NCBI RefSeq assembly: GCF_032397745.1
Contig: NZ_CP135921.1
Span: 806,001 to 870,000 of the forward strand
Direction: 5' to 3'
DNA length: 64,000 nucleotides
Source: Bradyrhizobium prioriisuperbiae
GTDB lineage: Bacteria; Pseudomonadota; Alphaproteobacteria; Rhizobiales; Xanthobacteraceae
Part shown: piece by piece, positions 1 through 64,000 of the stretch
Layout of the letters: each line of letters starts with the position of its first letter
Position numbering within the stretch: the stretch's first letter is position 1
Notes under the pieces: generated by a model
The model's input: only the letters and a program-made list of their open reading frames with translations
Databases searched by the model: none
What the model was told of the DNA's origin: nothing
Position numbers and translations under genes: made by a program

Positions 1-566
1 CCCATCGCAACATGCTGCGTTATCTCTGGCTGGTGCCGATTGCGCTCGGCGCCACCCTCATCAACGCAGCCGTGGAAACCGCCGGGATGTCGTTCCTGCC
101 GCTTTACGCCATGCGGGTGGGCTGGGACGAACAGCCGGCGACGTTGCTGCTCTCGGTGCTGCTGCTGGGCGCGATCCTGATGCAATTGCCGATCGGCTGG
201 CTGGGTGACCGGATGGACCGCCGCCGGCTGGTGATCGGCCTCGGCTGTCTTTCCACCGTGGGCGCGCTGGTGTGGCCGCTGGTCATCGACACCCCGCTGC
301 TCGCTTATCCCCTGCTATTCCTGTGGGGCGGGGTGTTTGTCGGCATCTACACGGTGATGATGGCGCTGGTCGGCAGCCGCTTCCAGGGCGGCGACCTGGT
401 GTCGGTCTACACCATCACGTCGGTGGCCTGGGGCGCCGGCGCCTTTGTCGGTCCCGGCACTGCCGGCGCTGCGATGGATCTTGCACGCCACGGCCTGCCA
501 TATTTCGCCGTATTTGCATGTGCCGCCTTCACTTTGCTCGCGATTTTGCGACGGAACAGCGCCTGA
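1..566 (+). CDS. MFS transporter, C-terminal part (5' truncated by window edge)
   Basis: The reading frame is open from the first bases and ends with TGA at 564-566, so only about the last 188 residues are seen. The protein is strongly hydrophobic, with about six membrane-spanning segments. It carries the Major Facilitator cytoplasmic loop motif (LGDRMDRRRLV, around residues 64-74 after the first visible Met), which recurs between helices 8 and 9. This fits the second half of a 12-helix MFS permease of the YcaD-like type. The substrate is unknown. The first in-frame ATG (base 12) is probably internal, because half a transporter would be missing. Confidence 0.8.
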   Translation, partial: HRNMLRYLWLVPIALGATLINAAVETAGMSFLPLYAMRVGWDEQPATLLLSVLLLGAILMQLPIGWLGDRMDRRRLVIGLGCLSTVGALVWPLVIDTPLLAYPLLFLWGGVFVGIYTVMMALVGSRFQGGDLVSVYTITSVAWGAGAFVGPGTAGAAMDLARHGLPYFAVFACAAFTLLAILRRNSA

Positions 567-703
567 TCGAAAAGCAGTCACGGCCAGTCGTGCGTCCAAT
601 ATTTATGCACGAAGCCGCCAGACTTCGCATGCAAAGCTCTAGCCAGCAGGGGTCAAAGCCGCTAAACGTCCGCCCCCTTTCCCCCGCAGAGTCTGAGCCT
701 GTC

Positions 704-2032
704 ATGTCGAGCCATTCCCCTGTCGTGTCGATTGGCATCGATTTCGGCACCAGCAACACGGTGATCGCGCTCGCGACCGGCGACGGCCGGGTGGAAGGAA
801 TCCGCTTCGACCATGGCGGCAGCAGCCACAGCGTGTATCCGACGGCGATGTGCTTCTGGGAGGAAGGACCGGGCAACGTCCGCGTCGCGGGCGGCCCCTG
901 GGCGATCGCGCAATTCCTCGAAGGGGACTCGGTTCACCGCTTCATCCAGTCGTTCAAGACCTTCGCCGCAAGCTCCGCATTCAACTTCACCCAGATCTTC
1001 CGCAACCGCTACAAGTTCGAGGACCTGCTGGCCACCTTCCTGCGCACCGTGGCGCGCAACGCCGGAGCCGGGTTCGAACTCGCGGCGCCGACCATCATGG
1101 TCGGTCGTCCGGTGCGATTCGCCGGCGGCAACCCGGACGACGCGCTGGCGATGCAGCGTTACCAGACCGCCTTCGACACCCTCGGCGCCGGTCACGCGCG
1201 GTATGTCTATGAACCGGTGGGCGCGGCGTTTTCGTTCGCGCGACAACTGAATCGCGATGCCACCGTGCTGGTCGCCGACTTCGGCGGCGGCACCAGTGAC
1301 TTTTCGGTCATGCGGTTTTCGCGCGACCGTGGCACGCTGCGGGCCGAGCCGCTGGGACATGCCGGTATCGGCATCGCCGGCGACACTTTCGACTTCCGGA
1401 TCGTCGATCACGTCGTGTCGCCCCGGCTGGGCAAGGGCAGCAATTACCGCTCGTTCGGCAAGGTGCTGTCGATCCCGAGCCACTACTACAGCAACCTGGC
1501 GCGCTGGCATCAACTGGCCATGATGAAGGGCAGCGGCGATCTGCGCGAACTGCGGGAGCTCTCCCGCACGGCGCTGAATCCGGAGCCATTGCTCGACTTC
1601 ATCACCATTGTCGAGCTCGACCTCGGCTTTGCGCTGTACCGCGCCGTGTCCGACGCCAAGGTCGCGCTGTCGGCGCGTGAGAGCGTCGACTTCCGCTTCC
1701 AGAGCGAGGGCATCGATATCCGCGCCAAGATCACCCGGGACGATTTCGAAGACTGGATCGCCGACGATATCGAGCGGCTCGGCGCCACCGTCGACCAGGT
1801 GCTGACCAAAGCGGGCGTCAAGGCGCATGAAATCGAAAAGGTATTCCTGACCGGCGGCACGTCCTTCGTTCCCGCAGTGCAGCGCCTGTTCGTCGACCGG
1901 TTCGGCAGCGAGCGGCTGACGTCCGCCGACCAGTTCGAATCGATCGCCTACGGCCTCGCCTTGATCGGGCAGACGCCCGACCCCGACCGCTGGACGGTCG
2001 CGGCGAGCGTGCCCGACAGCGTCAGCGCCTAA
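704..2032 (+). CDS. Hsp70-family protein, YegD-like short form
   Basis: The 442-residue protein has the actin/Hsp70 ATPase signature set: phosphate-1 loop GIDFGTSNTVIAL at residues 9-21, phosphate-2 ADFGGGTSDFSVM near residue 190, and an adenosine motif LTGGTSFVPAVQRLF near residue 385. It stops after the nucleotide-binding domain, so the substrate-binding and lid domains of DnaK are absent, as in YegD-type proteins. The frame is open further upstream, but the conserved N-terminus begins right after the ATG at 704. The client is unknown and the family is poorly characterised. It appears to stand alone between the MFS gene and a small membrane-protein gene. Confidence 0.85.
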   Translation: MSSHSPVVSIGIDFGTSNTVIALATGDGRVEGIRFDHGGSSHSVYPTAMCFWEEGPGNVRVAGGPWAIAQFLEGDSVHRFIQSFKTFAASSAFNFTQIFRNRYKFEDLLATFLRTVARNAGAGFELAAPTIMVGRPVRFAGGNPDDALAMQRYQTAFDTLGAGHARYVYEPVGAAFSFARQLNRDATVLVADFGGGTSDFSVMRFSRDRGTLRAEPLGHAGIGIAGDTFDFRIVDHVVSPRLGKGSNYRSFGKVLSIPSHYYSNLARWHQLAMMKGSGDLRELRELSRTALNPEPLLDFITIVELDLGFALYRAVSDAKVALSARESVDFRFQSEGIDIRAKITRDDFEDWIADDIERLGATVDQVLTKAGVKAHEIEKVFLTGGTSFVPAVQRLFVDRFGSERLTSADQFESIAYGLALIGQTPDPDRWTVAASVPDSVSA

Positions 2033-2137
2033 GCCCTTCGCTGCGACGAGAGCGCGCAGGCTGAGCGGCTGCGTTGTATCGACGCCTGCGGGCGAGTAAT
2101 CTGGCGCGACGTTCCCTTCGACGGAAGGAGAGCTGGA

Positions 2138-2383
2138 ATGCGCAAGTCCGCATTGAGCCGGTTTTACGCGCACATGATTTCGCTGGGCCGGGAGTTCCGC
2201 CACTCTGGCGCGCCACGACGCGAGAACGCGGACAGCGCGACATCGCCGGCCCTGATTTTCATTGCCACCATTCTCGGCACCCTGCTGGCGATCATCGAGA
2301 TCGATCTCTATTTCGCCGAATTGCAGGCCATCGGCCTGATCAACCGCGACGTGGCGATCGATCCGATTTTCAGAGGTCCATGA
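2138..2383 (+). CDS. Small single-pass membrane protein, unknown function
   Basis: This 81-residue ORF is preceded by a good ribosome-binding site (GGAAGGAGAG, 2122-2131). The N-terminal 40 residues are basic and polar. Residues about 43-58 (ALIFIATILGTLLAII) form one hydrophobic helix, followed by an acidic and aromatic C-terminus. No family is recognised. It lies between the Hsp70-like gene and the converging selenocysteine operon. The coding call rests on the RBS and the helix. Confidence 0.55.
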   Translation: MRKSALSRFYAHMISLGREFRHSGAPRRENADSATSPALIFIATILGTLLAIIEIDLYFAELQAIGLINRDVAIDPIFRGP

Positions 2384-2408
2384 TCGCACACACGATCAGT
2401 GCAAGTCG

Positions 2409-2804
2409 TCATTGCAACTGCTGGATTTCCTCGATCTTGAGCTGCCGGCCCCAGAGATCGAAGAACTGACCGTGGTTGAGCACCAGACGATCGTCGTCGA
2501 GCCCGGCTTCGAGCTCGCGCAGATGGGCGCGCGCCGACGGATCGTCCAGCAGACCGCCAGTGGGCCCTCTCACGGGGAAGAAAGATGCACCATTCCAGTC
2601 ATGGCCGGAGCCCGCAAACAGCACGGTGATCCCGGCCCAGTCGATCTCGGCACCAATGACATTGAAATAGGTTGAACACAGCGGCGTCACTTTGCTCTCG
2701 CCGATCGCGACCAGGATCACCAGCGCGGTGAACTCGCCGGATGATGTAAACTCCCCGGCGATCCAACGATCGAAGTCGGTGTTGTGGGCATCAGAAATCG
2801 ACAA
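2409..2804 (-). CDS. Uncharacterised protein at the end of the sel operon
   Basis: About 131 residues if started at TTG 2804; an ATG at 2867 would add 21 residues lying wholly inside the upstream gene. The product looks like a soluble alpha/beta protein with a hydrophobic strand region (FTALVILVAIGES) and no recognised catalytic motif. The TTG start would overlap the preceding gene by 14 bases, suggesting translational coupling. It is the last gene of the chain that starts with fdoG, so a role in selenium or formate metabolism is possible by context only. The start codon is uncertain. Confidence 0.6.
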   Translation of the reverse strand: MSISDAHNTDFDRWIAGEFTSSGEFTALVILVAIGESKVTPLCSTYFNVIGAEIDWAGITVLFAGSGHDWNGASFFPVRGPTGGLLDDPSARAHLRELEAGLDDDRLVLNHGQFFDLWGRQLKIEEIQQLQ

Positions 2805-3297
2805 CGGGCGTCTCCGGCATGACGTTCTCGAACAGCACCCAGAACGGCACCGGATGGGTCGCGGCATACCAGGCCTCGAACGCGGCCAAGGCTTCCGTTA
2901 CCGAGACATCCGTCACCGCGGCTTTCGTTTCGGCAGCCCCTGCTGTGTCAGTTGCTGTCCCGTCCGCCTGCTCTGCCGTATGCTGTTCGAACATGACTTT
3001 CGCCACCGGGACGAATCTTTCCACCACCTCGCGTCTCGCATCGCTGTCGCTCGCCCAGCCCAGACGTGCGCGCAACGCCGCCACGACCTGCGCGACAGCC
3101 ATAGCTTCGTCGTCCGACGCGGTGACCGCATCCGCGACCTCGCGCATCAGGTTGAGACGGCGGAACGCGAAGGCACGCTCGGTTTCCAGCGCCTTGATGC
3201 GTGCCGAGATGGTGCGGCGGAACTCATCTTCGGCCCTTGAGGCCGTGTTCGCGGCGGCCGCGAGGTCATCGATGAACAGCGCAAGCGGCATGGTCAT
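2791..3297 (-). CDS. Uncharacterised protein coupled to selB by an ATGA overlap
   Basis: The 168-residue product is rich in Ala, Glu and Arg. Residues about 15-110 read as long helices, with an acidic Ala/Thr linker and an aromatic C-terminus (FEAWYAATHPVPFW). No family is recognised. Its ATG (3295-3297) overlaps the selB stop (3294-3296) as ATGA, and its 3' end overlaps the next gene. It starts only 18 bases beyond the encoded CCA end of selC. This packing implies a shared transcript with selB and selC, so it is a candidate accessory gene of Sec synthesis or formate dehydrogenase. That role is inference. Confidence 0.7.
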   Translation of the reverse strand: MTMPLALFIDDLAAAANTASRAEDEFRRTISARIKALETERAFAFRRLNLMREVADAVTASDDEAMAVAQVVAALRARLGWASDSDARREVVERFVPVAKVMFEQHTAEQADGTATDTAGAAETKAAVTDVSVTEALAAFEAWYAATHPVPFWVLFENVMPETPVVDF

Positions 3298-5393
3298 GGG
3301 ACGCTCCGGGTGTGTGGCGGAAGAGAGAGGGAGTCGAACCCACCAAGAACCGGCTCGCGGCCCTTCCCGGATTTGAAGTCCGGACGCCCCACCAGGGACG
3401 GTTCTCTTCCAGAAGTCACATGCCCTGGATTGGCATATGCTGAAACTGTCGACTGCTGCGGACTGTCGCTGCCGGCGCGGCGAAACAGATCAAGACGGTG
3501 CCTGTTGATCCGCCGCAAGTCGCCGCGACGCAGCGTCACGCCATGCCGGTCGAAAAATTCAAGGATCTGGATCGCCACCTTGCGGCCGTTGTCGACGCGG
3601 TCGCGGAACTGCGCCGCGGTGAATTGTCCGCTCTCCGTCGCGAGCTCGACAATGATGTCCACCATCTCGGCGACGGTGCCGCGCAAGAAAAAATGGTCAT
3701 GGGCGATTTCGTCGACCCTGCCCATGCGTCCCAGCAGCTTGAGCAACTGGCGAACATCGATCTCGCGTAGTGCAAGCAACTCGGCAATATCGCGTGCTCG
3801 CGGTGGCCGGAAGCGCTCGGCATCCGACAACAGCGGCGCGATCCGCATCCAGGCCTTCTCGTCTCTGGCGGTGAGTCGCACCTCGTGCGCAGCGAGCCGA
3901 ACCCAGGCTCCGTCGAGCGCGATCTCCCGGGCGGCGGCGAGTTGTTCAAGATAGGCCCGGAACACCGGCACCGGCAGCCGCGGTTCGAGTTGCAGGCGAA
4001 GCCGCTCGAGCCCGATGCCGGACAGGTCCGGATTCTCCAGGTGAAACGCCTTCAGCGTTCCCAGCAGGCTTTGCGCCAATCGCGACCAGCAGGTCTGCGA
4101 CAACGCGAACTCCGCCCCCGCAACCGTCGCCCGGATCAGACCCAGGCGATCTGCGGTCGCACGAACCTCGGTCATGGACAACGCGCGGTCGCGGCCGAAG
4201 CCCCAGAGATCGACAAGAAACGGCGCGCGATCCAGCAAGGCGATCAATGCAGCCTCTGGTGCCGCGATGGCAGACGCCTGCAGCAGCGCCAGCCGCTCCT
4301 GAGTCCGGCGCTTGCGGCCCGGCGCGCGCAGATCGAGCAGCGTGCCGCCGCCGATGGTCCGCTGCGCCGTGGTATCACGCAGCACAAAACGGTCGCCGGC
4401 TGCTGCCGCGATCGGGCGCTCCAGCACCAGTTGCGCCAGGGTGTCGGTGCCGGGCACGATGGCGTCGTCACCGAGCAGCACGACACGCGCCCCGACCTCG
4501 GTGGCGGCATGATGCAACCGCACCGGAAACCACTGAGTCACGGGTTTCGCCTCGGACGGCAGCAGCCGCAGCATCACGTCGATCCGCTCGGTGGGCGCAT
4601 GCAGGTCGGGATCGAGCACGACATCGCCGCGCGCGATCGCATCCCTGGTGATGCCGCTACCCGCGAGATTGAGGGCGCAGCGGTCGCCGGCAAGACCGCG
4701 ATCAGCCACGCGGTTCTGCGCATGGATCGAACGCACACGCGCCTCGCGGCCGGAGGGACTGATCACCACCCGATCGGCCACCGCCACCTGTCCCGACAGC
4801 ACCGTGCCCGTCACCACGGTGCCAATGCCCGCCAGCGTGAACGAGCGATCGACCGCCAAGCGAAACCGTCCCTCGGGCGGACGCTTGCCGACGGTTGCCG
4901 CTGCTGCGAACAATTGCTGGCGCAACGTCTCAATGCCCTCGCCAGTCACCATCGAGACCGGCACGATCTCCGCGCCCGCAAGACGCGTGGGCCGCAGCAG
5001 GTTCGCGATATCGGTGGCCACCTCATCCCGGCGCACGGGCGGCACCAGATCGCATTTGGTGAGGGCGACGATGGCGTCCTTGATCCCGAGCAGATCGAGA
5101 ATCGCCAGATGTTCGCGGGTCTGCGGCATCAGACCGTCATCGGCCGCGATCACCAGCAGCGCGACATCGATGCCGGACGCGCCAGCCAGCATGGTGTGGA
5201 TGAACTTCTCGTGTCCCGGCACATCGATGAAGCCCAGCACCGAGCCGTCGGGCGTGGGCAGATAGGCGAAGCCGAGTTCGATGGAGATGCCGCGGGCTTT
5301 CTCTTCCTTCAGCCGGTCGGTATCGACACCGGTCAGCGCCCGCACCAGCGCGCTCTTGCCATGATCGATATGGCCCGCGGTGCCGATGATCAT
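3294..5393 (-). CDS. selB: Selenocysteine-specific elongation factor SelB
   Basis: The frame encodes 699 residues. The N-terminus (IIGTAGHIDHGKSALV) is the P-loop of SelB-type translational GTPases, followed by DTDRLKEEKARGISIELGFA (switch I), DVPGHEKF (G3) and TKCD (G4). Domains II-III and C-terminal winged helices follow, which bind the SECIS hairpin. SelB brings Sec-tRNA to the ribosome at UGA. The frame has no stop before selC and reads through the entire tRNA gene, so about the last 35-40 residues are tRNA-derived. The ATG overlaps the stop of the Sel1-repeat gene (ATGA), and the stop overlaps the next start (ATGA). Confidence 0.95.
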   Translation of the reverse strand: MIIGTAGHIDHGKSALVRALTGVDTDRLKEEKARGISIELGFAYLPTPDGSVLGFIDVPGHEKFIHTMLAGASGIDVALLVIAADDGLMPQTREHLAILDLLGIKDAIVALTKCDLVPPVRRDEVATDIANLLRPTRLAGAEIVPVSMVTGEGIETLRQQLFAAAATVGKRPPEGRFRLAVDRSFTLAGIGTVVTGTVLSGQVAVADRVVISPSGREARVRSIHAQNRVADRGLAGDRCALNLAGSGITRDAIARGDVVLDPDLHAPTERIDVMLRLLPSEAKPVTQWFPVRLHHAATEVGARVVLLGDDAIVPGTDTLAQLVLERPIAAAAGDRFVLRDTTAQRTIGGGTLLDLRAPGRKRRTQERLALLQASAIAAPEAALIALLDRAPFLVDLWGFGRDRALSMTEVRATADRLGLIRATVAGAEFALSQTCWSRLAQSLLGTLKAFHLENPDLSGIGLERLRLQLEPRLPVPVFRAYLEQLAAAREIALDGAWVRLAAHEVRLTARDEKAWMRIAPLLSDAERFRPPRARDIAELLALREIDVRQLLKLLGRMGRVDEIAHDHFFLRGTVAEMVDIIVELATESGQFTAAQFRDRVDNGRKVAIQILEFFDRHGVTLRRGDLRRINRHRLDLFRRAGSDSPQQSTVSAYANPGHVTSGREPSLVGRPDFKSGKGREPVLGGFDSLSLPPHTRSVP
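3315..3410 (-). tRNA. selC: tRNA-Sec (UCA anticodon), selC
   Basis: On the minus strand the gene begins GGAAGAGA at 3410 and ends TCTCTTCC-G-CCA at 3315, giving the 8-bp acceptor stem typical of bacterial tRNA-Sec, with the CCA encoded. The anticodon TCA (complement at 3374-3376) sits in the loop CTTCAAA. A long variable arm and a T-arm with GGTTCGACTCC follow. The length of about 96 nt is far above normal tRNAs. It decodes UGA as selenocysteine: SerRS charges it, SelA converts Ser to Sec, and SelB delivers it. The whole gene lies within the 3' end of the selB reading frame on the same strand. Confidence 0.96.
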
Positions 5394-6187
5394 GCGGCAG
5401 CCCCCGGCAATGGCGAAGCCGCGCGCAGTTCGGCCTCCTCAAGCTCCACCGGCGACAGCGTGCCGCGCACCGCCTCGAAGAACGGCTCCGCCAGTGCGCT
5501 GCCGCCGTTGCGTGCGCGCAGCAACAGCGCGAAGGCGGCCACCGCATCGCGCGGCACGCCGGCGCCGAGATGAAAGGCCGCGCCCAGCATGGCCTGGCTG
5601 TCGGCATCGCCGCGCTCGGCCGCCTTGGCCCACCATTCCGCGGCCACCCGCGGGTCGCGGGGAACGCCCACCGCGTTGTGATACATCAAACCGAGCCGCG
5701 CCATTGCCGCCACAACACCTTGGGCGGCCGCGGTTTCAGCCCAAAAGCGTCCCTCGGCAAGATCCGGGGCCATGACTTCGCCCTCGACCAACATCCGGCT
5801 CAGCATGTCCTGCGCCGGCGCATCGCCAGCCTCGGCGGCGGCGCGGTACAATTCGGCGGCGTGGGCGTAGTCGCGCGCGACACCGTTGCCGTCCAGGTAG
5901 AGCCCGGCGAGATTGCGTTGCCCGACGGAATCTCCGTTCTCGGCCGCAAGCGTCAGCCAGCGCAACGCCAGCGCCGAATCGCAGGTCACGCCGAGACCTT
6001 CGGCGAAACACGCGCCGATGTTGTTCTGCGCCCGCGCGACGCCGGCGTGCGCCAACGGCCCCCAGATCGCGAGCGCGGTTTCATGATCACCGGCCGCCGC
6101 GGCGTCATAGGCCATTGCCATCTGCGCTTCGACCGAAGGCTCGTCGCGTCGCCGGACTCTGGTTGCGATTGCCTCAAGCCAGCGCAT
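5390..6187 (-). CDS. Sel1-like repeat (SLR/TPR) protein between selA and selB
   Basis: The 265-residue protein consists of about five Sel1-like repeats with the pattern AxxGxxxAxxxLGxxYxxGxGVxxDxxxAxxW. Examples are near residues 55-90 (NNIGACFAEGLGV), 95-125 (RNLAGLYLDGNGVARD), 165-195 (ARLGLMYHNAVGVPRD) and 200-230. Such solenoids mediate protein-protein contact. ATG 6187 was chosen because it overlaps the selA stop by 14 bases; the frame is open to 6247. The 3' end overlaps selB by 4 bases. No signal peptide is seen, so a cytoplasmic role is likely. The context suggests a partner of SelA or SelB, but this is inferred from gene position only. Confidence 0.85.
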   Translation of the reverse strand: MRWLEAIATRVRRRDEPSVEAQMAMAYDAAAAGDHETALAIWGPLAHAGVARAQNNIGACFAEGLGVTCDSALALRWLTLAAENGDSVGQRNLAGLYLDGNGVARDYAHAAELYRAAAEAGDAPAQDMLSRMLVEGEVMAPDLAEGRFWAETAAAQGVVAAMARLGLMYHNAVGVPRDPRVAAEWWAKAAERGDADSQAMLGAAFHLGAGVPRDAVAAFALLLRARNGGSALAEPFFEAVRGTLSPVELEEAELRAASPLPGAAA

Positions 6188-7619
6188 CGCCCGCCTCCGG
6201 GATTTTGAGAGTGGCGAGATTGGCGATGAAATCCGCTTCATCGCCAAGGCAGCGCAGGTCGAACATCAGCGCCTGGTCCTCGATCCGCCCAATCACCGGA
6301 CGGGGCAACCGGCGAAACGCCGTGCTCAGCGCGGCCACCTCGCGACCGCTGCGCCGCGCCTTGGCGGACTGGATGCTCAGCCCGGCGCTGGGCAGCGTTT
6401 CCACCGGCAAAGCGCCTGAGCCGACCTGGCTGTGACAGGCGGTGACGCTCACCGTGAATGACGCCCCGATCACTCTTGCGATCACGGGCGCAAGCCGCTG
6501 CGCCAGCCCCTCGATCTCCTGTTTCGGCCGCGCCAGCATCCGGAAGGTCGGCAGCCGTTCCGAGAGACGATCCGGATCGCGATAGAGCTTCAGCGTTGCC
6601 TCCACCGCGGCGAGCCGGATCTTGTCCACGCGCAGCGATCGCTTCATCGGATTGCGGTTGAGTTTGGCGATCAGATCCTTTCGGCCAACGATAAATCCCG
6701 CCTGCGGACCACCGAGCAGCTTGTCGCCGGAAAACGTCACCAGATCGGCCCCCTTCGCCACCGCCTCGGCAACGGTCGGCTCATGCGCAAGGCCGAACCG
6801 CCGGAGATCGACCAGCGTGCCGGATCCGAGATCGTTCACCAGCGGCACCTGGCGCTCCCGGGCGAGGATCGCAAGCTCCTGCGCCGGAACCTGTTTGGTA
6901 AACCCCTCGATCCGATAATTCGACGTATGAACCTTGAGGATGAGCCCGGTCTTCTCACCGATGGCGCCGATGTAGTCCTTAGGATGGGTGCGGTTGGTGG
7001 TGCCGATCTCGATCAGACGGGTGCCGGCACGCGCCATGATGTCGGGCATCCGGAACGCGCCGCCGATCTCGATCAGTTCGCCGCGCGAAACGATCGCCTC
7101 GCGGCCGCGCGCCAGCGTGTTGAGCACGAGCAGCACCGAGGCGGCATTGTTGTTGACGATGGTGGCATCCTCCGCCCCCGTCAATTCGCGCAACAGGCCC
7201 CGCACATGGTCGTCGCGCTCGCCGCGATGGGCGCCATCGACATCGAATTCAAGGGCGACGGCGGAGCGCATGGCCGCAACCGCCGCCTCCACCGCCTGCT
7301 CGGCCAGCAAGGCGCGGCCCAGATTGGTGTGCAACACCGTGCCGGTGAGATTGAAGACCGTTCGCAGGCTCGGTTGCGCATCGGTGCCTAGCCGGGCAAG
7401 GACGACGGAGGCGACATGCGCGATGTCTCCGGTCACCTCACCATCCTTGCGAGCCTCGGCCAGTACACCGCGAACGGCGCCGACCACGGCCTGCCGCCCG
7501 AACTGGTCGAGGGTGGCGACCATCGCAGGAGAGCGAAGCACCTCATCCACCGAGGGTAACTTGCGCAAGGCAGACGAAGCCGTCCTGGTGGTCTTTTGGG
7601 GTGCGACTGATTTGGCCAT
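6174..7619 (-). CDS. selA: L-seryl-tRNA(Sec) selenium transferase SelA
   Basis: This 481-residue PLP enzyme converts Ser-tRNA(Sec) to Sec-tRNA(Sec) using selenophosphate. It shows the SelA N-terminal start (LRKLPSVDEVL, residues 18-28), NLTGTVLHTNLGRALL (90-105), the IVNNNAASVLLVLN segment, and the PLP-lysine motif SGDKLLGGPQAG with Lys300. The ATG at 7619 is 8 bases after the fdhE stop and gives the normal family N-terminus, although the frame is open to 7892. The 3' end overlaps the Sel1-repeat gene. It is transcribed with fdoGHI-fdhE and selB. Confidence 0.96.
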   Translation of the reverse strand: MAKSVAPQKTTRTASSALRKLPSVDEVLRSPAMVATLDQFGRQAVVGAVRGVLAEARKDGEVTGDIAHVASVVLARLGTDAQPSLRTVFNLTGTVLHTNLGRALLAEQAVEAAVAAMRSAVALEFDVDGAHRGERDDHVRGLLRELTGAEDATIVNNNAASVLLVLNTLARGREAIVSRGELIEIGGAFRMPDIMARAGTRLIEIGTTNRTHPKDYIGAIGEKTGLILKVHTSNYRIEGFTKQVPAQELAILARERQVPLVNDLGSGTLVDLRRFGLAHEPTVAEAVAKGADLVTFSGDKLLGGPQAGFIVGRKDLIAKLNRNPMKRSLRVDKIRLAAVEATLKLYRDPDRLSERLPTFRMLARPKQEIEGLAQRLAPVIARVIGASFTVSVTACHSQVGSGALPVETLPSAGLSIQSAKARRSGREVAALSTAFRRLPRPVIGRIEDQALMFDLRCLGDEADFIANLATLKIPEAGDALA

Positions 7620-7627
7620 CGCGCGCC

Positions 7628-8554
7628 TCAATAGCCAACGAGATAAGGATTGACGGCGCCTCGCCGATAACCGGCGTCGCGGACCAGGAGATCGAGACCC
7701 AGTGTCGCCACGTCGTCGGCCACCGGATCGAGCGCCGGATCGGCGTGCTGCAGCAGGATCTTTGCGTAGCTGCCGCAGGATTCGCAAGTTTCGGCCCGTA
7801 CCAGACCAGCGCCCGGACCGGCTTCGATCTCGTGATAGGTGATGCCCTTGGTCGAACCGCAGAGCGTGCACTTGACCCGCACCACGTGCCACAAGGTGGC
7901 GCAGAGCCAGCAGGCGCAGAAGCGGGTGTTGTGCGCGCCCGTCCAGTCCACCACCAAACTGCTCACTGGCGCGCTGCCGCAGCAGGGGCAGGCCCCTTCA
8001 CCCACCGGCACCAGACGCTTGGCATCGAGCCGTGTGGCCAGCCGCGCGACATGCACTTGCAGGGCGGCGGCGACATAGACGCGTTCGGCAAGCCCGTCGG
8101 CGGCGGTCGCGCCTGCCAGAACGTCATCCGCCAAAGCAACACGGCCTGCGGCATCGAGCCGGCTCACCTGCTCCAGCGCCAGCCGCGCCTGTGCCGGCAT
8201 CTCGATTCCGGCCGCCAGCGCGAACAGCCGGTCGAAGGTGACCTCAAGCGCCTGATCGGCGGTGAAGTTGCCACGGTCGAGCGGCGGCATGGCGAAGCCG
8301 CGGGCGCGCTCGCGCACCTCGGCCGTCGGCATCTCAGGCTCCGGCAAGTCGCTCTGGCACTGATGCTGCGCCTCGGCGAGCCCGGCCATGAAGCGCAGAT
8401 AGGGTTCGAGGTCGTGTCCCTGCGACAGCAGCGCAAAGCGCTGCGCGCGTTGCCTGAAATGGACCGTCGGGTCGGGAAGACGAACGAAGGGGGGATTGGC
8501 AATCACGCCGATCGGTGGCGAACTGTGCGCCGGGGCGCCTGCGTCACTCATCAA
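7628..8554 (-). CDS. fdhE: Formate dehydrogenase accessory protein FdhE
   Basis: The 308-residue product has FdhE features: a helical N-terminal domain with FVRLPDPTVHFRQRAQR near residue 24, then rubredoxin-like metal knuckles (CPCCGS, CWLCATLWH, KCTLCG, CESCGSY) between about residues 185 and 260. FdhE is a cytoplasmic protein that binds the catalytic subunit of respiratory formate dehydrogenases and is needed for their activity before Tat export. A second ATG lies one codon in. The gene sits 77 bases after fdoI and 8 bases before selA. Confidence 0.93.
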   Translation of the reverse strand: MMSDAGAPAHSSPPIGVIANPPFVRLPDPTVHFRQRAQRFALLSQGHDLEPYLRFMAGLAEAQHQCQSDLPEPEMPTAEVRERARGFAMPPLDRGNFTADQALEVTFDRLFALAAGIEMPAQARLALEQVSRLDAAGRVALADDVLAGATAADGLAERVYVAAALQVHVARLATRLDAKRLVPVGEGACPCCGSAPVSSLVVDWTGAHNTRFCACWLCATLWHVVRVKCTLCGSTKGITYHEIEAGPGAGLVRAETCESCGSYAKILLQHADPALDPVADDVATLGLDLLVRDAGYRRGAVNPYLVGY

Positions 8555-8631
8555 ACCTCCTCACGAACCACACGGGCCACGTGAAGGACACCACGGCGCC
8601 GGCAGTATCAGCCGGTGCCGCGCTGCTGTCA

Positions 8632-9345
8632 TCAGCCGGGCGGTTTCCCGGTGACGAGCTCCTTCAACCACTTGCGATGATGCCGCCACGCCCAGCCGCC
8701 GGTCACCCGGCCACGGGTCATGGCGCCGATGGTGCCGCGCACCCAGATCGCCGCATAGACATGAACGATCCAGACACAGATGATGACGACCGCGGCGATC
8801 GAATGGACGATCATCGCAAGACGTTTCTGATCGACCGTCGAATAATCGCTGAAATAGTGATTCCAGATCACGACGCCGCTCGAGATCAGCACGATGATCA
8901 GGAACGACATGCCCCAGAAAACGATCTTCTGGCCGGCATTGTACTTGCCGATCTCGACCAGTTCCGGATCTTCATGATCGCGATTGCCGATCACTTCATT
9001 GAGCCTGACCATCCAGGTGGTGTCGGCGCCCTTCCAGAGATTCAGCCGCCAGAAGCGGAAGAACAGTCCGGCGAAGCTGAAAAACAAAACAACGCCGATC
9101 CAGGGATGCAGCGCGCGGGTCAGTTGCCCGCCGCCGAACAGCCCGGTGAGAAAGAACAGGCTGGGGTGAAACAACGCAAGGCCGGACACTGCGAGCAGCA
9201 CCAGGCAGGTCGCGGTGATCCAGTGATTGATCCGCGCGCCCGCCGTGTAACGATCGACGGTGACGGGATTGCCGCGATGAACGCTGTCATCGGGGTCCGC
9301 GATGCCGTGGCCGACAACACCTGGCTCGATTTTATGTGCGCTCAT
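8632..9345 (-). CDS. fdoI: Formate dehydrogenase gamma subunit, cytochrome b556
   Basis: The 237-residue integral membrane protein has four predicted helices (near residues 35-55, 78-98, 145-168 and 180-205 by hydrophobicity). Histidines in HxxxxA-type positions would bind the two b hemes, and it opens with [19 protein letters not shown], as in FdnI/FdoI. It anchors the alpha-beta dimer on the periplasmic face and passes electrons to quinone. Its ATG overlaps the fdoH stop (ATGA), so the two are translationally coupled. Confidence 0.93.
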
Positions 9346-10280
9346 GACCGGTCCTCGGCCAGCCGCTTGGCGTTCTGCTCATCGTCCTCGGTGACGCGGT
9401 TCGGTCCCATGACGACGTGGTGCAGTACTCCGATCGCAGCAAAAGCGGCGATCGCCGTCAATCCGGCATACTTCGTAAGCCCCTTCCAGAGCTGGACCAC
9501 CGGGCTGATCCTGGGGTTCTCCGGCAGACCGGCGTAGATCTTCGGCTGGTCGGCGTGGTGCAGCACATACATCACGTGCGTGCCGCCGACGCCCGGCGGA
9601 TCATACAGGCCGGCATTCTTGAAGCCGCGGGACTTGAGATCCTTGATGCGGTCGTCGGCCCATTTCTTCATGTCGTCCTTGGTGCCGAACACGATCGCCT
9701 GGGTCGGACAGGCCTTGGCACAGGCCGGGCCCTGGCCGACGGCCATCCGGTCGGAACACAGGGTGCACTTGTAGGCCTTGTTGTCGGCCTTCGAGATCCG
9801 CGGAATGTTGAACGGACAGCCGGTGACGCAATAACCGCAGCCGATACAGTGATCGTGGACGAAATCGACGATGCCGTTGGAATACTGCACGATGGCGCCG
9901 GGCGCCGGGCAAGCCTTGAGACAGCCCGGATCGGCGCAGTGCATGCAGCCATCCTTGCGGATCAGCCATTCGAGATTCTTGGTTTCCGGATTGACCCATT
10001 CGGTGAAGCGCATCACCGTCAGGCTGTTCGGCGTCAGATCGAGCGGGTTGTCGTAGCTGCCGTGATTGATGCCGACATCTTCGCGCAGATCATTCCATTC
10101 CAGGCAGGCCGACTGGCAGGCCTTGCAGCCGATGCACTTGGAGACGTCGATGAGCTTCGCCATCGGCGTCAGCTGCCGCGCCGGCTGCGGCACGGTCGAC
10201 GCGGAGCGGCGGACCAGATCCTGCTCGCCGAATTTCGACGCGGAGGGCTGGACCGATGGATTAGGGAGTGGGGGAAACAT
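9342..10280 (-). CDS. fdoH: Formate dehydrogenase beta subunit, iron-sulfur protein
   Basis: The 312-residue ferredoxin-like subunit carries four [4Fe-4S] cluster motifs: [11 protein letters not shown] near residue 50, [13 protein letters not shown] near 113, [13 protein letters not shown] near 145 and CTLCSDRM...CAKACPTQA near 172-190. A C-terminal hydrophobic helix ([17 protein letters not shown]) anchors it in the membrane. It relays electrons from the selenocysteine subunit to cytochrome b. The start at 10280 follows a strong RBS (AAGGGAGGAGG) in the 15-base gap after fdoG. About 40 residues precede the family core ([14 protein letters not shown]). Confidence 0.94.
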
Positions 10281-10295
10281 GTGCGACCTCCTCCC

Positions 10296-13200
10296 TTAAG
10301 CCACCGGGCCCGAGATGGGCTCGATATTGACCAGGAACGCCTTGTATTCAGGCGTCTCGATATTGGCGTCGCCGACAAAGGGCGTGAGCGAGTTCGGGCC
10401 GAAGCCTTTCTTCGCCGCCCCCATGAAGCCCCAGTGCAGGGGAATGCCGACCACGTGCACCTTGCGACCATCGCAGATCAAGGGCTGGATGCGTTTGGTC
10501 ACCACGGCCTTGGCCTTCACCGATCCGCGCTTCGACCACACCCGCACCCGGCCTCCGTCCTGGATGCCTCTTTCCTTGGCCAGTTCCTCGCTGATTTCGA
10601 CGAAGAACTCAGGCTGCAGCGCCGCGTTGATCCGGGCATGCTTGGTCCAGAAGTGGAAGTGCTCGGTCAGGCGGTACGACGTCGCCGCGTACGGATAATC
10701 CTTGGCGTCGCCGAACTGCTCCATGTCGCCGCGGAACACCCGGGCCGCCGGATTGCCCCGGATCTTTGGGGCAACCAGGTTGGCGATCGGGGCTTCGAAC
10801 GGCTCGTAGTGCACCGGGAACGGCCCTTCCCGCATCATGCCGCGGGAGAACAGACGCGCCGAGCCTTCCGGGTTCATGATGAAGGGACCGACGTCGGCAG
10901 GCTTCGACGCCGGCGCGATGTCGGGCACGTCGTACCCCGTCCACTTGATGCCGTCCCACCACAACAGCTTGCGGCTCGGATCCCAGGGCTGGCCGTTGAT
11001 ATCCGCCGACGCCCGATTGTAGAGGGTGCGCCGGTTGGCGGGCCATGACCATGCCCAGTTCGGGAACGCGCCGGTTTCGTCCGGATCGCGGTTGTCGCGG
11101 CGGGCCATGTTGTTGCCGGCCTCGGTGAAACAACCCGAATAGATCCAGCAGCCACAGGCCGTCTTGCCGTCGTCGCGCAACGCTGCGAAGCCGGCAAGCT
11201 GCTTGCCCTTTTGCAGCAACAGCTTGGTCGGATCATTGGGATCCGGCACGTCCTCCAGCACGGAGCCGTTCATCTCCTTGGCCAGCTCTTCCGGCGCCGG
11301 TTCCTCCGGGTCCTTGTAGCGCCAGTCCAGATTGAGGATCGGCTCGGGGACCGGACCACCCTCTTTCTGATAGAGCGCCCTCAGGCGCAGGAAGATCTGC
11401 CCCATGATCCAGGTGTCGTGCCTGGCTTCACCAGGCGGGGTTCCGGCCGCCCAATGCCAGTGCAGCTGCCGGCCGGAATTGGTCAACGAACCGGTGTCCT
11501 CGGCAAAGCAGGTGGACGGCAGCTGGATGACTTCGGTCTGGATCTTCGACGGATCGACGTCGTTGAATTCGCCGTGATTGTCCCAGAACCGCGCCGTCTC
11601 GGTGTCGAGCGGATCCATGGTGACGAGGAACTTCAGTTTCGACAGCCCGTCGGTGACCTTCTTGCGGTTCGGGAATGAGAGCAACGGATTGAAGCCCTGG
11701 CAGAAATAGCCGGTCATCTTGCCGTCGTTCATCATATCGAACACGCGCAGCACGTCGTAGCCCGGCACGTCGAGCTTGGGCAGCCAGTCGTAGGCGAAGT
11801 TGTTCTCCGGCGTCGCAGCGTCGCCCCACATCGACTTCAGGAAACTGACGAAGAACTTCTTGTAGTTCTGCCAGTAACTCATCTGGTTCGGCAGCAGCGG
11901 CTTGAACCCGCGTGTCGACATGTAGGTGTCGAACGTCGGCTCCCGCTCGTTCGGGATCGTCAGATAACCGGGAATCAGGTTCGACATCAGGCCGAGGTCG
12001 GTCAGCCCCTGGATGTTGGAGTGGCCGCGCAAGGCATTCATGCCGCCGCCGCGCACGCCGATATTGCCGAGGATCAGTTGCAGCATCGCCATGCAGCGGA
12101 TGTTCTGCGATCCCTTCGAGTGCTGGGTCCATCCCAGCGCGTACATCGACGTCATCGTTTTGGTCTTCGACGAACACTCGCCGATCATCTCCGCCACCTT
12201 CAGGAACTTGTCCCTGGGCGTGCCGCAGATCCGCTCGACCAGTTCCGGCGTATAGGCCGCCACGTGCTGTTTCAGCAGGTTCCAGACGCTGCGCGGATGA
12301 TCGATGTTGGAGATGACATAACCGTCCGGCCCCAATTCGTAGTCCCAGCTCGACCGGTTGTAGTCGCGCTTGGCTTCGTCATAGCCCGAGAACAGCCCTT
12401 CGCTGTAGCTGAAACCCTCCTTGACCACATACGGCGCATTGGTGAACGCCTTCACATACTCCCACTGCACCTTGTCGTTCTTGATGCACTGGTTGATGAC
12501 GCCGAGCAGGAATGCGATGTCGCTGCCCTGGCGAATCGGCGCGTAGAAATCCGCGACCGATGCCGTGCGGGTGAAGCGCGGATCGACCACGATCAGCTTT
12601 GCGCCACGGTAATGCTTGGCCTCCGTGACCCATTTGAAGCCACAGGGATGCGCTTCGGCGGCGTTGCCGCCCATCACGATCACGAGATCCGTGTTCTTGA
12701 TATCGGTCCACGAGTTCGTCATCGCACCACGGCCGAATGTTGGAGCCAGACTGGCTACCGTAGGGCCGTGTCAAACACGCGCTTGATTGTCGAACGCCAG
12801 CATCCCGGTGCTGCGCACCACCTTGTAGGTCGCCCAGGCCGTCTCATTGGTGGTTGCCGAGGCTGCAAGGAAACCGGTGGTCAGCCATCGGTTCACGGTG
12901 ACACCGTCGCGGTTCCTGGCGACGAAATTCTTGTCGCGATCGTCCTTCATCAGCCGCGCGACGCGATCGAGCGCGACATCCCAGGTCACGCGCTCGAACT
13001 TGTCCGACCCCGGCTTGCGGATCATCGGATACTTCAGGCGAGTGTCCGCGCCCAGCATGTCGAGCAGGGCCGCGCCCTTCGGGCACAACGTGCCGCGATT
13101 GGTCGGGTGATCGGAATCGCCCTCGATATGGGTGACCTTCGCGGTCTCCCCCTTCGCGAGATTGCCCTTGGAATACATGATGATGCCGCAACCCACCGCA

Positions 13201-13370
13201 CAATAGGTGCAGGTGTTGCGTGTCTCGGTGAGAGTCGCGAGCTTGAAGGGGCGGATCGCCGCTGCATACGCGCTTTCGGTTTCGCCAAACCCGAGCGCGC
13301 CCAGTGTCGTCCCCGCCACTCCCGCACCCGCGCCCTTCATAAACTGGCGCCGCGAGAGTTCGATATTCAC
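10296..13370 (-). CDS. fdoG: Formate dehydrogenase alpha subunit, selenoprotein (in-frame UGA = Sec200)
   Basis: Two apparent ORFs (12771-13370 and 10296-12722) are one 1024-residue gene in a single frame, interrupted only by TGA at 12771-12773. The context is Gln-Ala-Arg-Val-(TGA)-His-Gly-Pro-Thr-Val, the conserved Sec site of FdnG/FdoG. GTG 13370 follows a GGGAGG RBS. A twin-arginine signal (SRRQFMKG, residues 6-13), an N-terminal [4Fe-4S] site (Cys54, 57, 61 and the later GTLCPKG) and molybdopterin-binding regions follow. The enzyme oxidises formate at a bis-MGD Mo/W centre ligated by Sec. It leads the fdoGHI-fdhE-selA chain. A Tat-exported periplasmic active site is inferred. Confidence 0.96.
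12725..12773 (-). promoter_or_regulatory. bSECIS element: Sec UGA codon with downstream hairpin
   Basis: Immediately 3' of the UGA the minus strand reads CACGGCC, then TAGCC-AGTCT-GGCTC, then AACATTCGGCCGTG. The inner stem AGCC/GGCT with apical loop AGTCT keeps the GU that SelB recognises. An outer GGCC/GGCC pairing extends the helix. As I recall it, the E. coli fdnG element has the same apical loop. SelB would bind here to recode UGA at codon 200. Confidence 0.9.
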
Positions 13371-13667
13371 GTCCGGTCCTCCCTTAAGAATGGCCTCAGG
13401 ACGCTTCGCGAAAGACGCTTATGCTTGCTTCTTGATTGCGACTCTCTCGAAGGTTGAACACAGGCAGCGTATTTTTGAATTGTTCTAGTGTCAAATTTCA
13501 CAGCGGCGTGAAGCAGTTGCCAATGACGGCGTTTTGCTCGGAAACACAACAATACCGGAGCGCGATACCGGCGCGCGCCTAGGACACGTCGTCGCATCGG
13601 GCCGCGTGCTTTGCACAAACGCGCATGTTCGTTTGACCCCATCATTTTCTTTTGTGAAGAATGAGCG
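13371..13667. promoter_or_regulatory. Divergent intergenic region between fdoG and the TlpA-like gene
   Basis: This 297-base gap must carry the promoter of the fdoGHI-fdhE-sel chain (minus strand) and that of the redoxin-transglutaminase-selD genes (plus strand). It is visibly more AT-rich than its surroundings around 13430-13500. The fdoG RBS (GGGAGG) is at about 13379-13386. I could not fix -35/-10 or sigma-54 boxes with confidence. Confidence 0.45.
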
Positions 13668-14261
13668 GTGGTCTTTCGGACGGCTCCCGCGGGACGGGGC
13701 GCATCATCCTCGAAGGCGATCAGGGCCTGCGGCATCCTCGCAGGTGCAGTATATTTTTGTCTGCTCGCTTCGACAGATGCAGCCGAACTGGCGCCATGGC
13801 GCAACGCCGCCCCCTCTTTCGTCCTGCCAACCGCCGACGGAGCTGACCTCAAGCTTCAGACCAACGGCAGCCGCCTCGTGCTGGTGCATTTTTTTGCGAC
13901 CTGGTGCGAACCCTGCCGTGAGGAATTGCCGGCGCTGCGTCGGCTTGTTGCGCGCGCCAACCCCAATGACATCCGTGTACTCGCGATCTCCGTGGCCGAG
14001 GTGGACCTGCGCGTGCGGCGCTTTCTCGAGACCATGCCTTTGAATTTCCCCGTCCTACTCGACCGCGATCGCGCGGTGGCCAAGGCGTGGAGCATCACGA
14101 CCCTGCCGTCGACCGTCATCCTCGACGCTGACCTCAAGCCGCGCCTCGCGGTCGAGGCGGATTTTGCCTGGGACCAAATCGAGCCGGATGCACTGACCAA
14201 ACAACTGGACGCCAAGCCAACACGGCCAACACACCAATCCACCAGGGAGAAACAATCATGA
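13668..14261 (+). CDS. TlpA/ResA-like periplasmic thioredoxin-fold protein
   Basis: The 197-residue product starts at GTG 13668, since a TGA at 13662 bars any longer frame. A hydrophobic export segment lies at residues 20-38. A redoxin domain follows, with the active site Trp-Cys80-Glu-Pro-Cys83 in HFFATWCEPCREELPALR and a cis-Pro segment (TTLPSTVILD). Such proteins reduce or exchange disulfides outside the cytoplasm. The stop overlaps the next start as ATGA, coupling it to the transglutaminase-like protein. Its place next to fdoG and upstream of selD suggests a role in formate-dehydrogenase or selenium chemistry, but this is inferred. Confidence 0.88.
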   Translation: MVFRTAPAGRGASSSKAIRACGILAGAVYFCLLASTDAAELAPWRNAAPSFVLPTADGADLKLQTNGSRLVLVHFFATWCEPCREELPALRRLVARANPNDIRVLAISVAEVDLRVRRFLETMPLNFPVLLDRDRAVAKAWSITTLPSTVILDADLKPRLAVEADFAWDQIEPDALTKQLDAKPTRPTHQSTREKQS

Positions 14262-15361
14262 GGTTTCACCGACGCGACGTCTTGAAAGCCGGCGCCGCTG
14301 CCACGTTCGCAGCCGTGTTGCCGCGCACCGCCGGCGCCAACACATTGTTCGCGCCGCAGCCCGGCGCCTGGCGCCATTTCCAGATCACCACCCGGCTGCA
14401 GGTCACCAAGCCCGAAGGCGCGACCCAGGCTTGGGTGCCCTTGCCGGCCGTGAACGAACCGGACTGGTTCCAGTCGAACGGCAGCACCTGGCGCAGCAAC
14501 GGCCGCGGCACGATCAAGCGCGACGCGAAATACGGTTCCGAGATGCTGCACGTCGAGTGGGCGAGCACGGAGACCGCACCGGTCGTCGAGGTGACGAGCC
14601 AGATCGCGACCCGCGACCGGGCCATCGATCTCGCCAAGCCGGGCAAGGTGGCTGCGCTGTCACCGGCCGAGCGCAAGCTCTACCTCTCCGGTACGGCGCT
14701 GATTCCGGTCGACGGCATCGTCAAGCAGACCTCCGACAAGATCCTCGCGGGCACCAAGACCGATCTCGACAAGGCCCGTGCGATCTATCAATGGGTGGTC
14801 GAAAACACCTTCCGCAATGCGGCGACCCGCGGTTGCGGCATCGGCGACATCGCCGCGATGCTCAAATCAGGCCATTTCGGCGGCAAGTGCGCCGACCTCA
14901 ACGCGCTTTATGTCGGCTTGGCCCGGGCGGCCGGGATTCCGGCGCGCGACGTCTACGGCCTGCGGGTGGCGCCATCGCGGTTCGGCTACAAGAGCCTCGG
15001 CGCAAACTCGGAGACCATCACCAAGGCGCAGCACTGCCGGTCGGAAGTCCATCTCGCAGGGTTTGGCTGGGTGCCGGTCGACCCCGCCGACGTGCGCAAG
15101 GTGATGCTGGAGGAGCCGCCGGCCAATCTGCCGATCGGCGATCCCAAGGTCGCCGCCGCCCGCGCGGCGCTGTTCGGCGCCTGGGAAACCAACTGGCTTG
15201 CCTATAATTTCGCGCACGACCTGGCGCTGCCCGGCTCCAAGGGCCCGAAGCTCGGATTCCTGATGTATCCGCAAGCCGAGACCGCGAGCCTGCGGCTGGA
15301 TTGCCTCGATCCGGATAACTTCAAATACACCATCCTGTCGAAGGAGATCACGGCGGCATAA
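14258..15361 (+). CDS. Tat-exported transglutaminase-like cysteine protein
   Basis: The 367-residue protein begins with a twin-arginine signal (HRRDVLKAG, then a hydrophobic stretch to about residue 28). The transglutaminase-like core has the Cys-His-Asp triad: Cys in GGKCADLNALYVGLARAAG (around residue 210), His in EVHLAGFGW and Asp in VDPADVRK. Family members act as peptidases or cross-linking and modifying enzymes. The ATG overlaps the redoxin stop, and selD follows after 58 bases. Export by Tat suggests folding, or partner binding, before transport. The substrate is unknown. Confidence 0.88.
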   Translation: MRFHRRDVLKAGAAATFAAVLPRTAGANTLFAPQPGAWRHFQITTRLQVTKPEGATQAWVPLPAVNEPDWFQSNGSTWRSNGRGTIKRDAKYGSEMLHVEWASTETAPVVEVTSQIATRDRAIDLAKPGKVAALSPAERKLYLSGTALIPVDGIVKQTSDKILAGTKTDLDKARAIYQWVVENTFRNAATRGCGIGDIAAMLKSGHFGGKCADLNALYVGLARAAGIPARDVYGLRVAPSRFGYKSLGANSETITKAQHCRSEVHLAGFGWVPVDPADVRKVMLEEPPANLPIGDPKVAAARAALFGAWETNWLAYNFAHDLALPGSKGPKLGFLMYPQAETASLRLDCLDPDNFKYTILSKEITAA

Positions 15362-15419
15362 GGCCCAGCCTTGTTGACGATCGACATATGCAGTCAGGCT
15401 CCAGAGAGAGTGCCCCGCC

Positions 15420-16472
15420 ATGAACGTCGTCCCGCAGATCCGGCTCAGCATGCTGTCCCACGGCGGCGGCTGCGGCTGCAAGCTTGCGCCCTCGGTGCTG
15501 CAAAAATTGCTGGCCCACGAGCCCGCCGCCAACCCTTACAAGCAATTGCTGGTGGGTCTGGAGACCGGCGACGACGCGGCGGTGTGGGAACTCGACAACG
15601 GCACCTGCATCATTGCGACCACCGACTTCTTCATGCCGATGGTCGACGATCCCTTCGATTTCGGCCGCATCGCCGCGACCAATGCGTTGTCCGATGTCTA
15701 CGCCATGGGCGGCACGCCGATCATGGCGCTGGCCATTCTCGGCATGCCGATCGACAAGATGCCGCCGGAGATGGTGCGCAAGATTCTCGAAGGCGGCGCC
15801 GCGGTGTGTTCAGCCGCAGGCATTCCCGTGGCCGGGGGACATTCGATCGACTCGCCGGAGCCGATCTATGGACTGGCCGTGATCGGCACCGGGACCCCGG
15901 ACAATATCCGCCGCAACGCCGATGCGCAGGCGGGCGACGCGCTGATCCTCACCAAGCCGCTGGGTGTCGGGATCTATTCCGCCGCGTTCAAGAAAGGCGC
16001 CTTGAGCCAGCCGGCCTATGAGGACTTCATCGATACCACGACGCGCCTCAACACCATCGGCACGAAACTCGCGCGCGACCCCGACGTGCATGCGATCACT
16101 GACCTGACCGGCTTCGGACTGCTTGGCCATACCCTTGAAATGGCACGAGGCGCCGGATTGACCGTGACGATCGATGCGGCATCGCTGCCGTTGCTGAAAG
16201 AGGCCGTCTCGCTGGCGCAACAGGGCTTCGTCACCGGCGCGTCGGGACGCAACTGGGCGAGCTACGACCAGAGCGTGTCTCTCCCCCGCGACGTCGCGAC
16301 GTGGGAGCGACAGCTTTATTGCGACCCGCAGACCTCGGGCGGACTGCTGGTGGCCTGCGCCAAAGACAAGGCCAAGCCCTTGTGCGACCTCATTTCGGGC
16401 GAAGGCTACCGGTCCGCGTGCGTGATCGGACGCTTCAGCACGGGATCGCCGCGCGTGGTGGTGGAGCGATAG
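15420..16472 (+). CDS. selD: Selenide, water dikinase (selenophosphate synthetase) SelD
   Basis: The 350-residue enzyme makes selenophosphate from selenide and ATP for SelA. The glycine-rich N-terminus SHGGGCGCK carries Cys18 (the Cys/Sec position of the family) and Lys21. The AIR-synthase-type ATP-binding fold follows, with [37 protein letters not shown] near residues 60-100, and GGHSID near 140. The enzyme therefore uses Cys and does not need Sec itself. It lies on the opposite strand from selAB, about 8 kb from selA, and probably shares a transcript with the two genes upstream. Confidence 0.96.
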
Positions 16473-16500
16473 TCCTGGCGAGAGAAGCGCTCGCCGGGCG

Positions 16501-16710
16501 CTAACGTTCCAGCGTGAAGCCGACTTTCAGCGTCACCTGATAACTCGCGACCTTTCCATTTTCGATGTGGCCTCGCGTTTGCACCACTTCAAACCATCGC
16601 ATGTCGCGGATGGTGGCGCCGGCGCGCGCAATGGCGTTCTGGATCGCACCTTCGATGCCTTGATCTGACGATCCGACCAGTTCCAGGATTTTATAAACGT
16701 GATCTGTCAT
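16501..16710 (-). CDS. Dodecin family flavin-binding protein
   Basis: The 69-residue product matches dodecins in length and pattern: an N-terminal strand ([12 protein letters not shown]), a helix ([21 protein letters not shown]) with the flavin-stacking Trp39 (RWFEV), then two strands ([12 protein letters not shown]). Dodecins form hollow 12-mers that store or buffer riboflavin derivatives. The ATG at 16710 gives the standard N-terminus. It is convergent with selD and appears monocistronic. Confidence 0.9.
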
Positions 16711-16889
16711 GACGCGATCCTCCAAAGCGGGGCTTGCAAGCCGGGTATGGCACACGAGTCGAGACAGCCATGCTGACGCACTTCGCGCCTGCACGCCGGC
16801 CGGCATCATCCAACTGGCCATCAGGCCAGGATGCAAGACGAACCTCCGCGAACGACATTCGATCCATCAAGAGACAGAGGACGACAACG

Positions 16890-17747
16890 ATGGATCATAT
16901 CGAAAGCTGGTCGAACAACCTGCGGCGGCTGGTGCAGGACTGGGCCGGACGCGTGGTCGCCGTGCAGACCAACGACGGCTGGCCCGCCAGCGGCATCGCC
17001 TGGCGCAAGGGTTATGTCGTTACCGCCGACGAGGCCGTCGGCGATCACGTTGAGATCACCACCGCTGACGGACACACGGTCGCAGCCGAACTCGTCGGCC
17101 GCGATCCCTCCACCGACATTGCGCTGTTCAAGGCGGACGTCGATCCGTCCACGTTCGAGACGGCGCCCGCGGTCGCCCCCGGAGAATTCGCGCTGGCGAT
17201 CGGACGCGGCGCGACATCGGAGATTGTCGCGACCGGCGTGATTGCGGAAACCGGCGGCGAATGGCGCAGTTCGCTGGGCGGGCGGATCGACGGCAAGATC
17301 CGGCTGGATCTTGCACTGCCGCGGCGCGCCCATGGCGGCGCTGTGGTCGATGCCGGCGGGCGCTTCGTCGGCCTGGCCGCATTCGGGCCACGGCGGACAG
17401 CGATCGTCATTCCCGCCGCCACCGTCACGCGTATCGTCGACCGGCTGGCGGCATCGGGGTCGATCCGGCGCGGCTATCTCGGCATCCAGTTGCATCCGTT
17501 GCGCGACGGCCATCGCCGCACCGGGGCCATCGTGGTCAAACTGGACCAGGATGGACCGGGCGCCAAGGCCGGCCTTTTGGTGGGCGACAGCATCGTCAGT
17601 TGGAACGGCGAAGCGGTCTCGGGCGTCCGGGAGATTTTTCGGCAGCTCGGCCCCGAAAGCGTGGGGACGACTGTCACGCTCGGCATCCTGCGGGCACAAC
17701 AGCCGGCGACGGTCGACATTGTCGTTGGCGAGCGGCCGCATAAATAA
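16890..17747 (+). CDS. DegP/HtrA-like protein with degenerate catalytic triad, plus PDZ domain
   Basis: The 285-residue protein has a trypsin-like S1C fold (residues about 10-180) and a C-terminal PDZ domain (about 183-280, with GYLGIQL and GPGAKAGLLVGDSIVSWNG). The triad is broken. In the usual VVTAAHVV segment this protein reads VVTADEAV, so His is replaced by Glu48. Where GNSGG should stand it reads RAHGG, so Ser is replaced by His148. The Asp (STDIALFK, Asp76) is kept. No signal peptide is obvious. It is probably a non-proteolytic binding or sensor protein. The LuxR-type gene starts 5 bases after its stop, so the two likely act together. Confidence 0.85.
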   Translation: MDHIESWSNNLRRLVQDWAGRVVAVQTNDGWPASGIAWRKGYVVTADEAVGDHVEITTADGHTVAAELVGRDPSTDIALFKADVDPSTFETAPAVAPGEFALAIGRGATSEIVATGVIAETGGEWRSSLGGRIDGKIRLDLALPRRAHGGAVVDAGGRFVGLAAFGPRRTAIVIPAATVTRIVDRLAASGSIRRGYLGIQLHPLRDGHRRTGAIVVKLDQDGPGAKAGLLVGDSIVSWNGEAVSGVREIFRQLGPESVGTTVTLGILRAQQPATVDIVVGERPHK

Positions 17748-17752
17748 CCCCA

Positions 17753-18328
17753 ATGCATGCGAACGACGATGACGACGCCGGACCGACGTTTGTTTCGGAC
17801 GGCGCGGAGACGATTTTGGTCGCCCTCGCCGTGTCCGATCGAAATCTCGCGCTGCGGATCCGGTCCAAAATCGCGGAGATGGCGACTGTCGAGATGACAG
17901 CCATCGACGACGCCGATGTCATTGTGACCGACACTGCGCCCCCGCACGCCGGCTCGCACCTGCTCCTGCACGACGCAACCGCGATGGAGCCGCCGGAGAA
18001 CGGCATCGACCGCAACGCCGGCCATGACGTGCTGGAGGCCGCGATTCGCCTCATTGCTCACGGATATCGGATTGTGGCACCCGCCCGCGCCCAACATCCG
18101 GCTCGCAACGCCGCACCCACGGACACCAGCGAGCCGCTGACGCCAAGGGAGCAGCAGGTGCTGGACAAACTGGCCGCGGGCGCCTCCAACAAGATGATCG
18201 CCCGCGAGCTCGACATTTCGCTCGCCACCACCAAGTTCCATGTCGCCTCGCTGCTGGCCAAACTCGGCGCCCGCAATCGCACCGACGCGGTCGCGATCGG
18301 TCTCAGGGTCGGACTTCTGCTGCTGTGA
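17753..18328 (+). CDS. LuxR-type transcriptional regulator
   Basis: The C-terminal 60 residues of this 191-residue protein form a LuxR/NarL helix-turn-helix (LTPREQQVLDKLAAGASNKM, then IARELDISLATTKFHVASLLAKL). The N-terminal part (1-120) resembles a shortened receiver domain but lacks clear phosphorylation-site residues, so it may be an atypical or ligand-responsive regulator. It follows the degenerate HtrA-like gene by 5 bases and is likely co-transcribed. Targets are unknown; the glutamate dehydrogenase gene downstream is one possibility. Confidence 0.85.
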   Translation: MHANDDDDAGPTFVSDGAETILVALAVSDRNLALRIRSKIAEMATVEMTAIDDADVIVTDTAPPHAGSHLLLHDATAMEPPENGIDRNAGHDVLEAAIRLIAHGYRIVAPARAQHPARNAAPTDTSEPLTPREQQVLDKLAAGASNKMIARELDISLATTKFHVASLLAKLGARNRTDAVAIGLRVGLLLL

Positions 18329-18564
18329 AGGCTGTGCCGTCCGTGGCTGATCCCGCTTCGAAACCTCCCATGGGGGGTAAATTTCCGGGATTGAATGGCA
18401 TTGTCATCGAAAGCCACACAGGCTCCGACGCGGAGGGATTCGCAGACGTCATCAATCCCGGCTAAGATGACAAGACTGCAAGACTAATCCTGCCAACAGT
18501 TGCACTGCAAAATCGAGCTGACAACAGCAACTGCGGTCAGACGGCGCGGCAAACGGAGGGCGTT

Positions 18565-21500
18565 ATGGCGTGGCGTGACGACAAGGCGCGGGCCACCCTG
18601 ATTCGCGAGGCTGCGGGAAGCATTCGACCGGGCAAGGCACCCCGGCCCTTCGCCGAACTTCTGTTCGAGCACACCAACAGCGAGGACCTCGCCAATTACG
18701 ACCCGGCCTCCCTGGCCGTCCTGGCCGAACAGGCTTGGGAGCACGTGCAAAGCCGCACGGCGAGCCGTGCCGATATCCGCGTCGTCAATCCCATGATGCC
18801 GGACGGGCGCGAGATTTCCGTGCTTGAAGTTCTCAACGACAACATGCCCTTCCTGTTCGATTCCACCATGGCGGAGCTCGCCGAGCAGGGCATCGAAGTC
18901 ACACTGGTCGCCCACCCGATCATCGCGGTAGAGCGCGACGAGCAAGGCAAGCTGCTGCGCTTCTACGGCGACACGCTGCCGGAGGGGGCAAGGGGCGCGC
19001 GCGAAAGCCTGATCCATTTCCACATTGCGCGGCTGGACGCCGATGCCGACCGCCAGAAGCTGATCGACGGCCTTGCCAAGACGCTCGACGACGTGCGCGC
19101 CTGCGTCACCGACTGGCGAGCGATGCGCGCCCGCGTCGAACAGGCGATCAAGACCTTCAGCTCCAACCCGCCGCCGCTGCCGATCGACGAGGTCGCCGAA
19201 GCCAACCAATTCCTGCAATGGCTGTGCGCCGACAATTTCACCTTCCTTGGTCTGCGCGAGTATCGCTTCTCGTCGGTCGACGGCGCGTCGGACGACGTCA
19301 GCACCGGCGAAGGCCTGGGCATCCTGTCGGACCCCGATGTGAAAGTTCTGCGCCGTGGCACCGACATGGTGGTGATGACATCGGAAATCCGCGAGTTCAT
19401 GCGCGAGCCGACCGTCCTGATGGTGGTCAAGGCCAATGTGAGCAGCCGTGTTCATCGCCGCGTCCGCATGGATTATGTCGGCATCAAACTCTATGCGCCC
19501 GATGGCCGGCTGGAGGGTGAATTGCGCGTCGTCGGCCTGTTCACCTCGGGCGCCTACACCCGTTCGGCGCGGCAGATCCCCCATGTCCGCCACAAGGTGG
19601 CGCAGGTGCTGCAGCGCGCCGGCTTCGACCCGAACAGTCATTCGGGCAAGGCGCTGATGCATATTCTGGAAGAGTATCCGCGCGACGAACTGTTCCAGAT
19701 CGATGCGGAAACGCTCTACAATTTCGTCATGGAAATCCTGCTGCTGTATGAGCGTCCCCGTGTACGGGCGCTGGCAAGGGCTGACAAATTCGACCGCTTC
19801 GTCTCCATCCTGGTCTTTATTCCGCGCGAAAAATACGACACCGATGTGCGCACGCGTGTCGCGGCCTACCTCGCGCAGATATACAAGGGGACCCTGTCAG
19901 CTTCCTATGCCTCCTTCCCCGAGGGATCGCTTGCGCGCGTCCACTACATCATCGGGCGTTATGAGGGAAAAACACCGGTCATCGAGCGCGCGACGCTGGA
20001 GGCGGAGATCAGCGCCATTGCCGCGACATGGGGCGACAAGCTGAAGGCAGCGCTTGCCGCATCCACCGACGGCATGCGGGCCCGCATGCTCGCCACCCGC
20101 TATGCACAAGCCTTCACCGGCGGCTATACCGAAGCCTTCGGCACCGCGCAGGCGATCGCCGATATCACGACAATCGAAAAGCTGACCCCGGCACATCCGG
20201 TGGCGATTTCGGTTCACCAGATCGAGGGCGAAACCGATCCGGCGCGCTTCGGCCTCAAGGTGTTCTCGCACGGCGTTCCCTTGTCGCTGTCCTACCGGGT
20301 CCCGGTGATCGAAAATCACGGCCTGCGCGTGGTCAACGAACGCACCTATCAGGTCGTGCCTCGCGCCATGCCGGCGCCGGCGCCGGTATGGCTGCATGAC
20401 ATGATCATCGAGGCGAGCGACGGCAAGCCGATCGAGATCAGCACGGAGTTCAGCCGGCGCCTGGAAACCTCGATCATGGCGGTGGTCAATGATCGCGCCG
20501 AATCCGACGGATACAACGGCCTTGTGCTGCGCACGGCCCTGGGCTGGCGTGAAGTTGCGACCATCAGGGCGCTTTCCCGCTACCTGCACCAGATCCGCGC
20601 CCCGTTCAGCCAGGATTACATGTGGGGGACCCTGCGCAGGAACACCGCGATCACCGCCAGCATGGTGGCCCTGTTCCGCGCCCGCCTCGACCCGCACCTC
20701 GCCAGCACGGATGCCGAGCGTTCGGCGCGCGAGACGAGCCTGCTTGCGGAGATCGAGGAGCAGCTCCAATCCGTCACCTCGCTCGACGAGGACCGCATTC
20801 TCCGCCGCTTCACCAATCTGGTGCTGGCCACCATCCGCACCAATCTGTGGCAGGTCGGCGAGGACGGACATCCACGTTCGGTGATTTCGTTCAAGTTCGA
20901 TGCGCACAAGATCGAGGACCTGCCGGCGCCGCGGCCGCTCTATGAAATCTTCGTCCATTCTCCCCGCGTCGAAGGCATTCATCTGCGCTTCGGCAAGGTG
21001 GCGCGCGGCGGCTTGCGCTGGTCTGACCGGCCGCAGGACTTCCGCACCGAGATCCTCGGCTTGGTCAAGGCACAGCAAGTCAAGAATGCCGTGATCGTGC
21101 CGGTCGGCGCCAAAGGCGGTTTCGTGCCCAAACGCCTGCCGCCGCCTTCCAATCGGGACGCCTGGATGGCGGAGGGCACCGAAGCCTATCGCATCTTCAT
21201 CCGTTCGCTGCTCGAGCTCACCGACAATCTCGATGGCGACGCCATCGTGCCGCCGGACAACACCGTGCGGCACGACGGCGACGATCCCTATCTCGTCGTT
21301 GCGGCCGACAAGGGCACGGCCACCTTTTCCGACATCGCCAACGCGATCTCGGCCGAGAAGGGCCATTGGCTCGGCGATGCTTTCGCCTCCGGCGGCAGCC
21401 AGGGCTACGACCACAAGAAGATGGGCATCACCGCGCGCGGCGCCTGGGAAGCGGTCAAACGCCATTTCCGCGAGCTCGGCACCGACATCCAGACCATGCC

Positions 21501-23385
21501 GTTCATCGCGGCCGGCGTCGGCGACATGTCCGGCGACGTGTTCGGCAACGGCATGTTGCTGTCGCCGGCGACCAGGCTGGTCGCCGCCTTCGATCACCGC
21601 GACATCTTTATCGATCCCTCGCCCGATCCGGCCACCAGCCATGCTGAGCGCTTGCGCATGTTCAACCTGCCGCGGTCGAGCTGGCAGGACTACAACAAGA
21701 CGCTGATCTCGCAAGGCGGCGGCGTGTTCTCAAGATCGCTTAAGGCGATCCCGCTCGCGCCAGAGGTGCGGGCCCTGCTCGATCTCGACAAGCCGCAGGC
21801 CACTCCGTTTGAGGTGATGACGGCGATCCTCAAGGCGCGCGTCGACCTGCTCTGGTTCGGCGGCATCGGCACCTACATCCGCGCGTCCGCGGAAAGCGAC
21901 GACCAGGCCGGCGACCGCGCCAACGATCCGATCCGTATCACGGGCAATGATATCCGCGCCCGGGTGATCGGCGAAGGCGCCAATCTCGGCGCAACCCAGC
22001 GTGGCCGGATCGAAGCGGCGCAGAAAGGCATCAAGCTCAACACCGACGCCATCGACAATTCGGCCGGGGTCAACACCTCCGACGTCGAGGTCAATATCAA
22101 GATCGCGCTGGCGCGCCCCGAGCGCGAGGGACGTCTCAGTCCGAGCGACCGCAACAGCCTGCTTGCCGTGATGACCGACGAGGTCGGCACACTGGTGCTG
22201 CGCAACAACTATCTGCAGACGCTGGCGCTGTCGCTGGCTGAGCGCAAGGGTGTGGCCGAGACCGGCTTCCTCGCACGCCTGATGCAGTCCCTCGAGCAGC
22301 GCAATCTCCTCAGCCGCGCCGTGGAGTTCCTGCCGGACGATGCGGCACTCACCGAGCGCACCCGGCGTGGCCAGTTCCTGACGCGACCAGAGCTTGCCGT
22401 GCTGCTCGCTTATGCCAAGCTGACCCTCTACGATGACCTGCTCCAGACCAGCGTGCCGGACGATCCCTATCTCGCCCGCGAACTGTCCCAGTATTTCCCG
22501 CGCGAGCTTCAGGACAAATTCCCGACATCGGTGGAATTTCATCGCCTTCGCCGCGAGATCATCTCGACCAATCTCGCCAATGCCGTGATCAATCGCGGCG
22601 GTCCGGCCTGCATCGTGCGCCTGATCGACGAGACCGATGCCGACATTCCCACCATCGTCATGGCGTTCGTGGCGGTGGATGAATCCTACGGCCTCCAGCA
22701 CCTCAACGACGCGATCGACGCGCTCGACACCCGGATCGACGGGCAACTGCAGCTCGGCCTTTACGCGGCACTTCAGGATCTCCTGCTCTCCCGCATGGTC
22801 TGGTTTGTGCGCAATGTCGATTTCAAAGCCGGTCTGGAAGCGGTCGTTGCGCGCTTTGGACCCGCCATCCGTCAGATTGCCGCCGGGCTTGACCGGACCT
22901 TGCCGGAAGACTTGCAGGCCGGGCGCAGCAAGCGCCGCCAGGAGCTGATCGATGCACGCGTCCCCGCCGACCTCGCCGGCGAACTCGCCGATCTCGATGC
23001 CCTGACCTCAGCGCCCGACATCGTCACCGTCGCGGAGCGCAGCAATCGCGCCATCGGCGACACCGCCATGACTTTTTTCGCTGCCGAGGCCAATTTCCGC
23101 CTCGACCGCATCATCGCTGCGGCCCGCAGCGTGCCGGCGAATGATTATTTCGAACGCCTCGCCATCGACCGCGCCGGCGACCAGATCGCCGCCTCTGAGC
23201 GAAAACTGGTTGCCGACATGCTGGCCGCCGGCCAGTCCGGCCAGGAGGCCGTCGAGAGCTGGCTCGCGGCTCATCCCGAAGCGACCCGCATCCGCCGCTC
23301 GGTGGAGCAGATCGCCGCCAGCGGCTTGACGCTCGCCAAGCTGACGGTGGCCGCGAATTTGCTGGGGGATCTGGTGAAGGGCTAA
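18565..23385 (+). CDS. NAD-specific glutamate dehydrogenase, 180-kDa (GdhB/GDH2) type
   Basis: The 1606-residue protein matches the large-type NAD-GDH found in Streptomyces, Pseudomonas and alphaproteobacteria. A long regulatory N-terminal region is followed by the catalytic core with RGGLRWSDRPQDFRTEILGL, GAKGGFVPKRLP (substrate Lys), TFSDIANAIS, AAGVGDMSGDVFGNGML and the NAD-binding GEGANLGATQRGR. It deaminates glutamate to 2-oxoglutarate and ammonium. The ATG at 18565 follows a GGAGGG RBS. Allosteric control is usual for the family. The gene stands alone, followed by hairpin repeats. Confidence 0.95.
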   Translation: MAWRDDKARATLIREAAGSIRPGKAPRPFAELLFEHTNSEDLANYDPASLAVLAEQAWEHVQSRTASRADIRVVNPMMPDGREISVLEVLNDNMPFLFDSTMAELAEQGIEVTLVAHPIIAVERDEQGKLLRFYGDTLPEGARGARESLIHFHIARLDADADRQKLIDGLAKTLDDVRACVTDWRAMRARVEQAIKTFSSNPPPLPIDEVAEANQFLQWLCADNFTFLGLREYRFSSVDGASDDVSTGEGLGILSDPDVKVLRRGTDMVVMTSEIREFMREPTVLMVVKANVSSRVHRRVRMDYVGIKLYAPDGRLEGELRVVGLFTSGAYTRSARQIPHVRHKVAQVLQRAGFDPNSHSGKALMHILEEYPRDELFQIDAETLYNFVMEILLLYERPRVRALARADKFDRFVSILVFIPREKYDTDVRTRVAAYLAQIYKGTLSASYASFPEGSLARVHYIIGRYEGKTPVIERATLEAEISAIAATWGDKLKAALAASTDGMRARMLATRYAQAFTGGYTEAFGTAQAIADITTIEKLTPAHPVAISVHQIEGETDPARFGLKVFSHGVPLSLSYRVPVIENHGLRVVNERTYQVVPRAMPAPAPVWLHDMIIEASDGKPIEISTEFSRRLETSIMAVVNDRAESDGYNGLVLRTALGWREVATIRALSRYLHQIRAPFSQDYMWGTLRRNTAITASMVALFRARLDPHLASTDAERSARETSLLAEIEEQLQSVTSLDEDRILRRFTNLVLATIRTNLWQVGEDGHPRSVISFKFDAHKIEDLPAPRPLYEIFVHSPRVEGIHLRFGKVARGGLRWSDRPQDFRTEILGLVKAQQVKNAVIVPVGAKGGFVPKRLPPPSNRDAWMAEGTEAYRIFIRSLLELTDNLDGDAIVPPDNTVRHDGDDPYLVVAADKGTATFSDIANAISAEKGHWLGDAFASGGSQGYDHKKMGITARGAWEAVKRHFRELGTDIQTMPFIAAGVGDMSGDVFGNGMLLSPATRLVAAFDHRDIFIDPSPDPATSHAERLRMFNLPRSSWQDYNKTLISQGGGVFSRSLKAIPLAPEVRALLDLDKPQATPFEVMTAILKARVDLLWFGGIGTYIRASAESDDQAGDRANDPIRITGNDIRARVIGEGANLGATQRGRIEAAQKGIKLNTDAIDNSAGVNTSDVEVNIKIALARPEREGRLSPSDRNSLLAVMTDEVGTLVLRNNYLQTLALSLAERKGVAETGFLARLMQSLEQRNLLSRAVEFLPDDAALTERTRRGQFLTRPELAVLLAYAKLTLYDDLLQTSVPDDPYLARELSQYFPRELQDKFPTSVEFHRLRREIISTNLANAVINRGGPACIVRLIDETDADIPTIVMAFVAVDESYGLQHLNDAIDALDTRIDGQLQLGLYAALQDLLLSRMVWFVRNVDFKAGLEAVVARFGPAIRQIAAGLDRTLPEDLQAGRSKRRQELIDARVPADLAGELADLDALTSAPDIVTVAERSNRAIGDTAMTFFAAEANFRLDRIIAAARSVPANDYFERLAIDRAGDQIAASERKLVADMLAAGQSGQEAVESWLAAHPEATRIRRSVEQIAASGLTLAKLTVAANLLGDLVKG

Positions 23386-23497
23386 AGAAATCCCCTCAGA
23401 TTTTTAAGCTGATGTTAAGAATGTCAAAGCCTCGCGACGACCAGCGCGAACCTCCATGTTATGAAAAACGACCGCCGACAGGCGACGGCCCGAGAGA

Positions 23498-23576
23498 CGA
23501 GTACCGCCGATCTGAAGTTCCTGCACCACTTGCCGCCAACTCATCCCAGGAACTTCAGATCGAAAAGCGGTACTCG
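23498..23576. repeat. Imperfect inverted repeat (hairpin 1)
   Basis: The arms CGAGTACCGCCGATCTGAAG...CCTG (23498-23523) and CAGG...CTTCAGATCGAAAAGCGGTACTCG (23547-23576) are inverted copies with a few mismatches and a loop of about 23 bases. It lies after the glutamate dehydrogenase gene and may act in mRNA 3'-end stability or be a palindromic intergenic element. Confidence 0.8.
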
Positions 23577-23589
23577 AATCATAAATTTG

Positions 23590-23666
23590 CTAGTGCCCCT
23601 GATGCATCCGAAGTTCGTGTCAGAGAGTGCGTCGATGTATCACGAACTTCGGATGCGGGGCACTAG
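23590..23666. repeat. Imperfect inverted repeat (hairpin 2)
   Basis: The arms at 23590-23619 and 23641-23666 (CTAGTGCCCC...GCATCCGAAGTTCGTG and its complement) form a long hairpin with a loop of about 21 bases. The inner arm shares the core GA(T/A)C(T/C)GAAGTTC(C/G)TG with hairpin 1, so the two probably derive from one family of palindromic elements. Confidence 0.8.
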
Positions 23667-23668
23667 TG

Positions 23669-24007
23669 ATGACGATTTGGTCTGCGGCAGAACGCGGTGG
23701 TTTGAGAGCCGACGCGCTGGAGTCTTGCGTACCATTATCTTACGCACCATGTGACGCGCGTCCCGGCGCGCCCAGCCGCACGGTAATCGCGCGGGTCGCG
23801 GACGTCGATGAAGATGCGCTCTTCGCATTGCTGAAGGAGGGCCCTTTCGATCGCGGCGCCACAAAGATACCCACCTTCACCGAATCCCGCCTGCAACCCG
23901 AACCGATGAAGGCACCTGCCGATCTCGCGCCCCTCGAGCCGCAGAGGATCCTGCTTGCAATCGCCGCGGCCACGATCCTGAGCGCTTCCTTGCTCCTTCT
24001 CCCGTAA
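23669..24007 (+). CDS. Possible small membrane-anchored protein, doubtful
   Basis: A 112-residue frame starting inside the end of hairpin 2. The only notable feature is a C-terminal hydrophobic stretch (ILLAIAAATILSASLLLLP) just before the stop, compatible with a tail anchor. No RBS or family is recognised. It ends 4 bases before the UPF0158 gene, which is the main reason to list it. Arg/Ala/Pro bias could equally be chance in GC-rich DNA. Confidence 0.3.
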   Translation: MTIWSAAERGGLRADALESCVPLSYAPCDARPGAPSRTVIARVADVDEDALFALLKEGPFDRGATKIPTFTESRLQPEPMKAPADLAPLEPQRILLAIAAATILSASLLLLP

Positions 24008-24011
24008 GCCA

Positions 24012-24443
24012 ATGCCCGTCAGCTTCGCCGACATTCTCGATGCCTTTGAATTCGCCAACACGGACAGCAGCCTCGGCGACTATCATGCCGTTGTCTGCAG
24101 GCAGACGGGCAAGATCTATACATATGCCGAGGGTTCCGATCTGGAGGAGTTCAATGATGAACTCCCCGACGATATCGAAGACGAAGAGAAATACATTGCG
24201 ATCCCCGACAAGAAGGAACTCGGTCTTGGCAAGCCACTTGCGCTGAATTTTGCGCGCGAGCATCTACCGAACGACTTCGACGAGGTGCGATACATCTTCA
24301 GCAAGAGGGGCGCCTACCGGAAATTCAGAACCTTGCTGGAGAAACGACACTCCGTTGATCTCTGGTACGCCTTCGAAGCGAAGGCGAAGGAACAGGCCTT
24401 GCGCGACTGGTGCAATCTCAACGAGATCGCGGTTGTCGATTGA
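24012..24443 (+). CDS. UPF0158 family protein
   Basis: The 143-residue acidic protein shows the UPF0158 pattern: an N-terminal segment LDAFEFANTDS, a strand pair with AVVCRQTGKIYTYAEG, an acidic loop of Asp/Glu, KYIAIPDKKELGLG near residue 60, and a C-terminal SKRGAYRKFRTLLEKR...WYAFEAKAKEQALRDWC. The function of the family is unknown. The protein has no signal peptide and is presumably cytoplasmic. It is convergent with the CobW-type gene. Confidence 0.88.
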   Translation: MPVSFADILDAFEFANTDSSLGDYHAVVCRQTGKIYTYAEGSDLEEFNDELPDDIEDEEKYIAIPDKKELGLGKPLALNFAREHLPNDFDEVRYIFSKRGAYRKFRTLLEKRHSVDLWYAFEAKAKEQALRDWCNLNEIAVVD

Positions 24444-24486
24444 TCGCCACCTCCGACTTTCGGTAAGCCGCTGCGCAGCGGCAGGG

Positions 24487-25407
24487 TCATATCGCGTCCA
24501 TAGTCCTGTTGATCTCCGCCGTTGAGAGCACCCCGATCTCGGCAATGAAAACGATCCGCGCACGCGGCACGCCGTCCGGCAGCGCGCCACCCGGTGTCAG
24601 TGTCGCACGACCGCCTGCGAGCTGAAACACCATCATCCGCCCAGGCTGCTCCACCGTCTCGAACAATCCCTTTGCGCGGGCGAGTTTTGGTGCGAGCCGG
24701 CTGATCGCTTGCTGCAATCGCGGCAGCGACACCGGCCGCTGCGAGGTCCAGCTCAGGGTCTCGAACCGGTCGACCACCGGTCGTCGCGGCTCCACCGGCC
24801 GCGGCGCCGACATGCGCTCCGCATCGAGCGGGAACACCAGCACGGACGAGACTTCACCTTGCAGCGCGTCGACGACAACAGCGGTCGGGCGTTGCGCCCG
24901 AACGGCCTCGCGCAGTTGCGCGTGGGTTGCCGCGTCCACAAGGTCCACCTTGCTCAAGGCGACCACGTCGGCCGCACGCAGCTGGGATCGCAACAGGGCG
25001 TCATCATTCAATGTTGGCGCCGGTGTCGTCGCGTCGACCACGCACAGCACGGTATCGAGCGGCGCCTCCTGCCAGATCATCGGATCCATCAGGTTGCGCA
25101 CGATATCCGCAGGGTCCGCGATCCCGCTGGTTTCGATCACGATGAATTCGGGCCGCGGGTCGCGCCGCAGCAGGGCGGCGAGCGTGCGCAGGAGATCGCC
25201 TTCGAGCGTGCAGCAGATGCAACCGTTACCGAGGCTGACCACGCCATCGCTGGCGCCGGCGATCAGCTCCGCATCGATGTTGATGGCGCCGAAATCATTG
25301 ACCACGGCAGCAATGCGCCGTCCCTCCGCATGCGCCAGCAAATGATTGACGACCGTGGTCTTGCCGGCGCCGAGGAAGCCGGTCACCAGCAGGATCGGGA
25401 CGGGCAC
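24487..25407 (-). CDS. CobW/COG0523-type G3E GTPase
   Basis: The 306-residue P-loop GTPase carries Walker A GFLGAGKTT (residues 10-18), the metal-binding CxCC motif in GNGCICCTLEGDLL near residue 65, ETSGIADP (Walker B region), the guanine-specificity SKVD and a short CobW C-terminal domain. Such proteins are metallochaperones or insertases for Zn, Co or other metals. The stop of the upstream amidohydrolase lies 2 bases away. This links the pair: the GTPase may supply metal to the metal-dependent deacylase. No Zur site was found. Confidence 0.9.
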   Translation of the reverse strand: MPVPILLVTGFLGAGKTTVVNHLLAHAEGRRIAAVVNDFGAINIDAELIAGASDGVVSLGNGCICCTLEGDLLRTLAALLRRDPRPEFIVIETSGIADPADIVRNLMDPMIWQEAPLDTVLCVVDATTPAPTLNDDALLRSQLRAADVVALSKVDLVDAATHAQLREAVRAQRPTAVVVDALQGEVSSVLVFPLDAERMSAPRPVEPRRPVVDRFETLSWTSQRPVSLPRLQQAISRLAPKLARAKGLFETVEQPGRMMVFQLAGGRATLTPGGALPDGVPRARIVFIAEIGVLSTAEINRTMDAI

Positions 25408-25409
25408 GA

Positions 25410-26897
25410 TCAGCTCTCAGTGACGGGCCGGCGCACCGGCCGGCCCGGCCGCGCCGCCACATCCAGCACGCCGTCGGTGATCAGCGGCTGGCCGCTCACG
25501 ATCAGATGCCGCACGCCCTCCGAGGGGCGATTCATCGCCGAGAACGTCGCGCGGTCGGTCAGCGCCTCGAAATCGAACACCACAATGTCGGCATCCGCGC
25601 CCGGCTGCAGCCGGCCCTTGGCGCGCATGGCGGGCGTGCTCGCGGACAGGATTTCTGCCGGGATCAGCGCGCATTTGCGGACACCTTCCAGCAGCGACAG
25701 CGTACGGCGCTCGCGCACCCACTCGCGGATGAAACGGGTGAAGCAGCCGGCGGAGCGCGGATGCGAGGTGGCGTCGTCGGGCAGCGGCCAGGCGTCGCCG
25801 GTGTAGGGCTTGCCGTCCGACGTCCAGGGCATTGCATCGGACGCGATCGCGCCGCCGGGATACAGCACCGCCATGTCGAGGAGATCGCGATGGTGCGGAT
25901 TGTTCTCGGTGTCCAGCACATGCCACAGCACCAGCGTGGAAGGCTCCTCCTTCTGCGCCGCCAGCAACTCCTCCCGATCGCGGAAACGCCGCCCATCGGT
26001 CACCCGCTGCACGGAGTCATAACCGGTGCCATTGCGGGCCTCGAACTCGGGATCGCTGAAGAAGGCCGCGGCCAGCACGGTCGAGCCGGTGCCGTAGGGA
26101 TAGGCCTCAATGGTGATCGGCAGGCCCTGGGCCTGCGCCTTTTCAATCAGCGCCACGCAACGTTCGATGTCCGTCTTGCTGGACGAGTTGAAGTGGCAGA
26201 TATGCATGTGCGCGCCGGTGGCGCCCGCATAACCGATCAGGCGGATATAGGCCTCGGCCGCACTTTCAGGGTCGATGCGGGACATGTAGGCGACATGGGT
26301 GAAGGTCGCGACATTCTGCGCGGCCGCCAGTTGGCACACCGCCGTCAGTTCCTGCACGCCGGCGCCCGGCGCATAGGCATTGAGGATGCCGATGCCGATG
26401 CCGCCCTCGTTCAATCCATTGGTTAGGCGATCGAGGATGCCGGCCACCTCCGTATCGCTCGCGACGTTGTCGATCCAGCGGCGATCACGCATGGCATGGC
26501 CGAACGCCTCCAGCGAGCTTTCCGTGTTGGAGCCGGTCATGGCGCCAATGCGCGCAAAGGCCCAGTTGGCGGCGGCGCCATAATTGAGCACGCGTCCCTT
26601 GTCGACCTGGCGTCGATACCAGGATGCGACCGGCAACACACCCGCTTCAAGGTCGAGTGTTGTCGTCACCCCGTCGAACGCCTGCATGCGGTCCGCCGGG
26701 ATCGACTGGCCGTGCGCGTGCAGGTCAATGAAGCCCGGAGACACGACGAGCCCGGTCGCATCGATCACCCGCTCCGCACCGCCGAGGTCGGTGCCGACGG
26801 CGGAGATCTGGCCATCGAGCACCGCCACATCGGCAACGGCGTCCATCCCGCTGGCCGGATCCACCACCCGGCCGCCCTTGATCACCAATCCGCCCAT
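25410..26897 (-). CDS. N-acyl-D-amino-acid deacylase-like amidohydrolase
   Basis: The 495-residue enzyme belongs to the urease-type amidohydrolases of the D-aminoacylase subfamily. It starts with GLVIKGGRVVDPASG and carries metal ligands His60-Ala-His62 (FIDLHAHG), further His near HICHFNSS and a late Asp region (ADADIVVFD). It would hydrolyse N-acyl-D-amino acids or related amides or dipeptides. ATG 26897 was preferred because it gives the family N-terminus; an in-frame extension to 26930 exists. It is closely coupled to the downstream CobW-type GTPase. Confidence 0.88.
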   Translation of the reverse strand: MGGLVIKGGRVVDPASGMDAVADVAVLDGQISAVGTDLGGAERVIDATGLVVSPGFIDLHAHGQSIPADRMQAFDGVTTTLDLEAGVLPVASWYRRQVDKGRVLNYGAAANWAFARIGAMTGSNTESSLEAFGHAMRDRRWIDNVASDTEVAGILDRLTNGLNEGGIGIGILNAYAPGAGVQELTAVCQLAAAQNVATFTHVAYMSRIDPESAAEAYIRLIGYAGATGAHMHICHFNSSSKTDIERCVALIEKAQAQGLPITIEAYPYGTGSTVLAAAFFSDPEFEARNGTGYDSVQRVTDGRRFRDREELLAAQKEEPSTLVLWHVLDTENNPHHRDLLDMAVLYPGGAIASDAMPWTSDGKPYTGDAWPLPDDATSHPRSAGCFTRFIREWVRERRTLSLLEGVRKCALIPAEILSASTPAMRAKGRLQPGADADIVVFDFEALTDRATFSAMNRPSEGVRHLIVSGQPLITDGVLDVAARPGRPVRRPVTES

Positions 26898-27028
26898 CGC
26901 ACCACTCCCGTAAACCTCATCGACTCCCAATAGAGGCAGATTTTCGCAACGACAACCACCTCCGCCGATGCCGATACCTCATGCACAGAGCGGCACACTT
27001 TATTGCGCGGGCATGCTAAATAACCGCC

Positions 27029-27943
27029 ATGTCTCAGATCACGACCTATGACGGGCAGCCACTGCCGTTCGAACAGCTCGCGAAAGCGATCGCGGAACAC
27101 CGGTCGCTTTATGGCCGCGCCAGCGGACTTCGCATTGATCGTGCCGAGCGCGGCGAGGCCTGGTCCAGCCTGCCCTACCAGCCTGTCTTCGTCGGCGACC
27201 TCGAATCCGGCGTGGTCCATGGCGGCGTGGTCACCGCCATGCTCGATGAAAGCTGCGGCATGGCCGTGCAGTTGGCGCTCGACGGCATCAGCGCGATCGC
27301 GACACTCGACTTGCGCATCGATTACCAGAAGCCGGCCAAACCCGGCCTCGCCATCAAGGCGCATGCGATCTGCTATCACGTCACGCGCTCCATCGCCTTC
27401 GTGCGCGCGACCGCGTATCAGGACACTGAGCTGGATCCGGTCGCCACCGCCGCGGCCTGCTTCATGATCGGCGCCAACCGCACCAACATGCTGAGGGACA
27501 GACAGGCGTATGAGGTGCCGGTCCTCGACGCACCCGAGGACGACTCAGGCCCCTTCGCCAACAGTCCGTTCGCACGCTGCTTGGGCATCCGCGTCGCCGA
27601 CGACGGCGTGCTGCACATGCCGTTCTCGCGCAAGATCATCGGCAATCCGGTTCTCCCCGCCATCCATGGCGGCATCACCGGCGCTTTCCTGGAAACAACG
27701 GCCATTATCGGCGTGGCGCGCGAGCTCGGCATTGCAATGACAACGCCACCCAAGCCGATCGGGCTGACTATCAACTATTTGCGTTCGGGACGCGGCATCG
27801 ACAGTTTTGCGACTGTCTCCATCGTCCGGCAAGGACAGCGCATCGTCGCGTTCCAGGCGCAGGCCTGGCAAGACGACGCGACCAAGCCGATCGCGACGGC
27901 GTTCGGGCATTTCAAGCTGCGGAAGATGACGGACAAAGACTAG
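27029..27943 (+). CDS. Double-hotdog PaaI-type acyl-CoA thioesterase
   Basis: The 304-residue protein has two tandem hotdog domains (about 1-150 and 165-300). Each carries the PaaI-type core HGG with a following acidic residue: SGVVHGGVVTAMLDESCG near residue 72 and PAIHGGITGAFLETTA near 213. Members hydrolyse acyl- or aryl-CoA thioesters in the cytoplasm. The ATG at 27029 gives the family start. The gene is divergent from the amidohydrolase, with a 131-base gap. The substrate is unknown. Confidence 0.88.
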   Translation: MSQITTYDGQPLPFEQLAKAIAEHRSLYGRASGLRIDRAERGEAWSSLPYQPVFVGDLESGVVHGGVVTAMLDESCGMAVQLALDGISAIATLDLRIDYQKPAKPGLAIKAHAICYHVTRSIAFVRATAYQDTELDPVATAAACFMIGANRTNMLRDRQAYEVPVLDAPEDDSGPFANSPFARCLGIRVADDGVLHMPFSRKIIGNPVLPAIHGGITGAFLETTAIIGVARELGIAMTTPPKPIGLTINYLRSGRGIDSFATVSIVRQGQRIVAFQAQAWQDDATKPIATAFGHFKLRKMTDKD

Positions 27944-27950
27944 CGCCTTT

Positions 27951-28070
27951 CTCGTTCCGATAGAATCGGAACGACGGCTCTAGATTCTTGTTTTGACGCA
28001 TTTTCTCAGCGCAAACGCTTCGCGTTTGTCGCGGGAGAACCGGTATCTACTTCACTGGAAAACGCTCTAG
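27951..28070. repeat. Intergenic palindromic element, rhizobial type
   Basis: The 120-base block contains a perfect hairpin CGTTCCGAT-AGA-ATCGGAACG (27953-27973), the string CTCTAGATTCTTGTTTTGACG, a second hairpin around GCGCAAACGC-TTC-GCGTTTG (28009-28030), then GAACCGGTATC...CACTGGAAAACGCTCTAG. From memory, near-identical blocks occur in many Bradyrhizobium and Rhodopseudomonas intergenic regions. A copy-number search within the genome would confirm it. Confidence 0.8.
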
Positions 28071-28459
28071 ACATCCTCGGGGATCAATGGAGCGGAGGCC
28101 ATTCCAGTATCAAACGCCGCTTTCGCCAGTAAGGGCAGCAAGATTGTTGCCCGACGGAGCGCTCCCCGGCGGGATCGTCCGGCGGTTGGGTAAGGGGTCA
28201 GAGCATTCCTGATCCCAAAGAAATACGGATCGCTTGTGAGCTTGGCCAGGAACGCATCCTGTCCGTTTGCGCCATGATATCGGCTCATCCGTTGAACGGC
28301 GCGCTCCGGTTCGCGGTAGCAAAACGAGACAGCCTTGGCGAATGGCAGCCAGGCATGACGCGTCACACTTTCTGCTTCAATCGGCAGCGCCATCGGTCTC
28401 GTTTCGGATCGATAGGCACGACCGTGCGAATATCCCACACGCATGGAGAACGCCCCCAC
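28067..28459 (-). CDS. Hypothetical ORF next to the insertion sequence, doubtful
   Basis: A 130-residue frame with no recognised domain and a very basic composition. A start at a Met within (MALPIEAESVTRH) is also possible. Its stop codon (complement at 28067-28069) is supplied by the palindromic element, so the C-terminus is probably not native. It may be a decayed remnant or a chance frame in the gap between the thioesterase and the insertion sequence. Confidence 0.3.
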   Translation of the reverse strand: MGAFSMRVGYSHGRAYRSETRPMALPIEAESVTRHAWLPFAKAVSFCYREPERAVQRMSRYHGANGQDAFLAKLTSDPYFFGIRNALTPYPTAGRSRRGALRRATILLPLLAKAAFDTGMASAPLIPEDV

Positions 28460-28536
28460 TGTTGACCCGCCGGGTTAATGTCACGGTCAGGCCGGCATCT
28501 GCGATGATTAGAATTAGATGAGGGTTAGATGCGGTT

Positions 28537-30560
28537 TAGCCCGAGTTCGCGGATTCGCGCTGGAAAATCGCGATTTTGCGATTTTTTGGCGAGCTAAGTC
28601 TTTGATCTGCAAAGGGTGAGGTGTCCGGAATCGGCCGAAAACGGCTGTAGTGAAGACCTACCGGATTCCCAATGACGTGACGGTGCGGATAGATTCGCAG
28701 CGCCATGTTCCTGCGACGCACCGAGCGAAAGAAGAACGGCAAGACGCACAGCTACTGGAACGTTGTCGAGAACAAGCGTCTCGATAACGGGCGAGTGGTG
28801 CAGCGGCATGTGCTGTATCTCGGTGAGATCAATTCCTCGCAGGCAGCGGCGTGGCGCAAGGCGATCGACGTGCTCGACGAAGACGCCGGACATGCGCGAA
28901 CGTTGTCGCTGTTTCCGGAAGATCGATGCGAGGCGATCGCGGGCGATGCGTCGATCGTCCAGCTACGCCTGTCCGAGATGCAGCTTCGACGTCCGCGGCA
29001 ATGGGGCGCCTGCTGGCTGGCCGGACAGTTGTGGCAGGAGCTTCAGCTCGATTGGTTCTGGGCAGAGCGGCTGCCGCCAAGCCGCAAGAAGACGAGGTGG
29101 GACCAGATCCTGCAGGTGCTGGCAACCTACCGGCTGATCGCGCCGGGCAGCGAGTGGCGGCTGCATCGGCAATGGTTCGGTCAGAGCGCAATGGCCGATC
29201 TTCTGGGAGCAGACTTCGGCCTCGCGGAAGAGCACAAACTCTATGCCTGCCACGATCTGCTGCTCGCGCATAAGGAGGCGCTATTCTCGCATCTGGTCGG
29301 GCGTTGGCGCGATTTGTTCAATGCCGACTTCGACGTGCTGCTGTACGATCTGACCAGCAGCTACTTCGAGGTCAACGCATCGGACTTGCCGGAAGGCAGC
29401 AAGCGCCGCCACGGCTACAGCCGCGACAAGCGGCCGGATTGCCCGCAAGTGGTAATCGCGCTGGTGGTGACGCCCGATGGCTTGCCGTTGGCTTACGAGG
29501 TGCTGCCCGGCAACACCGCTGACAACAAGACACTGCGGATGTTCCTTGCCAAGATCGAGCAGCAATACGGCAAGGCGCGCCGGGTCTGGGTGATGGATCG
29601 TGGCGTGCCGACCGAGGCCGTGCTGGCCGAAATGCGCCACAGCGATCCGCCAGTGCAATATCTGGTCGGTACGCCGAAGGGACGCCTGAACCGGCTGGAG
29701 AAGCATCTGCTGGACAAGCCCTGGCAGGACGCGCGGGAGGGCGTGCAGGTCAAATTGTTGTCCGAGGACGGTGAGCTCTACGTCTTCGCTCAAAGCGCCG
29801 ATCGGATCAGTAAGGAACGCGCGATGCGCCGGCGGCAGCTGAAGTGGTTGTGGAAACGGCTCAGGCAAATCGATGCGATGGAGATCACGCGCGAAGAATT
29901 GCTGATGAAGCTTGGCGGCGCGCGATCCAAAGCGCCGGCGGCCTGGCGTCTGGTCGATATCGAGATCGACAAGCAGCGCCCGAGCTTCAGCTTCGCACTC
30001 AATCGAAACAGATTGAGAAAGACCCGACGTCGCGAAGGCCGTTATCTGCTGCGCACCAACCTCGCCGACAATGACCCCGCCCAGCTCTGGCAATACTACG
30101 TCCAACTCGTTGCCGTCGAAGAAGCGTTCCGCAATCTCAAGGGCGACCTGGCGATTCGTCCGGTGTTCCATCAAGACGAGGTCCGGATCGAGGCCCACAT
30201 CTTCATCGCCTTCCTGGCCTACTGCATGCAGGTCACGCTGACGCGCCGGCTTCATGCCCTCGCATCGGGCTTGACCGCACGTCGCGCGCTCGAAAAGTTC
30301 GCCGCCATCCAGATGATCGACGTCCATCTGCCGACCACAGATGGGCGCGAGATCCTGCTCACCCGCTACACCCATCCCGAACCGGAACTGCAGCTCCTGA
30401 TTGATCGGCTGAAGCTCCGGCTGCCACCGCAACCGCCGCCCAGGATCACCACAGCCGCCGTCAACCAAGCCAGCCGCTGTAGTGAAGACCTTTCGAGCTA
30501 AGCCATTGATCTGGCTGATGTCGACCCTTCAAAAACCCGCCAATCCGCGAAGACGGGTTA
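28537..30560. mobile_element. IS1634-type insertion sequence
   Basis: The element spans about 2.0 kb around one transposase gene. Its ends are imperfect terminal inverted repeats: TAGCCCGAGTTCGCGGATTC inward from 28537 and TAACCCGTCTTCGCGGATTG inward from 30560. No clear target duplication is seen next to these ends. Two short blocks, GCTGTAGTGAAGACCT (28644-28659 and 30476-30491) and GAGCTAAGN(n)TTGATCTG (28591-28609 and 30495-30513), occur near both ends in direct orientation but in swapped order. Confidence 0.8.
28705..30501 (+). CDS. IS1634-family DDE transposase
   Basis: The 598-residue intact transposase has an N-terminal region typical of the family (MFLRRTERKKNGKTHSYWNV) and an IS4-like catalytic core. 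The core shows LLYDLTSSYFE (first Asp, near residue 217), VWVMDRGVPTEAVL (second Asp, near 297) and the C-terminal YVQLVAVEEAFRNLKGDL with the Y-(2)-R/E-type Glu near 475. It would cut and paste the surrounding element. The frame is complete with no frameshift, so the copy may be active. Confidence 0.92.
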   Translation: MFLRRTERKKNGKTHSYWNVVENKRLDNGRVVQRHVLYLGEINSSQAAAWRKAIDVLDEDAGHARTLSLFPEDRCEAIAGDASIVQLRLSEMQLRRPRQWGACWLAGQLWQELQLDWFWAERLPPSRKKTRWDQILQVLATYRLIAPGSEWRLHRQWFGQSAMADLLGADFGLAEEHKLYACHDLLLAHKEALFSHLVGRWRDLFNADFDVLLYDLTSSYFEVNASDLPEGSKRRHGYSRDKRPDCPQVVIALVVTPDGLPLAYEVLPGNTADNKTLRMFLAKIEQQYGKARRVWVMDRGVPTEAVLAEMRHSDPPVQYLVGTPKGRLNRLEKHLLDKPWQDAREGVQVKLLSEDGELYVFAQSADRISKERAMRRRQLKWLWKRLRQIDAMEITREELLMKLGGARSKAPAAWRLVDIEIDKQRPSFSFALNRNRLRKTRRREGRYLLRTNLADNDPAQLWQYYVQLVAVEEAFRNLKGDLAIRPVFHQDEVRIEAHIFIAFLAYCMQVTLTRRLHALASGLTARRALEKFAAIQMIDVHLPTTDGREILLTRYTHPEPELQLLIDRLKLRLPPQPPPRITTAAVNQASRCSEDLSS

Positions 30561-30691
30561 GAATAGGTCGAGGGTGTGAATGCCTCATCCTATATTCGAA
30601 CCGCACAAACAGGCGTTCGCCGGCCAGCCCACCGCCTCGCAGCGCCAGGGAAGACGTCTGTTCGCCAGCTCGCCGTCAGTCGGCTCCGAAC

Positions 30692-31573
30692 TCAACTTTT
30701 GGCCGCGCCGGTATGGATGATCGACCCGGCGTGCTGGCCGCGCAGCGCGCTGGTCAGCCGGCCCGGAACGAGGCCATTCACGACTTGCACGCGCGCGATG
30801 TGGCGCGCGTTCGCCATGACCTCGAGCAGCGTCCGATCGAACGGCAGCGTTGCCTTCTTCATCTTCGCAAGATCATTAAAGCTCGTCTCGCGCAGCAGTT
30901 TGGCTTGTTTGCCGTCCGGCCCGTTGGGGTCGGTGGTGTACACGCCGTCGACGTCCTCGACAATCGTCAGTCCGGCCGCGCCAAGCGCATCCGCAATGAG
31001 GAACGCGCCGGTGTCGGCGCGATGCGACGGGATGCGCGACGTCGGGAACTCGTGGTGGTGATACGGCGGGAAGGCGCTGCCCACGACCGCGCGAGCCGCG
31101 GCGAGATGGATGGCAAGCTGGCTCGCAATGGTCGGATGATCGATATAGGAGACACCTTCCGGTGCGAGTAGGCAGGCGAGGATGTGGCCGTTCTGTCCCG
31201 CTTCACTCGCCGCAAGCGGCGCAAGCGAGCCGACGGGCAGGCCGAGATCGAGACCGACACTGTAGAGATGGCGCGCGCGGATGCCGGCCCCGGTCAGGAT
31301 CAGCAGCCGGTGCTCGGGCAGGAGTCCGCGAATCTCCTCCACGATCGGGAGGATCGCCTCATGGCCGCGATCCATGATGGATCGGCCACCGATCTTGACC
31401 ACCTGGAGCCACCGCAACAGCGGAATCGGACGGTTGCCGGCGACGGGACCGGTGAGCGCGCCGTCGAGCAGTGTCTGCCGCGCCAACGGTGAGGCGACAT
31501 GCTTGATGCCCTTGGCCGTCTTGCCGCCCGTGGCCGCGCTTTTTGCGGTTTTGCCCCGAATAATCTTGTCCAT
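30692..31573 (-). CDS. mosA: Molybdenum storage protein subunit (alpha-type)
   Basis: The 293-residue amino-acid-kinase-fold protein closely resembles the Azotobacter Mo storage subunit whose N-terminus reads [12 protein letters not shown] (here near residue 18). It has [15 protein letters not shown] (nucleotide-binding), [41 protein letters not shown] in consecutive segments, PPYHHHEFP (Mo/ATP region) and [15 protein letters not shown]. The hetero-hexamer stores about a hundred Mo or W atoms as polyoxometalate, using ATP. Alpha versus beta naming follows my memory of the Azotobacter proteins. It follows the partner gene after 10 bases. Confidence 0.88.
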
Positions 31574-31583
31574 GTCAGGGCTC

Positions 31584-32396
31584 CTACTTCGCGGTGATGA
31601 TGGTGCCGACGTGCTCGCCGGCGAGCGCGCGGGTGAGATTGCCGGGGACGAGGCCATTGATGATCTGCACCTGGTGGACGTAACGCGCCGACGCCAGCAG
31701 ATCGAGCACGGGGAATTCGAGGATCGAGTCCTGCAGGCCCTTCGCCTTCATCTCGGCCACCGAGATTTTCGGGATGAAGGTGGCGCTCTTCGCGGTCTTC
31801 GGATTCGCGGTGTAGAGGCCGTTTTCGTCTTTCACATAGATCATCGCCTTGCAGCCGAACTGCTCCGCCACTAGGAAGCATCCGGCATCGGTGCGATAGG
31901 GCGGGATCACGCCCTCCAGTGCAGGCCGCATCCAGAGGCCGTAGGGCGGCATGCCGCTGAACACGACGGCGTTCACCTCGGCAAGATAAAGCGGCACGGC
32001 CGAGAGCCCGGCGCTGTCGACCGCGGAGATGCCGTGCTGGGCCATCAGTTGCCCGAGCATGATCGCGTTCTGGTTGGCAACGGAGGCACCGAGTTGCGAG
32101 AGCACACCCGCCGGCAGGCGCAGCCCGGCCGCGATCGAATAGAGATGCCGGGCGCGGGTACCCGCCCCGGTCCCGATCAGCAGCTTGTGGTCCTTGCGGG
32201 CCTGCACGATCTCGTCGACCAGCGGATAGACCGCCGCACGTCCCCGATCGATGACGCTCTGCCCGCCGACCTTGATCACCGTGGCATCCGGCAGGATACG
32301 GAAGTCCTCCGCCGCCTCCGCGGCCGCCACGAGCTCGGGATCCGTCAGCGACCGCTGCATCAGGAGCGCTTCGAGCTCCGCCGTGTTGGTTGCCAT
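31584..32396 (-). CDS. mosB: Molybdenum storage protein subunit (beta-type)
   Basis: The 270-residue partner subunit starts at ATG 32396 ([20 protein letters not shown]), matching the Azotobacter beta subunit in start and length. Amino-acid-kinase motifs are [20 protein letters not shown] near residue 38, [20 protein letters not shown] near 77 and [10 protein letters not shown] near 155. It is co-transcribed with the alpha-type gene. The pair could buffer Mo for Mo enzymes such as the formate dehydrogenase in this window or a nitrogenase elsewhere; this link is inferred. Confidence 0.88.
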
Positions 32397-32704
32397 GGGG
32401 GTGGGTGCCTTTCGTTTGTTCGGGCGCACGCAAGCACGTCGTGCTGAGACGGTCGGCAATCTTCGGGAGACCGCGCCGCATTGATATGCCTGATGGCGAG
32501 CCGACTGACAACCGCGCCCAGGACAAGGCGTGAGGCCGATGGGCCCGCCTATGGCGCTCACATCAGCCAGCCGCGCACGCATATACCACTGGCGGGGGCC
32601 TACCAGCGCCAAGGCAGGAGCAACGAGGCCAGAGCGGCAATAAAAAGCGCCACGAAGGCGATGAACGACGCAGGCACCCGACTCCACGCCGGCTCATCCA
32701 GCGC
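32397..32704. other. Gap between mos genes and the Bug-protein gene
   Basis: There is no convincing gene here. It holds the mosB leader (promoter not resolved). On the minus strand, 34 codons run in frame beyond the stop of the Bug protein, from 32704 down to a TAG at 32600-32602, and encode a hydrophobic helix (FIAFVALFIAALASLLLPW). Confidence 0.5.
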
Positions 32705-33673
32705 CTACTCAGCCTTGACGTTACGCTCCTCGATCACTTTGCGCCACGAAGGAATCTCGGCCTTGATGATGGCAGAGAGTTCAGTGGGGGTACTGGACAT
32801 CGCCTCCACGCCATAGGTCAGGAAACGATCGCGCAGTTGGGGCGCCGCCAATGTCGTATGGATTGCGGCATTGAGCTTGTTGATGACATCGGGCGGCGTG
32901 CCGGCCGGCGCAAGAATCCCGAACCATGTTTCGACCGCATATCCCTTCAAGACGTTGCCGATGGGCGCGGCTCCCGGAGCAACTGGCGAAGTCCCAGGCG
33001 ACGAAACGCCAAGCAGCTTTACCTTTCCGGAGCGGATATGTTCGTTGAGCGTGTCCGATGTCGTCGTGAGCAGGATGTCGACTTCGCCGGCAAAGATCGC
33101 AAGGGTCGTCGGGGCCTGGCCGCGATACGGGACGTGCACCATCTGCAGCCCGGCCTGATTGAGAAAGCGTTCCGTGCTCAGATGCCCGAGCGAACCGGGT
33201 CCGGCAGTCGCATACAGCATCGGCTTGTTCTGCGCCCTCGCGAAGGCGATCAAGCCGGCGGTATCGTCCACCGGCACCTTTTCGCTGGCAACCAGAACCA
33301 GCGGCGCCTTGGACACCAGCGAGACCGGTTCAAAACTCTTCGGCGGGTCGAAATCGACGCCTTTCTGGAATAGGGGCGCGATCGAAATCGGCCCGTTGTT
33401 CGCAAACAACAGCGTGTAGCCGTCAGCATCGGCCCGTGCGGCCTCATTGGCGCCGGTCGTTCCCGCCGCGCCGCCACGGTTGTCGATGACGAGCGGCTGG
33501 CCAAGAAGCCTGCTCATCGGCTCCTGCAGCGCGCGCGCCATGATGTCGGTCGAACCGCCGGCGGGATATGGCACGATGAGCCGGATCGGCCGCGACGGGT
33601 AATTGTCGGCTGCGGCAGGTCCGGCGAGGATCGCGAGCCCGAGCACAAAAACAGAAATGCGAGAAAGTGTCAC
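32705..33673 (-). CDS. Bug/TctC-type periplasmic substrate-binding protein
   Basis: The 322-residue protein begins with a signal peptide (VFVLGLAILAGPAAA, cleavage near residue 22). The Bug signature follows: YPSRPIRLIVPYPAGGSTDI, VIDNRGGAAGTTGANEAARA and PYRGQAPTTLAI. Bug proteins capture small carboxylates in the periplasm, often for TctAB carriers. No TctA or TctB gene is adjacent. It precedes the CoA-transferase and acyl-CoA dehydrogenase cluster on the same strand and may bind the acid that this cluster degrades. Confidence 0.9.
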   Translation of the reverse strand: MTLSRISVFVLGLAILAGPAAADNYPSRPIRLIVPYPAGGSTDIMARALQEPMSRLLGQPLVIDNRGGAAGTTGANEAARADADGYTLLFANNGPISIAPLFQKGVDFDPPKSFEPVSLVSKAPLVLVASEKVPVDDTAGLIAFARAQNKPMLYATAGPGSLGHLSTERFLNQAGLQMVHVPYRGQAPTTLAIFAGEVDILLTTTSDTLNEHIRSGKVKLLGVSSPGTSPVAPGAAPIGNVLKGYAVETWFGILAPAGTPPDVINKLNAAIHTTLAAPQLRDRFLTYGVEAMSSTPTELSAIIKAEIPSWRKVIEERNVKAE

Positions 33674-33754
33674 TTTGGTCCTCCCATCACGTCGTTTTTT
33701 CTCTGTTTTTCGATTCAGACTCTTGATTCGGACTGAACGATCATTCCATCGCTG

Positions 33755-34945
33755 TCACGCCGTTTTTCCGAATGCGCCGGAAGCGGCAGCTCTTGCAATG
33801 TCTTCCGCTGATAATCCGAGCACACGCGCGAGGATGTCGTCACGGTGTGATCCAATCGACGGAATTTCCGGTCCGATCGCGCTACGTGCCGCCGACATCC
33901 GCCACGGAGCATTGACGCCCTTGAATGTGCCGGCGGCGTCGGCGATCGGAGCGAACGTCCCGCGCTCGGCGAGATCCGCATCGTGCAGCGTCTCGGCGGG
34001 ATCACGAAAACGCGCGCAGGGAATGCCGGCGCGGTCGAGCATGGCGAGGCATTCGTCCATGCAATGTTGCACGGTCCATTTTTCGATGATTTGCATCATC
34101 GCTGTCCAGTTCGCGCCGCGCGCCGGCACCGACGTGAATCGCGGGTCGGAGAAAAGCTCCGGCAGGCCGGTGAGATCGCGAAGCGCCGCGAAGTTCCGCG
34201 CCGACACCGGCGCGATCAGGATGTCTCCGTCGCTGGTCCGTACCGGGCCGTAAGTCGGCCGTGCCATCGGCTCGGAGAATTGTGCTTCCTGCAGTTCATA
34301 CACCAGAAGATTCAGCATGCAGTCCATCAGCGCCACGTCGATACGTTGCCCTTCGCCGGTCCGCGCACGCTGCACCATCGCCGTCTGAATGGCCGAGAAG
34401 CCGAACATACCTCCGAAAATATCGGCGACGAACACCGCACCGGCTGCCGGCCGGTCGCGATCGCCGGCGTACCGCATCAGCGCCCGATCGAAGCCGCTCT
34501 CGGCATGAACGATCATTGCATAGGCGGCGCGCTCGGCCTGCGGGCCGGTCTGGCCATAGCCGGAGATCGAGCAGTAGATCAGCCCCGGATTGATCTTTCG
34601 CAGCGCTTCATAGCCGAGACCCAGGCGCTCCATCACGCCGGGGCGAAAATTCTCGACCACGATGTCGGTGCTTTCGACCAAGCGATGCACGAGCTTGATC
34701 GCATCGGGTGATTTCAGGTCGAGCGCGATACTCCGCTTGCCGGCATTGAGCTGGCCGAAATAGGCGCTGTGCCCATCACGCACCGGCGCGCGCAGGCGCA
34801 TCTCCTCGCCTTCCGGCGGCTCGATCTTGATGACTTCGGCGCCGACATCCGCGAGCAGCCGTGCGCAATAAGGGCCGGCCAGCATGATTGAAAAATCCAG
34901 CACCCGCACACCATCGAGGGGCGATATCGATGTTTGGTCCGGCAT
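33755..34945 (-). CDS. CaiB/BaiF (family III) CoA-transferase
   Basis: The 396-residue enzyme has the family III N-terminus LDGVRVLDFSIMLAGPYCARLLADVGAEVIKIE (in consecutive segments, residues 10-42), NAGKRSIALDLKSPDA, ENFRPGVMERLGLGYE and INPGLIYCSISGYGQTGP. It moves CoA between carboxylic acids and would activate the substrate of the pathway. ATG 34945 was chosen; the frame is open to 35032 but that part lacks family similarity. The upstream acyl-CoA dehydrogenase gene ends 11 bases earlier. Confidence 0.92.
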   Translation of the reverse strand: MPDQTSISPLDGVRVLDFSIMLAGPYCARLLADVGAEVIKIEPPEGEEMRLRAPVRDGHSAYFGQLNAGKRSIALDLKSPDAIKLVHRLVESTDIVVENFRPGVMERLGLGYEALRKINPGLIYCSISGYGQTGPQAERAAYAMIVHAESGFDRALMRYAGDRDRPAAGAVFVADIFGGMFGFSAIQTAMVQRARTGEGQRIDVALMDCMLNLLVYELQEAQFSEPMARPTYGPVRTSDGDILIAPVSARNFAALRDLTGLPELFSDPRFTSVPARGANWTAMMQIIEKWTVQHCMDECLAMLDRAGIPCARFRDPAETLHDADLAERGTFAPIADAAGTFKGVNAPWRMSAARSAIGPEIPSIGSHRDDILARVLGLSAEDIARAAASGAFGKTA

Positions 34946-34956
34946 GTTGACAGCTC

Positions 34957-37188
34957 CTATTTGGGCAACCCGAGCCCGCGTTGGGCGATCAGACTGCGCT
35001 GGATTTCGTTGGTCCCGATGCTGATCACCCACATCAGTGAATGCCGCAGGTTCTGCTCGAACCGGCCATTATCGATTGTCCCCGGCATCTGCTCGGACAG
35101 CGCGGCACGCATCCCGAGTATGTCGAGCGCCGCCTCGCCGAAGCGTTCCATCAGTTCGCCGGAGTAGACCTTGCTGATCGCGCCATATTCCGGCGGCGTC
35201 ACGCCATCGGCCGCGAGTTCGGCGCAATGCATCATCAGTTGCCGGCCGACCTCGATTTCGCACGCAAGTGTCGCGATCTTGTCGCGAACGACGGGATCCT
35301 CGCCGAGCGGTGGTCGGTCGCCTTCGGCCGTCATCACATGTCGGCGTAGTTGCTCGAACGCGTGAGCCACTTTGAGCACGATGCCGCCGCCAACCAGACC
35401 ACGCTCGAAGGCCAGCGCGCCCGTCAGCACCTTCCAACCGCCATTGACCTCGCCGACGAGGTTGTCCAGCGGGATACGAACGTCGTCATAGAAGATGTTG
35501 GCAAACGTGCCGTCATACATGGTGTTCGCTGGCTGGATCGTGATGCCGGATGCATTCATCGGAACGATGAACGTGCTGATGCCGGCATGCGGCGGCGTAA
35601 CGCTCTTGTCGGTCCGGGCCGCAACAAACATGTACTTGCCCCACCAGGTCGTGGTCCAGATCTTCTGGCCGTTGATGACCCAGTGGTCGCCGTCTCGCAC
35701 CGCGCTGGTGCGGAGCGCCGCGAGATCGGAGCCGGCCTGCGGCTCGCTGTACCCCATGCCGTGCATGGCCTCGCCACGCAGGATTTCCGGCAGGTATTTC
35801 TGTTGCTGCGCCGGCGTTCCGAACATCATCAGGGCGTTGGCCTGGATCGACGCACCGATTCTCGGTGCCTCGCCCTGCTCCATCGTCTCCATGAATGCAA
35901 TCTGCTCCAACGGCGAACGGGCCTGCCCACCGAACTCCTTCGGCCATCCAAGGCCGATCCAGCCGGTCTCGCCGATATCGCGCGCGAAGTCGGCGTCGAA
36001 CTCGCGCCTGGAGAATGGTCTGGCACCAAACGCAGCCTTCTTTTCCCCCGACCAGTTCTGGTCGAGCCACCCCCGCACCTGTTCGCGCAACTCATTGCCT
36101 GCCGGACCGAGATCGTACTGCGGCAACGGCGCGCCGCCGTGATCCAGCAAGTATGAAGCGAGCCTGCGCCGCGCATCGAGCGAGCCGCCCAGCGCGATCG
36201 TGTCCAGATGCACGCGCTTGAAATACTGCGCGGCAGCGTGCTCTTCGGCATAACCGATGGCGCCAAACGCGTGCTGGATCTCGAGCGACACCCGCCGCAG
36301 CGCATCACTCGCGAAAGCAACCGAACAATCGGCGAAATAGCACCAGTTACGGTCGTCAATGTCGTGCAGGCGAGCCGCATGATCCAGAATGAGCCTGACG
36401 CCTTCAAGCGCGATCAGATTGTTGGCCAGCTTGTGCTGGATCGCCTGGAATTTTCCGATCGGTTGCCCAAACTGGTGGCGTTCCCCGGCATAGTTCACCG
36501 CCAGTTCGAACGCCCTCCGGGCCGCACCGTGAGCGCGCGCCAGCAGCGCGAGCTGAGCGCAGCGGCGGAGATCGCTGAGGTCGACGACCTCCAACGGAAG
36601 AAGCGTCAACGGCACCGAATTCAGCCGCACTTCGCAGAGCCCCCAGGCACCCATGGCACGCGTCGGCACAAGATCAATGCCGTGAGCATCCAGTGGAACG
36701 AGGGCGAGGCGCGAGTCGTCGACGGCAACAAGAAGATGTGTGGCGCCGACCGCCTCGACAAAGCGCAGCACGCCCGTTGCGTGCCGGCCGTCAATCCGGA
36801 TCGAGCCTCCGCCGGCGTCGGGATCGCAAGCACCGAACGAGAAAACGGCCACTGCCGTACCCGTATGCAGCTTCTCCAGCAGTTCCACGGCGGCGGTGTC
36901 CTGCGAGCCTGCGAGCGCCAGATTTGCCAGCGCAGCAGACCACATCGGCGCGAGACACGCGGCGCGACCAAGTTCCGCCATCACAACCAGGATTTCGCGA
37001 AGTCCACCCTCGTCGTGGCCGGCCCCCAGCGCAGCAACGCCCTGCCCAACGAGCTTGCGCCAGATCGTCGCGATTTCGTCCGGGGACAGGTTTTCTTTCC
37101 TGCCGGCCCAATGCGTTTCGAGGAACCCGCGCAGGGAATCCCGAAGCATCTCGGCGACATCGTCGCTCGGAAGGCTGCTCGCATCCAT
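34957..37188 (-). CDS. Fused tandem acyl-CoA dehydrogenase (two ACAD domains)
   Basis: The 743-residue protein joins two acyl-CoA dehydrogenase modules. The N-terminal one (about 1-360) is divergent but keeps the GERHQFGQPIGKFQAIQHKLA segment. The C-terminal one (about 370-743) has canonical FAD motifs: [49 protein letters not shown] and the C-terminal ISIGTNEIQRSLIAQRGLGLP. In separate-gene systems these modules form heteromeric dehydrogenases (FadE/IpdE-like) on bulky acyl-CoAs. Here they are one chain. It is flanked by the CoA-transferase and enoyl-CoA hydratase genes on the same strand. Confidence 0.9.
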   Translation of the reverse strand: MDASSLPSDDVAEMLRDSLRGFLETHWAGRKENLSPDEIATIWRKLVGQGVAALGAGHDEGGLREILVVMAELGRAACLAPMWSAALANLALAGSQDTAAVELLEKLHTGTAVAVFSFGACDPDAGGGSIRIDGRHATGVLRFVEAVGATHLLVAVDDSRLALVPLDAHGIDLVPTRAMGAWGLCEVRLNSVPLTLLPLEVVDLSDLRRCAQLALLARAHGAARRAFELAVNYAGERHQFGQPIGKFQAIQHKLANNLIALEGVRLILDHAARLHDIDDRNWCYFADCSVAFASDALRRVSLEIQHAFGAIGYAEEHAAAQYFKRVHLDTIALGGSLDARRRLASYLLDHGGAPLPQYDLGPAGNELREQVRGWLDQNWSGEKKAAFGARPFSRREFDADFARDIGETGWIGLGWPKEFGGQARSPLEQIAFMETMEQGEAPRIGASIQANALMMFGTPAQQQKYLPEILRGEAMHGMGYSEPQAGSDLAALRTSAVRDGDHWVINGQKIWTTTWWGKYMFVAARTDKSVTPPHAGISTFIVPMNASGITIQPANTMYDGTFANIFYDDVRIPLDNLVGEVNGGWKVLTGALAFERGLVGGGIVLKVAHAFEQLRRHVMTAEGDRPPLGEDPVVRDKIATLACEIEVGRQLMMHCAELAADGVTPPEYGAISKVYSGELMERFGEAALDILGMRAALSEQMPGTIDNGRFEQNLRHSLMWVISIGTNEIQRSLIAQRGLGLPK

Positions 37189-37194
37189 GCGAAG

Positions 37195-38016
37195 CTAGGC
37201 CTGACCGAACTTCGGCTTACGCTTCTCCTTGAACGACATGGTCGCCTCCCTGTGGTCGGCGGTCTCGAACGTCACCTGTTCGAGCGCCATGGAGGCCTCG
37301 AGCAACATGTTCACGCGATCCTTGACGATCTGGTTGATCGACAGTTTCGTCCAGCGAATGGCCCAGGTCGGGCCGTTGGCAAGCTCGATCGCGATTTCAC
37401 GCGCCTTGGCGAGGACATCCGCGCGCGGCGCAACATGATTGACCAAACCGATGCGCTCGGCTTCCTTGCCTTTCAGAAGAGTGCCGCGGATCAGGTATTC
37501 CTTGGCCTTGTTGACGCCGATCAGCAGCGGCCAGATCACGGTGCCGCCGTCACCGGCAACCAGGCCGACGCGCGAGACGTGGGTGTCGCCGATGCTGGCG
37601 TCTTCCGCCATCACCGTGATATCGCAAAGAAGCGCGTGGGTCGCGGCGAGACCAATGGCGTCGCCGTTGATGGCGGCGATGATCGGCTTGTCGAGTTCGA
37701 GTTGCCGCGTCACACCGCGTCGACTGATCATGGGGTCGTGAACTTCCCCTTCTTCAAGGACGTCGCCGCCGGGCCGCTCCGACATCGCCTTCACATCACC
37801 GCCGACGCTGAAGAAGTCGCCGGCGCCGGTCAGCACCACGACATTGACAGCGTGGTCGTCGGCCAGATCGTCCCAGATCGTACGCAACTCGCGGATCAGC
37901 TTCTGATTGATGGCGTTGCGGGCTTGCGGCCGGTTCAAAGTGACGGTCGCGACCTTGTCGGCGACTTCAACCGTCAGGCATTCATATCTGGCATATTGCG
38001 ACACATCTTCCTCCAT
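37195..38016 (-). CDS. Enoyl-CoA hydratase/isomerase (crotonase family)
   Basis: The 273-residue enzyme starts at ATG 38016. Crotonase motifs are VATVTLNRPQARNAIN, VVLTGAGDFFSVGGDVKAM (oxyanion loop), KPIIAAINGDAIGLAATHALLCDI and SRVGLVAGDGGTVIWPLLIG. A D-G pair replaces the usual Glu in the second active-site loop, so an isomerase or atypical hydratase is possible. It lies 6 bases upstream of the fused acyl-CoA dehydrogenase and is the first gene of this minus-strand catabolic operon. Confidence 0.9.
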   Translation of the reverse strand: MEEDVSQYARYECLTVEVADKVATVTLNRPQARNAINQKLIRELRTIWDDLADDHAVNVVVLTGAGDFFSVGGDVKAMSERPGGDVLEEGEVHDPMISRRGVTRQLELDKPIIAAINGDAIGLAATHALLCDITVMAEDASIGDTHVSRVGLVAGDGGTVIWPLLIGVNKAKEYLIRGTLLKGKEAERIGLVNHVAPRADVLAKAREIAIELANGPTWAIRWTKLSINQIVKDRVNMLLEASMALEQVTFETADHREATMSFKEKRKPKFGQA

Positions 38017-38054
38017 TGTTATCGTTGTTCGGGCGCGGATCGAGCCGCACTCCG

Positions 38055-38921
38055 CTATCGGCGCATTCCGGGCTGCACCTCTGCAAGCGCGACGTGCAGC
38101 GACATCGCGCCGGGATCCTGCTCCAGCATGCGCTGCACGGATTCCAAATGCGTGCGCATCAGGCGCGTCGCCGACGCGACATCGCGTTCGCCCAACGCCG
38201 CCAGGAGCTGTCGGCGCCTTTCCGACAGTCGCGCCATCGCGACACCGCTCGACGAAACCTTGGCGTAGACGAAGCGCATGTGAATCTCGGTGACCGAATC
38301 CATGATCATGGCGATCACCTTGTTCCCGGTTGCCGCTGCGAGCAGCTTGTAGAACTCGCGCGAGCATTCGACGCGATCCAGCAATCGCCCTTCCCGCGTG
38401 GCATGCTCGGTACGCTCGATGTTGGCCTCCAGCGCGTCGAGATCGGGCCGCCGCGCATTCGCACAGGCCAGCCGCACCACGAGATCGAGAACGTGGATGC
38501 GCGCCTCCGACAATTCACGGATCGAAATCGTGCCGAGACTGAGCATATCCCGCATCACGCCGTTCATGCGGCTGGTGTCGCCCTCCTGGATGAAGGCTCC
38601 GCCCTTGACCCCTTTCTGGAGCCGCAGCACGCCGGCCATTTCGAGACTGCGCAGGGCCTCGCGCAGGACGTTGCGGCTTACGCCAAGCTGCTGAGCCAGA
38701 TCGCGCTCCGGCGGCAGCTTGTCACCCGGCTTGAGGACGCCGAGCGCGAGCTGTTCGCGGATGCGCTCGCAGATTTCCTCGAACGCACGCCGCGTATGGA
38801 TCGGACGAAATGTCGGCGCAGCCGGCGCGCCGGCGCCGCGGAGATCGGCAGCCCGCTCGCGGCGGCTGGGCGATGGGGACCTTGGGCGGGCGGGTGCACG
38901 AGGGCTTGACTTGGTGCTCAT
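38055..38921 (-). CDS. GntR-family (FadR/FCD) transcriptional regulator
   Basis: The 288-residue regulator has an N-terminal low-complexity Arg/Pro/Ser stretch (1-40). A GntR winged helix follows (ICERIREQLALGVLKPGDKLPPERDLAQQLGVSRNVLREALR, in consecutive segments, about 50-95), then a helical FCD ligand domain. ATG 38921 was chosen because the much longer frame upstream overlaps the divergent acyl-CoA dehydrogenase gene. It is likely a CoA-ester or acid-responsive repressor of both the downstream operon and the divergent gene. Confidence 0.9.
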   Translation of the reverse strand: MSTKSSPRAPARPRSPSPSRRERAADLRGAGAPAAPTFRPIHTRRAFEEICERIREQLALGVLKPGDKLPPERDLAQQLGVSRNVLREALRSLEMAGVLRLQKGVKGGAFIQEGDTSRMNGVMRDMLSLGTISIRELSEARIHVLDLVVRLACANARRPDLDALEANIERTEHATREGRLLDRVECSREFYKLLAAATGNKVIAMIMDSVTEIHMRFVYAKVSSSGVAMARLSERRRQLLAALGERDVASATRLMRTHLESVQRMLEQDPGAMSLHVALAEVQPGMRR

Positions 38922-38935
38922 GCGGTGAATTATTA

Positions 38936-38950
38936 AATGGATCACCCATT
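38936..38950. promoter_or_regulatory. Palindromic operator candidate between gntR and the divergent dehydrogenase
   Basis: AATGG-ATCAC-CCATT is a 5-5-5 inverted repeat, set in ATTATTAAATGG...CCATTCAATGG, in the 84-base divergent gap. Its size and place fit a FadR-type GntR operator for autoregulation. It could cover the promoter of either gene. Confidence 0.6.
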
Positions 38951-39005
38951 CAATGGAAGCCCCTTTTTCGGGGCTCCGGCAAAAAAGACGATCGGGGGGA
39001 TCAGC

Positions 39006-40145
39006 ATGAGTTTCACCGAAGAGCAGGTCGCGTTCCGCGACACCGTGCGGAGGATGGTCGCAAAACACGTCGCGCCGATCGCGGCCGAGATCGACGAGAC
39101 CGACCGTTTCCCGCTCGAGCTCGTCAAGCTGTTCGGCGACATGGGGCTGATGCAGCTCTGGGTGCCGGAACGCTACGGCGGCCCCAACGGCAACCTGACC
39201 ATGGCCTGCCTCGCCCGGGAGGAAATCTCCAGGGTCTCTCCGGCCTGCGCCTCGATCGCGGCGCTCAACACCATGTTCATCATGCCGCTGCTGCACTTCG
39301 GCTCCGAGGAGCAACGGAGCAAATACCTGCCGATCATCGCCAAGGGCGGCATCGTCACGGCGATCGCGATATCCGAGCCTCAAGCCGGATCGGACGTCAC
39401 CGCGATCAACACCCGCGCGCGGAGCGATGGCGACAGCTACGTTCTGAACGGCCGCAAGCAATGGTGCAGTTACGGCGTCGTCGCCGACTACATCGTGGTG
39501 ATGGCCCGCACCAGCGACGATCCGGGAGCCGACGGGATCAGCGCCTTTATCGTCGAGCCAAAGACGATGTCGGGAATTTCGTTCGGCCGTCACGAGCGCA
39601 AGATGGGTTTTCGCGGCGCGCCGAACACGCCGATTTTCTTCGACAATGTGCGCGTGCCCGCGGAGAATCTTGTCGGGGAAGAGGGCAAGGGTTTCCGGGC
39701 GTCGATGCGCGCGCTCGATCTTAACCGCCCGACCATCGGCGCGCAGTCCGTCGGGCTGGCTCAGGGCGCGCTCGACGCAAGCGTCGCCTACGCCAGGGAA
39801 CGCAAGCAGTTCAAGAAATCAATTTCTGAGTTCCAAGGCGTGCAGTTCATGCTGGCCGACATGGCCATGCAGATCGAGGCCGCGCGCGCCCTCGTCTACG
39901 AATGCGCCCGAGCCGGCGACGCCGGCGACTGGAAACGCCTCAATCTGCTCGCCAGCATGGCCAAGTGTGTCGGCAGCGACATGGCCATGAAAGTGACGAC
40001 AGACGCCGTCCAGATTTTCGGCGGCTACGGCTACACCATGGATTATCCGGTCGAACGCATGATGCGCGACGCCAAGCTGACTCAGATCTTCGAAGGCACC
40101 AACCAGATCCAGCGCGTGGTTATCGCGCGCGAGCTGTTGCGATGA
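39006..40145 (+). CDS. Acyl-CoA dehydrogenase
   Basis: The 379-residue enzyme has all ACAD motifs: [17 protein letters not shown] at the N-terminus, [17 protein letters not shown] near 125, the FAD region [56 protein letters not shown] and the catalytic-Glu segment [18 protein letters not shown] at the C-terminus. It introduces a C2-C3 double bond in an acyl-CoA. ATG 39006 lies after GGGGGGATC. It is transcribed away from the GntR regulator. Confidence 0.93.
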
Positions 40146-40422
40146 CGACACAGCCCGCGGTCGACAAACTCGACGATCTCCAAAGACGACGCACAGGCGC
40201 TGAATCCTGCTCTTTAAGTCAAAAACATGGGAGAAGGCGCGGCACCGCACGCCAAATCAAATAGATGCGGGTGAAGTCGGCGCCAAAGCGGGCATATCAG
40301 CCCGTCACCGCTTGCCAAGCTGGCGTTAACGATACTGACGATTTCCAGCCTGAGCGAAATCGCTTCGAAGTTTGTTAAAATTTGCTGGGTACCCCTCCAG
40401 GCATGAAGCTTTGGGGGAAGAT

Positions 40423-41250
40423 GTGAGCAAGCGAACCAGACGCGGAAAGACAGACACGCTCGCACTGCCGGTGGTCGGAAGGGTTGTTGTTGTCGTCGTG
40501 GCGGCTGCCGCATTGGGATACGGTTTGATATCGCACCCGACGAACGTTCAACCGATCCGGAAGCCACCCGCGCAGCAAGTTCTGGCACCCTCGACCCCAA
40601 CTCGCGCCTCAACTCCAGTTCAGGCATTGGCGTCTGCTGCGACTCCGATCCCGGTTCCGGTCGCGAAGCCTCAGGTGGAAACACCTAAAGCCATCGACGC
40701 TCCCGGAAAACTTGTTCGTCAGGTGGTCGACTATGTCAGCCGCCAGACGCCAGGTACCCTCGTCATAGATACCGGAAACACATTCCTTTATCTCGTTCTG
40801 AACGACCGGCAGGCGATGCGCTACGGCATCGGTGTTGGTCGCGAAGGTTTCACATGGTCCGGTGAACAGACCGTGGCCCGCAAGACCGAATGGCCGGATT
40901 GGCGTCCGCCTGCAGAGATGCTTACGCGACAGCCTTATCTGCCGCGGTTCATGGCAGGCGGTCCCGGCAACCCGCTCGGCGCCCGTGCGATGTATCTGGG
41001 CGAGACCGAATATCGAATTCACGGCACCAACAAGCCCGATACGATCGGCAAGCGGGTGTCGTCCGGCTGTATCCGGCTCACCAATGAGGACGTCGTTGAC
41101 CTTTACGAGCGGGTGAAAGTCGGAGCAAAAGTCATCGTGCTTCCGGCAACCGCTGCTCACCGGCCATCCCAGGGAACGCCGCCCGATGCCGCCTCTCGAT
41201 CGCCGGAACCGGCATCGATGTCAAACCGGGCTTCCGCAACCAGCGCATAA
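40423..41250 (+). CDS. L,D-transpeptidase (YkuD/ErfK domain)
   Basis: GTG 40423, preceded by GGGGGAAG, gives 275 residues; a TTG at 40372 is an alternative. The protein has an N-terminal membrane anchor (VVGRVVVVVVAAAALGYGLI, residues 17-36), a Pro/Thr/Ala-rich spacer to about residue 95, then the YkuD domain with the motif His200-Gly-Thr and SSGC216IRL. It would form 3-3 cross-links in peptidoglycan or attach proteins to it in the periplasm. It appears monocistronic. Confidence 0.9.
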   Translation: MSKRTRRGKTDTLALPVVGRVVVVVVAAAALGYGLISHPTNVQPIRKPPAQQVLAPSTPTRASTPVQALASAATPIPVPVAKPQVETPKAIDAPGKLVRQVVDYVSRQTPGTLVIDTGNTFLYLVLNDRQAMRYGIGVGREGFTWSGEQTVARKTEWPDWRPPAEMLTRQPYLPRFMAGGPGNPLGARAMYLGETEYRIHGTNKPDTIGKRVSSGCIRLTNEDVVDLYERVKVGAKVIVLPATAAHRPSQGTPPDAASRSPEPASMSNRASATSA

Positions 41251-41974
41251 ATCCTGTCATCTGGACCTAAGATGGCTGAGGTTCAGTAACTCAGCTCCTC
41301 AGTCCCGCCTCTTGCAGTCGCTCTGGCACTCTACGCTGGGCGCAGAAAGTTCGGTGCCCATCTTTGATCAATCCCATCGGCGCGCGCATCAAAAGCTACG
41401 TGCGACCATCTGAGTGCAGCCAAATCTATGATTTGCAGATGTTTTTTGAACTTTCAGCGCTTCTAGTACCCCCTTTTCTTGGAACGTGAGTCGCGATTCA
41501 AGGTCAGGATGATTCTGCTAGCAAGAGAAGCCCCTTCTTCCGCAGAGGATCGCGTATCACTCAGCTCTGATTCCGGGTACTAGAGCCGCTGGCGCGCCAC
41601 TCAGAATAAAAAAGCGAACTCTTATGTAATTGAGATTGCGATGTAATCTCGGCTTGCCGGAGGACTTCGGTTCCGGCGCGAGCGTTCCTCCTCCATCGAG
41701 GTCGTGGGTTCGAGTCGCTGCTACGTCGCGATGCCCACTTCTCCCCGCGATGCGAAGCATCGTCCGGAGACGACGCCCGCGCGCCTCCTCACCATGAGGA
41801 GAAACACCACCCGCCGCGCCCAAGAGCCATGACGGAGAGCCATAACCGAGAGCCATGCCGCGGGGACCTGCCAGCCATCACCGCAGCGCCGTCATGGCGC
41901 GCGCCTCCCCCCTCGACACCACCCAGATTGTCATGTGGAATATTGCAGCAAAAAGCACATGACCTGGTGATCCA
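41251..41974. other. Gene-free stretch of about 720 bases
   Basis: No convincing coding frame is present. A T-arm-like string (GTGGGTTCGAGTC, about 41704-41716) occurs without the rest of a tRNA. The part at 41770-41805 (GCGCCTCCTCACCATGAGGAG) resembles a common rhizobial intergenic repeat. The stretch around 41430-41660 is more AT-rich than the flanks, as if acquired or decayed. Confidence 0.5.
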
Positions 41975-43267
41975 ATGGCGGACGCTTCTGTTCTGGCCGC
42001 GCCGAGCGCGCATCTGGCGGACAACTCCCGCAAGGCGATCTGGGCCGCAGCGACCGGCAACCTGCTCGAATGGTACGATTTCGGCGTCTATGCCTATCTC
42101 GCCGGGCTGATCGCGACAAAATTCTTCCCGAACAGCGATCCGACCGCCGCGCTGCTCGCCGCCTTCGCAGCCTATGGCGTCGGCTTCCTGGCGCGGCCGC
42201 TCGGCGGTATCGTGATTGGCCGCCTCGGCGACACCAAAGGCCGCAAGGTGGCGCTGATACTCACTATCTTCCTGATGGCGTTCGGCACGGTCGGGCTTGG
42301 CCTGTTGCCGTCCTATGAGGCGATCGGCGTCTGGGCACCGATCCTACTGGTCTGCCTGCGCATCGTGCAGGGATTAGCTGCCGGCGGCGAATGGGGCACC
42401 TCGACCGCCTTCATGGTGGAATGGGCGCCGCACAACCGCCGCGGCTTGTTCGGCAGTTTCCAGCAGGTCTCGACCGCCGGCGGCTCGTTGCTCGGCTCGG
42501 GCATCGCCGCCATCATGACCTCATCGCTGAGTCAGGCGGCGATGCTCGACTGGGGCTGGCGCGTGCCGTTCCTGCTCGGCGTACTCTTGCTCTTCGTCGG
42601 CGTTTATCTGCGCCAGAACGTCGACGAGACGCCGTCCTATGAAGCAAGCCGTCAGGCCGCCGCCGATCAGCCTGTTGTGGCCGGCTTTCCGCTTGGGGCT
42701 CTCGCGTTCGGATTCACCATCTTCTGGACCGTCGCCTATTACACGCTGCTCGCCTGGATGCCGAGCTTCACCCAGCGGTTTGCCGGACTCACGCCGTCGC
42801 AGGCGCTGTGGTCGAACACGATCGGCCTGATCGCCATGGTGATCGCGATTCCGTTCTGGGGCGCGCTATCGGACAAGGTCGGCCGCAAGCCGCTCCTGAT
42901 GGCGAGCGCGATCAGCATCGGGTTGCTCGCCTATCCGTTGTTCTTGCTGATGACTAACGGCACCGGGCTCGCGCTGGTGATGCCGCTGCAAATCCTGCTC
43001 GGCATCCTGCTTGCGCTCTATTCCGGCGCGGGACCCGCGGCGATCTCGGAAATCTTCCCGACGCATCTGCGCTCCACCTGGATGTCGAGCGGCTACGCGC
43101 TCTCGGTCGCCATCTTCGGCGGGTTCGCGCCGTTCATCGCGACCTGGCTGATCCAGGTCACGGGATCGCCGGTGTCGCCGACCTATCTCTATCTGTTGCC
43201 TTCGGCCGTGATCTCGCTTGCCGTGATCTGGCGCCTGAAGGAAACCGCTGGGACAAAACTGAGATGA
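41975..43267 (+). CDS. MHS-type MFS transporter (metabolite:H+ symporter)
   Basis: The 430-residue permease has about 12 helices. It has the MHS-family start AATGNLLEWYDFGVYAYLAG, the loop 2-3 motif GRLGDTKGRKVAL and RIVQGLAAGGEWGTSTAFMVEWAP. Members import organic acids such as citrate, shikimate, ketoglutarate or proline/betaine. The gene starts a plus-strand set with two short-chain dehydrogenases and a deacetylase-like hydrolase and probably imports their substrate. Confidence 0.92.
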   Translation: MADASVLAAPSAHLADNSRKAIWAAATGNLLEWYDFGVYAYLAGLIATKFFPNSDPTAALLAAFAAYGVGFLARPLGGIVIGRLGDTKGRKVALILTIFLMAFGTVGLGLLPSYEAIGVWAPILLVCLRIVQGLAAGGEWGTSTAFMVEWAPHNRRGLFGSFQQVSTAGGSLLGSGIAAIMTSSLSQAAMLDWGWRVPFLLGVLLLFVGVYLRQNVDETPSYEASRQAAADQPVVAGFPLGALAFGFTIFWTVAYYTLLAWMPSFTQRFAGLTPSQALWSNTIGLIAMVIAIPFWGALSDKVGRKPLLMASAISIGLLAYPLFLLMTNGTGLALVMPLQILLGILLALYSGAGPAAISEIFPTHLRSTWMSSGYALSVAIFGGFAPFIATWLIQVTGSPVSPTYLYLLPSAVISLAVIWRLKETAGTKLR

Positions 43268-43285
43268 GGAGCTGAAGAACCGGCC

Positions 43286-44041
43286 ATGCTCATACGGTTC
43301 GACGGATGCACCGCGGTCGTGGCGGGAGCCGCACGTGGCATCGGCCAGACCATCGCGCGATCGCTGGCCAATGACGGCGCGCGCGTTGTCGCCTGCGACC
43401 TGCTGGTCGATGACCTCGCCCCGATCGCGGGCCGCGTCGATGGCGGCGGCGAGATCATCGCTGCCAAGGTCGACGTCACCGATGAGGCCTCCATTGCCGA
43501 GGTCGTGCGCACAGCCGGCGGCAGCGATATCCTTGTCTATGTCGCGGGCGGCGTGCAGGGTCAAAGGCCCCGGCCGCTGGAAGAGGTGAGTGCGGACGAT
43601 TTCGACGCCATCGTCGATGCCAACCTCAAGGGCGCGTTCCTGTTCATCAAGGCCGTCGCGCCCGGGATGAAGACAAAAGGAGGCGGCCGCATTGTCACCA
43701 TCTCGAGCCGCGCCGGCCTTGCCACCAGCCTCACCGGCATCCAGAGCTATCCTGCCGCCAAGCACGGACAGATCGGTCTGGTCAAACAGCTTGCCCAGGA
43801 GCTTGGACCGTTCGGCATCACCGTGAATACGGTTGCGCCCGGCTTCATGGCGACCAGCCCCGATTACGAGCGGCAATGGCACAACTGGCCGACCGCGTTC
43901 CGCGACAATTTCGTCAACACGATTGCGATGCGGCGCATGGGCGCGCCGCAGGACATCGCCAATGCGGTGACGTTTCTCGCCTCCGATCACGCCTCGTGGA
44001 TCACGGGGCAGACCATCCCCGTCACCGGCGGCCCGCTGTAA
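43286..44041 (+). CDS. Short-chain dehydrogenase/reductase
   Basis: The 251-residue Rossmann enzyme has the cofactor loop GAARGIGQ (residues 13-20), an acidic residue after strand 2 (CDLLVDD) suggesting NAD preference, the active-site Ser in ISSRAG, the Tyr-x-x-x-Lys motif in QSYPAAKHG, and a C-terminal SWITGQTIPVTGG. The usual NNAG appears as YVAGG. It follows the transporter by 18 bases and is likely co-transcribed. The substrate is unknown. Confidence 0.9.
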   Translation: MLIRFDGCTAVVAGAARGIGQTIARSLANDGARVVACDLLVDDLAPIAGRVDGGGEIIAAKVDVTDEASIAEVVRTAGGSDILVYVAGGVQGQRPRPLEEVSADDFDAIVDANLKGAFLFIKAVAPGMKTKGGGRIVTISSRAGLATSLTGIQSYPAAKHGQIGLVKQLAQELGPFGITVNTVAPGFMATSPDYERQWHNWPTAFRDNFVNTIAMRRMGAPQDIANAVTFLASDHASWITGQTIPVTGGPL

Positions 44042-44060
44042 CAAATCATTCGAGAGGACC

Positions 44061-44963
44061 ATGATGAACGAGACGTCGAAGCTCGAACCCTGGCAGTGGC
44101 CGGAAAAACACTGGCGCGATCTGGTCAACCAGGTCCGCGCCGGCAAGACCTATCGACCCAAGACCTGGAAGGGTGGTGCGCGATGCGCGTTCGCGCTGTC
44201 GTTCGATTCCGACCACGAGACCAACGAACTGCGCGACGGCGGCAAATCGATCGGGCGCATGGCGTGGGGACAGTACGGCAATCGTGTCGGCGTCCCGAAC
44301 ATTCTAAAGCTGCTAGCTAAACACTCGGTGCCGGCGACCTTCTATGTGCCGGCCGTGTGTGCGCTGCTCTACCCCGACGAGCAGCGCCGCATCATCGCCG
44401 AAGGGCACGAGATCGGCATCCATTCCTGGATCCACGAGCTGAACTCGGTGCTCCCCTATGAAGCCGAGAAAGACCTGATGACGCGCGCGGCCGACGTGCT
44501 GGAGAAGACGACCAAGATGCGGCCGGTCGGCGCGCGCACGGCGTCCTGGGATTTCTCGCCACATACGCTGCGGATCACCAAGGAGGCCGGCCTGCTCTAC
44601 GATTCTTCGCTGATGGCCGACGTCGATTGCTACGAACTGCTGTTGGATGGCGAGCCAACCGGCGTCATCGAATTTCCGGTGGAATGGATCCGCGACGACG
44701 CGGTCTATTTCATGATGCACCGGTTCCAGGGCCTGCGTCCCTATACGCCGCCGTCGGATGTGTTCGATGTGTTTCGGCGCGAATTCGAGGCGGCCTATGA
44801 GGAAGGCGGAATCTTCCAGCTCACCTGCCATCCGCACATGATCGGCTACCGCTCGCGGCTGTGGATCATCGAGGAGCTCATTCGCCTGGCCAAGGCGAAG
44901 GGCGACGTCTGGTGTGCAACCCATGCCGACGTGGTCCGCTACGCGCGCGACCACGCCGCCTGA
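44061..44963 (+). CDS. Polysaccharide deacetylase-like (carbohydrate esterase 4 fold) hydrolase
   Basis: The 300-residue cytoplasmic protein has the NodB-fold metal site: Asp in ALSFDSDHETN, the His pair in HEIGIHSWIHEL, an Arg/Trp motif in RTASWDFS and a late His in LTCHPHMIGYRSR. No signal peptide is present, which points to a PuuE-like amide hydrolase rather than an exported polysaccharide enzyme. It sits in an operon with an MHS permease and two SDR genes, so it may open an amide or ring in the catabolised molecule. Confidence 0.87.
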   Translation: MMNETSKLEPWQWPEKHWRDLVNQVRAGKTYRPKTWKGGARCAFALSFDSDHETNELRDGGKSIGRMAWGQYGNRVGVPNILKLLAKHSVPATFYVPAVCALLYPDEQRRIIAEGHEIGIHSWIHELNSVLPYEAEKDLMTRAADVLEKTTKMRPVGARTASWDFSPHTLRITKEAGLLYDSSLMADVDCYELLLDGEPTGVIEFPVEWIRDDAVYFMMHRFQGLRPYTPPSDVFDVFRREFEAAYEEGGIFQLTCHPHMIGYRSRLWIIEELIRLAKAKGDVWCATHADVVRYARDHAA

Positions 44964-44997
44964 GGACTTGCCCATGACAAGGACTTGCCGATGACAA
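44964..44997 (+). repeat. 17-bp tandem duplication over a start codon
   Basis: GGACTTGCCCATGACAA (44964-44980) is followed directly by GGACTTGCCGATGACAA (44981-44997), differing at one base. The second copy carries the ATG of the next dehydrogenase (44991). The ATG of the first copy (44974) is in another frame and stops after six codons. Confidence 0.9.
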
Positions 44998-45737
44998 GGA
45001 CGGCCCTCGTCACCGGCGGCGCGCGCGGCATCGGCCGCGCCTGTGCGCTGGCGCTTGCCGACTCCGGCTTCGACATCGCCCTCGTCGATCTCCTGGAGAT
45101 GGAGATGGCAGGAACCGCGCGCGATATCGAGGCGCGGGGCAAGCGCGCGCTGACCTTTCAGGCCGATGTGAGCGATTTTTCCCGCGCGCATGCGATCGTC
45201 GAACAGATCAACGCGAAATGGGGACATCTCGACGTGCTCCTGAACAATGCAGGCGCGCCGAACCCAAAACCGATTCTTGAAATCACCGAGGCGGAATTCG
45301 ACCGCACGATCGCAATCAATCTGAAGAGCTGCTTCAACTTCATTCATGCGGCCGCGCCGATCATGCTGAAGCAGGACACCGGCGGGCGGATCATCGCGAT
45401 TTCATCCATCAACGCGCTGTCGGGCGGCGTCACCAGCGCCGTCAGCAAGCATGCCTATGCGGCAGCCAAGGCCGGAATCCTCGGCCTCACACGGTCGCTC
45501 GCCAAGGAGCTCGGGCCTAACGTGTCGGTGAATGCGATCTGCCCGGGTATTATCGCCACCGACCTCTTGCGCGGTCTGCTCGGTGATCGGGAGGCAGAAT
45601 TGACCGCAGGCATTGCCATGGGACGGGTCGGCACGCCTGAGGACGTCGCCAGTATCGTGCGCTATCTGGCCATCGAGGCGCACATGTACATGACCGGCCA
45701 GCATTTCGTGGTTGATGGATTTCAATGGAGCTGCTGA
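44991..45737 (+). CDS. Short-chain dehydrogenase/reductase (FabG-like)
   Basis: The 248-residue SDR has TGGARGIGRA (residues 7-16), an Asp after strand 2 (LVDLLE), LNNAGAP, ISSINA with the catalytic Ser, Tyr-x-x-x-Lys in HAYAAAKAG, and ICPGIIATDL. ATG 44991 was chosen because it begins the Rossmann strand directly; TTG 44985 would add two residues. It lies 27 bases after the deacetylase-like gene and belongs to the same operon. The substrate is unknown. Confidence 0.9.
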   Translation: MTRTALVTGGARGIGRACALALADSGFDIALVDLLEMEMAGTARDIEARGKRALTFQADVSDFSRAHAIVEQINAKWGHLDVLLNNAGAPNPKPILEITEAEFDRTIAINLKSCFNFIHAAAPIMLKQDTGGRIIAISSINALSGGVTSAVSKHAYAAAKAGILGLTRSLAKELGPNVSVNAICPGIIATDLLRGLLGDREAELTAGIAMGRVGTPEDVASIVRYLAIEAHMYMTGQHFVVDGFQWSC

Positions 45738-45965
45738 GCAAAGCTGCGCCCCGACCGACGAGTTCAACTGAGTCAGAAAGTCTCTGGTCCGAAGGCGGTT
45801 GGAATCAGTTAACGATCGAGATTCACGACGGTGGGAGAGCAGTGATGGATCATCGCCGGTCTGGAGCGAGTGAATCGCGTTTTGCGGCGGAGGGGTCTTG
45901 TGGGCCTTGCAACGTAAGGCGGTGCTGAGGATGATTGCAAGCTTCGCTCATCAAAAGGATTTTGC

Positions 45966-47159
45966 ATGACTGTCGACACCCAAGCCGCCACTCACCGCCT
46001 CATGCGCTTCCTCGCGGTCGGGGGCGTGACCGGAAAGGAGGCAGCGATCGGGCGCGAGCTCGCCGCGGCACTGCAGGAAAGCGGCGTGGCGGCGGATGCG
46101 ATCCGCCTCGACGACGCCAACACACGCATTCCCGTGCCGACGGAGACCGGCAACCTCATCGTCGATCTGCCAGGCCGCGGCGCGATGCACAATCAGCCGC
46201 GGATCATGTTCATGACCCACATGGACACCGTGCCACTGTGTGCCGGAGCGAAGCCGAAGCTTGCTGGGCGCAAGATCATCAACGAAGCCAAGACCGCACT
46301 CGGCGGCGACAATCGCTGCGGCTGTGGCGTTCTCGTGACGCTGGCGGCCGAGCTCGCGAAGCAGAAGCTCGAACATCCACCGATCACACTGCTGTTCTGC
46401 GTGCGCGAGGAGAGCGGGCTCTATGGCGCGCGCCACGTCAAGGCCGAGGACCTCAGGTCGCCGGTCATGGCCTTCAACTACGACGGCGGCTCCGCCTCCA
46501 ATGTCATCATCGGCGCCGTTGGCGCGGATCGCTGGCAGGTCGAGATCTTTGGCCGCGCCTCGCATGCCGGTGTCGCGCCGGAGCGCGGGATCAGCTCGAC
46601 CATGATTCTTGCGCTTGCCCTCGCCGACGTGAAGGCTGGCGGCTGGTTCGGCAAGGTGGCGAAAGGCAAGCGACAGGGCACGAGCAATGTCGGCCCTGTC
46701 ACCGGCGGCGAGGGCCGGCCGGCTGGCGACGCCACCAACGTCGTCACCGACTATGTGCATGTGCGCGGCGAAAGCCGCAGCCATGATGGAAAATTCTTCA
46801 AGGAGATCACCAAGGCCTACAAGGCGGCGTTCGAGAAGGCCGCAAAGCGCGTTACGAATACGCAGGGCAAGTCGGGCCGCGTCAAGTTCAAGGCCGAAAC
46901 CGACTATTATCCGTTCCGCATGAAGGAGAGCCTGCCTGTCGTCAAGCGCGCGGTGGCGGCCGTGTCCGACATCGGCGGAACTCCGAACATCCGTGCCGCG
47001 AATGGCGGGCTCGACGCGAACTGGATGGTCCGCCACGGCATTCCAACCGTGACCTTCGGCGCAGGACAGAACGAGGCCCACACAATCGACGAGTGGATCA
47101 ATCTCGACGAGTACGACCGAGCGTGTGAGCTCGCCATGCGGCTCGCGACGATGCGGTGA
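45966..47159 (+). CDS. M20-family metallopeptidase (tripeptidase T-like)
   Basis: The 397-residue enzyme has two-zinc M20 motifs: MFMTHMDTVPL (metal His and Asp), GGDNRCGCG (bridging Asp), CVREESGLYGARH (catalytic Glu-Glu) and FGAGQNEAHTIDEW (last His). A lid domain lies between about residues 195 and 300 (FGRASHAGVAPERG). The family removes N-terminal residues from small peptides or hydrolyses amides. It lies 228 bases after the SDR and may process the imported compound or act independently. Confidence 0.9.
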   Translation: MTVDTQAATHRLMRFLAVGGVTGKEAAIGRELAAALQESGVAADAIRLDDANTRIPVPTETGNLIVDLPGRGAMHNQPRIMFMTHMDTVPLCAGAKPKLAGRKIINEAKTALGGDNRCGCGVLVTLAAELAKQKLEHPPITLLFCVREESGLYGARHVKAEDLRSPVMAFNYDGGSASNVIIGAVGADRWQVEIFGRASHAGVAPERGISSTMILALALADVKAGGWFGKVAKGKRQGTSNVGPVTGGEGRPAGDATNVVTDYVHVRGESRSHDGKFFKEITKAYKAAFEKAAKRVTNTQGKSGRVKFKAETDYYPFRMKESLPVVKRAVAAVSDIGGTPNIRAANGGLDANWMVRHGIPTVTFGAGQNEAHTIDEWINLDEYDRACELAMRLATMR

Positions 47160-47163
47160 GCCT

Positions 47164-47313
47164 CACGACGACCTCTCGACCTGGAGCGGAATGTTCGCAC
47201 CCAGGAACGCCCCGCCGGAGGCGATCACGAGGCCGTTGGAGTTGCTGCGCGAAATCCTGGGCGAACCCGCAACTCGCCAGCGTCTCGCCGAGATCGGCTT
47301 CAAGGCGCAGTGA
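47164..47313 (+). pseudogene. C-terminal remnant of a Bug/TctC-type binding protein
   Basis: Directly after the peptidase stop, an open stretch encodes about 49 residues ending at TGA 47311-47313. STWSGMFAPRNAPPEAI and LREILGEPATRQRLAEIGF match the conserved end of Bug proteins (W-G-x-FAP-x-x-x-P ... L-x-x-P-x-x-x-x-x-L-x-x-x-G). The rest of the gene is missing, so it is a deletion remnant at the left side of the integrase scar. Confidence 0.7.
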
Positions 47314-47556
47314 GCGCCGCCCAGGGAGTTCGCCGAGTGCACCAGTGACGACATCGAACTTCGAGGCCTGGAGCGTTTTCGAGCGAAGTAGATCCCGGTT
47401 CGGGCAAAGCAAACACGTTAAAATAAGAATCTGGAGCCGGGTGCGCGCCCGGCGACATGTCTGCCCCGCCGCCACCAACATCGGTTGATGGACGAGCACA
47501 ACTGCTCCGTGAGGCTGCATGGTGGAATTTCGTAGAAAATCGCGAAATATCGCGCT

Positions 47557-47601
47557 GGCGCTCCCTAGGGGAATCGAACCCCTGTTTCAGCCTTGAGAGG
47601 G
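47557..47601 (-). other. 3' fragment of a tRNA gene, probable integration (att) site
   Basis: The minus strand reads CCCTCTCAAGGCTGAAAC then AGGGGTTCGATTCCCCTAGGGAGCGCCA. This is the anticodon loop (CTCTCAA, anticodon CTC), a T-arm with a perfect AGGGG/CCCCT stem, the acceptor 3' strand and CCA of a tRNA-Glu(CTC)-like gene. The 5' half is absent. Partial 3' tRNA copies mark the far junction of islands that integrate in tRNA genes, and an integrase gene begins 61 bases away. Confidence 0.8.
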
Positions 47602-47661
47602 CCAAATAATGGCTCCGCCGCCGTCCGCCAACGTTCAATAATTTCAATATCTTGAAGGTTC

Positions 47662-48534
47662 ATGATCCAGTATTGTTCGCCGACGAAGACACTCACTGAG
47701 GCTCAAGTCACGACGGCTAAAGCGCGCTCCAGGCTCGAACTCGGCGTGCATTGGCGTCGTCTCGATGCGGAAGCGCATCTGGGCTATCGCAAAGGAAAAC
47801 AAAGCGGCGTTTGGTTTGTCCGCTGGCGTAATCACCACGAAGGCGGCAACTACAAGCAGGAGCCAGTCGGCGTCGCGAACGACATCAATGACAAGCCCGC
47901 CGACGGGATGCTGACCTTCGAACAAACCGTGAGAACGGCACGGAAGGCCGTAGCTCGAGCCAGGACAGAAGCCGCGTCGCAGGCGGCGGGCCCGGCTCCT
48001 ACCGTGCGATCGGCCGTTGAAGCCTACGTCAAGGAACGCGACGCTCGAGAAAGACGCCGAACAGGTCGCGACGTCCGATCCGATGCCGGTACCAAACTGC
48101 GACGCTACGTTCTTGGTCAAGAAAAGCGCGGCAATCAGGAAGCTGTGGAAGCCGCTCCTCTCGCATCGGTGCATCTGCATGCCTTGAAAGAAGACGACTT
48201 GATAACGTGGCGTGAGGGTTTGCCGGAGGACTTAAAGGTCACGACCAAGCAGCGGTTCGTGAATGACCTCAAGGCCGCACTAAATGCCGCGTGGTCGCGG
48301 CTTTCCGCAGATCGGAAGAAACTAAACCCGACGTTCCTCGCCATTGTGAAGGCCGGCTTCAAAGCCGAGCGGATCGATGATGATGATGTGACGGTTGCTC
48401 GGGATAACCAGATTCTCACGGATGAGCAGGTTGGCGCCATCGCTACCGCCTTTCCCCACACCAGCCAAACCTACGATACCTCATCCGATCCTTTCGCATC
48501 AGGCAGTTCGCGAGGGCCGCTCTTACGCGCTTGA
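47662..48534 (+). pseudogene. Truncated tyrosine recombinase (integrase)
   Basis: The 290-residue frame has an integrase N-terminal arm-binding part (LTEAQVTTAKARSRLELGVHWRRLDAEAHLGYRKGKQSGVWFVRW, in consecutive segments) and a SAM-like core-binding domain (about 115-250, VRSAVEAYVKERDARERRRTG and KRGNQEAV). It reaches ILTDEQVGAIATAF and then runs into unrelated sequence. The catalytic domain with the R-H-R-Y residues is missing, so it cannot be active. With the adjacent tRNA fragment it records an island that was integrated and then largely deleted. Confidence 0.85.
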
Positions 48535-48865
48535 AGAGCGGTGTCGAATGGCCGCGAACCGCAGGTCGTGTGAAAGCGGGCGATGTCGTGAAAAAGCGAA
48601 AGGGAGCGCGCTTTCAGCACCGCCGTCGTATCGGGGGCGCGCGATGCGGCCAGTGAAAAAATCCGATTGACAGCTTCAAATCGTGGACATGCAACCACCG
48701 GCACCAACATTCGCTGATGGTGGCCATTTTGACAGGGGCGCCTGGCACGGCAGCGCGATCGCTCACGAAATGGCCGCCCTCTACACCGTCTCGGCGGCGA
48801 TGCATCTGCCGCCGCGAAGTGATGATGTAAACTGCGCGCGGTGTGGCGACCAGACGCGAGACGGG
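48535..48865. other. Gap after the truncated integrase
   Basis: No gene is recognised. The segment 48535-48660 shows no integrase similarity in any frame. The segment 48681-48720 is the left copy of a dispersed direct repeat whose partner is at 52803-52842. Confidence 0.5.
48681..48720 (+). repeat. Imperfect direct repeat, copy 1, flanking the Rieske cluster
   Basis: About 29 of 40 bases match 52803-52842, including GCAACCACCG and ACATTCGC at the same spacing. Both copies have the same orientation and bracket the crotonase-Rieske-LysR genes. Confidence 0.6.
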
Positions 48866-49639
48866 TCAGGTGGGCGGGTTGTGGCGCCAAACTCCCGATG
48901 CGAAGCGCTGCAAGCCGCCGACCATCTCGCGGGACTTGATGGTTGCCATCCCACGTTGAAATTCATTGAGCAACGCGTCACGGACATCGAGCGGCCACTG
49001 TTCGTAGCACGACATTCTGTCGCTGCGCATGGCCGCTTGAGGCAGCGTCGAGAGTTTGCGCGCCATTGCCAACGCCTCGGCCAGCGCGTGGCCGGCCGGG
49101 ACAAGCCGATTGACCAGGCCCATGCGGTGAGCTTCCCCGCCGGAAACGCCCCGGCCCGTCAGGATCATATCCAGCGCGTGACTTTGTCCGATGAGCCTCG
49201 CGAGGCGGATTGTTCCACCGTCCATTAGCGGGATGCCCCAGCGACGGCAAAAAACCCCGAACACCGCGTCCTGCGCTGCGACCCGCAAGTCGCACCAGCA
49301 GGCGACTTCCAGCCCGCCGGCCACGGCGTGGCCCTCGATGGCGGCGATCACCGGCTTGCTCAGCAACATGCGCGTGACGCCACAGGGCGCGTCGCCCTCG
49401 GGCTCGACCCGAATCTTGCGGGCGGGATCGTCATGCATCATCGACTTGAGATCGTTGCCGGCGCAGAAGCGGCCGTTCGCGCCGGTCAGCACCGCCACCG
49501 ACAGCGAGTTGTCAGCATCGAAACGCCGGAACGCATCGGCGAGGGCTGTGGCCGTCGGGCCGTCGATAGCGTTAGACACTTCCGGCCGATCGATGGTGAC
49601 GATTGCGACGGCGCCATCCGTTTCAAAATGGACGGTCAT
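48866..49639 (-). CDS. Enoyl-CoA hydratase/isomerase (crotonase family), copy A
   Basis: The 257-residue enzyme shows VAIVTIDRPEVSNAID, VAVLTGANGRFCAGNDLKSM (oxyanion loop), KPVIAAIEGHAVAGGLEVACWCDLRV and RRWGIPLMDGGTIRLARLIG. The acidic residue in the second loop lies in MDGGT rather than the canonical E-G-G position. It is about as similar to the other crotonase of this cluster (50779-51558) as expected from a duplication. The ATG overlaps the Rieske gene stop (ATGA). The exact reaction is unknown. Confidence 0.9.
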   Translation of the reverse strand: MTVHFETDGAVAIVTIDRPEVSNAIDGPTATALADAFRRFDADNSLSVAVLTGANGRFCAGNDLKSMMHDDPARKIRVEPEGDAPCGVTRMLLSKPVIAAIEGHAVAGGLEVACWCDLRVAAQDAVFGVFCRRWGIPLMDGGTIRLARLIGQSHALDMILTGRGVSGGEAHRMGLVNRLVPAGHALAEALAMARKLSTLPQAAMRSDRMSCYEQWPLDVRDALLNEFQRGMATIKSREMVGGLQRFASGVWRHNPPT

Positions 49640-50760
49640 GCAGCATCTCCGATCACGGCCTGGAGGTTGCGGTGAAGGTGGCGGATCGCGCCTTCGAACA
49701 GGCCGAAGGTGAATACGTCATTGGCGCGAGCGGCAAGACCACGCTGCGCGGCGCAGGCCATGTCACGGTCCTCCGCCGCGCCCAGCGCGACAAAGTCCCG
49801 CCCTTGCGCGATCGCGGTCCGGCCTTCTTCGTGCCCGGCGAGATTGGACAGCGTGTAAGTGACGATCCGGGTGCGGTCGACAGCGAGCGGCTCCAGAACG
49901 GTCATGATCATGTTGGTGGGGAACGTCGCAACCATGACGTTCGGAAACAGATGGTAGACATGGGTCAGCATTCCAGAGGTCTTACGTTCGGCCGGCGGCA
50001 CCTTCCGAAGCTTCTCGATCCGGCGATACGGGAAACTGATCCGGCTGTTGCGCCCGAAGGCTTCGACGACGTTGATGTTGTCGTATTGCAGCGGAAAAAA
50101 CGTGTCGTGATGGGTCGAGCGGATGTGGTATCCTTCGAGAAATCCCTCGGCGACAATCTTCCAATTCGCCGCAAATTCCTGGTCGACGGTCGTAAACACG
50201 CGCCAGTCCGGTCTGAACATGTTCGGTAGTAATGCAGTTGCGCCGTCGCGAATTTCGGTTCCATCTTGTGTGACGAAAACCATGCCGTTCTTCTCTTCGG
50301 TCTGGACCGGAACGAGGCCGTAGGCGGTCTTGTCGATGCCGGGAAAGCCGTGTTCGTCGGGAATACCGCGCAATTGGCCGTCGAGGCCGTACGTCCACGC
50401 GTGGTAGCGGCAGGTCAGCGCCTTCTTGCAACCGGAGCCATCGACCAGTTGCACGCCGCGATGCCGGCAAGCGTTGCGGAAGGCACGAACCTTGCCGTCG
50501 CCGCCGCGAATGGCAACGACCGGCGTGAGCGCGGCGTCGCGCGCCACGTAGGAGCCGATGTCCGGGAGCGCCGCCGAAGGACAGAACGGCGTGGCCGTCT
50601 TGCGGAATACCTGGCTGATCTCCGCAGCGAACCGCGCCTGCGACGTGTAGTGCTCAACCGGCTCGTGCCACACCCCATCGCTGAGATCGGTGGACTTGCG
50701 ATCGATGTGATCAAGGATTCGTTCGACGATTTCCGGTTCGTTCGCCAACATGCCGCTCAT
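49636..50760 (-). CDS. Rieske-type aromatic-ring-hydroxylating oxygenase, alpha subunit
   Basis: The 374-residue protein has a Rieske [2Fe-2S] domain with Cys98-x-His100 (NACRHRG) and Cys117-x-x-His120 (CRYHAWTY). A C-terminal catalytic domain follows, with the mononuclear-iron His pair in EGYHIRSTHHDTFF. It would insert oxygen in a substrate, or demethylate it, using electrons from a reductase not found in this window. It lies between two crotonase genes with overlaps or short gaps, so the three act in one pathway. There is no beta subunit, so it is likely a homotrimer (alpha3). Confidence 0.92.
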   Translation of the reverse strand: MSGMLANEPEIVERILDHIDRKSTDLSDGVWHEPVEHYTSQARFAAEISQVFRKTATPFCPSAALPDIGSYVARDAALTPVVAIRGGDGKVRAFRNACRHRGVQLVDGSGCKKALTCRYHAWTYGLDGQLRGIPDEHGFPGIDKTAYGLVPVQTEEKNGMVFVTQDGTEIRDGATALLPNMFRPDWRVFTTVDQEFAANWKIVAEGFLEGYHIRSTHHDTFFPLQYDNINVVEAFGRNSRISFPYRRIEKLRKVPPAERKTSGMLTHVYHLFPNVMVATFPTNMIMTVLEPLAVDRTRIVTYTLSNLAGHEEGRTAIAQGRDFVALGAAEDRDMACAAQRGLAARANDVFTFGLFEGAIRHLHRNLQAVIGDAA

Positions 50761-50778
50761 GACCGTTCTCCCGGGAAG

Positions 50779-51558
50779 CTAGGTCGCCGCCACACCGTGC
50801 CGTCCAGCGCCGGCGGCGAAACGCCGCGCGCCGTCTTCCGTCTCGCCGGTTGCGACGGTGGCGATACCGAGCCTGAACTCGTTCAACGTCGCCTGCTCCC
50901 AGCCGAGTTCCCATTGCTCGATTGCCGACATCCGGTCGCTGCGCAGCGCCGCCTGGGGAAGCCGCGCCAGGGCGTGGGCGAGTTCGCGCGCGGTCGTCAA
51001 GGTGGAACCGGGCTCGCTGACCCGATTGGCGAGCCCGATCCGCTCCGCTTCCTCGCCGGAAACGCCGCGGCCGGTTAGGATCAGATCCATCGCGCGGCTG
51101 TGGCCAATCAGACGCGGCAGCCTCACGGTGCCGAGGTCCATAAGCGGGACACCGAAGCGCCGGCAATAGACGCCGAAGGTCGCGTCGCGCGCGGCGATAC
51201 GCACGTCACACCACAATGCCAGTTCGAGGCCGCCAGCTACGGCGTGACCTTCGACCGCGGCAATCACCGGCTTACCGAGCTTGAAGCGGCTCGGCCCCAT
51301 CGGCGCATCGCCGCGCTCGACGCGATGCTCCCTCCTTCCGGCGGCCGTTTCCTTGAGATCGAATCCGGCGCAGAAGGTGCCTTCCGCGCCGGCGAGGATC
51401 GCTACTGACAGCGTGGCATCCGCGTCGAAGCGACGGAAGATTTCGGCCAGCGCGCGCGCCGTCGCCGGATTGACGGCATTGCGCGCGTGCGGCCTGTTGA
51501 TGGTGACGACCGCAACGGGGCCATCGGTTTCGTAGCGCACAAGATCGGGTTCGGTCAT
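50779..51558 (-). CDS. Enoyl-CoA hydratase/isomerase (crotonase family), copy B
   Basis: The 259-residue enzyme shows VAVVTINRPHARNAVN, VAILAGAEGTFCAGFDLKET, KPVIAAVEGHAVAGGLELALWCDVRI and RRFGVPLMDLGTVRLPRLIG. It is the first gene of the operon, 18 bases ahead of the Rieske oxygenase gene. It resembles copy A along its length. Its partner LysR regulator is divergent, with a 124-base gap. Two crotonases may do successive steps or form a mixed oligomer. Confidence 0.9.
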   Translation of the reverse strand: MTEPDLVRYETDGPVAVVTINRPHARNAVNPATARALAEIFRRFDADATLSVAILAGAEGTFCAGFDLKETAAGRREHRVERGDAPMGPSRFKLGKPVIAAVEGHAVAGGLELALWCDVRIAARDATFGVYCRRFGVPLMDLGTVRLPRLIGHSRAMDLILTGRGVSGEEAERIGLANRVSEPGSTLTTARELAHALARLPQAALRSDRMSAIEQWELGWEQATLNEFRLGIATVATGETEDGARRFAAGAGRHGVAAT

Positions 51559-51682
51559 GCCGGATCTTTTCGCCCGAACCGTCGGCGCACAAGAGAAACC
51601 GGAACCTTCTCGGATGAGCGTAATTCATCCGTACTTCGCAAAACCAGGCGACGGCCGGTCGTCGGCGCGGTAGAATCATCGA

Positions 51683-52681
51683 ATGAAGCGCGCGCGTCCC
51701 ACTCCCCGCAAATCCGTCCCGGCAGCGACCTCGCGGCGCCTGTTGCAAGCGGTTCAGCCGGCAATTGCCGCCGGCACGCTCAACACGTCGCAGCTCCTGG
51801 CATTGCAAGCGTTTGACGTGGCATTCCGCGCCGGCAGCTTCAAGGCGGCGGCGCGATCCCTCAATCTCAGCCCCTCGGCAGTCAGCCATCGGATACGCAA
51901 TCTTGAGCAGGCGCTCGGCGTCGCGCTGTTCGTACGCACGCACCGCGCCATCGCTTCGACCGCGGAAGGGAAAATCCTCGCCGCCGCGACGGGCCGGGCC
52001 TTTGCCGAACTGGCGCGGGTCGGATCGTCCGCAGCCGGCACGGTCGCACGCCAAAGGCTCCGCCTCAAGGTGCTGCCGATGTTCGCTTCCGCCTGGCTCA
52101 TTCCGCGCCTGGCCGGCTTCATGACGCGGCATCCGGACATCGACCTTGCGATTGAAAGCTCCAGCCGCAACGTCGATTTCGAACTGGAGGCTTTCGACGC
52201 CGGGATCAGCGTCGGAGATGGCACATTTGAAGGGATGACGGCACACCATCTCGCGGCGATCAGAACCACACCCGTGGTGACGCCGTCGCTGGCGCGCCGG
52301 CTGAACCTGCGTGAACCTCGCGACCTCAGGCGCGCCACGCTGATTCACGTGACGGCTTTCCCGGCTGCGTGGCCGCTATGGCTGGAGCAAGCCGGTGCCG
52401 CCAAACTGAAGCCGGCACGAACAATCTCGGTCGACAGCTTTGTCGCTGCGATGCAGGCCGCCGAGCAAGGCGCCGGTGTCGCGCTCGGACTGGAGCCGTT
52501 CATCACCGAGCGGGAACGTCAGGGCATGATCTGCCGGCCGCTTTCCCTAGCGTATCCGACCGGGAGTTACTGGCTCGTCCATCCGCCGGGCGCGCAGCGC
52601 AACCGCGCGCTTCAGGTGTTCAAGCGTTGGCTGCTCGCCGAACTTCCCACGTCTGGTGGCACAACACGGTTCTTCAGTTGA
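51683..52681 (+). CDS. LysR-family regulator (GcvA-like), divergent from the Rieske operon
   Basis: The 332-residue regulator has an N-terminal extension of about 30 residues. The LysR winged helix follows (LLALQAFDVAFRAGSFKAAARSLNLSPSAVSHRIRNLEQ, in consecutive segments, about 35-75), then an effector domain of the GcvA type. The 124-base gap to the first crotonase gene should hold the shared operator. Activation of the Rieske operon in response to its substrate is inferred from position. Confidence 0.9.
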   Translation: MKRARPTPRKSVPAATSRRLLQAVQPAIAAGTLNTSQLLALQAFDVAFRAGSFKAAARSLNLSPSAVSHRIRNLEQALGVALFVRTHRAIASTAEGKILAAATGRAFAELARVGSSAAGTVARQRLRLKVLPMFASAWLIPRLAGFMTRHPDIDLAIESSSRNVDFELEAFDAGISVGDGTFEGMTAHHLAAIRTTPVVTPSLARRLNLREPRDLRRATLIHVTAFPAAWPLWLEQAGAAKLKPARTISVDSFVAAMQAAEQGAGVALGLEPFITERERQGMICRPLSLAYPTGSYWLVHPPGAQRNRALQVFKRWLLAELPTSGGTTRFFS

Positions 52682-52762
52682 TGGCCACAGCCACTTGCAA
52701 CGTTTGAAATTGCGCGCTACGCGACCTTGCCAGAGTTTTGGCCATCTCCCTGAAAACGAAAA

Positions 52763-52788
52763 CCCCAGCCGCGAGGGCCGGGATTTTG
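52763..52788 (+). terminator. Probable rho-independent terminator after the LysR gene
   Basis: CCCAGCC-GCGAG-GGCCGGG forms a 7-bp stem with one A-C mismatch, preceded by GAAAAC and followed by ATTTT. It lies about 80 bases after the LysR stop. Confidence 0.5.
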
Positions 52789-52802
52789 CATTGTAGTTGG
52801 TT

Positions 52803-52842
52803 GCGTGGAGGCGCAACCACCGATCCCGACATTCGCCAATGA
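52803..52842 (+). repeat. Imperfect direct repeat, copy 2, flanking the Rieske cluster
   Basis: Partner of 48681-48720 (about 29 of 40 identical). This copy overlaps a perfect short hairpin GGTTGCG-TGGAGG-CGCAACC at 52799-52818. Confidence 0.6.
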
Positions 52843-52930
52843 GTGGGAGGGCACAATACTTTCAGATGTAGAACGCAGACCTAACGTGAGACGATCGGCT
52901 CAGAGCAGTCAATATCAGTATCGGTCAGCA

Positions 52931-53161
52931 ATGCATCGCACGTTCCAGAACCTCTTTAGTCGTTTAGCGAGCGCAGCGGACCTAGAGACTCTTCGTGACG
53001 CCATGGCTCAGACCGCCACCGCGCTCGAGCTGACTTGCTTCGCCTACCTTTCCATACCGCGCCAGCAGCTTGGGAGATCGGGGTGCAGACTGGGCATTTT
53101 CGCGGCATACCGTCGCCACCTATCTCGAGAACGGCAACCTATGTGGCTGTCGACTGCATAA
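52931..53161 (+). pseudogene. Fragment of a LuxR-type autoinducer-binding regulator
   Basis: The 77-codon frame from ATG 52931 begins FQNLFSRLASAADLETLRDAMAQTATALELTCFAYLSIP, in consecutive segments. This matches the start of the LuxR/TraR acyl-homoserine-lactone-binding domain (F-x-x-x-x-x-A-x-x-x-x-x-L...FAYLS-x-P). After about residue 50 the similarity stops in this frame and no DNA-binding domain follows. It is probably a decayed 5' fragment. The assignment is by pattern memory and would need a profile search. Confidence 0.5.
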
Positions 53162-53336
53162 GTCGTTAACTCGATCTGATTGGTCAAAGGCAACGCCTCA
53201 ACTTTGCTGCGCCACAGCGGGCTGCGGTCTCGAAGCCATCAAGGCCTGCGCGGCACCAGGGGCGAGGCCCCTTCCGTAAAGTGGCAAGGCCATTCTGGGT
53301 CGGGCTCGTCGCGCCGGGTGACGAGCAGGAACAAGA

Positions 53337-54980
53337 TCAAGCCGTTGCCGGCGCCATTGCGGTCGGTGGGATGCGCCTCATGAAGTTTTGACCGGGAACG
53401 GCACCGAGCAGCTTCTTCGTATAGGCGTGTCGAGGCCTGTCGAAAATGTTCATCGGCGTGCCCTCCTCAACAATTCTGCCGCTCTCAAGCACGATGAGCC
53501 GATCGCAGATCCGAGCGGCCAGGCGCAGATCATGCGTTATGAAGAGAACGCTGAATCTCAGCCTCTCCTGAAGACATTTGAGAAGATCGATCATATCGGC
53601 TTGAGTGGCGACATCCAGCGCCGAGACAGCTTCGTCAGCGACCAGGATTTTCGGTTCGAGCGCCAGGGCACGCGCAAGGCAAATGCGCTGGCGCTGGCCT
53701 CCCGAAAAGGCGTGCGGGAGCCGATCGACGCTCTGAGGGTCGAGTTGGACCATCGTAAAGATGTCGAGCACCCGTCGTCGGGCGGCTGGAGCTGTCATTC
53801 TGAATGCGCGCTGGAGATCACGCTGGATTACCCACCCAACGGGGTGCCTCGGGTTGAGCGAGGCGGTGGGGTCCTGAAAAATCATCTGAAGATGAGGCCG
53901 AAAGCGTTGCAGGGAGCGCTCGGTCATCCCGGCGATGTCGACACCATCAACAAACACCTCTCCTTTACTCGGCTTGCTCAGTCGGAGAATACAACGTCCG
54001 ACAGTCGACTTCCCCGAGCCCGAGCCACCGACGAGCCCAAGAGTCTCGCCGGATCGAAGCTCGAAATTGATTCGATCAACAGCCTTCGTCGAGCGGGCAC
54101 CTCGAAAGAAGCCCCCGCGCTGGTCAAACTGCCGAGAGAGATTGCGCACTCTGAGCCTGAGATCGACATTCCCTTCCATGTCTTTCAGTCGCGGAGGCGA
54201 TTCCGCTCGAGTTTCAATCCTCGCCAGCTTGAGCAGTTGCTGCGTGTATACCTCGCGTGGATTTGCAAGGAGCTCGGAGGCTGCTCCCTGCTCGACAAGT
54301 CTGCCTGCATTGAGGACGACCACCTCGTCCGCGACATCCGCGACAATGCCGAAGTCGTGGGTGATCAGGAGAACACCCATATTTCGCGTCTCTTGCAGGC
54401 GCTTCAGCAATGCGAGAACCGTAGCTTGCGTTAGAACGTCGAGCGCTGTCGTCGGTTCATCTGCCACAAGGAGCGCGGGACGTCTTGCGATCGCGATCGC
54501 GATCATGACCCGCTGACGCTGGCCTCCGGACAATTGGAACGGATATCGCCGCACCAATTGAACCGGATCCGGCAGATCAACTTCCGCAAGAAGGTCGAGA
54601 ATCTCCGCCCGTCGGAGAGCACCGCGCGAAACCGTCGCCTCCGCAATCTGATCGCCAATCGTCATGAGTGGATTCAGGGCGGCCATCGGGTCCTGAAAGA
54701 TCATGGCGAGCTGTGACGCCCGGAAGGGGCGCATTTTCTTGTCATTCAGAAAGGGAAGAGACTTGCAAGAGAGGCGGATTGATCCGGCAGTATGGGAAAG
54801 CGTGGTCGGCAGCAAGCCCATGACAGCCTGTGCCAAGACACTCTTCCCGGAACCTGAACGCCCCACCACACATGTGGTTTTGCCCTCCGAGACGGCAAGG
54901 CTCACCTGCTCGACGGCATGCTGTCGCTCCGATCCAACGGGCAACGATATCGAGAGATTGTCGATCGTAAGAAGGCTCAT
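53337..54980 (-). CDS. Fused dipeptide/oligopeptide-type ABC ATPase (DppD-DppF arrangement)
   Basis: The 547-residue protein has two ABC domains. The first (about 1-260) has Walker A GRSGSGKS, signature LSGGQRQRV and Walker B LLVADEPT. The second (about 275-540) has GGSGSGKST, FSGGQRQRI and ILVADEAVSALD. Both drive the DppBC-type permease encoded upstream. Its ATG overlaps the permease stop by one base (TGATG). It is the last gene of a five-gene import operon. Confidence 0.93.
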   Translation of the reverse strand: MSLLTIDNLSISLPVGSERQHAVEQVSLAVSEGKTTCVVGRSGSGKSVLAQAVMGLLPTTLSHTAGSIRLSCKSLPFLNDKKMRPFRASQLAMIFQDPMAALNPLMTIGDQIAEATVSRGALRRAEILDLLAEVDLPDPVQLVRRYPFQLSGGQRQRVMIAIAIARRPALLVADEPTTALDVLTQATVLALLKRLQETRNMGVLLITHDFGIVADVADEVVVLNAGRLVEQGAASELLANPREVYTQQLLKLARIETRAESPPRLKDMEGNVDLRLRVRNLSRQFDQRGGFFRGARSTKAVDRINFELRSGETLGLVGGSGSGKSTVGRCILRLSKPSKGEVFVDGVDIAGMTERSLQRFRPHLQMIFQDPTASLNPRHPVGWVIQRDLQRAFRMTAPAARRRVLDIFTMVQLDPQSVDRLPHAFSGGQRQRICLARALALEPKILVADEAVSALDVATQADMIDLLKCLQERLRFSVLFITHDLRLAARICDRLIVLESGRIVEEGTPMNIFDRPRHAYTKKLLGAVPGQNFMRRIPPTAMAPATA

Positions 54981-55813
54981 CAGGACAATGACCGGGTACG
55001 TTTCGGATCAAGATGCTGCCGCAGCCCTGCCGCGATCAAATTGATCGCGAGGATCGTCAAAAAGATCGCCAGACCGGGGAAAACCGCCGCCCACCAAGCG
55101 AGGCGAACAATCGACCTGGAAGCGCCAACCATATAGCCCCAGCTCATCAGATTCGGATCGCTCAAGCCCAGGAAACTCATGCTGGATTCAAGCAGAATGG
55201 CATTCGCCATCAAGATTGCGGTGTAGGTGACCACAACCGGAAGCGTATTGGGGATGATATCTCGGCACAGGATCGAAAAATCCGCGTGCCCCGCCAGGCG
55301 AGAGGCCTGCACGTATTCTCGCGTCCTAAGCGACAGGACTTCCGCCCGCACAATTCGGGCCACGGGAGCCCAACTCACGGCGACAATCGCGATGACGATC
55401 GCCCAGATCGAAGGCTCGAAAATCGCAACAAGCGTGATGGCGAATATGAAGCCGGGGATGGTCTGAAAAAGCTCCGATACCTGCATCAAGAAGCGATCGG
55501 CGACACCGCCGAAATAGCCTGCCGGAGCGCCGACGGTTATCCCGATCACAAGCGAGGCCACGCTCGAGACGAGGCTGATCAACATTGACGTTCGCGCACC
55601 GTGCGCGACCCCAGCCGCAATGTCACGACCAAGATTGTCCGTGCCCAGGAGATCATTCAGGCTCGGCGGCTGCAACGGCGCACTCGCCATATTCCACGGC
55701 CCGGCCGGTGCGACCCAGTCAGCGAAAAGCGCAATGGCCAGGACGATCAGTAGAATGAGACCGCCGATGAGGAGCCCACCGTGGCGCCGGATGACGTCGA
55801 ACCTGCGCGTCAC
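54980..55813 (-). CDS. ABC permease, DppC type
   Basis: The 277-residue inner-membrane permease has about six helices. It has the DppC/OppC N-terminal feature (GGLLIGGLILLIVLAIALFADWVAP in consecutive segments), a GTDNLGRDI motif near residue 60 and the EAA-type loop VSWAPVARIVRAEVLSLRTREYVQASRLAG that contacts the ATPase. It overlaps the DppB-type gene by 4 bases (stop/start) and the ATPase gene by 1 base. Confidence 0.92.
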   Translation of the reverse strand: MTRRFDVIRRHGGLLIGGLILLIVLAIALFADWVAPAGPWNMASAPLQPPSLNDLLGTDNLGRDIAAGVAHGARTSMLISLVSSVASLVIGITVGAPAGYFGGVADRFLMQVSELFQTIPGFIFAITLVAIFEPSIWAIVIAIVAVSWAPVARIVRAEVLSLRTREYVQASRLAGHADFSILCRDIIPNTLPVVVTYTAILMANAILLESSMSFLGLSDPNLMSWGYMVGASRSIVRLAWWAAVFPGLAIFLTILAINLIAAGLRQHLDPKRTRSLS

Positions 55814-56781
55814 GGCTGCGCTCCAATGCGGGGATCGGCCGCGCTGTAGAGCAGATCAACGCAGACATTGATCGCAACGACCATCACAGACGTCGCCAGG
55901 AATATCCCAAGCAGCAGGTTATAGTCGCGGTGCATGAGGGAATCGAAAGCCAGCGACCCAAGACCCGGCCAGGCAAAGACCGTCTCGATGAGCACGCTGC
56001 CGCCCAGGAGGTAGCCCGCCTGAATTCCAGCCAGCGTGATCACGGGGAGAATGGCGTTGGGTAAAATGTGCGCATAGGCGATGCGCCAAGGACTGAGCGC
56101 CTTTGCGCGCGCCGTCTTGATGAAGTCCTGGGAGGCGATCTCGATCATCGAAGCTCGCGTGGTCTGTGTATAAAGTGCGGCATAAACCAAACCGAGCGTC
56201 GCCGATGGCAGCACAAGATGAGCGATGAGATCGCGAATATATGCCAGGCCTGCGAGCGATTCATTGACGGTGGTCATTCCGAAGGGCGGCAGCCAGTTCA
56301 ACCAGGTCGAGAACAGAAGGATACTGAGCAGGGCGGCCCAAAACGTAGGCGCCGCATACAGCGCCATGGCGACAGCGCAAATCACGCCGTCCAGCCACGT
56401 CCCGGCGAACAGCGCGGCAATCACACCGAACGTCACCCCAACAGCGAGCGCAAAGACAAAAGCCGTTCCAGTCAGCAGCAAGGTTGCGGGAAGCCGCTCC
56501 GTGATCAGTGACGCAACGCTTCGCTGATTACGATAGCTATACCCGAGGTCGAGCTTCGCCAAGCGCTGCATGTAGGTGGCGAACTGTTCGGCCAACGGAC
56601 GATCAAGCCCGAAATCGGCTCGCAACTGCGCTAGATATTTCTCGTCCGCCGCGCCAGCCTCGCCTGCCATGATGCTGGCTGGATCTCCCGGCGCAAGATG
56701 TACGAGGGCGAAATTGAGACATGCGACGATACCGACGACGGCCAACCCGCGAACGAGCTGCGACATGAGATAATGAAGCAT
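55810..56781 (-). CDS. ABC permease, DppB type
   Basis: The 323-residue permease has about six helices. It has the DppB start (LVRGLAVVGIVACLNFALVHLAPGDPA in consecutive segments), FGLDRPLAEQFATYM and an EAA loop (TRASMIEIASQDFIKTARAKAL). ATG 56781 was preferred. A TTG at 56802, directly overlapping the upstream phosphoesterase stop, is the alternative and would add seven residues. It forms the translocation pore with the DppC-type subunit. Confidence 0.92.
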   Translation of the reverse strand: MLHYLMSQLVRGLAVVGIVACLNFALVHLAPGDPASIMAGEAGAADEKYLAQLRADFGLDRPLAEQFATYMQRLAKLDLGYSYRNQRSVASLITERLPATLLLTGTAFVFALAVGVTFGVIAALFAGTWLDGVICAVAMALYAAPTFWAALLSILLFSTWLNWLPPFGMTTVNESLAGLAYIRDLIAHLVLPSATLGLVYAALYTQTTRASMIEIASQDFIKTARAKALSPWRIAYAHILPNAILPVITLAGIQAGYLLGGSVLIETVFAWPGLGSLAFDSLMHRDYNLLLGIFLATSVMVVAINVCVDLLYSAADPRIGAQP

Positions 56782-56798
56782 CGACGCAACCTTACGGT

Positions 56799-57593
56799 TC
56801 AAGCGAACGGAAATGGGCCGGGATAAGCGCCGATGTAACTCGTATGGGTGACTAACCCATCGCCGTCAGTCCAGTGATGCAGCAAGCAAGCCGCCGGCTC
56901 AAGATAAGAGTTCGGCTTCGCATCCTCGCGGAGAGCTAGGGCGATTTGTGTCGCAGTACTCGGGCACGTCGTGACCAGCGTTCCGCACCACAGCTTCTGC
57001 ATGCCGCGGTGCACGTGCCCACACAGGATACGTTCAATATTGGAGTACGAAGCGATGACGCTCGCCAGCCGCTCGGGTTCCATACACATGTATTTGTCGA
57101 GATACGGGACTGAGCAGGAGAAAGGAGGCTGGTGCATCAAGAGGACGGTTGGCTTGTGCCTGTCCCGGGCCAGGGTCTCATCCAGCCAGGAAAGCGAGTT
57201 TTGCTCAAGATGACCGTGGTGGGCGCCGGGCACGGTAACATCGAACGCGATCACCTTGACCGGCAGCGCGTCGTAGACGTAGTTGACGGGGCCCGTCTGA
57301 GGCATATAGCGGTGCTGGGGGAAGCCGGCACGTAATCGATCCCTGTCGTCGTGGTTGCCGGGAATGAGGATCAGAGGCGCGCTCACCTCCGCGAGAATTC
57401 GGCGCGCAACCCCGTACTGGGTGTCCGCTCCATCTTCCACAACGTCGCCGGTCAACACGACAAGATCCGGCTGAGGAAACAGGCTGTTGACGTGCCTGAC
57501 GGCGGCCATCGCCATTTCGTTGGTGGAGACGACACCTTTATAGAGGGCGCCGTCATCACAGATGTGCAGATCGGAAATCTGAGCGATCAGCAT
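56799..57593 (-). CDS. Calcineurin-like metallophosphoesterase (CpdA/GpdQ type)
   Basis: The 264-residue enzyme has the binuclear metal site of class III cyclic-nucleotide and glycerophosphodiester phosphodiesterases: Asp8-Leu-His10 (QISDLH), GDVVED, GNHDDRDR, MHQPPF and GHVHRGM. No signal peptide is seen, so it should act in the cytoplasm. It lies between the binding-protein gene (13 bases upstream) and the permease genes. The imported compound may therefore be a phosphodiester or phosphoryl conjugate. ATG 57593 begins the first strand directly. Confidence 0.9.
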   Translation of the reverse strand: MLIAQISDLHICDDGALYKGVVSTNEMAMAAVRHVNSLFPQPDLVVLTGDVVEDGADTQYGVARRILAEVSAPLILIPGNHDDRDRLRAGFPQHRYMPQTGPVNYVYDALPVKVIAFDVTVPGAHHGHLEQNSLSWLDETLARDRHKPTVLLMHQPPFSCSVPYLDKYMCMEPERLASVIASYSNIERILCGHVHRGMQKLWCGTLVTTCPSTATQIALALREDAKPNSYLEPAACLLHHWTDGDGLVTHTSYIGAYPGPFPFA

Positions 57594-57606
57594 GGCGATA
57601 CTTCGG

Positions 57607-59175
57607 CTATTTGGAGAGGTAGACAGCTTCGAAGCTGTCATTGACGCCGATCCCTGTGCTAACCAGGCCGTGGACGCGCTTGTTGGTGAAGGTGAGAAAC
57701 TTCATCTCGAGCAGCCAGAGCACCGGAACATCCTCGACAAGAAGCTTTTGCACTTTGGCGTAGAGCTCGGCCCGCTTGTTGTCCGAGGGAGACACCGCGG
57801 CTTCGTTGAAGAGGGCATCCACCTCCGGGTTGACGTAGCCCATCGTGTTGTTGAGCAGCACGCCGCGCTTGATGTTGGACGACAGGTAGGTCCGCGAAAC
57901 GCCAAGGGCCGGGTCGCCATATTGATACGTATAGTCAAAGGTTATCTGGTAATCCCAGTTGGCCACGCGCTGGGCCCAGGCGCCCGCATCGGTAGTTTCC
58001 AGCGTCGTCTCGACGCCGATCTTTGCCCAGGCTTGTTTGGCGTACTCCGCCAAACGCGTCCATGTCTCGCCATAGGGCATGACGAGCAGCTTGATCGCAG
58101 CGCGCTTGCCGTCTGTTTTGCGGGGCAGCCCCATCTCATCGAGCAGGCCCTCGGCCTTTTTGAGATCGAAGTCGTAGCGTTTGACATCGTCGGAGTAAAA
58201 GCGCGTGGTCGATGAGATCGGACCCGTAGCGATTTTGCCTTGGCCGAAGAACAGCCGGTCCCGGATGAATGTTCGGTCTAGCGCATAGAGCAGGGCTTGG
58301 CGGAACCGTTTGTCACCGAAGGGCGGGACCCGGTGGTTGATCTCCATCCAGGCATGGGGGGAGAAGAACTCGTAGCCCATGTCGGTATAGTTCAGGGCCG
58401 GATTGGCGCGCAGGGCAGGAAGATCAAACCATTCGACGTTATCGAAGCTGGACAACTGGGTTTCGCCGCTTTCTAAGGCGATCCGGCGCGATGCGGCATC
58501 GGGGATGACCCGAAAGACGATCTGGTCGAGATATGGCAGGCCAGGCTTCCAATAGTCGTCGTTTCTAACAAGCCGAATGTATTGGCCGCGCTTCCATTCG
58601 CCGAACTTGAAAGGGCCCGTTCCGATTGGCGTCTGGTTGGCCGGGTTGCTGCGATAGTCCGTTCCCTCATAAAGATGCTTCGGAATCATCGGTGCGCTGC
58701 CCATTTCGAACGCACCAAGGAATGGCGCGAACGGCTCCTTCAACCGAAAGACGACAGTGTGGGGATCGGGTGCCGAAGCTTCCTGGACGCGAGAAAACGT
58801 CAGCCGCGCGCGCGGATTGGTTTCAGGCAGGAAAGTCATACAACTGAACAGAACATCATCGGCCGTGAACGGCTTGCCGTCATGCCAACGGACGTTTTCC
58901 TGCAATTTGAAAGTATAAGTCAGTCCATCGTCCGAAACCGTCCAGCTCTTCGCAAGGACAGGCTGGGGTTTCAGGTCGAAGCCGTAGGTCAACAGGCTCT
59001 GGTAAATCTTGCCGGCGACGGTCTGTGTTGGGCCTTGAATATTGACACCCACCATGAGGATCGGGGGCTCCGGCTGAATGATAGCCGTGAGCGTCCCACC
59101 ACGCTCCTGTGCATAAGCAGCCGCGCCGAAAAACGCTAGAACTCCAGAAAGAATGACGACAGAAAGCGGGCGCAC
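57607..59175 (-). CDS. ABC transporter substrate-binding protein, family 5 (peptide/nickel type)
   Basis: The 522-residue protein has a signal peptide (VVILSGVLAFFGAAAYA, cleavage near residue 22). Family 5 landmarks are YQSLLTYGFDLKPQPVLAKSW, LTYTFKLQENVRWHDGKPFTADDV, IGTGPFKFGEWKRGQYI and FRQALLYALDR. It captures the ligand in the periplasm for the DppBCDF-type importer encoded downstream. It is the first gene of the operon. A LysR gene lies 89 bases upstream on the same strand. Confidence 0.93.
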   Translation of the reverse strand: MRPLSVVILSGVLAFFGAAAYAQERGGTLTAIIQPEPPILMVGVNIQGPTQTVAGKIYQSLLTYGFDLKPQPVLAKSWTVSDDGLTYTFKLQENVRWHDGKPFTADDVLFSCMTFLPETNPRARLTFSRVQEASAPDPHTVVFRLKEPFAPFLGAFEMGSAPMIPKHLYEGTDYRSNPANQTPIGTGPFKFGEWKRGQYIRLVRNDDYWKPGLPYLDQIVFRVIPDAASRRIALESGETQLSSFDNVEWFDLPALRANPALNYTDMGYEFFSPHAWMEINHRVPPFGDKRFRQALLYALDRTFIRDRLFFGQGKIATGPISSTTRFYSDDVKRYDFDLKKAEGLLDEMGLPRKTDGKRAAIKLLVMPYGETWTRLAEYAKQAWAKIGVETTLETTDAGAWAQRVANWDYQITFDYTYQYGDPALGVSRTYLSSNIKRGVLLNNTMGYVNPEVDALFNEAAVSPSDNKRAELYAKVQKLLVEDVPVLWLLEMKFLTFTNKRVHGLVSTGIGVNDSFEAVYLSK

Positions 59176-59264
59176 GCGACGTCTCCTGAGAATGACCGTG
59201 CGAAACTTTGCGCAGCGCCGACTGGCGAAGAAAACAAAATAAAATTTACGGCCGGAAAAATAAA

Positions 59265-60176
59265 TTAATGCGCTGCCGCCTGGCTGAGAAACCAGTGAGC
59301 CACCGCGTGTGCCTGGGCCGGCGCACTACGGGCGACCGCGATCCAGTAGGAGCAGTGCACGTCATAGACGCTGTCAGAAATGCGCGTCAGCACTCCCTGA
59401 GCAAGATCATCGGCGACCAAGACCCCGAAGGCCATCGCAATTCCCTGCCCTCTTCTAGCAGCCTCGATGTTCAGAAAGGTATTGCTCGCGACAGCGCCAT
59501 ACCGAAACTGGTCAGGATTTTGCCCATGTCGGCCAAACCAAGGTCGCCAATCCGGGAGGCTTCTTTCCATGTCGGGCGTTCGGTCCCGAAGCAGATCGAT
59601 TGTCTTGATGTCATTGTAACTCAGGTTCGTACCGCCCCCAATGAGCTCTGTGCTGCAGACAGGGAACGCCTCCAAACGCATCAGAAGCGCAATGTCTTCG
59701 TCGATCGCCCGGCCGACGCCATAAACGACACGGACATCGCAGTCCGGCAGGCGTCCCTCCGGATCACCACCATAATAGGCTTTCAGCTCGAACTGCTGTG
59801 ACGGGAATGCCTCCTGCAGCGCCCGCAAACGAGGAGAGAGCCAGCAAAATCCAAACGAGACGGGAACACCGATGACGATGGGCTGGCCATCCAATCGCGC
59901 GGCGTCAATGCCCTTGCGCAGTTGATGAAAGCCCGTTGTGACCCACACGGCAGCCTGCTTGCCAGCAGGGGTCAGGTCGAACGTCGTCTTGGATGAGCCA
60001 GGACCTCCTCGATCGACCAATCGTTTTCCAACGAACCGCTCCAAGACCCGCAGCTGATGATGGATTGCGGCTTCGGTCACATTGAGGTCGTGCGCGGCTA
60101 TCGAAAAATCCTTCAATCGGCAAAGCGCGTCGAAAGCGCGCATGGCCGCGAGAGGTGGCAGACGATCGAAACTCAT
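59265..60176 (-). CDS. LysR-family regulator (GcvA/AmpR-like)
   Basis: The 303-residue protein has the GcvA-type start LPPLAAMRAFDALCRLKDFSIAAHDLNVTEAAIHHQLRVLE (consecutive segments, residues 6-46) and a substrate-binding effector domain. The wing continues to KRLVDRGGPGS. It lies upstream of, and in the same direction as, the peptide-type importer, and probably controls it. The effector is unknown. No glycine-cleavage genes are nearby. Confidence 0.9.
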   Translation of the reverse strand: MSFDRLPPLAAMRAFDALCRLKDFSIAAHDLNVTEAAIHHQLRVLERFVGKRLVDRGGPGSSKTTFDLTPAGKQAAVWVTTGFHQLRKGIDAARLDGQPIVIGVPVSFGFCWLSPRLRALQEAFPSQQFELKAYYGGDPEGRLPDCDVRVVYGVGRAIDEDIALLMRLEAFPVCSTELIGGGTNLSYNDIKTIDLLRDRTPDMERSLPDWRPWFGRHGQNPDQFRYGAVASNTFLNIEAARRGQGIAMAFGVLVADDLAQGVLTRISDSVYDVHCSYWIAVARSAPAQAHAVAHWFLSQAAAH

Positions 60177-60999
60177 GATGGCTCAACACGAAGTCTAGCG
60201 AGGCATGGCGCAGCAGTCGGCGCGAGACGATTGCGCCAATCTGTATGAGTTTTTTGTGTCGCAGTGATGATCGCGGATCCAACCGGGTCGAGCAGCGTCG
60301 ACGATATTAACCATCCTCGTGTAGCGCCGTCTCGAGGCCCGTTCGCGATCGGTAACATCGAGCGAGAATGAGCTTCCGATGCCGAGCCGAATGGCGAGCA
60401 CAAGCTCAATCTTCGGAGCCCTGCTGGGCCGCCGGCCGGCAACTTTGTCGGCATTGGGCACTCGCATCTTTCGCAAGCCTTTAGAACAAGACGGGCCTGC
60501 TCAAGTTCAGACTTCGGGACAAATCGTACAATTTCGCCCATACGCGCTCCACGAAAGCGAACTTGGTGAGAATACCGACGCAAACATCATGCCAACCCCC
60601 GGGGGCAACTTTTCGTGCCCCTCGCAAATTTGCCCCACTTTTGGGCAGGCCGCGAACTATGAAGATCGGCAATATCGCTACACCATAGCCCTCCGATGAT
60701 GGTCTGGGCCATCACGGTAATCGTTATGTCGCAGCAGGATCCACCATGGACGCCAGCAGCTTCCGGCCTTCCGAATTTTCTGCAATCTGTTCGTCAAGTT
60801 TAGCAATCTATTGCTGAACGCTGTCTTTCAAGTCCTCGCAAGGCTCAAGCTAGGCGACTCGGGCAGAGCGCACGCAATAGCTGGCGGACAGTCGAAAAAG
60901 GCGCAAGCTAGCGCTGTTCGGCCTTCGGACAAGAGATGCTACGGATCCAATGCCAAGCGTTCCTTGCCGTCAGCGCATCCGATGAGCGGTCGACGACGT
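60177..60999. other. Degenerate stretch of about 820 bases
   Basis: No intact gene is recognised. A decayed small ORF is listed separately (60430-60541). The rest shows lower GC and no promoter, repeat or RNA motif that I could identify. Confidence 0.5.
60430..60541 (-). pseudogene. Decayed copy of a small rhizobial hypothetical protein
   Basis: From ATG 60541 the frame reads MGEIVRFVPKSELEQARLVLKA. From memory, the start of a short hypothetical protein common in Bradyrhizobium begins M-G-E-(I/V)-(I/V)-x-F-V-P-K-S-E. After about 22 codons the similarity is lost and the frame runs on into unrelated sequence, so it is probably frameshifted. The lower boundary is approximate. Confidence 0.4.
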
Positions 61000-61884
61000 T
61001 CAGGCGACGGCGCGTTCGATCCACGTTTCGGCGGATTTGTGCTGCGGGTTCCAACCGAGTGCGCGTGCTCGCTTGGCGCGAACGCGGCTATTCGAACCAA
61101 GGGCGAAGATAGCGACCTCACGACCCCATCGCGCGATTGCATCCTCGGTCGACATGGATTGCGCTTCGCCTAACCCGAGCGTCTGGCCGATGGCCTGCGC
61201 CATGTCTCGGAACGATGATTCGCCGTTTTCGACAAAGGCGAAGAAGCCCGTCGGCGCACGATCAAGGGCAAGCAGATAGAGATCGGCGACGTCCGCAATA
61301 TGAACGGTGGACCAGCGGTTCAGACCTCGCCCGATGTGGTGGGCCGTCCCACTCTCGCGCGCTTCGTCGATCAGGCGGGGCAATTGCACGCTTCGAGCAT
61401 TTGGGCCGAGCGCATCGCCATAGATAAGACTGTTGCACAGAACGATTGAACGCATGCCCGAGGCCGTCAACACCGCGTTATCGAGCGCCACTCGCGCCAC
61501 CTTATCCGGTTCCGGAATGCGTGGCATATTTTCGTCGAATACGGCATCCGAGGGCTCGCCCCTAGCCTCATCCGCGACGATGCTGGTCCCGCTGGTGTGG
61601 ATGAGTGTCTTTCCAGTACCGCTCAGCGCTGCGATCAAGGTGTCGGCCGCATGCCGATTGTCGCTGCTGGCGGCGTTGATGACGGCGTCGGCAGCTCGGG
61701 CCTCAACGGTCAGGAGCGTCGTATCGGCGAGCGTACTAAGTATGGGCTCTACGCCAAATTTGCGGCAGGCTTCCGCCTTTTGAGGGTCCCGTACAAGGCC
61801 CCTGACTGAATGGCCCGCTTGGACCAGCCGCGAGGCGACCGCCCCGCCGATAAAGCCGCTGGCTCCTGTAAGAAAGATCTTCAT
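61000..61884 (-). CDS. NAD-dependent epimerase/dehydratase-like (extended SDR) protein
   Basis: The 294-residue protein has the atypical/extended SDR nucleotide loop TGASGFIGG (residues 6-14), an Arg after strand 2 (VRDPQKAE) suggesting NADP, the core TSGTSIVAD, a Tyr in LIYGDALG without the usual following Lys, and STVHIADVADLYLLALDRA typical of the family C-terminus. ATG 61884 follows GGAGGGCG. It is divergent from a broken LysR gene, with a 92-base gap, a common regulator-target layout. Confidence 0.9.
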   Translation of the reverse strand: MKIFLTGASGFIGGAVASRLVQAGHSVRGLVRDPQKAEACRKFGVEPILSTLADTTLLTVEARAADAVINAASSDNRHAADTLIAALSGTGKTLIHTSGTSIVADEARGEPSDAVFDENMPRIPEPDKVARVALDNAVLTASGMRSIVLCNSLIYGDALGPNARSVQLPRLIDEARESGTAHHIGRGLNRWSTVHIADVADLYLLALDRAPTGFFAFVENGESSFRDMAQAIGQTLGLGEAQSMSTEDAIARWGREVAIFALGSNSRVRAKRARALGWNPQHKSAETWIERAVA

Positions 61885-61976
61885 AACGCCCTCCATTGAA
61901 TTGAATGCAACCATGGAGATCCGAAACCGGTGTGAATAGACTGTTCCGGCGCAATCTTGTTTGCTCCGGAGGCAAC

Positions 61977-62908
61977 ATGAAGAGAAACTCAGTCGACCGA
62001 GCCCGGGAGCTCGAGGTATTCACCGCGATCGTTGAGGCGGGTGGCGTATCCGCAGGGGGGCGAACGGTGGGCCTCTCGCCGTCAGGGGCGAGCCGAACGC
62101 TTCAGCGACTCGAGTGCCGCTTAGGGGTGCGGCTGCTGGTGCGTGCAAGCCGGGCGTTTCGCCTCACCGATGAAGGTGAGAGCTACTATCGGTCCGGCCG
62201 CCGCATATTGAACGACCTTGATGAGGTCGAGCAGACGCTTGGCGATCAAGCAGTGCCGCACGGGAGATTGCGAGTCTCATCGTCGATCACCTTCGGCCGA
62301 GTCGCTATTCTTCCGGCGCTCGGCACGTTCCAGCACGCATATCCGGGCATCTCAATGGAGTTGAGTCTCAGCGATCACATCGCCGATCTCAGCGCCGGAG
62401 AGGCGGATCTCGCCGTGCGGGTCGGCGATCTTCCCGACAGCGATCTCAAGGCGCGCAAGCTTGGGGAAAGCCGTCGCATCCTCGTGGCTTCGCCGAATAT
62501 CTCGCTCGCAGCGGCACACCTATCACTCCAGAAGATCTGACCCATCATAACTGCCTTCGGTTTAGCTTTCGCACCCTACCCGCGACATGGCCATTCCGCC
62601 GAGGCGACGAAAACGTCGACATCGACATCGTCGGGAATATCGCTGTCGATAATGGTGACGCAATAATGCAGCTCGCGTTGGCTGGGCATGGCATCGCACG
62701 TGTCGGCCATTTCCATGTTAAGCGCGAACTAGAGGCTGGTCGACTCGTGCCTCTGCTTGAGGACTTCGACGCCGGGGAGACTGAGTCCTTTCATGCGGTT
62801 TTTGTCGCCGGACAAACTATTCCAGGGAGAGTGCGCGCCTTCGTGGATTTTTTCGCGGGCGCGTTGGGCACCCATGAGCGTGGACGAACGTCGGGATGGC
62901 CTCTGTGA
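61977..62908 (+). pseudogene. LysR-family regulator split by a one-base frameshift
   Basis: The first frame (61977-62540) encodes the HTH (ELEVFTAIVEAGGVSAGG, then GLSPSGASRTLQRLE) and half of the effector domain up to VASP. From about 62492 the LysR sequence continues in the +2 frame: AEYLARSGTPITPEDLTHHN, then PATWPFRRG, GDAIMQLALAGHGIAR and FVDFFAGAL, ending at TGA 62906-62908. One base is missing near 62491-62495. Restored, the protein would be about 310 residues. It is divergent from the epimerase-like gene and probably once controlled it. Confidence 0.88.
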
Positions 62909-62949
62909 GGCAGACGGCTCCTCATCGTGATCTGAATCCAGAGAATAGC

Positions 62950-63095
62950 GTGTGAACTCAATGCCCCCCCTCGGTGGGCGCACGAAGCGCCTCTCTCCAG
63001 ATTGTCCAACGATGCAGTCCTTTTGCCTGAGAGTTTCCCCGGAGTTGCCCTTCGGCGCCGGCGCGGGAAAGGCCCCTCGCCGATCTCTCCCAACA
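62950..63095 (-). ncRNA. Glycine riboswitch, orphan
   Basis: On the minus strand the block contains GGGAGAGA, then GGCGCCGAAGGGCAAC (complement near 63044-63059), ACTCTCAGGCAAAAGGAC (complement near 63016-63034) and GGACAATCTGGAGAG. These are the conserved core of the first glycine aptamer and its linker. A second, poorer half follows (CCACCGAGGGGGGGCA, 62962-62978) and then fades. Downstream on this strand is only the 3' end of the oppositely oriented broken LysR gene, so no gene is in place to be controlled. Confidence 0.85.
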
Positions 63096-63253
63096 TCGTC
63101 TGATCGGACGTTGCGTATTTTCGCGGTGTCGTGTCGTCGTCCCTCCTTGGCAATGGAGCTAGATTGTCGGTCGAGACGAGCGGGTGGAACCACCGCAGGT
63201 TTGGCAGCGAGAGAGTAATACGTCGGCGACTCACATCGGCGATCACATAGCCC

Positions 63254-63736
63254 TTACCTGTCGACCATCCCGTGCTCGCTCGAGAGGTTGAGCCTCATGA
63301 AGACGCTATTCGGATCGAGAATATAGTCACCGAATGGTCCGCAGTTGAGGAATCCGAAGCGAGCATAAAGCGCGCGAGCGGACGCGAACATATCCATCGA
63401 ACCCGTTTCCAGGCAGACACATTGATAGGAACGGGACCGCGCTTCAGCAATCATGTGCGTCAGCAAGGCAGCCGCCACTCCACGACGGCGATGCTCCGCA
63501 GCCGTGTGCATTGACTTTATCTCACCATGAGATCGGTCGAGCTCCTTGAGAGCGCCGCACCCCAGTAGACTTGCCCCATCCCATGCCGTCCAGAGCGTAA
63601 CCTCCGGTGATCGCAGATAACTCAACTCCAGCGCATGAGCGCTTTCAGCGGGCGACCACCTTCTGCAATGCTCGAGGTGCGCCCGAAGAAGCGCAGTCAC
63701 TTCGGAGCTTTGCAGGTTGTCAACGCGGATCTTCAC
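63254..63736 (-). CDS. GNAT-family N-acetyltransferase
   Basis: GTG 63736, preceded by GAGGAAGG, gives 160 residues starting with KIRVDNLQSSEV. The frame is open to 63847 and ATG 63790 is an alternative. The GNAT acetyl-CoA motif is EIKSMHTAAEHRRRGVAAALL (RxxGxA), with motif B near YARFGFLNCGPFGDY. Close relatives are annotated as putative acetyltransferases of unknown substrate. The gene reads toward the orphan riboswitch. Confidence 0.88.
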   Translation of the reverse strand: MKIRVDNLQSSEVTALLRAHLEHCRRWSPAESAHALELSYLRSPEVTLWTAWDGASLLGCGALKELDRSHGEIKSMHTAAEHRRRGVAAALLTHMIAEARSRSYQCVCLETGSMDMFASARALYARFGFLNCGPFGDYILDPNSVFMRLNLSSEHGMVDR

Positions 63737-63843
63737 GCTACCTTCCTCGGGCACGGTCAGTATGCGCTCTTCAGATTCATCACATCTCATGAGGGCATAT
63801 TCCGTTCGTGATGTGAATATTGATGAGCAAGATTCCGGACATA

Positions 63844-64000
63844 TCAAGCGAGCTGCTCGTAGACTTGTACAACCGCGGAATCATCGGCTTCTGCAAGTCC
63901 GCGCACGACGGCTGCCTGGAATACCTGCAATGCCGTGGCAGCCAGGAAGGCGGGAACGCCGGCGTCACGCGCAGCATTCAAAACGATCGCAAGATCTTTT
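63844..64000 (-). CDS. 3-hydroxyisobutyrate-dehydrogenase-like oxidoreductase, C-terminus (partial)
   Basis: From the right window edge the minus strand encodes KDLAIVLNAARDAG, then VPAFLAATALQVFQAA and a final GLAEADDSAVVQVYEQLA before TGA (63844-63846). This is the conserved C-terminal helical end of the beta-hydroxyacid dehydrogenase family (KDL near the start, ARG-x-x-x-x-DDSAV-x-x-x-YE at the end), as in threonate or hydroxyisobutyrate dehydrogenases. The catalytic and NAD-binding parts lie outside the window. Confidence 0.8.
   Translation of the reverse strand, partial: KDLAIVLNAARDAGVPAFLAATALQVFQAAVVRGLAEADDSAVVQVYEQLA

Follow-up and report, generated by a model that had tools for sequence, protein, structure and literature searches.

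Nesting of the tRNA-Sec gene in the selB reading frame of Bradyrhizobium prioriisuperbiae and retention of its frame among relatives

Can the 3' end of a protein gene be a complete tRNA gene at the same time, and if it can, is such an overlap maintained or merely tolerated? The question is raised by selB and selC of Bradyrhizobium prioriisuperbiae, which we analysed in a window of 64,000 nt (contig NZ_CP135921.1, positions 806,001 to 870,000 of the forward strand; positions in this genome are counted from the first letter of the window). The reading that we favour, with a probability of roughly 0.55, is that selB and selC form a nested gene like those reported in Mukai 2021 (Int J Mol Sci 22:4605, PMC8124441). 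SelB would be translated through the tRNA, selC would be derived from the shared transcript, and each transcript would meet either one fate or the other.

A complete tRNA-Sec gene within selB

ARAGORN found one tRNA in the whole window, a tRNA-SeC at 3315..3410 on the minus strand with anticodon tca. The Rfam tRNA-Sec model (RF01852) matched 3410..3319 with 74.1 bits (gathering score 47, E 2.5e-13), so that both the UCA anticodon and the fit to the covariance model identify the gene as selC. Its host is the selB ORF at 5393..3294 on the same strand, 699 codons long according to the ORF list and its translation. Residues 1-629 matched TIGR00475 (selB) with 432 bits, well above the equivalog cut-off of 242.25, and EF-Tu domains and winged helices (SelB-wing_2, SelB-wing_3) are present. 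The core of the protein, up to the RLDLF motif, occupies 3483..5393, its 3' limit at 3483 being set by the motif that also served for the linker measurements below, and an in-frame linker of 72 nt (3411..3482) leads from the core to the tRNA.

A sequence-only reading of this DNA had claimed that the selB frame has no stop before selC and encloses the whole tRNA, and both points were confirmed by the ORF list, ARAGORN and the translation. The 96 nt of selC, encoded CCA included, correspond to selB codons 662-693, that is, 32 codons translated as GREPSLVGRPDFKSGKGREPVLGGFDSLSLPP; the peptide singled out in that reading, GRPDFKSGKGREP, is part of this tRNA-derived tail. The last six codons (HTRSVP) and the TGA stop follow at 3294..3314. 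The TGA itself (3296..3294) shares an ATGA with the start codon (3297..3295) of the next ORF, just as had been proposed. This ORF (2791..3297, minus strand, 168 codons) gave no family match in Pfam or NCBIfam at E 0.001. When the transcript 3470..3280 was folded, the tRNA arms formed in context and the energy was ordinary (z -0.58).

The minus strand of the window carries a selenocysteine cluster of fdoG, fdoH, fdoI, fdhE, selA, a Sel1-repeat gene and selB, as assigned by Pfam and NCBIfam. The Sel1-repeat gene (5390..6247, minus strand, four stretches of Pfam Sel1) ends in a 4-nt overlap with the ATG of selB, and selB therefore has an ATGA overlap at each end (5390-5393 and the stop end). The longest ORF of selA spans 6174..7892 on the minus strand; the Pfam SelA match (545 bits) begins at residue 179 and the N-terminal domain at residue 109, and the true start probably lies further inside. 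The selenocysteine formate dehydrogenase gene fdoG (10296..13370, minus strand) matched TIGR01553 on both halves with its TGA read as U. The in-frame UGA is codon 200 (12773..12771), and a SECIS element (Rfam RF01989, 84.8 bits) lies there at 12718..12776 on the minus strand. Hence, the window holds selA, selB, selC and a UGA-containing gene with a SECIS, a set for selenocysteine decoding. A glycine riboswitch aptamer (45.2 bits) was also seen at 63006-63102 on the minus strand.

In Escherichia coli, selC stands alone, apart from selB, and has a promoter of its own; like the selC of the window it provides a tRNA-Sec that serves formate dehydrogenase selenoproteins. Nested genes were reported in Mukai 2021 from diverse Alphaproteobacteria, with the whole tRNA-Sec in the selB frame, a tRNA length of 96 or 93 nt that keeps the frame, and in many cases a selB stop that overlaps the next ORF. 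The hypothesis put forward there is that processing of the tRNA makes the selB message stop-less and in this way represses SelB; the limitation of SelB by tRNA-Sec supply that the sequence-only reading suggested belongs to this model. A 2026 review (PMC13188914) repeats this account, and no experimental follow-up of the nested selB/selC model was found in the literature searched. The arrangement and its proposed mechanism have thus been in print since 2021, and this genome adds one member; what is new here is the quantitative frame statistics across relatives.

The window shows no difference in kind from the published nested genes: selC lies on the strand of selB, the 96-nt tRNA stands in frame with GGA (Gly) as its first codon and Pro at the CCA end, the stop overlaps the next start, and formate dehydrogenase and selA adjoin. 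One detail does differ. The published model leaves the next ORF leaderless after excision of the tRNA, whereas here a Shine-Dalgarno-like GGAG (3307..3304, minus strand), 6 nt before the next start, sits between the tRNA end and that start. The next ORF would therefore keep a start signal after excision, and the model would need amending for this locus. In the partial overlaps of Dyella and Luteibacter (PMC8124441), selB runs into the tRNA in the frame seen in the window but stops at the TGA at tRNA positions 46-48, while the window frame runs beyond the tRNA end; this inside-stop type was also found here, for example in Dyella marensis (L345). As far as it is cited in Mukai 2021, the tRNA-Lys within cox1 of Armadillidium vulgare mitochondria likewise has a whole tRNA in the coding frame and direction, although in a compact organelle genome and in an unrelated gene pair.

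Frame and stop among the relatives

The window by itself says little about whether the open frame is kept, because all three frames of its tRNA are free of stop triplets. An open frame by chance would suffice for this one genome; for the clade it is rejected by the comparisons of frame and near stop that follow. Whole genomes were searched with the tRNA-Sec model. The 391 genomes of the family gave 125 loci, and sampling 397 genomes from the order, 385 from the class and 398 from the phylum added 27, 54 and 40 more. Of these 246 loci, one ran off its contig and 65 had no SelB C-terminus upstream as judged by one tblastn query, which a distant SelB may escape. A SelB C-terminus upstream was found at 116 family, 16 order, 28 class and 21 phylum loci. 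We added 80 named loci, which were chosen by similarity to the SelB of the window, tail included, and hence lean towards read-through (68 read through, 4 stop inside the tRNA, 6 stop before it, and for 2 the stretch examined contains no tRNA-Sec downstream). ARAGORN placed one extra 5' base on some named tRNAs, which was corrected by rule, and removal of duplicates reduced 218 rows to 176.

Read-through in frame 0 is the majority state in the family (93/116 loci), and an error or lost stop in a single genome is thereby rejected. The remaining family loci comprise one read-through in frame 2 (L055), nine stops inside the tRNA, twelve before it and one locus cut by a contig end. Relatives with a selB stop before the tRNA, which the sequence-only reading had named as the evidence that would speak against it, thus do exist. 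The order sample was divided into 6 frame-0 read-through loci and 10 that stop before the tRNA, and the class sample into 2 read-through loci, 1 with a stop inside and 25 with a stop before. In the phylum sample selB stops before the tRNA in 21/21. Where it does so in the class and phylum samples, the frame of the tRNA relative to selB is evenly distributed (14, 15, 17).

The linker between SelB and tRNA offers a sharper view of the frame. It takes 26 lengths from 21 to 144 nt, and its length is a multiple of 3 in 169/169 measured read-through loci, a count that includes duplicates between sources and is taken from a table without the 40 phylum loci and 19 rows lacking a clear SelB end motif (L055 among them). 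As a control, the 36 loci stopping before the tRNA gave linker remainders of 8, 16 and 12 over the three frames. On the tree, the 133 distinct read-through loci need at least 60 changes of linker length, against 14 losses of the overlap (P 4e-17, counting each loss as a frame change). Among read-through rows, the selection of rows itself makes every counted change a multiple of 3, so that this test is carried by the losses and by the whole-tree comparison. With the named loci left out, the remaining 100 read-through rows still require 50 or more length changes. When all 176 loci are taken together on the tree, between 53 and 72 of the 92 linker changes keep the frame, depending on the treatment of ties, and compared with one third this gives P values from 1.5e-6 (ties against) to 1.3e-18. 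Among loci stopping before the tRNA, the frame was kept in 11/24 changes with ties counted in favour (P 0.14). All these counts come from a single FastTree tree with midpoint rooting and assume independent changes on a known tree.

If a frameshift struck the linker, the tRNA would be open in the new frame in 77% of placements, yet only one locus (L055, genome G128) reads through in another frame; it is therefore frame 0 itself, rather than any open frame, that is kept. In L055 the shift lies in the SelB end before the linker, and is either real or an assembly error. Family tRNA-Sec genes that do not follow selB carry frame-0 stops in 5/9 distinct tRNAs versus 0/56 for read-through, a comparison to which we give no weight, because it is confounded by descent and read-through is partly defined by the absence of stops. 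The tRNA is 96 nt long in 102/102 read-through loci, compared with 75/133 of the others.

A second regularity lies behind the tRNA. In 70/133 distinct read-through loci, the window included, selB is coupled by a 4-nt NTGA overlap to a next ORF of 50 codons or more; in the other 63, five overlap otherwise, 29 have an ORF starting within 45 nt behind the stop, and 29 have none. The frame-0 stop begins no more than 36 nt past the tRNA end in 62/70 coupled and 59/63 uncoupled loci. Meanwhile, frames 1 and 2 have such a stop in only 3/70 and 3/70 coupled and in 10/63 and 7/62 uncoupled loci, and the control loci gave 23/71, 21/72 and 22/74 in the three frames. Averaged by genus over 29 genera, the near-stop share is 0.91, 0.09 and 0.09 for frames 0, 1 and 2. 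By these comparisons, frame and near stop are preserved across relatives in the 29 sampled genera well beyond chance. Because the linker stays a multiple of 3 and the near frame-0 stop is kept, the long selB frame is very probably translated through the tRNA to its stop.

The overlap has nevertheless been lost in about 14 separate lineages (parsimony gives 15 state changes, drawn as 14 losses). In most of these losses the linker changed frame; in one group of six, an in-frame stop within the tRNA is the only cause. Since it was lost so often and is absent from all 21 phylum-sample loci with selB upstream, the overlap is dispensable on this comparative evidence. Losses of nesting in Methylopila and some Ensifer, and remnants in Sinorhizobium, were described in Mukai 2021.

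Several single loci showed further rearrangements. In L120 (G291, around 463-1600), the 5' half of selC occurs a second time, 1037 nt upstream of selC, with at least 42 identical nt. This copy stays in the selB frame: an insertion has broken up the nested gene, and the tRNA-Sec downstream of it is intact; the case recalls the Sinorhizobium meliloti transposon of Mukai 2021 (PMC8124441). In Microvirga calopogonii (L336) and Ensifer sesbaniae (L347), selB ends in a broken tRNA-Sec remnant, and no tRNA-Sec was found downstream within the stretch examined. Some family genomes carry two or three tRNA-Sec genes. Upstream of four of the family loci (L098, L099, L087, L114) lies a more remote SelB, with about 50% identity and a stop ahead of the tRNA, which suggests a second set of Sec genes. 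Records under the names Mycobacterium sp. KBS0706 (L291) and Candidatus Eremiobacteraeota (L343) hold an alphaproteobacterial-like selB (67% and 59% identity) with a nested or partly overlapping selC, and are misnamed, mixed or transferred. Five tRNA-Sec of the order sample (L156-L158, L162, L163) have discriminator A, their ends reading ACCA and not GCCA, and there selB stops 9-22 nt ahead of the tRNA; an A73 type was mentioned in Mukai 2021 for Methylopila-like species.

Competing readings of the retained frame

In the nested-gene reading, SelB would be translated across the whole tRNA-Sec to the stop just behind it, and selC, most likely without a promoter of its own, would be cut from the same operon transcript. 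A single transcript would then give either full-length SelB, or tRNA-Sec together with a stop-less selB message. Such messages could be rescued and cleared by tmRNA, since a tmRNA was found in the genome. We infer that a selC promoter is absent, that selB messages lose the tRNA by excision, that SelB is lost when this occurs and that the ratio of SelB to tRNA-Sec is set in this way, with a presumable trade-off between the two. More tentatively, ribosomes crossing selC might block excision of the tRNA while excision destroys the message, so that selB translation would govern the ratio; selection would then keep the frame and the near stop for that, and not for the peptide or the next gene. If this is true, the supply of a special tRNA would be tied to that of its carrier factor by a single transcript that can meet only one of two fates, with no dedicated regulator involved. 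An arrangement that was conserved and perhaps accidental now appears as one whose frame and near stop are maintained, even where the overlap with the next gene is missing.

The strongest competitor regards the nesting as a tolerated by-product, with an inert tail and an overlap that regulates nothing. Frame 0 would persist simply by ending soon with a harmless tail, while the other frames would run on into the next gene as long or sticky extensions. The repeated loss of the overlap, the scarcity of near stops in frames 1 and 2 and the lack of any sign of amino-acid-level selection on the tail all agree with such a view. If an end before the tRNA were equally good, however, more loci should have adopted it than the 12/116 of the family that do, and the by-product account does not explain why 59/63 uncoupled loci retain the near frame-0 stop. 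We therefore regard it as somewhat unlikely. On the sequence evidence, two options remain: translating the tRNA may be what counts, or the other frames may do harm for want of a near stop.

Alternatively, selC might have its own promoter inside selB, which would make the tRNA supply independent and the overlap a matter of position only; this is compatible with translation through the tRNA. The sequence-only reading had named a dedicated selC promoter, with selB transcripts ending before 3410, among the evidence that would speak against it. Consensus scans gave no recognisable promoter: no promoter-like site was found in 2700..3800 of the window, a weak negative given that only 0.2 sites were expected by chance. 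Within the 90 nt before selC, such sites were found at 1/102 read-through and 0/10 inside-stop loci, at 4/44 loci with a near earlier stop, at 5/23 with a farther stop and at 12/63 without selB upstream, the corresponding shuffled shares being 0.01, 0, 0.04, 0.05 and 0.06. Read-through loci thus stay at the shuffled level, although the 63 loci without selB upstream are also poorer in G+C, and the low share at loci with a close earlier stop marks the scan as weak. Synonymous conservation at the selB 3' end is not raised either (z 0.36 and -0.91 in the last two bins), so that neither approach, both being weak negatives, revealed an embedded promoter. Promoters of a non-consensus type would escape these scans, and a selC promoter was proposed in Mukai 2021 for Shewanella, where selC lies on the opposite strand. 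Taken with the scans, an independent promoter seems improbable to us.

The tail might instead be a functional element of SelB, such as an additional stretch for RNA binding, and the specific retention of frame 0, rather than of any open frame, would suit this. The sequence-only reading had called the tail an odd extension of SelB domain 4; that description holds for its length, but no sign of peptide function was found. In single changes between closely related tRNAs no amino-acid-level selection on the tail was seen, the share of frame-0 synonymous changes being no higher in read-through loci (366/1456) than in controls (26/103). The linker has no fixed length, and the SelB of many relatives lacks the tail altogether. 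A functional tail is hence very unlikely.

The 4-nt overlap in 70 of the 133 read-through loci might suggest that selB crosses selC only to bring its stop to the next start, where re-initiation would drive the next gene. Because the frame survives 27 or more length changes in the 63 uncoupled loci, this overlap is, by the sequence comparison, not the sole reason for frame retention, even if re-initiation may act over short gaps in part of them; with a Shine-Dalgarno-like word of its own at the next ORF in 52/70 coupled loci (22.9 expected), operon coupling as the whole explanation has hardly any probability left.

Besides its bearing on regulation, the nesting may matter for annotation. In the PLSDB gene table, which omits pseudogenes and RNA genes and is incomplete, one named record is without a selB at its nested locus. 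In this record of Terrarubrum flagellatum (L353, NZ_CP091852.1), two locus tags are skipped, and the nested selB is perhaps unlisted because it was called a pseudogene.
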